NCBI GenBank assembly: GCA_026989505.1
Contig: JALSJF010000271.1
Span: 1 to 36,585 of the forward strand
Length of the DNA stretch: 36,585 nt
Direction: 5' to 3'
Origin: Cyclobacteriaceae bacterium
GTDB taxonomy: Bacteria; Bacteroidota; Bacteroidia; Cytophagales; Cyclobacteriaceae
The notes beneath the pieces were generated by a model. The model worked only from the letters and a program-made list of their open reading frames with translations, did no database searches and was not told the DNA's origin. Below, piece after piece: positions 1 to 36,585 of the stretch; positions within the stretch are counted from its first letter, which is position 1, and every line of letters begins with the position of its first letter. The translations under genes were made by a program, and so were the position numbers.

Positions 1-1416
1 GGTACCATCTGCGGCAATAGTAAGATTGGCGCCATCAACCGACAAACCGGTCATATCGCCACCGAGGTTGTATAGCCAATCGGCATTGGCACGGAATTTA
101 AATTCCCCGGCAACCAATGCCTGACCGGTGAGTGTAAATGAGCTACCCGACTCAGTCATCACCAAATCGTTATCCCAGTTAGTGCCTGCCTCAACACTGC
201 CAATAATACTCCACTGGCCCTTAGCAATACTGGCGCTGTAGGATGTCCCTTCATCAGCCGTAGTAACAATAATATAATAGAAGCCACCATTACCGGCATC
301 AACTACCAGATTGTCCGTGCCACTTAAAAGGCCACCGGTATTGTCCGTTACCAATCCAACGCCCAGCCAGGTAGCACCATCGGTGATCTTAAATTCACCA
401 CTACCGTCTCCGGCCGCAACGTTTTCAGACAATTCAATCATGCCCACCCAGGTATGGGTGCCGCCATTGTTTTTGTAATACAAGTCGATACCGTTCCCCC
501 AGTCTATACCGGCTGTACCGCGTACACCCCAGGGGTGGTCGGCAGGGTCAAAAGCCGGGGGCACATAATCACCGGTGCGGGTAAGGGTCATGGAAAAGCC
601 ATCGGCCGGTGTCCAGTTAACCGTAATAGTATATTGTGCCTGATCTGCCGCAGAAATCTGGATGTTAGGGCCTTCATTACCGGGCAAGAGGTTAGCGGCA
701 CTACCACCAAAGTTGGTAAAGGCAATATAACCGTTATCATAGGCAAGTCCACCGGCAGGGTCGATCAGGCGATCAATTACCCAGCGGCAGTTGAACCGGA
801 GTTTGTACTCCCCTTCTTTCATATTAATGGTGGTACCTTCCCAGGTAGCGCCATCGGCAGTTATCGTGCCTTGCAGGGGCAAATCGGTATCACCACCCCA
901 CCCAAGGTCAGTTGCCGTGCCGATTAAACCGGCTTTCTCAATTTTGTGCAATAAGGCTTCGTTACGACCACCGGTGCCAACATCAAGGGTTACCTTGTAT
1001 AAACCATCGGCAGCTACATTAAAGGCAGCGCCATCGGCCGCAACGGAAACCACAAAATACTCATCAAAACCACAGGATGAAACATCGGTATCGGTAACCG
1101 CAGCTATAGCACCACCATACGTGGTAGTAATAGAACCGCCAACCACATTAACAATAACATAGTTACCGGCAGTAAGGTAAACATAATTACCATAAAAACC
1201 TTCCCGGGCCTTAGAAGCAAAACCTTCTTCGGCAACCTGCTCGGCCTTCAATTGTGAAGTGGCTACCGGGTCAACACCACTTTGGGTGATATAAAAACCA
1301 TCACCAACGGGTATTCCACCCCCATCGCCAATATCGGGGGCTTTGTCTTTACACGACATGGTAAAGCCCACGGCCAGCGCCAATAAAAGACTAACTAACA
1401 AATTCGATCTCTTCAT
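1..1416 (-). CDS. SusE/SusF-like outer-membrane starch-binding lipoprotein (3'-truncated by window edge)
   Basis: An open frame of 472 codons starts at ATG 1416 and runs off the left edge without a stop, so the C-terminus is missing. The N-terminus is a lipoprotein signal, MKRSNLLVSLLLALAVGFTM followed by SC, with lipidation expected at Cys22. The mature part is rich in Gly, Asp, Thr and Trp and is built from repeated beta modules. Two copies read '..TDLGWGGDTDLPL..GEYKLRFNCRW' and '..GTNWDNDLVM..GEFKFRANADW', the repeating pattern of SusE/SusF starch-binding proteins. Those family members sit on the cell surface and hold starch chains for the SusCD importer. It is divergent from a LacI regulator and amylase operon, which supports a maltodextrin role. 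It is unusual that no susC/susD lies upstream of it in its own transcription direction. Confidence 0.82.
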   Translation of the reverse strand, partial: MKRSNLLVSLLLALAVGFTMSCKDKAPDIGDGGGIPVGDGFYITQSGVDPVATSQLKAEQVAEEGFASKAREGFYGNYVYLTAGNYVIVNVVGGSITTTYGGAIAAVTDTDVSSCGFDEYFVVSVAADGAAFNVAADGLYKVTLDVGTGGRNEALLHKIEKAGLIGTATDLGWGGDTDLPLQGTITADGATWEGTTINMKEGEYKLRFNCRWVIDRLIDPAGGLAYDNGYIAFTNFGGSAANLLPGNEGPNIQISAADQAQYTITVNWTPADGFSMTLTRTGDYVPPAFDPADHPWGVRGTAGIDWGNGIDLYYKNNGGTHTWVGMIELSENVAAGDGSGEFKITDGATWLGVGLVTDNTGGLLSGTDNLVVDAGNGGFYYIIVTTADEGTSYSASIAKGQWSIIGSVEAGTNWDNDLVMTESGSSFTLTGQALVAGEFKFRANADWLYNLGGDMTGLSVDGANLTIAADGT

Positions 1417-1520
1417 AATAATAAAATTTAATAAACAATATAATTTAGACAATTTCAAACAATACCTTAAGCTAACGATAATATAATTTTTTTAATATTT
1501 CTCTTATTAACAATAGTCGA

Positions 1521-1654
1521 ATCAAACGGGTTTTCAGCTCATCAGAAATCGAATCGTATTCCATTTCCAATAGAAAGTGCAATTTAATTTATTAACCAAG
1601 TATTCAATGCCTATACACTCCGTTGAGCATATATAAAGCTAAAAACCGTTTGAT
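1521..1654. repeat. Inverted pair of ATCAAACGGkTTTT motifs
   Basis: ATCAAACGGGTTTT lies at 1521-1534. Its near-exact reverse complement, AAAAACCGTTTGAT, lies at 1641-1654 (13 of 14 bases match), with centres 120 bases apart. The core AAACGG resembles half of the LacI-type palindromes nearby. The pair may be binding sites for the LacI protein or for a second regulator of the SusE-like gene. Confidence 0.4.
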
Positions 1655-1736
1655 TTCAACTATTGCTACTTTAAATCTATAACGATAAAATGGCTCTGCA
1701 AAGCTTTTAATACATTTTTTTCACGGAAACGTAACC

Positions 1737-1748
1737 GCAATCGTTTGC
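1737..1748. promoter_or_regulatory. Putative LacI-family operator O1
   Basis: GCAATCGTTTGC is an imperfect palindrome around a central CG, as is typical of LacI/GalR operators. Its reverse complement, GCAAACGATTGC, matches the site at 2999-3010 in 11 of 12 bases. It lies about 150 bases upstream of the regulator start, where it could control both divergent genes. Confidence 0.6.
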
Positions 1749-1882
1749 AAAATTCACATTCCCTTCACAAGCTGATCTGTGTCAGGTTTAAAAGCCTGCC
1801 GGGTAAACGCTGGGGAAGGGCAGGGCACGGGTATTGTCATAAATTGTATTATTCTAATATTTAATTCATGGATAATTTTTCT

Positions 1883-1890
1883 TAGCTTTG
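1883..1890 (+). promoter_or_regulatory. -7 promoter box (TAnnTTTG) of LacI-type gene
   Basis: TAGCTTTG matches the Bacteroidetes -7 consensus exactly. It ends only four bases before the GTG start at 1895, so transcription would begin at or next to the start codon. No TTG -33 element was found at the usual 17-23 base spacing, so the call rests on the -7 box and its position. Confidence 0.45.
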
Positions 1891-1894
1891 TGGT

Positions 1895-2905
1895 GTGAAA
1901 GCGCATATTACGATCAAGGACCTTGCCCGGGAACTTGACATCTCCCCCTCTACGGTTTCCAGGGCCCTGAAAGACCACCCGGATATCAGCCCCGAAACCA
2001 AACGGCAGGTTAAAGAACTTGCCGAACGGCTGCATTATAAGCCTAACCTGATAGCCCAGGGGCTGCGCAAAAGCAAGACCAACACCCTTGGGGTAATTGT
2101 ACCCGAACTTATCCATTTCTTTTTTTCCACGGTTATTTCGGGCATCGAAAATATCGCCTACGCCCGGGGCTATAATGTTATCCTCTGCCAGTCGGATGAG
2201 AACTACGACCGTGAAGTAACCGACACCCGTGCCCTGTGGAACAGCCGCGTAGATGGCATGCTGGTGTCCCTGTCGCGGCAGACGACCCGCTATAACCATT
2301 TTCAGGAGTTGCTCGATGAGGGGTTGCCGATAGTTTTTTTCGACCGGGTTACCGACAAATTAAAAACCAGCCAGGTAATTGTTGATGATTATCTGGGCGC
2401 CTACAAGGCGGTAGAACTGCTGATCAACAAAGGCTGCAAACACATTGTTCACCTGGCCGGGCCGGAAACCCTGGAGATATCGAAAAACAGGTTGCAAGGT
2501 TATGCCGATGCCTTAAAAAGTAATGGCTTTGCCGTCAATAATAACTACATCCACACCTGCCCCCAAGGCACCCACGATGAGAGTAAAGCCCTCACCCTGA
2601 AAATACTGGCCGCCCACCCCGAAATTGATGGCATTTTCGCCTGCAACGATATGGCCGCCCTCGGTAGTATCCTGGCCCTGCAGGAAAAGAATATTGCCAT
2701 ACCCGGCCAGGTAAAGGTAATAGGCTTTAGCGACTGGCAGCTTTCCAGCCTGATCAAACCACGGCTCACCACTGTGTCGCAGGCAGGCTATGAGATGGGC
2801 CAGGAGGCCGCCAGTATATTGATTGACGAAATCGAAGCCAAAGGGGAAATAGTACAGGTAAAAAAGGTGATCAGCACCAAATTGATTGAGCGCGAGACCA
2901 CCTGA
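1895..2905 (+). CDS. LacI/GalR-family transcriptional regulator of the maltodextrin locus
   Basis: A 336-residue protein of normal LacI-family length. Residues 1-55 form the HTH with the signature 'IKDLARELDISPSTVSRALK' and the following hinge helix. The rest is a periplasmic-binding-protein-like effector domain with typical motifs such as 'TLGVIVPEL' and 'DGIFACNDMAALG'. The start is GTG 1895, since an upstream in-frame ATG at 1868 is cut off by a TAG. It lies between the SusE-like gene and the amylase operon, and palindromic sites lie on both sides of its gene. This points to control of both units, with a maltodextrin or its breakdown product as inferred effector. Confidence 0.93.
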   Translation: MKAHITIKDLARELDISPSTVSRALKDHPDISPETKRQVKELAERLHYKPNLIAQGLRKSKTNTLGVIVPELIHFFFSTVISGIENIAYARGYNVILCQSDENYDREVTDTRALWNSRVDGMLVSLSRQTTRYNHFQELLDEGLPIVFFDRVTDKLKTSQVIVDDYLGAYKAVELLINKGCKHIVHLAGPETLEISKNRLQGYADALKSNGFAVNNNYIHTCPQGTHDESKALTLKILAAHPEIDGIFACNDMAALGSILALQEKNIAIPGQVKVIGFSDWQLSSLIKPRLTTVSQAGYEMGQEAASILIDEIEAKGEIVQVKKVISTKLIERETT

Positions 2906-2939
2906 ACCCGCCTGACGGCCCTGACAACCACCCCGCTTC

Positions 2940-2953
2940 TGCAAACGTTTGCA
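2940..2953. promoter_or_regulatory. Putative LacI-family operator O2 (perfect 14-bp palindrome)
   Basis: TGCAAACGTTTGCA is a perfect palindrome with a central CG, the classic form of a LacI/GalR operator. It lies about 35 bases past the regulator's stop codon and 233 bases before the first amylase gene. Confidence 0.72.
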
Positions 2954-2998
2954 AAAAACCTATCCGCTGCCCCAGCTGATTTTTTTTGAAAAATCTCC

Positions 2999-3010
2999 GC
3001 AAACGATTGA
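2999..3010. promoter_or_regulatory. Putative LacI-family operator O3
   Basis: GCAAACGATTGA is the same motif as O1 in the opposite orientation (11 of 12 bases). Its centre is 58 bases from that of O2, so two bound dimers could cooperate upstream of the amylase operon. Confidence 0.58.
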
Positions 3011-3011
3011 A

Positions 3012-3098
3012 TAAGCCTGTATTATAGCTATACTAAGATATTCCCCGCCCCGGTTGCCCATGGGTACGGCCGGTAGTTTTTAAGCCTGTATTTTATAG
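3012..3098 (+). repeat. Direct repeat TAAGCCTGTATT..ATAG in amylase operon promoter region
   Basis: TAAGCCTGTATTATAG at 3012-3027 recurs as TAAGCCTGTATTTTATAG at 3081-3098, with starts 69 bases apart and a two-base insertion in the second copy. Both lie between the operators and the first amylase gene. They could be duplicated promoter elements or activator sites. I did not find an exact TAnnTTTG box here. Confidence 0.4.
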
Positions 3099-3185
3099 TT
3101 TAATTTAGTCGGCCCATGCCAGCCAATTATCCTGGCAAAGAGGTTGGCCCGGTATGGATAACTACTGGTTTAAGATGAGTGAATT

Positions 3186-5564
3186 ATGCATCATGCTACT
3201 GTAAAGCCTATCCTTGGGCTGCTCTTGCTAACACTGGCAAGCGGCTGCAGCCAACAGCAACCGGCATTGCCGGCCGAATCAGGCAATAACCTGGTAGGCC
3301 TGGCCAGTGTTATCAACCTTGCACCTAAGGGCAATAAAGTGCGTGTTGAAGATTATTTTGTCAACCCCGGGCTGATTGATTCCGTTGCCTGTACCTCCCT
3401 GCCTGTGCATCTTTCGGCAGACGGCAAATTCTTCGTTTTTACCGGTGTGCCCAACCGTCCGCTGGGGGTGCTGCAAGTGTATTCGGGCGATACGGTATTT
3501 GCCCTGCCCGTACGCAAATCAGCCAGGGTAAACACGGTCTTCTCTTTTGCCGACCCGGATAAAAAATACCAAACCGTGCAAATTGCCGGGGATATCAACC
3601 AGTGGAACCCGCAACTGGGCGACATGGAATACCGGCAGGGTACCTGGCAAAAATCATTCTGGCTGCCCCCCGGCCCTTACCAGTACCAGTTGGTGCTCGA
3701 TGGCCAGTGGGCCCTGGACCCGGCCAACCCCGACTCGGCCGACAACAATATCGGAGGCTACAACTCGCTGAGGATAGTTGCAAGCCCCTCCGCAGTAAGG
3801 CCAAAACTATGGACGATCGCCCATACCGATATCTCGGTAACCATCGGCAGTGAAAACACAACCGAAATCCTGGCATTATGGCAAAACCAGCAAATCCAAC
3901 CGAAACATATAATTAAAGGCGTGGAAGGCACCACCATTTACATCCCCGAAGCCGCCAAAAACCAGAAACGCAGCTATATCCGGGTGTATGGGGCCAACGA
4001 AAATAATGTTGGCAACGATTTATTTATTCCGCTGGATTACGGACAGGTGCTGACCAGCCCCGAACAACTGGCCCGTTCCGACTGGCATAGCAATATCCTT
4101 TATTTTATGATGGTTGACCGGTTTTTTAATGGCGATCCTGCCAACGACAGCCCCCTGAACAGCCCCGAAGTCAACCCCAAAGCCGATTATTTTGGTGGCG
4201 ATATAAAAGGGATTACCGAAAAGATCAAGGGTGGTTATTTTGCCGGTTTGGGAATCAACGCAATCTGGTTGTCGCCTATCGTGCAAAACCCGCTGGGGGC
4301 TTACGGCCTCTACCCCAACCCCAAAACCAAGTTCTCGGCCTACCATGGCTATTGGCCGGCCTCCTGGAACCGTGTTGACTCTCGCCTCGGCAGCCCTGCC
4401 GACCTGCATGAACTGGTAACTATTGCTCATGAACACAATTTGAATGTGTTGATTGACTTTGTCGCCAACCATGTGCATGAAGAGCATCCCATCTATAAGC
4501 AACACCCCGAATGGGCCACCAGCCTGTACCTGCCCGATGGCAGCCTGAACACCGAGCGCTGGGACGAATACCGGCTTACCACCTGGTTCGACACCTTTTT
4601 ACCTACCCTCGACCTGACCAACCCCGAACTTACCGCCATGCTTACCGATTCGGCCGTGTTCTGGCTCAACGAATACGACCTTGATGGTTTCCGCCACGAT
4701 GCCACCAAGCATGTGCCGGGATATTTCTGGCGACAACTGACCCGGAAGATCAAACAAGAGGTAGTCATCCCCCGGAAAAAAACCATCTACCAGATTGGCG
4801 AAACCTACGGCAGCCGCGAACTGATTGCCAGCTACATCAACTCAGGCGAAATGGACGCCCAATTTGATTTTGGCGTGTATGACAATGCCCTGGCCTGCTT
4901 TGCCCGCGATAACGTACCTTTTGCCCGCCTGCAAACGGCCCTGAACGAGTCCTTTAAATATTATGGGCACCACCACCTTATGGGCAATATTACCGGCAAC
5001 CAGGATAAGCCCCGGTTTATGGCTTATGCCGGAGGCGACCTGCGTTTTGATGAAGACAGCAAACGGGCCGGCTGGACCCGCAACATAACCGTAACCAACC
5101 CCCTCGGTTACGAAAAATTAAAATCGTTCATGGCCTTTACCCTTACTATCCCCGGCATCCCGGTTATTTATTATGGCGATGAAATAGGCATGACCGGGGC
5201 CAACGACCCCGACAACCGCAGGCAAATGCGTTTTAAACTTACCAACGAAGACGAAAAAGAAGTAAAGGCTACTGTTGCCCGGCTGACAAAACTGCGCAGG
5301 AATACTATCGAACTTAGTTATGGTGATTTCCGGTGGCTGCATGTGGATGATGACATTATGGCCTTTGCCCGGACCTATTTTCAGGATATTTCGGTAATCG
5401 CTTTTAATAAAAGTGCCGAGGTGCAGGCAGTACAATTGCAACTGCCCGCCACCTATAAAAAGGTAGAGCTATTTGACCTGACCAACACCAGGGTTGACAA
5501 CAACAATGGTTTTATCAGCCTTAGTTTACAACCCCATAGTTTTATGATTATCCAAACCAAATAA
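3186..5564 (+). CDS. GH13 alpha-amylase/neopullulanase-like lipoprotein with N-terminal CBM48-like domain
   Basis: A 792-residue glycoside hydrolase expected to cut alpha-1,4 glucans outside the cytoplasm. The signal ends in a lipobox (LASGC, Cys21). Residues about 120-200 resemble a CBM48/glycogen-binding fold ('VQIAGDINQWNPQ'). The GH13 barrel begins near residue 305 ('YFMMVDRFFNGD'). Conserved region I is DFVANH near 424. The nucleophile is Asp505 in 'DGFRHDAT', the acid/base is Glu539 in 'QIGETYG', and the third acid is Asp607 in 'GNQD', where the usual His of NHD is Gln. A C-terminal beta domain follows about residue 715. It is the first gene of a five-gene operon, with one base before the next start. 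Cyclomaltodextrinase activity is also possible. Confidence 0.9.
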   Translation: MHHATVKPILGLLLLTLASGCSQQQPALPAESGNNLVGLASVINLAPKGNKVRVEDYFVNPGLIDSVACTSLPVHLSADGKFFVFTGVPNRPLGVLQVYSGDTVFALPVRKSARVNTVFSFADPDKKYQTVQIAGDINQWNPQLGDMEYRQGTWQKSFWLPPGPYQYQLVLDGQWALDPANPDSADNNIGGYNSLRIVASPSAVRPKLWTIAHTDISVTIGSENTTEILALWQNQQIQPKHIIKGVEGTTIYIPEAAKNQKRSYIRVYGANENNVGNDLFIPLDYGQVLTSPEQLARSDWHSNILYFMMVDRFFNGDPANDSPLNSPEVNPKADYFGGDIKGITEKIKGGYFAGLGINAIWLSPIVQNPLGAYGLYPNPKTKFSAYHGYWPASWNRVDSRLGSPADLHELVTIAHEHNLNVLIDFVANHVHEEHPIYKQHPEWATSLYLPDGSLNTERWDEYRLTTWFDTFLPTLDLTNPELTAMLTDSAVFWLNEYDLDGFRHDATKHVPGYFWRQLTRKIKQEVVIPRKKTIYQIGETYGSRELIASYINSGEMDAQFDFGVYDNALACFARDNVPFARLQTALNESFKYYGHHHLMGNITGNQDKPRFMAYAGGDLRFDEDSKRAGWTRNITVTNPLGYEKLKSFMAFTLTIPGIPVIYYGDEIGMTGANDPDNRRQMRFKLTNEDEKEVKATVARLTKLRRNTIELSYGDFRWLHVDDDIMAFARTYFQDISVIAFNKSAEVQAVQLQLPATYKKVELFDLTNTRVDNNNGFISLSLQPHSFMIIQTK

Positions 5565-5565
5565 T

Positions 5566-6936
5566 ATGCTTAAACAACCCACATTAATCTTTTTTATCAC
5601 CCTGTTGCTGGCCGGCTGCCAAAGTAAGCCCCGGCAGGAAGAAACTATTGACTTCCCCCCCACCAGTACCCCCCCGGAGTGGACAAGGAATACCAGTATC
5701 TACGAAGTAAATATCCGGCAATATACCCCGGAAGGAACTATCAGGGCTTTTAGCCAACACCTGCCGGCCATCAAGGCCCTGGGAACCGATATCCTGTGGT
5801 TGATGCCGATTTACCCTATTGGCCAAGAGCAGCGCAAGGGTAGCCTCGGCAGTGCCTATTCGGTGCTGGACTACCGGGCGGTAAACCCTGACTTCGGAAC
5901 CATGGAAGATTTACAGGATTTGGTACGCCAGGCCCACAGTAGGGGCATGTACGTCATCCTCGACTGGGTGGCCAACCATACCGCCTGGGACAATCCGCTG
6001 GCCAAAGAACACCCCGAGTGGTACCACAAAGATGAAAAGGGCAATTTTACCCCCCCGGTGGATGACTGGAGTGATGTTATCCACCTGAACTATGAAAATG
6101 AAGAGCTGCGCCAATACATGATTGAATCGCTGAAATTCTGGGTAGAAACTGCCGATATTGACGGGTTTCGCTGTGATGTGGCCATGATGGTACCTACCGT
6201 TTTCTGGGAACAAGCCCGCCACGAACTGGATAAAATAAAGCCGGTATTTATGCTGGCCGAGGCCGAAGAGGCAGACCACTTAACCTATGCCTTTGATATG
6301 AACTATGGCTGGGAACTACACCATATCATGAATGAAATAGCCCGGGGAAAGATGAATGTGGACAACCTTACCGGCTACCTGAAAAAATACGACAGCCTTT
6401 ATGGTGCCGATGCCTACCGGATGAATTTTATCACCAACCATGACGAAAACTCCTGGAACGGCACCCTTAATGAACGTATGGGCGAGGCCCAACAGGCCAT
6501 GGCCGCCCTGATGGCCACACTGCCCGGTATGCCGCTCATTTATAGCGGCCAGGAAGCAGGCCTGGACAAAAGGCTTAAGTTTTTTGAAAAAGACACCATC
6601 AACTGGCAGGAAAGCAGGCTGCGTTGGTTTTACACCACCTTACTGCAACATAAAAAGAAAAACAAGGCCCTGTGGAATGGCGCGGCTGGCGGCAAGCTGG
6701 TTACGCTGGCCACTTCACAGCCCACAAAGGTATTTGCCTTTACCCGCGAGAAAGACGGTGACCGGGTTTTGGTTGTCTTAAACCTAAGCAACAGCGAAGT
6801 TGAGTTCACCTTTACCGCCCCGCCTGCTACCGCCCAGTTAAGCGACCTGTTTAATGCCGGGGGGCGGGAAGCCTTAAGCACCATGCCGGTAAAAATGGCA
6901 CCCTGGGCCTATATAATTTTAACCAGCCAGCCATGA
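5566..6936 (+). CDS. GH13 alpha-amylase-family lipoprotein
   Basis: A 456-residue GH13 enzyme with a short lipoprotein signal (LLLAGC, Cys18), so anchored outside the cytoplasm. Unlike its upstream neighbour it has no N-terminal glucan-binding domain. Catalytic residues read clearly: DWVANH for region I, Asp204 in 'DGFRCDVA' as nucleophile, Glu232 in 'MLAEAEE' as acid/base, and Asp293 in 'TNHDEN' as the third acid. The chain ends in a beta domain ('KVFAFTREKDGDRVLVVLNL'). It starts one base after the previous gene's stop region and overlaps the transporter start by four bases, so translation is probably coupled. It likely produces maltose and short maltodextrins for the transporter. Confidence 0.9.
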   Translation: MLKQPTLIFFITLLLAGCQSKPRQEETIDFPPTSTPPEWTRNTSIYEVNIRQYTPEGTIRAFSQHLPAIKALGTDILWLMPIYPIGQEQRKGSLGSAYSVLDYRAVNPDFGTMEDLQDLVRQAHSRGMYVILDWVANHTAWDNPLAKEHPEWYHKDEKGNFTPPVDDWSDVIHLNYENEELRQYMIESLKFWVETADIDGFRCDVAMMVPTVFWEQARHELDKIKPVFMLAEAEEADHLTYAFDMNYGWELHHIMNEIARGKMNVDNLTGYLKKYDSLYGADAYRMNFITNHDENSWNGTLNERMGEAQQAMAALMATLPGMPLIYSGQEAGLDKRLKFFEKDTINWQESRLRWFYTTLLQHKKKNKALWNGAAGGKLVTLATSQPTKVFAFTREKDGDRVLVVLNLSNSEVEFTFTAPPATAQLSDLFNAGGREALSTMPVKMAPWAYIILTSQP

Positions 6937-8435
6937 GAAAACCGCAATTGTCATTCTGGCAAATCTGGAACATGAGCTTCGGCTTCCTGGGCATCCAGTT
7001 TGGTTTTGCCCTGCAAAATGCCAATGTCAGTCGTATTTTCGAAACCCTGGGGGCCTCGGTAGCCGACATCCCCATCCTCTGGGTAGCCGCTCCGGTAACC
7101 GGCCTGATCGTGCAACCTGTCATCGGCCACCTGAGCGATAAAACCTGGAACCGCCTGGGCCGCAGAAGGCCGTATTTTCTGGTGGGGGCTGTTTTTGCCA
7201 GTGCCGCCCTGTTTTTTATGCCCAATTCACCAGCTCTATGGGTGGCAGCCGGCATGTTGTGGATCATGGATGCCTCAATAAACATCTCCATGGAGCCGTT
7301 CCGGGCTTTTGTGGGCGATATGCTACCCGAAGAACAACGTACCCGCGGCTTTGCTATGCAGAGTTTCTTTATTGGCACCGGGGCGGTAATTGCTTCTGCC
7401 CTGCCCTGGGTGATGACCAACTGGCTTGGTATAGCCAACACAGCAGCCGCAGGCCTGATCCCCCCATCGGTTAAGTTTTCGTTTTACATCGGGGCTACGG
7501 TTTTCCTGTTGGCCGTGTTGTGGACGGTCCTCTCCACCAAAGAATATTCCCCCGCAGAGCTGGCCTCATTTGCTAAAGAAGATGACGAAGGTAAGGCAGC
7601 AGCCCGGGAAGTCCACTTCAGCGAAAAAATAAGCCACCGGCCCTGGCTCATCCACGGCATCTTGTGGCTGGTTGGCGGCTTGCTCATCAGTTATGGCATA
7701 TTTTATTTCCGTTTGGAAAAGGAACTCTATATCCTTGGCTTTGGCCTGGCCACTTTCGGTATCCTGCAGGTTGTCACCAAACTGCTGCTGCTTACCAACA
7801 AGGTTAGCAGTGGTTTTGTGGAAGTAATGAGTGACCTGTTTACCATGCCCAGAACTATGGCGCAACTGGCTGTTGTGCAGTTTTTCTCCTGGTTTGCCCT
7901 ATTCGCCATGTGGATTTACACCACCTCCGCAGTAACCAGCCATATTTACGGCACTACCGACACCCAATCAGCACTTTATAATGACGGGGCCGACTGGGTG
8001 GGCATCTTGTTTGCGGCCTACAACGGCTTTGCCGCTTTGCTGGCTTTTGCCCTGCCGGTAATTGCCCAGAAAACCAACCGTAAAATCACCCACCTCACGG
8101 CCCTGGTATTTGGTGGCCTGGGGTTGATTTCTATCTACTTTTTTACTGGCCCACTGTATTTACTGATCTCAATGTTTGGTGTGGGCTTTGCCTGGGCCAG
8201 TATCCTCTCCATGCCCTATGCCATGCTTACCAGCGCCCTGCCGGCCAATAAAATGGGAGTGTATATGGGCATCTTTAACTTTTTTATTGTTATTCCGCAG
8301 ATACTGGCGGCCAGCATCCTGGGGTTTATTACCAAATCCCTGTTTGCCGGCCACGCCATTTATGCCCTCGTGCTGGGAGGGGCTTCGATGATTGTAGCCG
8401 GGCTGCTAACCCTTACTGTAGATGATAACGGCTGA
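6933..8435 (+). CDS. MFS sugar transporter, GPH/SLC45-like (maltose/maltodextrin importer)
   Basis: A 500-residue membrane protein with about 12 hydrophobic segments. Near residues 66-80 it has 'GHLSDKTWNRLGRRRPYF', the loop signature of sucrose/maltose cation symporters (GPH and SLC45 types). The start ATG overlaps the preceding stop as ATGA. Its place between amylases and the maltose phosphorylase pair indicates import of maltose or short maltodextrins across the inner membrane, probably with a proton. Substrate specificity is inferred from context only. Confidence 0.9.
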   Translation: MRKPQLSFWQIWNMSFGFLGIQFGFALQNANVSRIFETLGASVADIPILWVAAPVTGLIVQPVIGHLSDKTWNRLGRRRPYFLVGAVFASAALFFMPNSPALWVAAGMLWIMDASINISMEPFRAFVGDMLPEEQRTRGFAMQSFFIGTGAVIASALPWVMTNWLGIANTAAAGLIPPSVKFSFYIGATVFLLAVLWTVLSTKEYSPAELASFAKEDDEGKAAAREVHFSEKISHRPWLIHGILWLVGGLLISYGIFYFRLEKELYILGFGLATFGILQVVTKLLLLTNKVSSGFVEVMSDLFTMPRTMAQLAVVQFFSWFALFAMWIYTTSAVTSHIYGTTDTQSALYNDGADWVGILFAAYNGFAALLAFALPVIAQKTNRKITHLTALVFGGLGLISIYFFTGPLYLLISMFGVGFAWASILSMPYAMLTSALPANKMGVYMGIFNFFIVIPQILAASILGFITKSLFAGHAIYALVLGGASMIVAGLLTLTVDDNG

Positions 8436-8449
8436 TTATTTTAACTGAG

Positions 8450-9100
8450 ATGAAAATGATAAAGGGCTTTATTTTTGATCTGGATGGCGTAATAGTAGAT
8501 ACTGCCAGGTACCACTACCTGGCCTGGAAGCGCCTTGCAGATGAACTGGCTATCCCCTTTACCGAGAAAGACAACGAGCGCCTGAAAGGGGTAAGCCGGG
8601 GACAATCGCTGGATATTATTTTGTCCCTGGGCCATAAAAAATTACCGGAACAGGAGAAACATGCCCTGGCCACCAAAAAGAACAATTGGTACGTAGAATA
8701 TATCATGCAGATGACCCCGGCCGAAATATTGCCGGGTGTTTTACCCTTTTTAACGGCAGCGAGGGAAATGAAGATTAAAACCGCCCTGGGCTCAGCCAGC
8801 AAAAATGCCGGCACTATCCTCAACAAGCTAAACTTAACCGGTTTTTTTGATGTAGTGGTTACCGGCAATGAAGTAAGCAAGGCCAAACCCGACCCCGAAG
8901 TGTTTTTACTGGGGGCAAAAGGCCTGGGCTTACCACCGGCTGCCTGCCTGGTATTTGAAGATGCCGGGGCCGGCATTGAGGCTGCCCGCAGAGGGGGAAT
9001 GAAGAGCATCGGCATTGGTTCGGCAGCGGTTTTAGGCAAGGCCAACCGGGTAGCAGGCGGGCTCCACGAACTAAGCGTTGAAGAAGTGCTGAAGATTTGA
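8450..9100 (+). CDS. pgmB: Beta-phosphoglucomutase
   Basis: A 216-residue HAD-superfamily enzyme that converts beta-glucose-1-phosphate to glucose-6-phosphate. Motif I is 'FDLDGVIVDT' with nucleophile Asp10 and acid/base Asp12. Motif II is 'LGSASKNA'. The Lys motif is 'KAKPDPEVF', followed by the Mg-binding 'FEDAGAGIEAA'. Length and motifs fit PgmB rather than a general phosphatase. An ATG two codons later (8456) is an alternative start. Adjacency to the GH65 phosphorylase, which makes its substrate, settles the assignment. Confidence 0.93.
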   Translation: MKMIKGFIFDLDGVIVDTARYHYLAWKRLADELAIPFTEKDNERLKGVSRGQSLDIILSLGHKKLPEQEKHALATKKNNWYVEYIMQMTPAEILPGVLPFLTAAREMKIKTALGSASKNAGTILNKLNLTGFFDVVVTGNEVSKAKPDPEVFLLGAKGLGLPPAACLVFEDAGAGIEAARRGGMKSIGIGSAAVLGKANRVAGGLHELSVEEVLKI

Positions 9101-9132
9101 AGAATGATTTTAACCACTAAAAATATTAACGG

Positions 9133-11457
9133 ATGAAGGATTACATTCTCAAAGATGAATGGAATATCATCGAAAATAAATTTATCCCCGGGTACAACCG
9201 GATATCGGAAAGCATATTCAGTATTGGCAACGGCCACATGGGCCAACGGGCTAATTTTGAGGAAACCTACAGTGGCGACAGCCTGCAAGGCTCCTACCTC
9301 GCGGGTGTTTATTACCCCGACAAAACCCGGGTCGGCTGGTGGAAAAACGGCTACCCGGAATATTTTGCCAAGGTAGTAAATTCAATCAACTGGATTGGCG
9401 TTAAGGTTACCCTTGACGGGCAGGAGCTCGACCTGGCCAACTGTGTTATCCATAATTTTGAGCGCAAGCTCGACATGTATAACGGCATCCTCAGCCGCAC
9501 AGTGGAGTTTACCAATGCAGCCGGCCGCAGGTATAAACTTGCTGCCACCCGGTTCCTGAGCATCAAAGAACCGGATGCCGCCCTCCTCCACTATAGCATC
9601 ACCCCGGTGGCCTCTGCCGCTACCATTGAACTGGAGCCCTACCTTGATGGCGATGTAACCAACGAAGATGCCAATTATGATGAGAAGTTCTGGTTTGCCG
9701 TACCCGGGGAAGATAATGACAACATGGTGTTGATGGAAACCTACAAAACAGGTTTCCGGGCCTGTGCCGCCATGAAGGCGTTTTTTACCCTCAATAACAA
9801 CCCCCTGAAGGAAAATAGTACCAGCCGTACCCGGCCGGGCTATACAGCCACCAGTATGGTTGCCGCAGTAGAGGCCGGGGAGGTGGTTAGCGTTACCAAA
9901 TATGTGGCTATAGCTATCTCGCTTTACCATGAAAAAGACAAATTGCCCGAAGTGGCCGGAGAAAAAGTTGCTGCCCTGGCCGCCAGGGGATTCCAGGCGT
10001 TAAAAGAAGAACACGAGCAGCAATGGCACCGGAAATGGCAGGAAAGTGACATTAAAATTACCGGTGACACCGCAGCCCAGCAGGCTATCCGGTATAATAT
10101 TTTCCAGCTCTACCAAACTTACACCGGGGATGACCCGCGGCTGAATATCGGCCCCAAAGGGTTTACCGGGGAAAAGTACGGGGGCGTTACTTACTGGGAT
10201 ACCGAAGCCTACTGCCTGCCCTTTTACCTGCGCACAGCCGGTAAACACGTGGCCCGCAACCTGTTGAAATACCGCTACCACCACCTGCCCAAAGCCATTG
10301 AGAATGCCGCCCGGCTGGGCTTCGGCAAGGGCGCTGCCCTCTATCCCATGGTGACCATCAATGGCGAAGAGTGCCATAATGAGTGGGAAATTACTTTCGA
10401 GGAAATCCACCGTAACGGGGCCATTGCCTATGCCATCTACAATTATGTAAACTACACGGGCGATGAAAGCGTAATTACCGATTTTGCCCTGGAAGTGCTG
10501 ATTGCCATTTCGCGTTTCTGGGCTCAACGGGTGAGTTGGTCGGCAGCAAAAAAAGCCTACGTTATCCTGGGCGTAACCGGCCCCAATGAATACGAAAATA
10601 ATGTCAACAATAACTGGTACACCAACACCATAGCCAAATGGACCTTAGAATACACCCTGGAACAAATTGCCCGCCTGAAAAATGATGACCCGCAAGGGTT
10701 AGCCAAAACCCTGGCCAAAACAGGCTTTGCCGAAGACACCGAAACCCGGCAATGGGCAGAGATCATCAAGGCCATTTACCTCCCCTTCGACCCCGGCAGA
10801 GAAGTGTTTCTGCAACAAGATGGCTTCCTTGACAAGGAACTGGTACCAGTCAGCCAATTGCCGGCCAGCGAGCGGCCCATTCACGCCAACTGGTCCTGGG
10901 ACCGCATCCTGCGCTCCTGCTATATTAAGCAAGCCGATGTCTTGCAAGGCCTATACATGTTTGAAAACCGCTTTGACAAAGAAACCATTGCCCGCAACTT
11001 TAATTTTTATGAGCCCCTTACAGTACACGAATCATCCCTGTCGGCCAGCATCCACTGCATTCTGGCCAATTATATCGGCCATCATGAAAAGGCCTATGAG
11101 ATGTACTTACGTACCGCCCGCCTCGACCTGGATGATTATAATGACGATACCTGTGACGGCCTGCACATCACCAGTATGGGCGGCACCTGGATGGCCATTG
11201 TTGAAGGTTTTGCCGGCCTGCGGGTAGAAGACGGCCACCTGAAGCTAAACCCTAACCTGCCAGCCGGTTGGCAAAGCTTCTCCTTCCGTATCATCTTCCG
11301 CGAAGCCTTGCTGAAAATTACCATAACCCATGAAGAAACCGTGATTGACAACACCTCCGCGCAGCAAATAGCGGTAAAAATCGGCCCGGAGTTGCTCACC
11401 GCTCTTCCCAACGCCAGGGTTAAACACAGGCACAACCAGGCCAAAACCATAGCCTGA
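9133..11457 (+). CDS. GH65 maltose phosphorylase
   Basis: A 774-residue cytoplasmic enzyme with no signal peptide. The family cleaves maltose with phosphate, giving glucose and beta-glucose-1-phosphate. GH65 landmarks are visible: N-terminal 'SIGNGHMGQRANFEE', the (alpha/alpha)6 barrel beginning near residue 330 ('YNIFQLYQTY'), the general acid Glu486 in 'GVTGPNEYENN', and 'KQADVLQGLYMF' near the phosphate site. Kojibiose or trehalose phosphorylase cannot be excluded from sequence alone, but the amylase context favours maltose. It is the last gene of the operon. Confidence 0.9.
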   Translation: MKDYILKDEWNIIENKFIPGYNRISESIFSIGNGHMGQRANFEETYSGDSLQGSYLAGVYYPDKTRVGWWKNGYPEYFAKVVNSINWIGVKVTLDGQELDLANCVIHNFERKLDMYNGILSRTVEFTNAAGRRYKLAATRFLSIKEPDAALLHYSITPVASAATIELEPYLDGDVTNEDANYDEKFWFAVPGEDNDNMVLMETYKTGFRACAAMKAFFTLNNNPLKENSTSRTRPGYTATSMVAAVEAGEVVSVTKYVAIAISLYHEKDKLPEVAGEKVAALAARGFQALKEEHEQQWHRKWQESDIKITGDTAAQQAIRYNIFQLYQTYTGDDPRLNIGPKGFTGEKYGGVTYWDTEAYCLPFYLRTAGKHVARNLLKYRYHHLPKAIENAARLGFGKGAALYPMVTINGEECHNEWEITFEEIHRNGAIAYAIYNYVNYTGDESVITDFALEVLIAISRFWAQRVSWSAAKKAYVILGVTGPNEYENNVNNNWYTNTIAKWTLEYTLEQIARLKNDDPQGLAKTLAKTGFAEDTETRQWAEIIKAIYLPFDPGREVFLQQDGFLDKELVPVSQLPASERPIHANWSWDRILRSCYIKQADVLQGLYMFENRFDKETIARNFNFYEPLTVHESSLSASIHCILANYIGHHEKAYEMYLRTARLDLDDYNDDTCDGLHITSMGGTWMAIVEGFAGLRVEDGHLKLNPNLPAGWQSFSFRIIFREALLKITITHEETVIDNTSAQQIAVKIGPELLTALPNARVKHRHNQAKTIA

Positions 11458-11534
11458 CGGGCCATTTATCAGGTTAAATAAGACAAATTGATTATTCTGG
11501 GATCAATTCATATAATCGTATATGGCTTTAAGCC

Positions 11535-11542
11535 TATTTTTG
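11535..11542 (+). promoter_or_regulatory. -7 promoter box of unknown lipoprotein gene
   Basis: TATTTTTG matches TAnnTTTG. It lies 34 bases before the ATG at 11577, leaving a leader of roughly 28 bases. This supports the ATG over a TTG at 11550, which would lie at or very near the transcript start. No well-spaced -33 TTG was seen. Confidence 0.5.
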
Positions 11543-11576
11543 ATTAAACTTGGAAAAAATTAAAAATCAGATCAAA

Positions 11577-12470
11577 ATGCTTAACCGTAGAATTAACTTA
11601 TTACAAATCGTAGCGCTTTTTGCCGCAGCGGTGATGATATCATGTGGTGGCGAGAAAAAGCAAACCCAGGATGAATCAGCAGAATTTGATGCCGCTAAAG
11701 AAAGCTTGAAAAAAAATATTGAAGGGGTAATGTATAACATTCCTTCCCCTGCCGAACTTCCTTACCTGCTGCAGGCCACAGGAGCTGATTATAACCCCTC
11801 CTTTGTCAACAATAAAGACGCTGCCGACAAATACATGTCAACCTTTGACAAAGCGGCCATGAACCTGGGCATCTATGCAGCCGATATCGGTTACCTGAGT
11901 TCGTATGAACAAACCCAGGAAGCCCTGGATTACCTGCAAATTGCCAAACAACTGGCCGACCACCTTGGTGTTGTTGACGCTGTGGATGAGATGGTTATGA
12001 AACGCTTTGAAGATAACATTGATAACCGCGATTCCCTGAGTACCATCATCAATGGCGCCATCGAAAATGTAGATAAATATTTAAAAACCGAAGCCCGTAA
12101 CCGGGTAGCAGCCCTGGTTACCACCGGTAGTTTTATCGAAGGCCTGTACCTGTCAACCGAACTGGTAAGGACTTACCCCAGGGATTTACTCCCTGAAGAT
12201 GCCCGTAACCTGATTTTAACCCCGGTAATCCAGATCATCCTCGACCAGGAGAAGTCTGTTGGCGAACTTATTAAATTGATTGAATCAATCCCGGAAGATG
12301 ATTTAACCAAACGCATTAAAACAGATTTGATGCGACTACAGCGCAACTATGCCGACCTGAACATGGAGGAGCAAATAAAAGATAACCGGGCTGACCTGAT
12401 GCTGACCGACAAGACCTTAGAAGACATTACGGTTACCGTTAACAAAATGCGGAGTGATATCATCAAATAA
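11577..12470 (+). CDS. Unknown helical lipoprotein
   Basis: A 297-residue protein that I do not recognise. The ATG at 11577 gives a clean lipoprotein signal, MLNRRINLLQIVALFAAAVM ending in ISC, with lipidation at Cys23. The mature part is acidic, almost wholly predicted helical, and lacks enzyme motifs. The segments 'GADYNPSFVNNKDAADKYMS' and 'MNLGIYAADIGYLSSYEQT' look like conserved family blocks. It has its own promoter box and a strong terminator, so it is probably a single-gene unit. A periplasmic or outer-membrane structural role is possible, but no function is claimed. Confidence 0.8.
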   Translation: MLNRRINLLQIVALFAAAVMISCGGEKKQTQDESAEFDAAKESLKKNIEGVMYNIPSPAELPYLLQATGADYNPSFVNNKDAADKYMSTFDKAAMNLGIYAADIGYLSSYEQTQEALDYLQIAKQLADHLGVVDAVDEMVMKRFEDNIDNRDSLSTIINGAIENVDKYLKTEARNRVAALVTTGSFIEGLYLSTELVRTYPRDLLPEDARNLILTPVIQIILDQEKSVGELIKLIESIPEDDLTKRIKTDLMRLQRNYADLNMEEQIKDNRADLMLTDKTLEDITVTVNKMRSDIIK

Positions 12471-12487
12471 TTGCTAAAAATTCCGGT

Positions 12488-12518
12488 AAAAGGCTGTTTG
12501 TTCAAACAGCCTTTTTTT
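12488..12518 (+). terminator. Rho-independent terminator
   Basis: The inverted repeat AAAAGGCTGTTT / AAACAGCCTTTT has a four-base loop (GTTC) and runs into a stretch of seven T. It lies 18 bases after the lipoprotein stop and before the ABC fusion gene, separating the two units. Confidence 0.85.
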
Positions 12519-12547
12519 ATTTTCGGCTACAATTAAACTAAGTTGAC

Positions 12548-15500
12548 ATGAGCAAAGCGTTACTCGAAGCCCTGATCAGGTTGCTGGCCATTCTGGCCAA
12601 AGAAGATGGCGTTACCAAGGAAGAGCGTGAAAAAGTAAGACTGGTACTCAAAAACAGGCTTAACGATGAACAGGTGAAAGAATACATAAAACTGTTCGAC
12701 AAAGAAGTAGCCCACTTGCTCAACGCTACCGACAGGGCTTCTGATGAAGATTTGATTACTTCCCTGAGCCGGTCATTAAATCAAGAGCTTACCCGTCATC
12801 AAAAAATAGCCGCCCTTATCCAGCTTTCAGCCATAACCATGGCCGATGGCGTAATTACCAAAAGAGAAGCCGAACTTATTGAACTTATCCGGGAAAATTT
12901 TCATGTTGACAGTGAAGAACAGGAAGCCATAAACTTATTCGTACAAGGGCGCTCTCCCGGACAACTGAACAGCGCTAATATCCTCATTATTGATGAAAAT
13001 GATTATGCAGGCACCGACAGCCGGTTCCACCATATCCACCGGCAACCGATAAACGGGTATATCGGCATAATCCACCTTCCCAAGTCAAACTCATATTTTA
13101 TCAAGAATATGGGACGCAACCTGGTGTTTGTTAATGGTGTTGCCCTGCCCGAAAACCATATCAAACCTTTTCCGCCCGGCAGTTCCATCAGGGGGAAATT
13201 TGCCACCATTTACTATACCGATATTGTCACCAGGTTCCAGGAAGCACAAAACCTGCCCAGGCTATCGCTGGAGGTTAACCATATCAGTTATACCTTTAAA
13301 AACGGCCATGTGGGCCTCAGGGATATTCATTTTGCCGAGAATTCAGGGAAACTACTCGGCATCATGGGCGCCAGCGGGGCGGGCAAGTCCACCCTGTTGA
13401 ATGTTTTGAATGGCACCGACAAACCTACTTCCGGCCAGGTGCTGCTGAACGGGGTAGATATCCACGAGAACCCTGCATTTATTGAAGGGGTAATTGGCTT
13501 TGTACCCCAGGACGACCTGCTTTTTGACCAGCTAACGGTATATCAAAACCTGTTTTATGCGGCTAAGTTGTGCTTCAGCAACTATACCAACGAGGCGATC
13601 GACCAACTGGTAAATAAAACCCTTACCAACCTGGGGCTCCTGGAAATCAAAAACCTGCAAGTAGGCTCACCCTTAGATAAAGTTATCAGCGGTGGCCAGC
13701 GTAAACGGGTAAACATTGCCCTGGAACTCCTGCGCGAGCCCAGCATCCTCTTTGTTGATGAACCTACCTCCGGGTTGTCCTCACGCGATTCGGAGAATAT
13801 TATGGACCTGCTGAAGGATTTGTCACTCAACGGGAAAATTGTCTTTGTCGTTATCCACCAGCCTTCTTCGGTGATCTTTAAGATGTTCGACCGCCTGCTG
13901 GTGCTGGATACCGGTGGTTACCAGATATTTTATGGCGATCCGGTGGAATCCATTATCTATTTCCGCGAAGTGGCCAAGTTACTTGATAGCGACCAGGGGG
14001 AATGCGGGCAATGTGGCAATGTAAACCCCGAACAGGTGTTTGATATTATTGAAACCAAAGTGGTGGATGAATACGGCAATTTAACCAACACCCGTAAGGT
14101 TACCCCCGCAGAATGGAACCGGTTTTATGAAACCAACCTCAAACAACTGCCCATCAGCACTTCAGATGAAAAACCACAATCTTCGTTAAGGTTGCCCACC
14201 CCCTGGAAACAAACCAAGATATTTGTCCTGCGCGATGCCCTGGCCAAGCTGACCAATAAACAATATATTTTGATCAACCTGCTGGAAGCCCCGGTACTGG
14301 CCATGATCCTGGCGTTCTTCGTTAAGTACTCGCCCACGGCCGAATATGTTTTCCAGAAAAACCAGAACATCCCCTCCTACCTGTTCATGAGCATTATCGT
14401 GGCCTTATTTATGGGCCTGACCGTAAGTGCCGAAGAGATTATCAAAGACCGTAAAATACGCCAACGCGAGGCTTTTCTCAACCTCAGCAATAGCAGTTAT
14501 ATCACCTCCAAACTAATTACCCAGTTTGCCATCTCGGCCATCCAGACCTTCCTGTTTGTTTTGGTTGGTAACAGTATCCTGGGTATCCATGGCATGTTCT
14601 TCACCCTCTGGGGCATCATGTTCACCACCGCTGCTTTTGCCAATATCCTGGGACTGAATATTTCGGCAGCCATGAATTCTGTAGTTACAGTATATATCAT
14701 CATCCCTTTCCTTATCATCCCGCAACTATTGCTCAGCGGGGTGGTAGTTAAGTTTGACCAGTTAAACAAGCTTATCCGTAATGAGGTAAACGTACCTGTC
14801 ATCGGAGATATGATGGTCTCGCGCTGGGCCCTTGAAGCGGCCCTGGTGGCACAGTTTGTTGACAATGAATTTGAGCAGCGGTTTTACAAGGTGGATGAAC
14901 AAATTGCCGGCAACCGTTACCTTACCGTGTACTTACTGCCTACCCTCGAAACAATGTTGAAGGAAGGGTTTTCCCTGGCCCAAAAGGATAAAAACGATGC
15001 CCGGGCTGCAGAGAAACTGGAAATTGTTTATAATGAGGTGCGTGAGTTACTGGCGAAAGTAGGGCAAGACCAACTGCCCGTGGCCGACCAACTAACCCCT
15101 GGCCAAATCACCCCCGAAGTGGTAAAGCAAACCAGCGGGTTTTTAAAAGTTTATAAAACCTTCATCCAGAAAAAGCAGGAAGCTGCCATTGGCCAAAAGG
15201 ACAAAATAATTGGTGCGATGGTAGCCAAGGGTGAATACGAGCCGCTGAAAAACAGGTATTATAATGATGTGGTAGCCCAAACAGTAACCAATAGTTTATC
15301 CACCAACCGCATTGTGGCCAAAGATGGCCGGTTGCACCGTCTCTCCGACCCGGTATTTTATACCAACCACCAGCCCCGTCACCTGCTGGATTACCGCACC
15401 CCACTATATGTGCCCAGCAAACATTTTGCCGGGATGACCATCAGCACTACCTATTTCAACATGGTGGTTATTTGGTTTTTAACCCTGTTGCTGATTATTG

Positions 15501-15556
15501 CCCTGTACAACGACTGGCTGAAAAAACTTTTCAGGCTCTTTGAGAAGAAGCCCTAA
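12548..15556 (+). CDS. TerB-like / FHA-like / ABCG-type ABC transporter fusion protein
   Basis: A 1002-residue half-transporter of unusual build. Residues about 1-140 form a helical TerB-like domain ('LAILAKEDGVTKEEREKVR', later 'ITMADGVITKREAELIELI'). Residues about 145-235 look like a degenerate FHA fold ('FVNGVALPENHIKPFPPGSS'). The ABC ATPase follows, with Walker A at 274-282 (GASGAGKST), signature SGGQRKR, Walker B 'ILFVDEPTSGLSSRDS' and the H-loop His in 'VIHQPSS'. An ABC2-type membrane domain has five helices up to about residue 735. A soluble, partly charged insert of about 230 residues comes next, then a last helix near 970-990. Substrate unknown. The ATPase-before-membrane order is that of the ABCG/White family. 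It ends in a four-base tail-to-tail overlap with the MOSC gene. Confidence 0.85.
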   Translation: MSKALLEALIRLLAILAKEDGVTKEEREKVRLVLKNRLNDEQVKEYIKLFDKEVAHLLNATDRASDEDLITSLSRSLNQELTRHQKIAALIQLSAITMADGVITKREAELIELIRENFHVDSEEQEAINLFVQGRSPGQLNSANILIIDENDYAGTDSRFHHIHRQPINGYIGIIHLPKSNSYFIKNMGRNLVFVNGVALPENHIKPFPPGSSIRGKFATIYYTDIVTRFQEAQNLPRLSLEVNHISYTFKNGHVGLRDIHFAENSGKLLGIMGASGAGKSTLLNVLNGTDKPTSGQVLLNGVDIHENPAFIEGVIGFVPQDDLLFDQLTVYQNLFYAAKLCFSNYTNEAIDQLVNKTLTNLGLLEIKNLQVGSPLDKVISGGQRKRVNIALELLREPSILFVDEPTSGLSSRDSENIMDLLKDLSLNGKIVFVVIHQPSSVIFKMFDRLLVLDTGGYQIFYGDPVESIIYFREVAKLLDSDQGECGQCGNVNPEQVFDIIETKVVDEYGNLTNTRKVTPAEWNRFYETNLKQLPISTSDEKPQSSLRLPTPWKQTKIFVLRDALAKLTNKQYILINLLEAPVLAMILAFFVKYSPTAEYVFQKNQNIPSYLFMSIIVALFMGLTVSAEEIIKDRKIRQREAFLNLSNSSYITSKLITQFAISAIQTFLFVLVGNSILGIHGMFFTLWGIMFTTAAFANILGLNISAAMNSVVTVYIIIPFLIIPQLLLSGVVVKFDQLNKLIRNEVNVPVIGDMMVSRWALEAALVAQFVDNEFEQRFYKVDEQIAGNRYLTVYLLPTLETMLKEGFSLAQKDKNDARAAEKLEIVYNEVRELLAKVGQDQLPVADQLTPGQITPEVVKQTSGFLKVYKTFIQKKQEAAIGQKDKIIGAMVAKGEYEPLKNRYYNDVVAQTVTNSLSTNRIVAKDGRLHRLSDPVFYTNHQPRHLLDYRTPLYVPSKHFAGMTISTTYFNMVVIWFLTLLLIIALYNDWLKKLFRLFEKKP

Positions 15557-16332
15557 GCAAGGATGGTAACCGGATCGTTCTCGTGGATAATACCGGTATT
15601 TTCGGGGATAAGGTTAACCCCAAAATAAACTTTCTTACCCTCCCTTCGGTAAGTACCCAGGGTGCGGAGCGGTTCCTTGCCGGTTGTACCGGTTTGCTGG
15701 TCAATAGTAACCACATGGCAACGGGCACAGCGTTTGGCCACCCTGAAACGGATGGCACCGATTTGCAGCCGCTGCCAGTTGTCTTCGGCATAAGGCGCCA
15801 GGCCGCCCACCACTATATTGGAACGGAAACGCCCCATGTTTACCGGAGCCTCCAGACGGCTGTTCAAATCATCAAGGGAAGATTGACACGTTAATAGCAC
15901 CGGGTAGCCATCGGCAAAACTTACCGGGTCGGCCGGAGATGATTTAAGCGGCCGGTAATCTTCTTCGGCCATATAAACCAAGGTTACCTCCTGCCCCAGC
16001 ACATCGCTCAGCCATGGGTTAATGCTATTTACCGCGGCATGGGCTTTAAACACCTGGCCCCAGACCTCAACTTCTACGGTAGCCGTAAAGGCGGCCTGGT
16101 CCACCATCATTTCGTTGCCCGAGGCCAGGTGCCTGATCAGCAAATGATCTTCTAAAACCGGCTGCAGGCCCGTTAACGCAGTCAACTGCCGCTGACTGAT
16201 AAATTTCCCCGCCCCGTCAACCAGCATCCAGCGCCTGTCCATGCCCAGGCCACGTTTGTTTACCGCAGCACAACATAAGCGGTTGCCCCGTAGCCCTTTA
16301 ACCGGATATTCATATAACCCTGTAACCCGCAT
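15553..16332 (-). CDS. MOSC-domain protein (YcbX/mARC-like)
   Basis: A 259-residue protein of the YcbX/mARC type: an N-terminal beta-barrel domain ('LYEYPVKGLRG', 'GLGMDRRWMLVD') and a C-terminal MOSC domain ('MGRFRSNIVVGG'). Cys202 and Cys205 in 'KRCARCHVVTID' sit where family members bind the molybdenum cofactor. Relatives reduce N-hydroxylated compounds or act as sulfur carriers, and the substrate here is unknown. ATG 16332 was chosen because the frame's upstream start would be TTG, and family members begin close to the 'YPVKG' motif. The stop overlaps the converging ABC gene by four bases. It follows the SDR gene by 30 bases and is probably co-transcribed with it. Confidence 0.85.
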   Translation of the reverse strand: MRVTGLYEYPVKGLRGNRLCCAAVNKRGLGMDRRWMLVDGAGKFISQRQLTALTGLQPVLEDHLLIRHLASGNEMMVDQAAFTATVEVEVWGQVFKAHAAVNSINPWLSDVLGQEVTLVYMAEEDYRPLKSSPADPVSFADGYPVLLTCQSSLDDLNSRLEAPVNMGRFRSNIVVGGLAPYAEDNWQRLQIGAIRFRVAKRCARCHVVTIDQQTGTTGKEPLRTLGTYRREGKKVYFGVNLIPENTGIIHENDPVTILA

Positions 16333-16362
16333 TAACCCATTACTGTTAACCAATACCAGCCC

Positions 16363-17229
16363 CTACTTCTTCTTGCGCATCAGGGCAAACATATCCCACA
16401 TTTTCGGGCTTACAGCTTCCATCATGTTAAACTCCCCGGCACCTTTCAGCCATTCCCCGCCATCAATGGTAATCACCTCACCGTTAACAAAGGCCGAATA
16501 GTCCGACATCAGGTAGGCCGCCAGGTTGGCCAGCTCCTGGTGCTCGCCCACCCGGCCTACGGGGATACGCTGTACCGGATCAAGCTTTTTGGCCAGCTTG
16601 CCCGGCAGCAGGCGGCTCCAGGCCCCTTTGGTAGGAAACGGCCCCGGGGCAATGGCATTGGTACGGATTTGATATTTGGCCCACTCTACCGCCAGTGACC
16701 GCGTTAAGGCCAGCACCCCGGCCTTGGCGGTGGCCGAAGGCACCACATAGCCCGAGCCGGTAAAAGCATAGGTGGTGGTAATATTTAAAAAAGTGCCCGC
16801 TTGCTTTTCCTTGATCCAATGTTTGCCCATGGCCAGAGAAAAATTAGTGGTGCCTTTAAGAACGATGTCGATGACCGTAGAAAAGGCATTGGCCGACAGG
16901 CGTTCGGTGGGGCTGACAAAATTTCCTGCAGCATTATTTAACAGGCCGTTGACACGGCCAAATTCCGCTACCGCTGCCGCTATCACCTGTTCAATAGCCG
17001 CATAGTCGCGTACATCGCAGGCAATGGGCAGCACCCTACCCCCGGTTTGCTGCCGCATTTCACCGGCCGCTTTCTCCAGCACCTCGATTTTACGGCTGGT
17101 AATCACCAGGTTGGCCCCCAGTTGCAGAAAATACGTGCCCATAGCCTTACCCAGGCCGGTACCTCCTCCGGTAACAATAATTGTTTGGCCCGCCAGGGCA
17201 CCTTCCTTTAACATTCCTTCGTTGAACAT
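16363..17229 (-). CDS. SDR oxidoreductase, 2,4-dienoyl-CoA reductase type
   Basis: A 288-residue short-chain dehydrogenase. The NADP(H) loop TGGGTGLG lies at 20-27 and NNAAG at 98-102. The usual YxxxK is absent. Instead Tyr154 in 'TTTYAFTGSG', Ser165 and Lys169 in 'PSATAKAG' match the arrangement of mammalian DECR1, where catalytic Tyr and Lys are 15 residues apart, as here. 'PGPFPTKGAWSRL' is also characteristic of that family. The expected role is NADPH-dependent reduction of 2,4-dienoyl-CoA in oxidation of unsaturated fatty acids. This fits the acyl-CoA ligase elsewhere in the window. The 13-residue N-terminal lead is short, and an alternative start is ATG 17214. Confidence 0.88.
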   Translation of the reverse strand: MFNEGMLKEGALAGQTIIVTGGGTGLGKAMGTYFLQLGANLVITSRKIEVLEKAAGEMRQQTGGRVLPIACDVRDYAAIEQVIAAAVAEFGRVNGLLNNAAGNFVSPTERLSANAFSTVIDIVLKGTTNFSLAMGKHWIKEKQAGTFLNITTTYAFTGSGYVVPSATAKAGVLALTRSLAVEWAKYQIRTNAIAPGPFPTKGAWSRLLPGKLAKKLDPVQRIPVGRVGEHQELANLAAYLMSDYSAFVNGEVITIDGGEWLKGAGEFNMMEAVSPKMWDMFALMRKKK

Positions 17230-17270
17230 AATCGTATTATTTGCCTAATATTAGTCAGGAATAAAGCATC

Positions 17271-17296
17271 TGCCAACAATTTGGCAATAATATTGC
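17271..17296. promoter_or_regulatory. Cluster of overlapping palindromes between SDR and OmpA genes
   Basis: TGCCAA-CAAT-TTGGCA (17271-17286) is a perfect inverted repeat. It overlaps a second one, GCAATA-A-TATTGC (17284-17296), and ATTGC-T-GCAAT follows. Another TTGGCAA lies at 17315. All fall in the 100-base gap between the divergent SDR and OmpA genes. An operator for a dimeric regulator is the likely reading. Confidence 0.5.
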
Positions 17297-17305
17297 TGCA
17301 ATAAT

Positions 17306-17334
17306 TTTGTTGCATTGGCAACACCGTATATTTG
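17306..17334 (+). promoter_or_regulatory. Promoter of OmpA-domain lipoprotein gene
   Basis: The -33 element TTTG (17306-17309) and the -7 element TATATTTG (17327-17334) are 17 bases apart, within the range described for Bacteroidetes sigma factor promoters. Transcription would start about 17340, upstream of ATG 17359 and downstream of an in-frame TTG at 17332. This decides the start codon. Confidence 0.65.
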
Positions 17335-17358
17335 CCGGTAAAAATAACCCTGAAAACC

Positions 17359-18321
17359 ATGTGTCACTTATCAAAAACTACATTAACCGGCCTGTTTGTT
17401 ACTCTGCTTTTATCCTCCTGTGTCGTCTCGAAAAAGCAGTTTGATGAGTTACTCACTGAAAAGGTGAAGTTAGAAGCGGATATACAGGAGATGTCGGCTA
17501 AAATCGACAAGCTGGAGACAGCCATTGACTCCCTGGAAACCAGCCTACAGGACGTAACTGCCAGCCGGGACCAGGTGGAAGCTGAATTACAGGCAAAGAA
17601 AAACGCCCTCAGTGATTTACAGGCCGAGCATGATAAACTACAGGGATATTACGATAATGCCATTAACAACAGCAGCCGCCTGAACCGCGACCTGGCCGAA
17701 CAGCACAACCGCCTGCTGGCCCTGCAGAAAACGCTGGAGCAGGCCGAATACGACAATAACCTGCTGGCCGACAGCCTGGCCCTGCGGGAAGAAAAAGTGG
17801 CTGAGTTGGAACATATCCTGGCCGAAACCCAGAAAGCCGTACAAACGTTGAAAGGTAGGGTAAAACAGGCGTTGAAAAACTTTGGCTCCCATGAGCTTAC
17901 CGTAGTAGAAAGAAACGGCCGCATTTATGTTTCGCTATCGGAACAACTCCTGTTTAAATCAGGTAGCGCGACCGTTGACCCGAAAGGCAAAAAAGCCCTG
18001 GCCCAGCTTGCCGAGGCTATTAATAAATCCCCGGAAATCCATATCATGGTAGAGGGCCATACCGACAACGTCCCCCTGTCAAGGAAATCGAAATATATGG
18101 AAGACAACTGGGACCTGAGTGTTATGCGGGCAACATCAATTGTTAAGCTATTGATAAAAAATGGCGTTAACCCGGCCAACCTTACCGCTGCCGGCCGCAG
18201 TGAATATATGCCCGTGGCCCCCAACAACTCCCCGGCCAATAAAGCCCTCAACCGCAGAACCGAGATCGTCCTCACCCCTGACCTGTCGGCTTTATTTGAA
18301 GTCCTCGGCCAGGATCAATAA
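17359..18321 (+). CDS. OmpA-domain lipoprotein with long coiled coil
   Basis: A 320-residue lipoprotein (lipobox LLSSC, Cys21). Residues about 28-175 form a long heptad-rich coiled coil ('VKLEADIQEMSAKIDKLETA' and onward). Residues about 190-300 are an OmpA C-terminal peptidoglycan-binding domain with 'LLFKSGSATVDPKGKKAL', 'VEGHTDNVPLS' and 'NRRTEIVLTP'. The coiled coil probably spans from the membrane to the peptidoglycan, a structural role in the envelope. The next gene starts 16 bases later and is probably co-transcribed, although its function seems unrelated. Confidence 0.9.
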   Translation: MCHLSKTTLTGLFVTLLLSSCVVSKKQFDELLTEKVKLEADIQEMSAKIDKLETAIDSLETSLQDVTASRDQVEAELQAKKNALSDLQAEHDKLQGYYDNAINNSSRLNRDLAEQHNRLLALQKTLEQAEYDNNLLADSLALREEKVAELEHILAETQKAVQTLKGRVKQALKNFGSHELTVVERNGRIYVSLSEQLLFKSGSATVDPKGKKALAQLAEAINKSPEIHIMVEGHTDNVPLSRKSKYMEDNWDLSVMRATSIVKLLIKNGVNPANLTAAGRSEYMPVAPNNSPANKALNRRTEIVLTPDLSALFEVLGQDQ

Positions 18322-18337
18322 GCAAAAACAAGGACAA

Positions 18338-18850
18338 ATGGGGCTGTCAATCGGTATCGGAGGTGTTAGCAGGGCCGGGAAAACTACCCTCTCGCACTAT
18401 ATAACCACCCTATACCCCAGTAAAAAATCGTTGGTGATTTCAATGGACGATTATGTACTGGATACCGCTAAAATCCCCCGTATCAAAGACCGTATCGATT
18501 GGGAGACCCCGGCCTCGGTTGACTACGAAAGGATAAAAAAGAAGATCGAAGAGTCGGTTAAAGAATATGATCTGGTGATTACCGAGGGTATCCTCATCTT
18601 TTATTCCGAAGAAGTAAACAAGCTGTTTGACAAACGTATTTTTATCGATATCCCCAAATCCCTGTTTTACATCCGCAGGCACAGTGATAAACGCTGGGGC
18701 GAAGAGCCCAAATGGTACATTGACTACGTTTGGGAAAGCTATCTGAAATACGGCCGGTTGGATGAGTCGTTTAGCGACACCCTCTATATCAGTGGTGATG
18801 AGGACTACTCCGCCCTGATGATTGATGAGTACCTTTTTAAGGTGGCCTGA
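18338..18850 (+). CDS. Uridine kinase / nicotinamide riboside kinase-like P-loop kinase
   Basis: A 170-residue P-loop kinase. Walker A is GGVSRAGKTT at residues 8-17. 'SMDDYVLDTAKIPRIKD' followed by 'DWETPASVDYERI' matches the substrate-binding and lid region of the uridine kinase/NRK family (DD..., then DW.xP.S.D). 'RRHSDKRWGEEP' supplies arginines for the phosphates. The ATG at 18338 is used because the frame upstream overlaps the OmpA coding region and has no family similarity. Substrate (uridine, nicotinamide riboside or another small alcohol) cannot be decided. The gene ends three bases from the converging VWA gene. Confidence 0.75.
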   Translation: MGLSIGIGGVSRAGKTTLSHYITTLYPSKKSLVISMDDYVLDTAKIPRIKDRIDWETPASVDYERIKKKIEESVKEYDLVITEGILIFYSEEVNKLFDKRIFIDIPKSLFYIRRHSDKRWGEEPKWYIDYVWESYLKYGRLDESFSDTLYISGDEDYSALMIDEYLFKVA

Positions 18851-18853
18851 TGC

Positions 18854-20911
18854 TTAGTACCCGCCCAGCATTTTTCTGAGCAACCATTCACCGATAGCCA
18901 GGGTTACCAGCAAGGCAAGTATCCAGGGCAGGTTAAGCAACATGAGTTCCCGTTCGCGTGTGTGAATAATAGCCGGTGCTGTCAGGCCGGCAAGGTCTTC
19001 TTCTAATCGGGGCAGTTCCCCTGGCAAATAGAATTTTCCGCCCGATTCATCGGCCAATCTGCGTAAAGTAACATAATCGGCCGTTAGCTCAGCCGCCTCC
19101 AGGTCAGGGCGCTCAACCAAAAACTGCCCCCGTACCCGGTGAACCTTACCGTTTAAACTGGTGGTAGCCACATAATTATATACCCCCTCCGGCAGGTCAT
19201 CCAGGCGCAATTCACGGCTACCGGCCAGGGGAATAAAACTATACTCCCTTACCCGGTCATTCCCGGTTATTTTCAGGGAAACGGATTCGCCATAAACAGG
19301 CTCAAACAATTCATTATAGGTTTCGGCAAGAAATACTATTTCGTCACCAACTTCATAATCTTCCTGTTGCGGGTACATCTTAAACTGACGGTTGTCCGGC
19401 CGGGCCGCGAGGTACATCACCACCTTGGTTATCAGTTCATCAAACCCTTTGGTTTGCCCGCTCACCCGGAATTCATTCAGCCGCCATTTCCACAATCCCT
19501 CCCCAAAAATCACCCCTTTACGGGGCTCGGCTGTAGCCACGTAAAGCAACGGTTTATTTGTTGCCACTGTACCTACCTGCTGGTAGAGTACCACCTCATC
19601 GGCAGGATCCGGCACCAAACTACCAAAAGGCACGGCCAGCGGAGGCGCAGCAGCCAGCCAACCGGCAGGGTCTTCGGCCAGGGTAAAACCGGTGAAATCA
19701 GGGTTCAGTACAGCCGTAACCCAATCTGTTTGGTTACCGGCACGGCTAAAGCTAACCACCCCATCGCGGTTTAACTGCCGCACATCGGTAAGGCTACCAA
19801 TAATAAACAACCTCGGTACCGGCAAAGCCATCACCGCCTGATAGGCCTTACTGTTAACCTGCAGGTGCGGGGTTTGCACTAAAATAACCAGGTCATAATC
19901 TTTCCCGCTAAGCGGTTGACCGATAGCCGTAGTTACGGCAAAATGCTCGTTTTTCCCGATGGCCAAACGTAAGGCTTTAATATCCGGCACCGGGGCATCG
20001 GCCACCAACAGCACCTGTTGCCGGCCTTCGATTACGTCAATATAAAATCCTGCCCGGTTATTGGCCATGGTAGCCTCACCGGGCACGGTATCAAGGGTAA
20101 TGGTGAGGCGCTGTTTACCCGGTTGCGTGGCTTTTAAGGTAAATTGATGTTCGATTATGCTTACGTCAGGATTAATTTCCAGCTCTGCCTGCCCCACCAG
20201 GGTGTTGCCCATATAGATGCGCACCTTAGTTGCCGCGGGGCCCAGGGCTTCGTTTCTGATAGCCACAGCCACCGGAAATCGGTTATCCTGATAAACGGTT
20301 TTATTATGCCTGACCGCAATGATGGCCAGGTCCTTATGCGGTACGGTATCACCCAGACCGAGGGCGTAAATAGGGGTAAAAGCAGAGATAAAGTCAGGCG
20401 AAAAACCGGAGTTAAAAATGCCATCGCTTACCAGTAAAATCGCACCGAGGTTAGCCCCATCGTACGCGGTATGGATTGACTTAACCATGCCGGTAAGATC
20501 GGAACGCGGTTGATTAAATTGCAGCGAGTCTAAACGGGCAATAGCCCCGGCCAGGCCAACCAGTTTAACCTGCCAGCCATTACCGGTTAGTTTATCGCGT
20601 AGCCGTGCCAGGGCGGTTGTTACTTTTAGCCGTTCGGCCGCATCACTGGCCAGGGCCACCGATTCCGAATCATCAATAGCCATGACCAGTACCGGTTTCT
20701 CGTAATAATTGCGCACGGCAATTATGGTGGGGCCCAACAGCAACATAGCCAACAAGGTAACCAGTACTAGCCGGCCTGCCGCAAGGCCATAGGTTACCGG
20801 TAGCGACCATGGGGAGGACTTTTTGTACTGCAACCAGGCATAGCCAACCCCAGCTGCCAGGCAGAGGGTTATTAACCAGGGGGAATATTCAAAATCCAGC
20901 AGATTCCTCAT
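18854..20911 (-). CDS. Membrane-anchored VWA-domain protein of unknown function
   Basis: A 685-residue protein with two N-terminal membrane helices (about residues 12-30 and 42-63) and one near the C-terminus ('LPWILALLVTLAIGEWLL'). Between them lies a von Willebrand factor A fold with an intact MIDAS, D80-S82-S84 in 'AIDDSES', and 'AILLVSDGIFNSG'. Ig-like beta segments and a glutamine-amidotransferase-like stretch ('QVLLVADAPVPDIKALRLAI') follow. This layout is common in large Bacteroidetes membrane proteins related to BatA-type VWA proteins, but no MoxR ATPase or DUF58 gene lies beside it. ATG 20911 is preferred, since the codon before it is TTG. Role unknown. Confidence 0.75.
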   Translation of the reverse strand: MRNLLDFEYSPWLITLCLAAGVGYAWLQYKKSSPWSLPVTYGLAAGRLVLVTLLAMLLLGPTIIAVRNYYEKPVLVMAIDDSESVALASDAAERLKVTTALARLRDKLTGNGWQVKLVGLAGAIARLDSLQFNQPRSDLTGMVKSIHTAYDGANLGAILLVSDGIFNSGFSPDFISAFTPIYALGLGDTVPHKDLAIIAVRHNKTVYQDNRFPVAVAIRNEALGPAATKVRIYMGNTLVGQAELEINPDVSIIEHQFTLKATQPGKQRLTITLDTVPGEATMANNRAGFYIDVIEGRQQVLLVADAPVPDIKALRLAIGKNEHFAVTTAIGQPLSGKDYDLVILVQTPHLQVNSKAYQAVMALPVPRLFIIGSLTDVRQLNRDGVVSFSRAGNQTDWVTAVLNPDFTGFTLAEDPAGWLAAAPPLAVPFGSLVPDPADEVVLYQQVGTVATNKPLLYVATAEPRKGVIFGEGLWKWRLNEFRVSGQTKGFDELITKVVMYLAARPDNRQFKMYPQQEDYEVGDEIVFLAETYNELFEPVYGESVSLKITGNDRVREYSFIPLAGSRELRLDDLPEGVYNYVATTSLNGKVHRVRGQFLVERPDLEAAELTADYVTLRRLADESGGKFYLPGELPRLEEDLAGLTAPAIIHTRERELMLLNLPWILALLVTLAIGEWLLRKMLGGY

Positions 20912-20984
20912 CAACTTTCAATGATACAAATGAAATTATTCTGATAACGAATAATCGCTGAAAAATGATGTGGCCGGACCCGGG

Positions 20985-21785
20985 TTATTTCTCTGCCCGC
21001 AGGCGTGAAACCTCATTTTTAAGTTCCAGCACCATGCCCGCCAGTTCATTTACCGACAAATCGGCTGCTTCCAGGTTGGGGTCGGTGAAATCTACACTGA
21101 TATAGGCCTTGGCCTCCCATATTTCCAGTACATCGTCCGGGGCAACCTCGTAGGGGGCATATTGCCGGTTATCGGAGACCAGGTACAGGTTACCTTTCTC
21201 ATGCGTATAGTTAAACACTCTTTTAAACACTACGCCCTCGGAACGGGTGACTAATACGTAGGTTTTGCCGTTTTTAATTTCGCCCAGGTCTTCAATAAAG
21301 GCCCCGATAACAATGGTACCCGAACGTATGGGCAGCATGGAGTCGCCACTTATCTCAAAGGCCCGGTACGTATGGTGCCCGGGCAGGAAGGGCAACCGGA
21401 ACTTAGGCATTTCGGCAATGAACTCCGGGTCGGCATAGCCATTGAGGTAACCTGCCGCAGCTTTTTGCGGGATAAACTCAATATTCTCCCGCTCCTGATT
21501 ATCAACAGAAATAGCCAGTACTTTAAACTTTTGCCCCTGTTTTCCCTGCCTGAATTCAGCAAAATCATCAGCCGACATCTTCCATAAGGAGGTTTCCACC
21601 AGGTCATCAATACGGATGCCAAACAGTTCCGACATTTTGACAAGCTTATTGATCGGAGGGTCGGCCCGGCCTTCCTCATAGGCCCCTACCAGGGAGCGCT
21701 TGATACCCAGGGCATCGGCAAAGGTTTGTTGGGTAAACCCGGCATCTTTGCGGAGAAATTTAATGTTTTCGCTGACAATACTCAT
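20985..21785 (-). CDS. XRE-family repressor with S24 (LexA/CI-like) peptidase domain
   Basis: A 266-residue regulator. An XRE HTH covers residues about 5-60 ('GFTQQTFADALGIKRSLVGA'). The C-terminal S24 domain has Ser149 in 'EISGDSMLP' and Lys188 in 'GVVFKRV' as the catalytic pair. The linker 'KAAAGYLNGY' contains Ala111-Gly112, the bond type cleaved in LexA-like proteins. Such proteins repress until self-cleavage, commonly after DNA damage. The small gene upstream is 45 bases away with a promoter bearing a 9-bp palindrome, so autoregulation is likely. No phage genes surround it, so a prophage repressor is less likely than a chromosomal stress regulator. Confidence 0.88.
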   Translation of the reverse strand: MSIVSENIKFLRKDAGFTQQTFADALGIKRSLVGAYEEGRADPPINKLVKMSELFGIRIDDLVETSLWKMSADDFAEFRQGKQGQKFKVLAISVDNQERENIEFIPQKAAAGYLNGYADPEFIAEMPKFRLPFLPGHHTYRAFEISGDSMLPIRSGTIVIGAFIEDLGEIKNGKTYVLVTRSEGVVFKRVFNYTHEKGNLYLVSDNRQYAPYEVAPDDVLEIWEAKAYISVDFTDPNLEAADLSVNELAGMVLELKNEVSRLRAEK

Positions 21786-21830
21786 GGCTGATGTAAATAG
21801 GTTAAGAAGGTTTGGCTGTTATCGACAAAG

Positions 21831-22100
21831 TTAGGGGAAAATAAGTAACTCGGTATCCTGCCGTTGCCGGCCGATATTATATAAATGCTGCTGGTAACCA
21901 AGCGAACGTCCGCTGATATAGCTGGCCAGTATTTTGCCCACCACCTCTTTCAACGAGGTTTGCGGCTCGGTAAGCAAATAACCGTATTGTGATCCGGCAA
22001 GGCGGCTGCTTACCTGAAATTTAACCTGTATCTTCCCCGATTTTAAGCGTTTGCTGGAAAGTTTAAGCCTGCTCTTTGCTCCGTCATCTATCAATTCCAT
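21831..22100 (-). CDS. Small unknown protein upstream of XRE-S24 regulator
   Basis: An 89-residue basic protein that I do not recognise. The ATG at 22100 is chosen over a TTG at 22127 because a -7 box at 22125-22132 overlaps the latter. It has no signal peptide or membrane segment. It contains 'KSRLKLSSKRLKSGKIQVKF' and an aromatic middle part. The 45-base gap to the S24 regulator and the shared upstream promoter suggest a two-gene operon and perhaps a functional partner, but no function is claimed. Confidence 0.55.
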   Translation of the reverse strand: MELIDDGAKSRLKLSSKRLKSGKIQVKFQVSSRLAGSQYGYLLTEPQTSLKEVVGKILASYISGRSLGYQQHLYNIGRQRQDTELLIFP

Positions 22101-22124
22101 ACCAATATTATTAGCTACTGCCAG

Positions 22125-22132
22125 CAAATTTA
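22125..22132 (-). promoter_or_regulatory. -7 promoter box for the small gene/XRE-S24 unit
   Basis: On the minus strand the sequence reads TAAATTTG, an exact TAnnTTTG match, 24 bases before ATG 22100. It fits a leader of about 18 bases. Confidence 0.6.
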
Positions 22133-22146
22133 CTAAATTATTTTAT

Positions 22147-22169
22147 AAATACTAATTTTTTTAGTATTT
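22147..22169. promoter_or_regulatory. AAATACTAA-N5-TTAGTATTT palindrome, putative operator
   Basis: A perfect 9-bp inverted repeat with a five-base spacer lies 15-37 bases upstream of the -7 box, overlapping the -33 zone. This is where a dimeric repressor such as the downstream XRE-S24 protein would block transcription. It could also end transcription from the acyl-CoA ligase side, but the stem is AT-only apart from one C-G pair and would make a weak terminator. Confidence 0.5.
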
Positions 22170-22253
22170 AGTTGGGCGCCATATTTCCCTTCAGCGTGAT
22201 AGGGTATCGCTATAAACCGTTCAGGGTGGAAAGAAAGCCGCAGGAAAGTGGCC

Positions 22254-23918
22254 CTACAACTCCCGTAGTTTTCTGCGCAAAATCTTACCAACATTCGACT
22301 TAGGGAGTTCATCAATGAACTCAATATGCCTGGGCCGCTTATAGTTGGTCAGGTTCTCCTGGCAGTAGGCCATTATCTCCTCTTCGGTAAGTGAAGGGTC
22401 AGCTTTTACCACATAGGCTTTCACCGCTTCGGTGGTTTTTTCATCGGGCACCCCGATCACGGCTACCTCCAGCACCTTTTCCATATCGGCTATAACATCC
22501 TCCACCTCGTTCGGGTACACATTAAAGCCCGACACCAGCACCATATCTTTTTTGCGGTCAACAATGGTAACAAAACCATCTTCGTCCATGATGCCGATGT
22601 CTCCGGTACGGAACCAGTCATCAAAAAACACCTGCTTCGTTTCTTCGGGCCGTTGCCAGTAGCCGGGCATTACCTGCGGGCCCCGGCAGCAGATTTCACC
22701 GCGCTCGCCCAGGGGCAGGTCATTACCATCATCATCTTTAATGGCTACTTCGGTACTCGGGGCCGGCAAACCAATGGTACCTTTGCGCTGAGTGCCGTCA
22801 AGCGGGTTACAGGTTACCAGGGGCGAGGTCTCACTGAGGCCGTAACCTTCGGCCAGCGGATGACCGGTTACCTCTTGCCACTTATCGGCCACAAAGTTTT
22901 GCACGGCCATGCCCCCGCCAATGGTATATTTCAATTTCGAAAAATCAACATTGGCGAACTCGGGGTTATTCAGCAAACCGTTAAACAGGGTATTCACTGC
23001 GGTAAATACCGACATCCTTACTTTCTTCAACTCCTTGATAAAGCCCGGGATGTCCCTGGGGTTGGTAATCAGCAGGTTGTGTGAACCGATATGAAACATC
23101 AGGAAACAGTTTACCGTCAGGGCAAAGATATGGTACAAAGGCAGGGCCGTAACCACAAACTCATCCCCCTCGTTGGTATCGAGGAACCACTCATCGCATT
23201 GCAGGATATTGGCGACAATATTTTTATGGGTAAGCGTAGCCCCTTTTGACACCCCGGTGGTACCTCCGGTATATTGTAAAAAGGCTACATCGGCCAGGTT
23301 TATGTCGGGTTGGGTAAAACTATGACGGCTGCCCTCTTTCAGCACCTGCATAAAAGGGATGGCCTCCGGCAGGTTGTAGGCCGGCACCATTTTCTTGATC
23401 TTTTTGACCACAAAATTCACCAGCACTTTCTTGAAACCGCCCAGCATATCGCCTAACTCGGTAATGATTACCGTTTTAATGGGGGTATCCTTAATAATCT
23501 CCTCCAGGTTATGGGCAAAATTGGCTACAATTACAATAGCTACCGAACCGGAGTCTTTAAACTGGTGCTGCATCTCGCGGGGGGTATAAAGCGGGTTGGT
23601 GTTCACCACAATAAGCCCGGCACGCAGGGCGCCAAACAAGGCTACCGGATACTGCAGCAGGTTGGGCATCTGAATGGCAATACGGTCACCTTTCTGTAAG
23701 CCGGCCACATTTGTCAGGTAGGCGGCAAAATGTTGCGAATATTCATCCACTTGCCGGTACGTAAGGGTCTTGCCCATATTTTCAAAGGCAATGGTATCCC
23801 CAAACTTTTGAAAACTTTCTTCTAAAACGGCAACAATACTCGGGTATTTTTCAGGGTTGATTTCATGGGCCACGCCTTCAGGATAGTGGGCAAACCATGG
23901 AAAAGATTTGTTTGTCAT
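22254..23918 (-). CDS. fadD: Long-chain fatty acid--CoA ligase
   Basis: A 554-residue AMP-forming ligase that activates fatty acids with ATP and CoA. The P-loop is YTGGTTGVSKG at 216-226. 'EGYGLSETSP' is the adenine-binding motif, 'WFRTGDIG' near 440 is the hinge region, and 'NVYPNEVEDVI' is the fatty-acyl-ligase motif. The catalytic Lys lies near 546 in 'NVGKILRRKL'. The ATG at 23918 gives 'MTNKSFPWFAHYPEGV', a usual start for Bacteroidetes FadD, and an upstream TTG is rejected. It lies 74 bases after the thioesterase gene on the same strand, so the two may be co-transcribed. Confidence 0.92.
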   Translation of the reverse strand: MTNKSFPWFAHYPEGVAHEINPEKYPSIVAVLEESFQKFGDTIAFENMGKTLTYRQVDEYSQHFAAYLTNVAGLQKGDRIAIQMPNLLQYPVALFGALRAGLIVVNTNPLYTPREMQHQFKDSGSVAIVIVANFAHNLEEIIKDTPIKTVIITELGDMLGGFKKVLVNFVVKKIKKMVPAYNLPEAIPFMQVLKEGSRHSFTQPDINLADVAFLQYTGGTTGVSKGATLTHKNIVANILQCDEWFLDTNEGDEFVVTALPLYHIFALTVNCFLMFHIGSHNLLITNPRDIPGFIKELKKVRMSVFTAVNTLFNGLLNNPEFANVDFSKLKYTIGGGMAVQNFVADKWQEVTGHPLAEGYGLSETSPLVTCNPLDGTQRKGTIGLPAPSTEVAIKDDDGNDLPLGERGEICCRGPQVMPGYWQRPEETKQVFFDDWFRTGDIGIMDEDGFVTIVDRKKDMVLVSGFNVYPNEVEDVIADMEKVLEVAVIGVPDEKTTEAVKAYVVKADPSLTEEEIMAYCQENLTNYKRPRHIEFIDELPKSNVGKILRRKLREL

Positions 23919-23992
23919 CAGGTTAAAAATTTTAAAGTTTAGCAACCTAAATTTAAGCAAGATTTTCTGAAATCAAAGACGAATACGGAAAT

Positions 23993-24733
23993 CTATGCCT
24001 GCCAGCAGGTAACCGCCCGGCAAATCACCCTGCCGGAGGCCGTGTTAACCACCTCATGCAGGTGCTTGCCGGAAAGAATTGCAGCTTCTGTCACACGGTA
24101 CTCCTCGCCCAAAAAGCCTTCGCTTAAATAATTGATGGCCAGGCGGCTAATTTGGTGCGGCCGGTAGCCGGCAGCATACAGCCCGTCCGTCAGCCAGCGC
24201 ACATAGGTGGCATTATTGATGTGGTCAACCGTATCAATATCGGTATAGCGGGCCGTTACCGTAATTCCTTTCTTGTTCCCTTCCTCCACAGGGGCTTTTA
24301 CTTTCTCCGCCCCGCGGGTGGTGGCGTACTCCGGTTTAACCGGCATCAATTCGGCATAGTGTACCGGCAGCCGGCAGGGCTTATGGGTACCCGCGGCCAG
24401 GCAAAACCATAACGAGGAAGCCCGGGCGACCACCCGGCCGTCTTTGGCAAGGACAAACTCGCGTTCCGAAACCGACCCCCGGATTGATTTTACCCAGGTT
24501 GACAAACACAGCTCTTCCCCCTGGCGCGGCAAAGGGCCTATTTCAACAGATAACCGTGACAAGACCCAGAAAAGGTTTTCCTGAACTAACTGCTGCTGGC
24601 CAAAACCCAGGCTGTCGGCATGGTTGTGGGCCGCATCCTGCAGAAAATTAACCAACTGGTGCACAAACAGCCGGCCTTCAGCATCGGTATGATAAGCGCG
24701 TACAGGATATGTATAGGTTTGTACCGGGGACAT
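23993..24733 (-). CDS. Acyl-ACP thioesterase (FatA/FatB-like, double hotdog)
   Basis: A 246-residue protein with two hotdog halves. The first begins at 'YTYPVRAYHTDAEGRLFVHQ' with the helix 'LVNFLQDAAHNHADSLGFG'. The second contains 'YTDIDTVDHINNATYVRW' (163-180), matching the D-x-D-x(3)-H-[VI]-N-N-x(2)-Y motif of FatA/FatB, where the Asp, Asn and His are catalytic. It would release fatty acids from acyl carrier protein, and the downstream acyl-CoA ligase could use them. The ATG at 24733 is chosen because the longer frame upstream contains inverted repeats and no family similarity. It has a probable long, structured leader. Confidence 0.87.
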   Translation of the reverse strand: MSPVQTYTYPVRAYHTDAEGRLFVHQLVNFLQDAAHNHADSLGFGQQQLVQENLFWVLSRLSVEIGPLPRQGEELCLSTWVKSIRGSVSEREFVLAKDGRVVARASSLWFCLAAGTHKPCRLPVHYAELMPVKPEYATTRGAEKVKAPVEEGNKKGITVTARYTDIDTVDHINNATYVRWLTDGLYAAGYRPHQISRLAINYLSEGFLGEEYRVTEAAILSGKHLHEVVNTASGRVICRAVTCWQA

Positions 24734-24793
24734 AAACTGCCAAACTACACAAAGCCCTGATGACATCCAAAACAGGCGGGTGCAGATCAATAA

Positions 24794-24826
24794 CCCCGCA
24801 GCGTCTGCCGGCAGGATACTGCGGGG
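24794..24826 (-). ncRNA. Nested hairpin 1 in putative thioesterase leader
   Basis: CCCCGCAG (24794-24801) pairs perfectly with CTGCGGGG (24819-24826), and a 10-base palindrome, CTGCCGGCAG, sits inside (24805-24814). It is not followed by a T-run on either strand, so it is not an ordinary terminator. A folded leader RNA element is the best reading. Confidence 0.4.
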
Positions 24827-24833
24827 AAAAAGT

Positions 24834-24872
24834 GGCCGGGCCCATCGTTTCCTCCCGGAAATCACCCCGGCC
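24834..24872 (-). ncRNA. Nested hairpin 2 in putative thioesterase leader
   Basis: GGCCGGG (24834-24840) pairs with CCCGGCC (24866-24872). Inside, TTTCC (24848-24852) pairs with GGAAA (24857-24861) around a four-base loop. It lies seven bases from hairpin 1, so together they form a compact two-domain structure. Confidence 0.4.
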
Positions 24873-24944
24873 CGAAAATTTATGCGACCCCGGAAACAAG
24901 TCACGTTAACCCGAAAAATTCATATAATTTTTTCGCCCGCAGGG

Positions 24945-24991
24945 CTGATGTAATTAACTGACATACAGTTATTTGGTGGTTAATTGATCAG
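24945..24991. repeat. Bulged inverted repeat CTGAT..AATTAAC
   Basis: CTGATGTAATTAAC (24945-24958) and GTTAATTGATCAG (24979-24991) pair over 5 plus 7 bases with a small bulge. Inside lies another inverted pair, AACTG/CAGTT. It may be an operator, an RNA element, or a boundary of the neighbouring mobile cassette. Confidence 0.4.
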
Positions 24992-24998
24992 TATTCAT
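24969..24998 (-). CDS. Possible nine-codon leader peptide
   Basis: The minus-strand frame ATG...TAA encodes MNTDQLTTK. GGGAG, a fair Shine-Dalgarno match, lies seven bases before the ATG. It sits about 25 bases after the predicted transcript start and overlaps the inverted repeat at 24945-24991, an arrangement seen in attenuators. A chance ORF of this length is likely, so confidence is low. Confidence 0.15.
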   Translation of the reverse strand: MNTDQLTTK

Positions 24999-25028
24999 GA
25001 TATTTCTCCCGAAAACTTTGTTTTTCAG

Positions 25029-25036
25029 CAAAGATA
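25029..25036 (-). promoter_or_regulatory. -7 promoter box upstream of thioesterase
   Basis: The minus strand reads TATCTTTG, an exact TAnnTTTG match. It lies 295 bases before the thioesterase ATG, implying a leader of about 290 nt. No clear -33 TTG is present at the expected spacing. Confidence 0.45.
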
Positions 25037-25087
25037 CATTGGCCCGCTTATATGTTTGCAGCTTTGCTGCGGTAGGAATAATCCGGG

Positions 25088-25684
25088 TTAAGACCTTGAA
25101 AACAACAGCAAGGGGGCATAATTATGCTGGTCGGCTGCTTTAAGGGAAGCAATATAAGCTTGCCGCACATCATTTTGTTCCCCAAGATTACCGGAACCCC
25201 AGGTAAAGACGGGCCGCTGGAATATTTTATCAATAATCACATCCGCCATCAGGCGGCTATGCCGGCCATTGCCGTTGGCAAAGCAATGAATGCTAACCAA
25301 ACGGTGTTTAAAACGTATGGCTGTTTCATCGGGCGGGTAGGTAGCCTGCGCCAGCCAGTAATGAAGGTCATCAAGAAGGCCCTGCAGGCAAGACAGTATC
25401 TGGTGTTTATCAACGCCCAGGTTTTTATTGGAGGTACGGAATCCCCCGGCCCAGGCCCAAACTTTGCCATACATCTGGTAATGCAGTTCCCGGATGAACG
25501 GTAGGGTAACAATTGTTGCTGCTTTAAGCGGCCGGGAAAGCAACCACTGCATCGCATCTTCAATGTTTTGCTGTTCAAATTCATCCAGCTCTTCACGGGT
25601 AGCCACAGTTGGGATTAGCAACCCGTCTTTCTCGTCTTCATCCAAAGGAGTCTGGCCACTGATATAGGTCAGGTCTAATCCCAT
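25088..25684 (-). CDS. Fic-domain protein, 'mobile mystery protein B' family
   Basis: A 198-residue Fic-fold protein. The Fic motif is H133-CF-A-NGNGR-HSR (133-144). Fic enzymes usually transfer AMP or another phosphate group to target hydroxyls using the motif His. Here the normally acidic Mg-binding position before GNGR is Asn137. The N-terminal helix 'TREELDEFEQQNIEDAMQWL' and the segment 'KVWAWAGGFRTSNKNLGV' match the family annotated as mobile mystery protein B. I could not find the inhibitory motif [ST]xxxE[GN]. It overlaps the preceding mystery A gene by ten bases, so translation is coupled. Toxin or effector activity is inferred. Confidence 0.85.
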   Translation of the reverse strand: MGLDLTYISGQTPLDEDEKDGLLIPTVATREELDEFEQQNIEDAMQWLLSRPLKAATIVTLPFIRELHYQMYGKVWAWAGGFRTSNKNLGVDKHQILSCLQGLLDDLHYWLAQATYPPDETAIRFKHRLVSIHCFANGNGRHSRLMADVIIDKIFQRPVFTWGSGNLGEQNDVRQAYIASLKAADQHNYAPLLLFSRS

Positions 25685-26133
25685 AATATTTTTGGCATCT
25701 CGTACTTCAGCCTGGCGGCACGTTCATCAAGCGCTTTGTTATACCTGGCAGCAGAAATCCCCTGATCCTCCAGTAACATAGATTGCGAAGTCCTGGAAAC
25801 AATTTTGGCCGCCAGTTCCCGTGCCTTACGGTCAATCAGGGCTTCCAGAGAGCCGTCCTTCGGCACCAGGCCATACACCAATTCCATATCCAGGGCGCTG
25901 GCTGCCTGACGAAGCGATTTCAGGGTAATGGAACCGTTTTCTTCCCTGCGTTCCATTTCCTGCACACTTTGTTTGGTTGTACCGAGACGGGCCGCCAGTT
26001 GCCGCATTGACATCCCCAGGGCCAGGCGGACCGCCTTAACCCATCCCGTAGGTGGCATTACAACCTCCTTTAAGGGCTGTAAAACTTTCATCTTCCCCTC
26101 CAACTGCTCGATTTGCAACTTCTTATGGCCCAT
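25675..26133 (-). CDS. XRE-family DNA-binding protein, 'mobile mystery protein A' family
   Basis: A 152-residue protein. The HTH covers residues about 35-85 ('MSMRQLAARLGTTKQSVQEM' then 'LKSLRQAASALDMELVYGLV'), followed by a helical tail ending 'YEMPKILWD'. Sequence and size match mobile mystery protein A, which is always paired with the Fic protein B and found in variable regions of bacterial genomes. It probably represses its own operon and may act as antitoxin. The start ATG 26133 is preceded by an AT-rich region with a 9-base direct repeat. Confidence 0.87.
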   Translation of the reverse strand: MGHKKLQIEQLEGKMKVLQPLKEVVMPPTGWVKAVRLALGMSMRQLAARLGTTKQSVQEMERREENGSITLKSLRQAASALDMELVYGLVPKDGSLEALIDRKARELAAKIVSRTSQSMLLEDQGISAARYNKALDERAARLKYEMPKILWD

Positions 26134-26139
26134 ACTACC

Positions 26140-26180
26140 TGACTTTTAAGCTCAATAGTAATATTATATATTGACTTTTA
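26140..26180. promoter_or_regulatory. TGACTTTTA direct repeat, putative operator of the A/B cassette
   Basis: TGACTTTTA occurs at 26140-26148 and again at 26172-26180, with starts 32 bases (about three helix turns) apart on the same face of the DNA. The first copy lies six bases upstream of the mystery A start codon. Binding by the XRE protein would block initiation. Confidence 0.45.
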
Positions 26181-26259
26181 CAAATATTTAGTCATATTAT
26201 AGCTTTACTTTTTTCTATATTGTGAAAATATCTACGTTAACCCGTGTACACCGGCAAGC

Positions 26260-26526
26260 CTATACTTTTGGGCTTGCGGGAGGTTCAAGCGCATTGAGTT
26301 CCCCCATCTGCTGCAATAGTGCCAGGGTTTTGTTAGCTTCTTCCTCATCTACTATGCTGATAGCCACGCCTACGTGTACCATCACATAATCGCCCACCCT
26401 GGCTTCAGGCACCATTGACAGGTTAATTTCTTTTTTTACCTCGCCAAAAGCCACCTGCCCTACCCTGAAGGTAGCGTCAAGCTGGCTGGTAATGGCTTCT
26501 ATTTTTCCCGGAATTGCTAAGCACAT
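26260..26526 (-). CDS. hypC: Hydrogenase assembly chaperone HypC/HupF
   Basis: An 88-residue protein starting MCLAIPGKI. Cys2, exposed after Met removal, carries the Fe(CN)2CO precursor in family members. 'VGDYVMVHVGVAISIVDEEEA' is the second family block. It is the last gene of the leftward hypA-hypB-hypC unit, six bases after hypB. In other bacteria HypC works with HypD, for which no gene lies in the window. Confidence 0.95.
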   Translation of the reverse strand: MCLAIPGKIEAITSQLDATFRVGQVAFGEVKKEINLSMVPEARVGDYVMVHVGVAISIVDEEEANKTLALLQQMGELNALEPPASPKV

Positions 26527-26532
26527 ATTTCT

Positions 26533-27330
26533 TTATTTTATCCTGTTATCCAGCAGCCACTTATACCAGTTGCCCATACCCTCCCCGGTGGTAGCCGACA
26601 CGGCAAAAAATACCAGGTTGGGGTTAATCCTGCGGGCATAGTCTTTGGCCCTTTCCATATCAAAATTAACGTAGGGCAGTAAATCGATTTTATTAATCAG
26701 GCAAACATGGGCGTGGGCAAACATGTCGGGGTATTTTACCGGTTTATCATCCCCTTCGGTAGTGCTGATAATCACTACCCGGTAATTTTCCCCAAGGTCA
26801 AACAAAGCCGGACAGACCAGGTTCCCCACATTCTCAATCATCAGGATGCTTTCTGGCGCCATCTCCAGCCGGTCAAAAGCACGATAGACCATTTCGCTGT
26901 CCAGGTGGCAGCCCTTGCCCGTATTCACCTGCACCACCGGCACATTGAGGGCCGTAATACGGTTGGCATCGTTCATGGTTTGCTGATCGCCTTCAATCAC
27001 CCTGAACGTTACCTTATCCTGCAAATCGGCCAGGGTGGTTTCCAGCAAGGTTGTTTTGCCTGAGCCTGGAGAGCTGACCAGGTTAATGGCGGTAATTTTT
27101 TTAGCAGCAAAGTAACCACGGTTACGTTCGGCCAGCAACTGGTTCCGGCCCAGTATCTCCTGTTCTACTTCCAGTACGGTTTTCCGGTGATGGTGATGAT
27201 CGTGGGCATGGCCCTGATGGTGGTGTGTGTGGCGGTGATCATGCTGGTGACCGTCCGCCTGAACAAATTCTCCCGGTTTTAAAATGGTGGCCCCGTTTTC
27301 CTCCTGGCCACATCCACAGGTGCTGCACAT
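26533..27330 (-). CDS. hypB: Hydrogenase nickel incorporation GTPase HypB
   Basis: A 265-residue GTPase that inserts nickel into the hydrogenase large subunit. The N-terminus has the high-affinity nickel motif CSTCGCG (2-8). A histidine-rich stretch follows, with 13 His between residues 28 and 48, as in HypB proteins that store nickel. The P-loop GSGKTT is at 89-94. 'EGDQQTMNDANRI', the metal-binding 'GKGCHLDSEM' and the base-recognition 'INKIDLLP' complete the G domain. It acts with HypA, encoded 66 bases upstream on the same strand. Confidence 0.96.
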   Translation of the reverse strand: MCSTCGCGQEENGATILKPGEFVQADGHQHDHRHTHHHQGHAHDHHHHRKTVLEVEQEILGRNQLLAERNRGYFAAKKITAINLVSSPGSGKTTLLETTLADLQDKVTFRVIEGDQQTMNDANRITALNVPVVQVNTGKGCHLDSEMVYRAFDRLEMAPESILMIENVGNLVCPALFDLGENYRVVIISTTEGDDKPVKYPDMFAHAHVCLINKIDLLPYVNFDMERAKDYARRINPNLVFFAVSATTGEGMGNWYKWLLDNRIK

Positions 27331-27333
27331 GGT

Positions 27334-27382
27334 TTTTATGTTTTATGTTTTATGTTCCTGGCTCAAAGTTTCGGGTTCCTGG
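27334..27382. repeat. Heptamer tandem repeat and GTTCCTGG repeats in hypA-hypB spacer
   Basis: Three perfect tandem copies of TTTTATG (27334-27354) are followed by GTTCCTGG at 27354-27361 and again at 27375-27382. They fill most of the 65-base spacer between hypA and hypB. The low-complexity pattern suggests slippage-generated or repeat-family DNA inside an operon. Confidence 0.6.
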
Positions 27383-27395
27383 TTATAGGTTTTGT

Positions 27396-27737
27396 TTATT
27401 CAATTTGCAGGGCTTTTACCCGTAGTTCTTTGCCCTGAAAAATATCCTTAAAATAGCTTCTGCACTCCGGGCAGGCATCAAAAGAATGCGCAATAGCATA
27501 CTCGGTAGCACATTCCAGGCAGCGGGCCCGGGCCGGTACAAGGTCGATTTGCCGGGCGGCATGCTCCAATACCGTATCCTTTACCGCTACCGGCCAGGCA
27601 AAATCGAGCGCAGCCATTTCTATGCCGGCCATCGTGCCTATTTCCAGTTCGATGGCGGTAACCCGGTTGGCCCGGGCTTTCCGGCTCTCATCCTCGGCTA
27701 TCCTCACTATGCCCAGGGCTATTGATAATTCATGCAT
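27396..27737 (-). CDS. hypA: Hydrogenase nickel chaperone HypA
   Basis: A 113-residue protein beginning MHELSIALGI. His2 is the nickel ligand of the family, which fixes the start at ATG 27737 rather than 16 codons earlier. The zinc finger is Cys73/Cys76 and Cys89/Cys92 ('CLEC...CPEC'). It delivers nickel with HypB to the large subunit. It is first in the hypABC unit and divergent from the hydrogenase structural genes. Confidence 0.95.
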   Translation of the reverse strand: MHELSIALGIVRIAEDESRKARANRVTAIELEIGTMAGIEMAALDFAWPVAVKDTVLEHAARQIDLVPARARCLECATEYAIAHSFDACPECRSYFKDIFQGKELRVKALQIE

Positions 27738-27759
27738 CCTTTCCCGTGTTTTCTTTTTT

Positions 27760-27815
27760 TGACTTGTAATCCGGCAAGTCATCAAGGGCCTCCGTAAGCC
27801 CGGGTTGAAAACCCG
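27760..27815. repeat. Three-hairpin element between hypA and hyaA
   Basis: Three successive inverted repeats lie within 56 bases: TGACTTG-N8-CAAGTCA (27760-27781), GGGC-N8-GCCC (27786-27801) and CGGGTT-GAA-AACCCG (27801-27815). The element ends 22 bases upstream of hypA, so it could be the folded leader of that mRNA. The density of stems also resembles REP/REPIN-type intergenic elements. Confidence 0.5.
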
Positions 27816-27847
27816 CGGTAATTTAGAAAGAATATTTTTTCATTTTC

Positions 27848-27861
27848 CTGATGTAGATCAT
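27848..27861. promoter_or_regulatory. FNR/CRP-like box in hyp-hya intergenic region
   Basis: CTGAT-GTAG-ATCAT is a symmetric site that matches the FNR consensus TTGAT-N4-ATCAA at 8 of 10 defined positions. It is near the middle of the 246-base gap between divergent hypA and hyaA. This would suit oxygen- or redox-dependent control of both units by a Crp/Fnr-family protein. Confidence 0.45.
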
Positions 27862-27983
27862 CTTTTAACAACAAATTATATTTTAATATGCAGCTAAATT
27901 CCGCTGATTCTATGGTGTGTTAGGTATATTGAAGAATTGTCTTTGGATAATACCAACTATCGATAATATACCTTTTTTCACCC

Positions 27984-29114
27984 ATGATTGAAACCACAGA
28001 AAAACGCCAGACCTATTACGAAAGTATTATTGCGAACGGGTTTTCCCGCAGGGACTTTATGAAGTTCACGGCTTTTATGGCCGCTTATCTGGGGCTGGAG
28101 TCATCGGCCATCGGCCAGATAGACAAAGCCCTTAAAACAACCCCCAGGTTACCGATAATCTGGGAACACTTCCAGGAGTGCACCTGTTGCAGCGAGTCGT
28201 TCATCCGCACCGACCACCCCATTGTGGCCGATATCCTGTTAGACAAGGTATCGCTCGACTACACGATGACCCTGATGGCAGCCTCCGGGCACCAGGCCGA
28301 AGCCGCCAAAAAGGCCACTATGGAAAACTTTAAAGGGGAATACATCCTGGCCGTAGAGGGTTCGGTGCCCATGGGGGCTGACGGCAACCTCTGTTGCATA
28401 GCCGGCCGCAGCGCTATCGACCAGCTCAGGGAATCGGCTGCCGGGGCCAAAGCCATTATTGCCTGGGGCAGTTGCGCCTCCAACGGCTGCGTGCAAAGCG
28501 CCAGGCCCAACCCTACCGAGGCAACCCCGATCCACAAAATAATTAAAGACAAGCCCATCATCAGAGTGCCGGGCTGCCCGCCTATCGGAGAGGTAATGGC
28601 CGGGGTGATTGTTCATGTAATTGCCTTTGGCAAGTTGCCCGAACTTGACAGTCAGGGCCGGCCGAAAGCTTTTTATGCCAAGCGCGTGCACGACAGTTGC
28701 TACCGCAGGCCTTACTATGATGCCGGTCTGTTTGTGGAGAGTTTTGACGATGAAAATGCCAAAAAAGGCTATTGCCTGTATAAAGTAGGTTGCCGTGGGC
28801 CAATGACCTACAATGCCTGCGGTACCATAAAATGGAACAATGGGGTTAGTTACCCTATCCAGTCGGGCCACGGATGTATTGGCTGCAGCGAAGACAACTT
28901 CTGGGACAACGGGCCCTTTTATGAAAGGCTTACCAACGTGCCCGGCTTTGGCATAGAAGAAACAGCCGACAAGGTTGGCGCTATTGCTACCGGTGTGGTT
29001 GGTGCAGGCGTGGTTGCCCATGCCGTGGCCGCCAACATTCAGAAGCGCAAAGAGCTGAAAAAGCGGGTAGAAGCCGGCAAAGATGTAGAAAAAAATGTAG
29101 AACGTAATATTTGA
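27984..29114 (+). CDS. hyaA: [NiFe]-hydrogenase small subunit, oxygen-tolerant (group 1d-like)
   Basis: A 376-residue iron-sulfur subunit exported by Tat (SRRDFMKF at 21-28). Proximal cluster cysteines are C66, C68, C69, C164, C169 and C198. C68 and C169 are the two extra cysteines of the oxygen-tolerant [4Fe-3S] cluster. From memory of E. coli HyaA numbering, all six fit with a constant offset of 49. So do the distal ligands H236, C239, C264 and C270 and the medial ligands C279, C298 and C301. A weakly hydrophobic helix near 330-355 may anchor the C-terminus. The enzyme oxidises H2 in the periplasm and passes electrons to the cytochrome b encoded downstream. Confidence 0.95.
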
Positions 29115-29136
29115 TAACCCCTTAACCTGAAATAAA

Positions 29137-30870
29137 ATGGCTGAAAGAATAGTAGTTGACCCCATCACCCGTATTGAAGGTCACTTAAGAATAGAAGCAG
29201 AAATAAAAGATGGTAAAATAGTTGATGCCTACAGCTCCTCGACCATGGTGCGGGGTATTGAAGAAATTGTTAAAGGCCGTGATCCGCGGGATGTATGGGC
29301 TTTTGTGCAACGTACCTGTGGCGTATGTACCACAGTACACGCCCTCACCTCGGTAAGGGCTGTAGAAGATGCCCTGGGTATTGTTATTCCCCCCAATGCC
29401 GAACTGGTGCGTAATATTATGGAAGGCGCCCTGTACATGCACGACCATGTCGTGCACTTTTACCACCTGCACGCCCTCGACTGGGTAGATGTGGTTTCGG
29501 TGCTAAGTGCCGACCCGGCAGAGACGGCAAAGATCGCCCAGAGCATTTCCCACTGGCCGAAGAGTTCCGTAGGTTATTTCTCGGATGTACAGAAGCGCAT
29601 CAAGAAATTTGTGGACAGTGGCCAACTGGGCATATTTGCCAATGGCTATTGGGGCCACCCGCAAATGAAACTGCCGCCTGCGGTGAACCTGCTGGCGGTA
29701 GCCCACTACTTAGAAGCGTTGGAGTGGCAGAAGGAAATAGTGAAAGTACACACCATCTTTGGCGGCAAAAACCCGCACCCTAATTACCTGGTGGGCGGCA
29801 TGGCCTGCGCTATCAACACCGATGACCCGGGCGGTATCAATGCCGAGCGGCTGGCGTACGTAGGCCACCTGCTGGAAGAAGGAAAGCGGTTTGTGGAGCA
29901 GGTGTATATCCCTGACCTGCTGGCCATAGCCTCGTTTTATAAAGACTGGGGCGCCATCGGCCAGGGCTTTGGCAATTATATGGCCTATGGCGATTTCCCC
30001 ACCAACGGCTATCATGACAAGGCCGGTTTTAAGTTCCCGAGCGGGGTCATCCTAAACCGTGATATTTCGGAAATCCACCCGATTGACCATCGCGACAGCA
30101 CCGAGATTGTGGAATATGTAAATAAATCGTGGTATGATTATGCCGGTGGTAACGACACCGGGCTGCACCCCTGGGATGGCGAAACCAAGATTAATTATTC
30201 CGGTCCGCAACCGCCTTATGAGCACTTGGATGTTGACCAGAAGTATAGTTTCATTAAAACCCCGCGCTGGAAAGGCAAGCCTATGGAAGTAGGGCCGCTG
30301 GCCCGGGTGCTGGTGGGCTATGCCAGTGGCCGCGAGGAGTTTAAAGAAGCTGTTGACGGGGCTTTGGCTTACTTAGATGTGCCGGTTACCGCCTTGTTCT
30401 CTACCCTCGGCAGAACGGCCGCCCGCGGCCTGGAAACCAAGATTGTAGCCGGCTGGACGATGGAGTTTTATAACCAGTTGCTAACCAATATCAAGAACGG
30501 GGATTCCCGTATGGCCAATGCCGAAAAGCTTGCTCCATCTACCTGGCCGAAAGAATGCAAAGGGGTTGGTTATATGGAGGCCCCCCGTGGCGGCCTGGCC
30601 CACTGGGTGAAGATCAAAGAGGGCAAGGTAGCCAACTACCAGCAGGTGGTACCTTCTACCTGGAACGCCTCACCGCGTGACCCCAGCGGCCAGATGTCGG
30701 CTTATGAAGCCTGCCTGATAGACACTCCGGTGGCCGATCCGGAATTGCCCCTGGAGATCATCCGCACGATTCATTCGTTTGACCCTTGTCTGGCCTGTGC
30801 CGTACACCTGTACGATGAACACGGCAAGCATATCGCCCAGGTGCAGAACACCACGGCTTGTACGGTTTAA
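29137..30870 (+). CDS. hyaB: [NiFe]-hydrogenase large subunit
   Basis: A 577-residue catalytic subunit. Nickel-iron ligands are C61 and C64 in 'RTCGVCTTVH' and C551 and C554 in 'DPCLACAVH'. The maturation protease should cut after His557, removing a 20-residue tail that begins LYDEH. The N-terminal 'VDPITRIEGHLRIE' is the other family signature. It has no signal peptide and is carried by the Tat signal of the small subunit. It starts 22 bases after hyaA. Length and motifs are those of membrane-bound uptake hydrogenases. Confidence 0.96.
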   Translation: MAERIVVDPITRIEGHLRIEAEIKDGKIVDAYSSSTMVRGIEEIVKGRDPRDVWAFVQRTCGVCTTVHALTSVRAVEDALGIVIPPNAELVRNIMEGALYMHDHVVHFYHLHALDWVDVVSVLSADPAETAKIAQSISHWPKSSVGYFSDVQKRIKKFVDSGQLGIFANGYWGHPQMKLPPAVNLLAVAHYLEALEWQKEIVKVHTIFGGKNPHPNYLVGGMACAINTDDPGGINAERLAYVGHLLEEGKRFVEQVYIPDLLAIASFYKDWGAIGQGFGNYMAYGDFPTNGYHDKAGFKFPSGVILNRDISEIHPIDHRDSTEIVEYVNKSWYDYAGGNDTGLHPWDGETKINYSGPQPPYEHLDVDQKYSFIKTPRWKGKPMEVGPLARVLVGYASGREEFKEAVDGALAYLDVPVTALFSTLGRTAARGLETKIVAGWTMEFYNQLLTNIKNGDSRMANAEKLAPSTWPKECKGVGYMEAPRGGLAHWVKIKEGKVANYQQVVPSTWNASPRDPSGQMSAYEACLIDTPVADPELPLEIIRTIHSFDPCLACAVHLYDEHGKHIAQVQNTTACTV

Positions 30871-30888
30871 CCACGTAAATGCATCATT

Positions 30889-31593
30889 ATGGAAACAACA
30901 GGAATTCATACATTTAAGCGGATATACGTTTGGGAAGGGCCTGTGAGGGCTTTCCACTGGATAAATGCATTCTCACTACTGGCATTGGCGGTAACCGGGG
31001 TAATCATTGCCAATCCTCCGGCCATTATGTCGGGGGCGGAAGCAACCAACCGCTACTGGTTTGGCATCACCCGGTTTGTTCACTTTGCGGCAGCCTACAT
31101 CTTTACCCTGGGCATGGTGTACAGGTTATGCTGGGCTTTTCTGGGCAACAAGTACGCTAACTGGCGGGTTTTCTTCCCTTATACCAAAAAAGGCCTGCAT
31201 AACCTGGGGCATGTAATAAAACACGACATCTTGTTAATGAATCCTAAAAACTCCGATTTCAGGGAAATTGCCGTAGGCCATAACGCCCTGGCGGCCATGG
31301 CTTACTCCGGGTTATTTATCCTGATGGCCATTCAGATCTTTACCGGCTTTGGCCTGTATGCCGACAACGCCACCTGGTGGCTGCCCAAGCTGTTTGCCTG
31401 GGTGGTGCCTATGCTGGGGGGCGATGCGGCCGCCCGGTTGGTACACCATATCGTCATGTGGCTGATCGTGATATTCAGTGTCATCCATATCTACCTGGTG
31501 CTGTACCACGACTGGCTTGAAGGGCGGGGCGAGGTTTCCTCGATGTTTGGCGGCTATAAATTCATCAGGAAAGAAAGGGTGAAAAAAGATTAA
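30889..31593 (+). CDS. hyaC: Hydrogenase cytochrome b subunit
   Basis: A 234-residue HyaC/HupC-type membrane cytochrome with four hydrophobic helices ('NAFSLLALAVTGVII', 'FAAAYIFTLGMVYRL', 'AMAYSGLFILMAIQIF', 'MWLIVIFSVIHIYLVLY'). Candidate heme ligands are His in 'RAFHWINAF', 'RFVHFAAAY', 'LVHHIVMW' and 'SVIHIYL'. It anchors the periplasmic dimer and moves electrons to quinone. It lies 18 bases after hyaB, within the operon. Confidence 0.93.
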   Translation: METTGIHTFKRIYVWEGPVRAFHWINAFSLLALAVTGVIIANPPAIMSGAEATNRYWFGITRFVHFAAAYIFTLGMVYRLCWAFLGNKYANWRVFFPYTKKGLHNLGHVIKHDILLMNPKNSDFREIAVGHNALAAMAYSGLFILMAIQIFTGFGLYADNATWWLPKLFAWVVPMLGGDAAARLVHHIVMWLIVIFSVIHIYLVLYHDWLEGRGEVSSMFGGYKFIRKERVKKD

Positions 31594-31601
31594 CCGGCCC
31601 C

Positions 31602-32105
31602 ATGCCTAAAACCGTAGCTAAACAGGAAATTGTTTACGGCCGCCAGCAGGGCGATATCCTGGTGATGGGCGTAGGCAACTACCTGATGGGCGATGAAGGC
31701 ATTGGCGTGCACATTGCCCAGCAACTGGAAGGCATGAAGCGCCCCGGCTACCTCGATGTACTAGATGGTGGCACGGGGGGCTTCCTGTTAATGAATTATT
31801 TTGATGAATATCCGGTGATCATCTTCGTGGATGCCACCATGGACGGCAAACCTCCCGGTACGGTTACGGTAACCAAACCCCGCTTTGCCTCCGATTTTCC
31901 CTCTGCCCTGAGTGTGCATGACGTAGGCCTGAAAGATATGATTGAGGCCGTGTATTTGCTGGGCAAGGTACCGGAGATGTACCTGATCACCATCTCCATA
32001 AAGGAAATCCGCCCGATGACCATGGCGCTAAGCCCGGAAGTCAAAGCCAGTATCCCCGCAGCACTTGAGAAGATACAGGCGCTGGCTGCCAGCGTGGTGT
32101 ATTGA
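31602..32105 (+). CDS. hyaD: Hydrogenase maturation endopeptidase
   Basis: A 167-residue protease of the HyaD/HybD/HoxM family that removes the large-subunit tail after nickel insertion. Nickel-sensing residues match the family pattern: Glu32 in 'GDEGIG', Asp77 in 'VDATMDG' and His106 in 'SVHDVGL'. It is the last gene of the hya unit and is followed by a converging gene 13 bases away. No hyaE, hyaF or hoxT-like gene follows. Confidence 0.94.
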   Translation: MPKTVAKQEIVYGRQQGDILVMGVGNYLMGDEGIGVHIAQQLEGMKRPGYLDVLDGGTGGFLLMNYFDEYPVIIFVDATMDGKPPGTVTVTKPRFASDFPSALSVHDVGLKDMIEAVYLLGKVPEMYLITISIKEIRPMTMALSPEVKASIPAALEKIQALAASVVY

Positions 32106-32118
32106 ATGCAGGCCCGGG

Positions 32119-32724
32119 CTATTTACTCCCGCCCTCTTGCTTAATCGGGGTTTTGTCTTCTACCAGTTCCCCGTTTTTATACACATATTCAATCGTGAGG
32201 TTCCCCTGCTGGTCGTACCAACGGGCCACGCCATCAAGCAGGCCGTCAACATAGTTGGTGCGCTCCATCACCGTGGTACCATTGGCATAGAATTTTTCGC
32301 GGGCGCCATGCAGCTTACCCTGGTGGTAGTGCCGGGTTTCTTTCAGCCGCGAACGGTTATACACGGTATATTTTCCTTCCAGCAACCCATCGTGATAGTT
32401 TCCTGATTCCAGTAATTGCCCCCGGTTGTCAAGTAGCATATACAGCCCCTCTTTTTTACCGTTCACATAGGCCGTGGTTGACTCAATATAGCCATTGGGG
32501 TGATAAACAGTATAGACACCTTGCCGCAGCCCATTGACATAATCCCCTTGCTCCAAAATAGCATTATTTGCATCATAAACCGACACCCGTACTACCCCCG
32601 TGCCATCATCATAGGGTTCTTTTACGGCACTGGCAGGTAAATCGGCATACGCACCGGCCGTATTATCACTGTTGGTACAAGCTATGGCCAAAGCCAGCAC
32701 AGGTAACAAATAAATCCGTTTCAT
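32119..32724 (-). CDS. MORN-repeat (YwqK-type) lipoprotein
   Basis: A 201-residue lipoprotein (lipobox LAIAC, Cys16). From residue 50 it has about five MORN/YwqK-type repeats with the pattern [D/N]G...G.Y..Y..NG...E...Y ('YVNGLRQGVYTVYHPNGYIE', 'YVNGKKEGLYMLLDNRGQLL', and so on). The family is sometimes annotated as a YwqK antitoxin, but here there is no toxin partner and it is a lipoprotein. It is more likely an envelope protein with a beta-hairpin repeat surface. Function unknown. Confidence 0.82.
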   Translation of the reverse strand: MKRIYLLPVLALAIACTNSDNTAGAYADLPASAVKEPYDDGTGVVRVSVYDANNAILEQGDYVNGLRQGVYTVYHPNGYIESTTAYVNGKKEGLYMLLDNRGQLLESGNYHDGLLEGKYTVYNRSRLKETRHYHQGKLHGAREKFYANGTTVMERTNYVDGLLDGVARWYDQQGNLTIEYVYKNGELVEDKTPIKQEGGSK

Positions 32725-32900
32725 ATCGACAAAATTTTTATTGTTCTACCGGGGCAAAAATCGGCAAAAAATAGGTTTTACGCAGGGAAAACAGGATAAA
32801 TCTTGCTGCGCCCGTGTCTCCTGCAGAAGATACGGGTGGACGGGTGTGAAATTTTGGCTATCCCCTGCCCCTCTGAAAAAAATTGGCCGGGATGACAGAG

Positions 32901-33830
32901 CTAATGATGGCCGGCATACTTCTCGCCAGCCTCGATCTTTAGCGGCAAGCGGTTGGCTTCATGCGGAAAAAGACAGGTGGCAAATTGGGTAAAAGCACAG
33001 GGCGGGTTAAAAGCTTTGTTGAAATCGATATAGGTAACACCCTTTTCATCGGGCCGGGGTACGTAGAGGTAACGGCCGCTGCCATAGGTTTCATGGCCGC
33101 TGGTCTGATCATAGATCATGACAAAATATTCTTCATCACCGGCATGGCCCACCGGCTCCAGTGTATAGGGTTTTCCCTTCAGGGTAAAATGTAAGGCCCC
33201 GGGCACGGGCTGCTCCAGGTGCATACCCACCTGGTTATGCACCACTACTGTTTTAGGCGGGTGGTAGGGTTCATAGGTAGCTTTTACCCGCCATTTTGGG
33301 TCAATGGGGTAGGTTGCAATATGGTTAAAGGTAGTTAGCAGGGGATGGTTATAATCTTTCAGCCGGATGCCGTATTCTATCCCCCGCTTGATAATAAACC
33401 AATGCAAATCGCCAAAGCTCATGGTACGCTTAAGCCCGCTGCCGGTATACACCAGGGCGGTATCGGCCGTTATACCCCCGGCAATTTTTACCTGCCCGGG
33501 CAGTTCAGGCACAAACCACACCGAATCGTTCCCCAGGATGACCGTGCCCAGATAAGGTGCCGCCTTTACAGGGAAAACAAAGGTGTTGCTGCTATCGGCC
33601 CCGATGGTACTGACCTCATCTGTCAGCCAGTACAAACCCGCCAGGTTAAGGAAACCGGTGGGGCCCTTTAACGAATCGATGCGCAACTGCTGCCAGCGCT
33701 TAATGGCGGCTATATAATCCGCCTCTGCCTGGTCACCGGTGGCGGTGCACCCCGGTAACAGCAAAGGCAGGATGAGCATCAGCATAAACCAGCCAAAGCC
33801 ACGGCCATATTTACTGCTGGCCGTTACCAT
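32901..33830 (-). CDS. DUF1684-family lipoprotein
   Basis: A 309-residue lipoprotein (lipobox LLLPGC, Cys28) whose body matches the DUF1684 pattern: 'WQQLRIDSLKGPTGFLNLAG', 'DLHWFIIKRGIEYGIRLKD', 'ETYGSGRYLYVPRP', 'IDFNKAFNPPCAFTQFATC' and 'PHEANRLPLKIEAGEK'. The family has no assigned enzymatic role that I know of. The ATG at 33830 overlaps the end of the upstream flavoprotein gene by 20 bases, so the two are probably translated together. Confidence 0.85.
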   Translation of the reverse strand: MVTASSKYGRGFGWFMLMLILPLLLPGCTATGDQAEADYIAAIKRWQQLRIDSLKGPTGFLNLAGLYWLTDEVSTIGADSSNTFVFPVKAAPYLGTVILGNDSVWFVPELPGQVKIAGGITADTALVYTGSGLKRTMSFGDLHWFIIKRGIEYGIRLKDYNHPLLTTFNHIATYPIDPKWRVKATYEPYHPPKTVVVHNQVGMHLEQPVPGALHFTLKGKPYTLEPVGHAGDEEYFVMIYDQTSGHETYGSGRYLYVPRPDEKGVTYIDFNKAFNPPCAFTQFATCLFPHEANRLPLKIEAGEKYAGHH

Positions 33831-35286
33831 TGTGGGCTTTGAGGTGGAGCAAATCGTTGAGGGCATACGGTTTAAAGGTGGATTTGCCGAGGAAGAGGCG
33901 AACGCACTCCTGGATACCTTCGGGGATGGAAGGGTGCGGGTGAACACATTCGGCTATTTCTTCGATACCTTTGTCCATGGAAATGAGCAGGGCGATGGCC
34001 TGCATGGCGCTGGAGGCATGTTCGCCCACCACGCGCAGGCCGATGATTTTCATGGCTTCATCGTTGGTGACGAGCATTTTAACAAAACCCTGGGTGTTGC
34101 GTTGGGCGATAGCCCGCGGGATTACCTGGTAGTCAACCCTGGCCAGTTTGTAATCGATGCCTTTTTGCCGGGCCTGGATTTCATTGAGCCCCACCCCGGC
34201 TACTTCGGGGTTGAGGAACATGATGGTGGAAATATTTTCATACACCAGCTTGCGGGCGGGGGTACCAAAAATGCGTTCCACGGCATAACGTCCTTCCAAC
34301 TCACCTACATTTACCAGGGCAATGTCGGCCGTAATATCGCCCACGGCATAGATATTGGGCACACTGGTCTGGGTATCATCATCAATAATACCGCGGTTGT
34401 CCATCTCCACCCCTACTTCCTCCAGGCCGAGGTTTTCATAGTTAGGCACCCGGCCCACCGATACCAGGGCTTTTTCAACATGAAACACTTCCTTGCGGCC
34501 ATCGGTATAGGCCAGTTCATATTCAACCTCACCATCAACAATCTCCATACGGACCATGCGTGCGTTGCGGTGGATGAGGATATCGTGGGCCTCCATATTC
34601 TGTTCGATCACTTTTACCACATCTTCATCTTCAAACGGCAGGATGCGGTCGCCCTTATCGATAAGGTTGACTTTCGTGCACTTCATCGAAGAGAAGATAG
34701 TGGCAAATTCGCAACCGATTACCCCCGCGCCCAGAATAACCATACTTTTGGGAAACTCTTTGAGGTTAGCGATGCCATCGCTGGTCATGATGATATGTTC
34801 GTCAATGGGAATACCGGGCAATTTTCGCGGACGGCTGCCGGTAGCAAGGACAATGTACGCGGTTTCTATAGTCAACACTTTACTGCCGGTGGTTATTTCC
34901 ACCTGGTGGGGCGATTTAAGGTAGGCCCGCCCCCTGATGAAGGTAACTGGCTTGGCTTGGGCCCCGTTGCCGCCATGCAGTTTTTGCAGATGTGAGAAGA
35001 GCATATCTTTCCGCTCCTGCACGGCTGCGGCTACCTGGTCTTTAAGCTCATTAAAATTAATTTCCGGGGTGCTCAGGTTATAGCGTGATTTATGCCTGTA
35101 GAGGGCATCGACATTGCGGGCCAGTTCCCACCAGGTTTTAGAAGACAAGGCCCCGTTGGTTACCCCGGCACCGCCCAACTCGCCTTTTTCGATGAGCAGT
35201 ACTTTTTTACCAAAATCAACGGCCCGCATAGCGGCCGCATAGCCTGAGGGGCCGGCACCAATTACACATAGATCGTATTTTTCCAT
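33811..35286 (-). CDS. Dihydrolipoyl-dehydrogenase-like flavoprotein lacking the redox disulfide
   Basis: A 491-residue pyridine-nucleotide:disulfide oxidoreductase fold. FAD binding is seen at 'DLCVIGAGPSGYAAAM' (5-20) and 'NIYAVGDIT', and NAD(P) binding at 'MVILGAGVIGCEFA'. The dimerisation domain keeps the His-Glu pair, H451 and E456 in 'HPHPSIPE'. The redox-active CxxxxC of the family (usually GGTCLNVGCIPSK) reads GGAGVTNGALSSK at 38-50, so both cysteines are lost (Gly41, Ala46). It cannot use the dithiol chemistry of lipoamide dehydrogenase. NAD(P)H oxidase, transhydrogenase or quinone reductase activity is possible. No 2-oxoacid dehydrogenase genes are nearby. Confidence 0.85.
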   Translation of the reverse strand: MEKYDLCVIGAGPSGYAAAMRAVDFGKKVLLIEKGELGGAGVTNGALSSKTWWELARNVDALYRHKSRYNLSTPEINFNELKDQVAAAVQERKDMLFSHLQKLHGGNGAQAKPVTFIRGRAYLKSPHQVEITTGSKVLTIETAYIVLATGSRPRKLPGIPIDEHIIMTSDGIANLKEFPKSMVILGAGVIGCEFATIFSSMKCTKVNLIDKGDRILPFEDEDVVKVIEQNMEAHDILIHRNARMVRMEIVDGEVEYELAYTDGRKEVFHVEKALVSVGRVPNYENLGLEEVGVEMDNRGIIDDDTQTSVPNIYAVGDITADIALVNVGELEGRYAVERIFGTPARKLVYENISTIMFLNPEVAGVGLNEIQARQKGIDYKLARVDYQVIPRAIAQRNTQGFVKMLVTNDEAMKIIGLRVVGEHASSAMQAIALLISMDKGIEEIAECVHPHPSIPEGIQECVRLFLGKSTFKPYALNDLLHLKAHNGNGQQ

Positions 35287-35301
35287 TTTAGTCTGGCCAG
35301 C

Positions 35302-35508
35302 CTACTCCTTTTTGGCTGCTTTGGCCCTGGTGGCCTTGGGCTTAGGGGGTTTGGCAGCCGTTGCTTCAGCTTTTGGTTTGGCCGTTGCCGTAGCCTTTTT
35401 GCCGGCAGTAAGTTCCGTCTGCAACTTTTTGGCCTTCCTTGGCCTGCGTACACCGTAGGTACCGTTAATAATTTTTCCTTTCCTGGTTTTCTTATCTCCT
35501 TTTCCCAT
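35302..35508 (-). CDS. 30S ribosomal protein THX with C-terminal basic extension
   Basis: A 68-residue protein. Residues 1-26, beginning MGKGDKKTRKGKI and ending with GVRRPRK, match the small-subunit protein THX, which is normally only about 25-30 residues long. The remaining roughly 40 residues form a Lys/Ala/Pro/Thr-rich tail like a histone H1-type or ribosomal tail. The ATG at 35508 is chosen because the THX core begins there. It is encoded 15 bases before the Lpd-like gene on the same strand. Confidence 0.8.
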   Translation of the reverse strand: MGKGDKKTRKGKIINGTYGVRRPRKAKKLQTELTAGKKATATAKPKAEATAAKPPKPKATRAKAAKKE

Positions 35509-35612
35509 ACTTATTATCACTTTAGATTACGCATATTAGCCAATATTAAGCAAAAAACAAATGATTTTCGGGCTAATGGGTAAAATTGTGGATAGAGTTG
35601 GTAGTGTAGGGC

Positions 35613-35620
35613 TATTTTTG
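35613..35620 (+). promoter_or_regulatory. -7 promoter box of small unknown gene
   Basis: TATTTTTG is an exact TAnnTTTG match that ends five bases before ATG 35626. A TTG at 35586-35588 is a possible -33 element at a spacing of 24. The transcript would start at or next to the start codon. Confidence 0.5.
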
Positions 35621-35625
35621 TGTTG

Positions 35626-35859
35626 ATGGCACAGGTAATCTACCAATACTATAAAAAAGAGCTGCCGGAGGCTACTATTCTGGTGCGTATTGACCCGGGC
35701 ACCCTGATGGGGCTGGAGTTGATCATTTTACCGAGCGGGGAAATCAGAAAAACAGCCCGGCAGTTTGATGCCGGTATTTACGAAGAACTTGAGGTTGACG
35801 AATTCAGCCGGGGCAAGGCCCTGGCGTTTAACCTGTTGCTTGCCAGGGCCGGGGAGTAG
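35626..35859 (+). CDS. Small unknown cytoplasmic protein
   Basis: A 77-residue acidic protein (MAQVIYQYYKKELPEATILV and onward, ending LLARAGE) with no signal peptide, membrane helix or known motif. GTG 35620 lies two codons upstream in frame, but it overlaps the promoter box. Good codon use and a promoter box support a real gene. It converges with the restriction-type gene, with a 16-base gap. I do not recognise its family. Confidence 0.6.
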   Translation: MAQVIYQYYKKELPEATILVRIDPGTLMGLELIILPSGEIRKTARQFDAGIYEELEVDEFSRGKALAFNLLLARAGE

Positions 35860-35875
35860 AATTCCCCAGAACACT

Positions 35876-36585
35876 TTATTTATTCATCTTCGGCACAATT
35901 GTCTCTGACGAATTGAACTTTACTAATTTCACCCAATCAATTTTTCCTTTAGCGTCACAAAAATCGTTACCAAATTCTCTGGTGAATTTATTTATCCTTT
36001 GGGAATATGATTCTATAAACTCCTCATTTCTTTGCCTGGCGTTATGTCCCAGAGGTTCAATAATTTCAGTGTACAAATCCGCATTACCAGAAATAAACTC
36101 CCAGAACTTTTGACCACAATATTTATAATAGTCGCCTTTATCCGGGCTGCTGTCTCGCCCATAGCAACAACCATTTACCGCTACTATATTAAGTTGTGAG
36201 TTGCTTGTTCTTAATGTCTTTTTGGCAGTTTTAAAATCTGAAATCATCTTAGAAATCTGGCTACTATTGCCCCAATTTGGCCCGGATTTTATATTAACAA
36301 TGTATCTTCTTTCACGGTTATCAAATTCTAAATCAACACCAACAATACCAGACTTCTTCCCTCCATAAACTTTACTATTGATAAATATTGCAAGACCTTC
36401 TAACCAATCGCCAAAGATTGTTTCCTCATTTGAAGAAATATGAGCGTCAACCAATCCTTTAACAATCTGTTCTGCTGTTAAAACATACTTTGCTTTAAAA
36501 AGGTATGGATTCTTTCTTCTTAAAACCTTTGTCAAGCTTAAACTGTCAAGACTTGAAATTCTTTTTTGGTGAAAAATACCAATAT
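35876..36585 (-). CDS. PmeII-like type II restriction endonuclease (5'-truncated by window edge)
   Basis: At least 236 residues. The frame stays open from the stop at 35876 to the right edge, and the first in-frame start (TTG 36535) lies inside it, so the real N-terminus is outside the window. 'KNPYLFKAKYVLTAEQIV', 'GDWLEGLAIFI', 'GGKKSGIVGVDLEF' and 'YIVNIKSGPNWGNSSQ' match my recollection of PmeII-family enzymes. The D-L-E-F ... I-K-S stretch fits a PD-(D/E)xK nuclease core. Composition is clearly more AT-rich than its neighbours, suggesting horizontal transfer. A cognate methyltransferase would be expected beyond the edge. Confidence 0.68.
   Translation of the reverse strand, partial: IGIFHQKRISSLDSLSLTKVLRRKNPYLFKAKYVLTAEQIVKGLVDAHISSNEETIFGDWLEGLAIFINSKVYGGKKSGIVGVDLEFDNRERRYIVNIKSGPNWGNSSQISKMISDFKTAKKTLRTSNSQLNIVAVNGCCYGRDSSPDKGDYYKYCGQKFWEFISGNADLYTEIIEPLGHNARQRNEEFIESYSQRINKFTREFGNDFCDAKGKIDWVKLVKFNSSETIVPKMNK

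Follow-up and report, generated by a model that had tools for sequence, protein, structure and literature searches.

Among the ABC transporters that have been described, we take Rv1747 of Mycobacterium tuberculosis to have the layout nearest to that of the protein considered here. Rv1747 comprises one or more FHA-type modules, a nucleotide-binding domain (NBD), and a transmembrane domain (TMD), and is a proposed exporter under phosphorylation-dependent control (PMC5549992), and its gene shares an operon with the kinase gene pknF (PMC3908365). The best solved relatives are the eukaryotic PDR/ABCG transporters (among the best 60 of 215 matches). The other described system that bears on this locus is the SiaABCD partner switch of Pseudomonas, in which SiaA is the phosphatase, SiaB the kinase, and Thr68 the phosphosite of SiaC (PMC7647112), and in which SiaC is reported to activate SiaD by binding to it, an interaction that phosphorylation of SiaC precludes (PMC8457831). 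Partner switches are known to control sigma factors and diguanylate cyclases (PMC8457831, PMC7647112), and DUF1987 proteins have been suggested to be common modulators of the proteins encoded beside them (PMC8457831). Within the open-license literature, judged mostly from titles and the opening lines of abstracts, we recognized no account of the transporter family described below, of TerB joined to an ABC transporter, or of SiaC beside one, and found no paper that brings a partner switch, SiaC, and an ABC transporter together.

The transporter examined here is encoded within a 36,585-nucleotide stretch of DNA from a Cyclobacteriaceae bacterium, the whole of which we refer to as the window. Like Rv1747, it places an FHA-type module ahead of one NBD and TMD, but it differs by an added TerB domain, an FHA-like domain without conserved phosphothreonine residues, and a last loop of ~236 residues, while its family differs further by the neighboring switch genes SiaB/SiaC and a linked lipoprotein. 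The NBD precedes the TMD as it does in the eukaryotic PDR/ABCG transporters (CDR1, ABCG1, ABCG2, White), from which the protein is set apart by its bacterial regulatory head and by the far greater size of the loop that joins helices 5 and 6. With the Pseudomonas SiaABCD system (PMC8457831, PMC7647112), the family shares SiaC and DUF6272/SiaB genes, and at one locus (L032) Pfam recognizes SiaC (PF09345), DUF6272/SiaB, and also a HAMP-GAF-PAS-SpoIIE phosphatase-type protein. Unlike in Pseudomonas, the adjacent gene encodes an ABC transporter instead of the diguanylate cyclase SiaD.

Architecture of the transporter

Table 1. Positions of the transporter, its domains, and its upstream neighbor in the window
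Feature	Residues	Position	Strand	Basis or remark
TerB / FHA-like / ABCG-type half transporter		12548..15556	+	ATG start, 1002 aa
TerB domain	7-128	12566..12931	+	Pfam TerB 36.6 bits, cut-off 24.4
Divergent FHA-like domain	~144-228 (limits estimated)	12977..13231	+	Profile comparisons
ABC nucleotide-binding domain	~240-470	13265..13957	+	Pfam, ATPase motifs
Linker motif CxxCGNxNPEQxF	486-498	14003..14041	+	Family alignment
Transmembrane helices 1-5	~561-732	14228..14743	+	Pfam ABC2_membrane, hydropathy (ends by eye)
Extracytoplasmic loop ECL3 between helices 5 and 6	733-968	14744..15451	+	Long helices, then uncertain part
Transmembrane helix 6, then K/R-rich tail	~969-989	15452..15514	+	Hydropathy (ends by eye)
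LP, putative lipoprotein		11577..12470	+	297 aa from ATG (TTG at 11550: 306 aa); Cys codon 11643-11645
Terminator-like hairpin + T run, LP/transporter intergenic		12488..12515	+	12-pair stem

A single chain was confirmed to run from TerB through the FHA-like segment and an ABCG-type ATPase to five transmembrane helices, a loop of ~236 residues, and a sixth helix (Table 1). The first-pass annotation had proposed that TerB, at the N terminus, and a degenerate module resembling FHA are fused in one chain to a half transporter of the White/ABCG type, whose loop ahead of the last helix is unusually large. Each of these points is supported, the FHA-like module by profile evidence only. Both ABC_tran (residues 257-408, 109.4 bits) and ABC2_membrane (residues 555-743, 72.2 bits) scored above their Pfam cut-offs, and an NBD followed by an ABC2_membrane TMD in one chain is the arrangement of an ABCG/White-type half transporter. 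The top NCBIfam match was the White/pigment-precursor ABCG subfamily (residues 228-739), and since its 245 bits compare with a cut-off of 736, we name the transporter ABCG-type and not a member of the pigment-precursor subfamily. Family members were compared across 74 loci (the window, L021, L024-L035, and L066-L125), a non-random set that was picked by hand, mostly from the top-scoring matches; alignments A2, A3, A4, and A5 hold 61/74, 56/74, 45/64, and 38/55 members, respectively, having been shortened by eye, mostly by near-duplicates, without a fixed rule. The ATPase motifs are complete: nine of the ten positions examined are identical in all 74 members, and the tenth, the S/T position of Walker A, has S in 66 members and T in 8. 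The linker carries a CxxC pair located after the ATPase and before an NPEQ motif, with each Cys kept in 73 of the 74 members, for which a redox or metal role would be conceivable; the linker motif resembles the NPADF motif of ABCG transporters. Searching the window for Rfam families and tRNA genes yielded no matches.

Pfam matched TerB (PF05099) in 67 of the 74 members at E≤0.01. Structure prediction of the N-terminal part, a check that the first-pass annotation had proposed, gave a model for only one of the two modules: AlphaFold2 run on the single sequence modeled the TerB region as helical (block pLDDT 66-89), whereas the FHA-like region remained under a pLDDT of 50 and gave no usable model. 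In Foldseek, the TerB model had no match under E 0.001, and the highest probabilities were those of 2h5n, a P. gingivalis protein (0.85, E 0.83), and of the TerB-type tellurite-resistance protein 2ou3 (0.38, E 1.5). When the TerB segment was searched against the PDB as a single sequence, four chains matched at E≤1, but no name among them pointed to TerB.

For the FHA-like segment, there was no Pfam match in the window protein (E≤0.1 for the whole protein and E≤1 for the segment alone), and the assignment draws upon profile comparisons. Using a profile of the segment from 61 of the 74 members, the Mek1 FHA domain was the sole PDB chain at E≤10 (E 0.19), while FHA (PF00498) was also the commonest Pfam match among the individual members (3 of 61 at E≤1, best 0.0086). 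Comparison by hhalign with 31 FHA domains gave P 0.00035 with a score of 24.3 and a probability of 37%. None of 300 column-shuffled versions scored as high (≤20.5), and against the same 31 domains two unrelated control profiles gave P 0.26 and 0.58 and the reversed profile P 0.11. This set contains all 9 domains of one collection and 22 of the 27 from another; L141, L152, L158, and L163 were dropped as near-duplicates and L146 for a wrong frame, and L147, L155, and L160 are also outside. The signal was weaker with 9 FHA domains (P 0.018; controls 0.48 and 0.15) and stronger with the 31. The match spans 51 columns, including NG and GD-like turns. FHA domains contact phosphothreonine through GR, SxxH, and N residues, of which the S, H, and N columns could be compared, the GR stretch being outside the alignment. 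The column aligned with the serine is variable, the histidine column is I, L, or V in most of the 61 members, and the asparagine column contains N in just three, one of which is the window protein. Phosphothreonine reading by this domain was rejected on the grounds that these three contact columns lack conservation. We refer to the segment as FHA-like and divergent, or degenerate, and, judging from these columns, it is probably not a reader of phosphothreonine.

Hydropathy indicates five transmembrane segments between residues ~573 and ~732 and a sixth at ~969-989, and the soluble part shows two further, weak peaks. Given five helices ahead of it and a sixth followed by a K/R-rich tail, the ~236-residue loop should be outside of the cytoplasm. 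The stretch between residues 731 and 969 measures 230-274 residues in the 74 members (median 239). A loop before the last helix occupies the usual position of ABCG extracellular loop 3, which is typically far smaller, and we consider it to be that loop, greatly enlarged. AlphaFold2 was run on loop residues 742-968 with two sequences (window and L021), giving a mean pLDDT of 58.6; the model contains three long helices at a block pLDDT of 68-91, with both ends under 50. With the loop profile, 27 PDB chains matched weakly at E≤10, the best at 0.059; many are coiled-coil or helical proteins and none is convincing, and the model had no Foldseek match under 0.001.

Family distribution and recurrent neighbors

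The fusion had initially been regarded as rare, which did not stand up to a wider search. Full-length transporters were found in 157 of the 295 genomes of a class sample (14-row profile, E≤1e-120, two candidates scored per genome), the transporter is present in 31 of 39 genomes comprising the window's own genome and its relatives, and the window's genome alone encodes three full-length paralogues. At the level of the phylum, one sample contained the transporter in 5 of 198 genomes (one sequence, E≤1e-100) and another in 5 of 296 (loop profile, E≤1e-10), these being the same five genomes. Set against 157 of 295 in the class, such counts indicate that the family is patchy and that the figures depend upon the draw, and we read the contrast as patchiness combined with different draws. 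Judged from its sequences, the full-length architecture is a conserved bacterial family rather than a rare fusion.

Two genes recur beside the transporter. The lipoprotein gene LP lies within three genes of it in 63 of the 74 loci (none within six in the other 11), and c6, the gene for a small protein whose N terminus looks like a signal sequence, lies within two genes in 53, with contig ends counted as misses, which explains some of the absences here and in all neighbor counts from these loci. The order seen most frequently is LP, c6, transporter, to which SiaC and SiaB are at times added as a convergent pair on the opposite side; another is a phosphatase-size gene, SiaB, SiaC, transporter, LP, c6. 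In the window, LP is upstream of the transporter and c6 was not found nearby. The hairpin between the two genes implies that a common transcript is not required; its stem is the longest of 7 sites found, where shuffling expects 6.8 sites. The lipid-attachment Cys of LP is invariant in 45 aligned members, and a lipobox-like motif was detected by pattern in 51 of 64 LP members and in 2 of 55 c6 members, the c6 signal sequence being judged by eye. In homology searches of Pfam and the PDB, the matches to LP and c6 were all weak and scattered (best PDB E 0.067 for LP and 0.031 for c6). Across the 295 genomes of the class sample, 153 contain both transporter and LP, 4 the transporter alone, 9 LP alone, and 129 neither, which, like all of our co-occurrence counts, are raw values that include shared ancestry. 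LP matches in the class sample reach at least seven per genome, seven being the number of candidates scored; thus, LP may have partners besides the transporter.

Several arrangements depart from the common pattern. L089 (1271-4815) contains tandem LP/c6 repeats (two LP and three c6) on the strand opposite to a SiaB-SiaB-SiaC-transporter run. A paralogue group (L024 2540-5656 and L029-L031) has no LP within six genes; its neighbor is a tail-specific protease in L024, while in L029-L031 it adjoins a small protein and an enzyme of the histone-deacetylase family. The window also includes an alpha-glucan utilization cluster at 1895-11457, consisting of a LacI-type regulator, two GH13 enzymes, an MFS transporter, a beta-phosphoglucomutase, and a GH65 enzyme, and in L021, too, LP and the transporter come after MFS, mutase-size, and GH65 genes of a similar kind. 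On the other side, the ORF of a MOSC-domain protein (15553-16353, minus strand) shares four bases with that of the transporter, and a related gene also follows in L021.

SiaC and SiaB genes beside the transporter

SiaC is encoded within two genes of the transporter in 25 of the 74 loci (none that close in 49) and SiaB within three genes in 22. Among the 39 genomes mentioned above, SiaC occurs in 27, 26 of which also contain the transporter. Of the 26, 21 have a SiaC match upstream of, and on the same strand as, a transporter match, the spacing between matches being 41-215 bp in 20 genomes and 828 bp in one. This count used 48 distinct SiaC places out of ~110 and 54 of 60 transporter places (fragments excluded), and for the five genomes scored as non-adjacent the remaining SiaC places were also checked. 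Elsewhere, SiaC is convergent, downstream, or ahead of LP, and such varied placements argue against mere inherited synteny. The class sample has 153 genomes with both transporter and SiaC, 4 with the transporter alone, 19 with SiaC alone, and 119 with neither; the window's own genome is among the exceptions. Three genomes from one genus of the window's family show no transporter, LP, or SiaC. SiaC is often multi-copy (19 matches in G490 and, with up to 14 candidates scored per genome, at least 14 in each of G490, G471, G392, and G200), so its presence in a genome says little without adjacency, and targets beyond the transporter are likely. The neighboring SiaC proteins keep a YFNTSSSK motif, of which the T is conserved in at least 90% of the 26 proteins compared and NTS in 21 of them. 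In the L068 SiaC, the motif Thr is residue 68 by counting in that protein alone, which is also the number of the Pseudomonas phosphosite.

It should be noted that five genomes bear the transporter (G463 as fragments only) but gave no SiaC match: that of the window, that of its congener (G458), G464, G491, and G463. No siaC match therefore lies beside the transporter in the window's genome, and since both this genome and its congener lack SiaC, the switch cannot apply to the window copy. The window and congener copies must either be unswitched or under another regulator.

Candidate mechanism and its alternatives

Our leading interpretation, to which we assign a probability of roughly 0.45, is that the family consists of ABCG-type exporters that SiaC gates from the cytoplasm and that cooperate with LP on the outer side. 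The protein would be an ATP-driven exporter and, from its half-transporter layout, probably a homodimer; dimerization is known from ABCG structures. Its cytoplasmic TerB and FHA-like head would serve as a protein-docking platform. In lineages having the switch, the state of SiaC would be set by its kinase, SiaB, together with a phosphatase of the PP2C type, and unphosphorylated SiaC may then dock on the head and alter ATPase or transport activity, much as SiaC acts upon SiaD in Pseudomonas. By analogy, SiaC acting on the transporter head would be the simplest transfer of the Pseudomonas knowledge. If LP and c6 are exported, as their lipobox patterns and signal sequences read by eye would suggest, only the outer side of the transporter is within their reach, which is where the enlarged loop is found. 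There, the 236-residue loop may contact LP, plus c6 where present, and both might receive or guard the exported substrate. The sequences show the domain anatomy, the conserved ATPase motifs, a hydropathy-based topology, and the recurring neighborhood and co-occurrence, from which we infer the LP/c6-loop and SiaC-head contacts, the direction of regulation, and the use of ATP for export over other work. Against this interpretation stand the transporter-bearing genomes that gave no SiaC match, the multi-copy state of SiaC, the loci with no SiaC or LP nearby, and, in the window, the hairpin between LP and the transporter. That a PP2C/kinase/SiaC switch directly toggles the transporter via the TerB/FHA-like head, with a dedicated lipoprotein and the secreted protein engaging the giant periplasmic loop, is a tentative proposal to which we give somewhat less than even odds; it would make the family a class of signal-gated exporters that is absent from the papers searched.

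Distance correlations were of little help in assigning these contacts. SiaC distances correlate best with TerB (partial 0.53), as do those of LP and c6, and for LP the partial values (TerB 0.49, ECL3 0.37, FHA 0.35) do not single out the loop. Because LP and c6 also correlate best with TerB, this domain may be merely the best marker, and we rejected the correlations as placing LP on the loop or SiaC on TerB, given that all of them favor TerB.

The enlarged loop could also be viewed differently, as the means by which the ATPase drives mechanical work in the periplasm, such as lipoprotein extraction or envelope remodeling, in place of small-substrate export. MacB- and FtsEX-like systems perform work of this kind, and both the large conserved helical loop and the recurrent lipoprotein partner would fit, but the transmembrane part is of the ABC2_membrane/ABCG type, whose known members are mostly exporters, and we regard this possibility as unlikely. 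On the cytoplasmic side, the FHA-like domain might regulate the pump by reading phosphothreonine on SiaC or another protein, as in a control system like that of Rv1747. The order of FHA, NBD, and TMD agrees with that of Rv1747 (PMC5549992), and many loci have an adjacent gene whose product carries a Thr-phosphosite motif; however, the unconserved S, H, and N columns and the finding, in Pseudomonas, that phosphorylation precludes SiaC-target binding (PMC8457831) make such control quite improbable.

We think it even more doubtful that TerB is a sensor of metal, oxyanion, or membrane stress and the pump a means of resistance. The window's TerB does exceed its Pfam cut-off, and TerB is named for tellurite resistance, yet no ter, metal, or drug-resistance gene was recognized in the 22 most widespread neighbor clusters of the 74 loci, most of which were judged from the opening residues of one member, and the second ADG motif of the window protein is absent from the family consensus. 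The step from TerB to metal, oxyanion, or drug stress taken in the first-pass annotation thus found no support, and metal or oxyanion resistance was rejected as a candidate function, there being no such gene recognized among the recurrent neighbors. Its broader suggestion that stress sensing is coupled to export survives in part: coupling of an internal signal to transport is retained, and with LP, c6, and SiaC/SiaB as the recurrent neighbors the signal is likely the SiaC partner switch instead of stress. Least credible of all is a role for the transporter in serving the adjacent alpha-glucan utilization cluster. The MFS, beta-phosphoglucomutase, and GH65 genes upstream in the window, and their counterparts in L021, are what speak for it, but among 14 loci compared these neighbors are common to L021 only, on which basis the link was rejected, and we recognized no alpha-glucan gene among the 22 most widespread clusters.

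In many genomes a partner switch adjoins a membrane pump, which provides a testable target for the SiaC proteins of Bacteroidota. Likewise, the LP family, which has no Pfam name and accompanies the transporter in 153 of the 157 class-sample genomes that contain it, gains its first functional setting.
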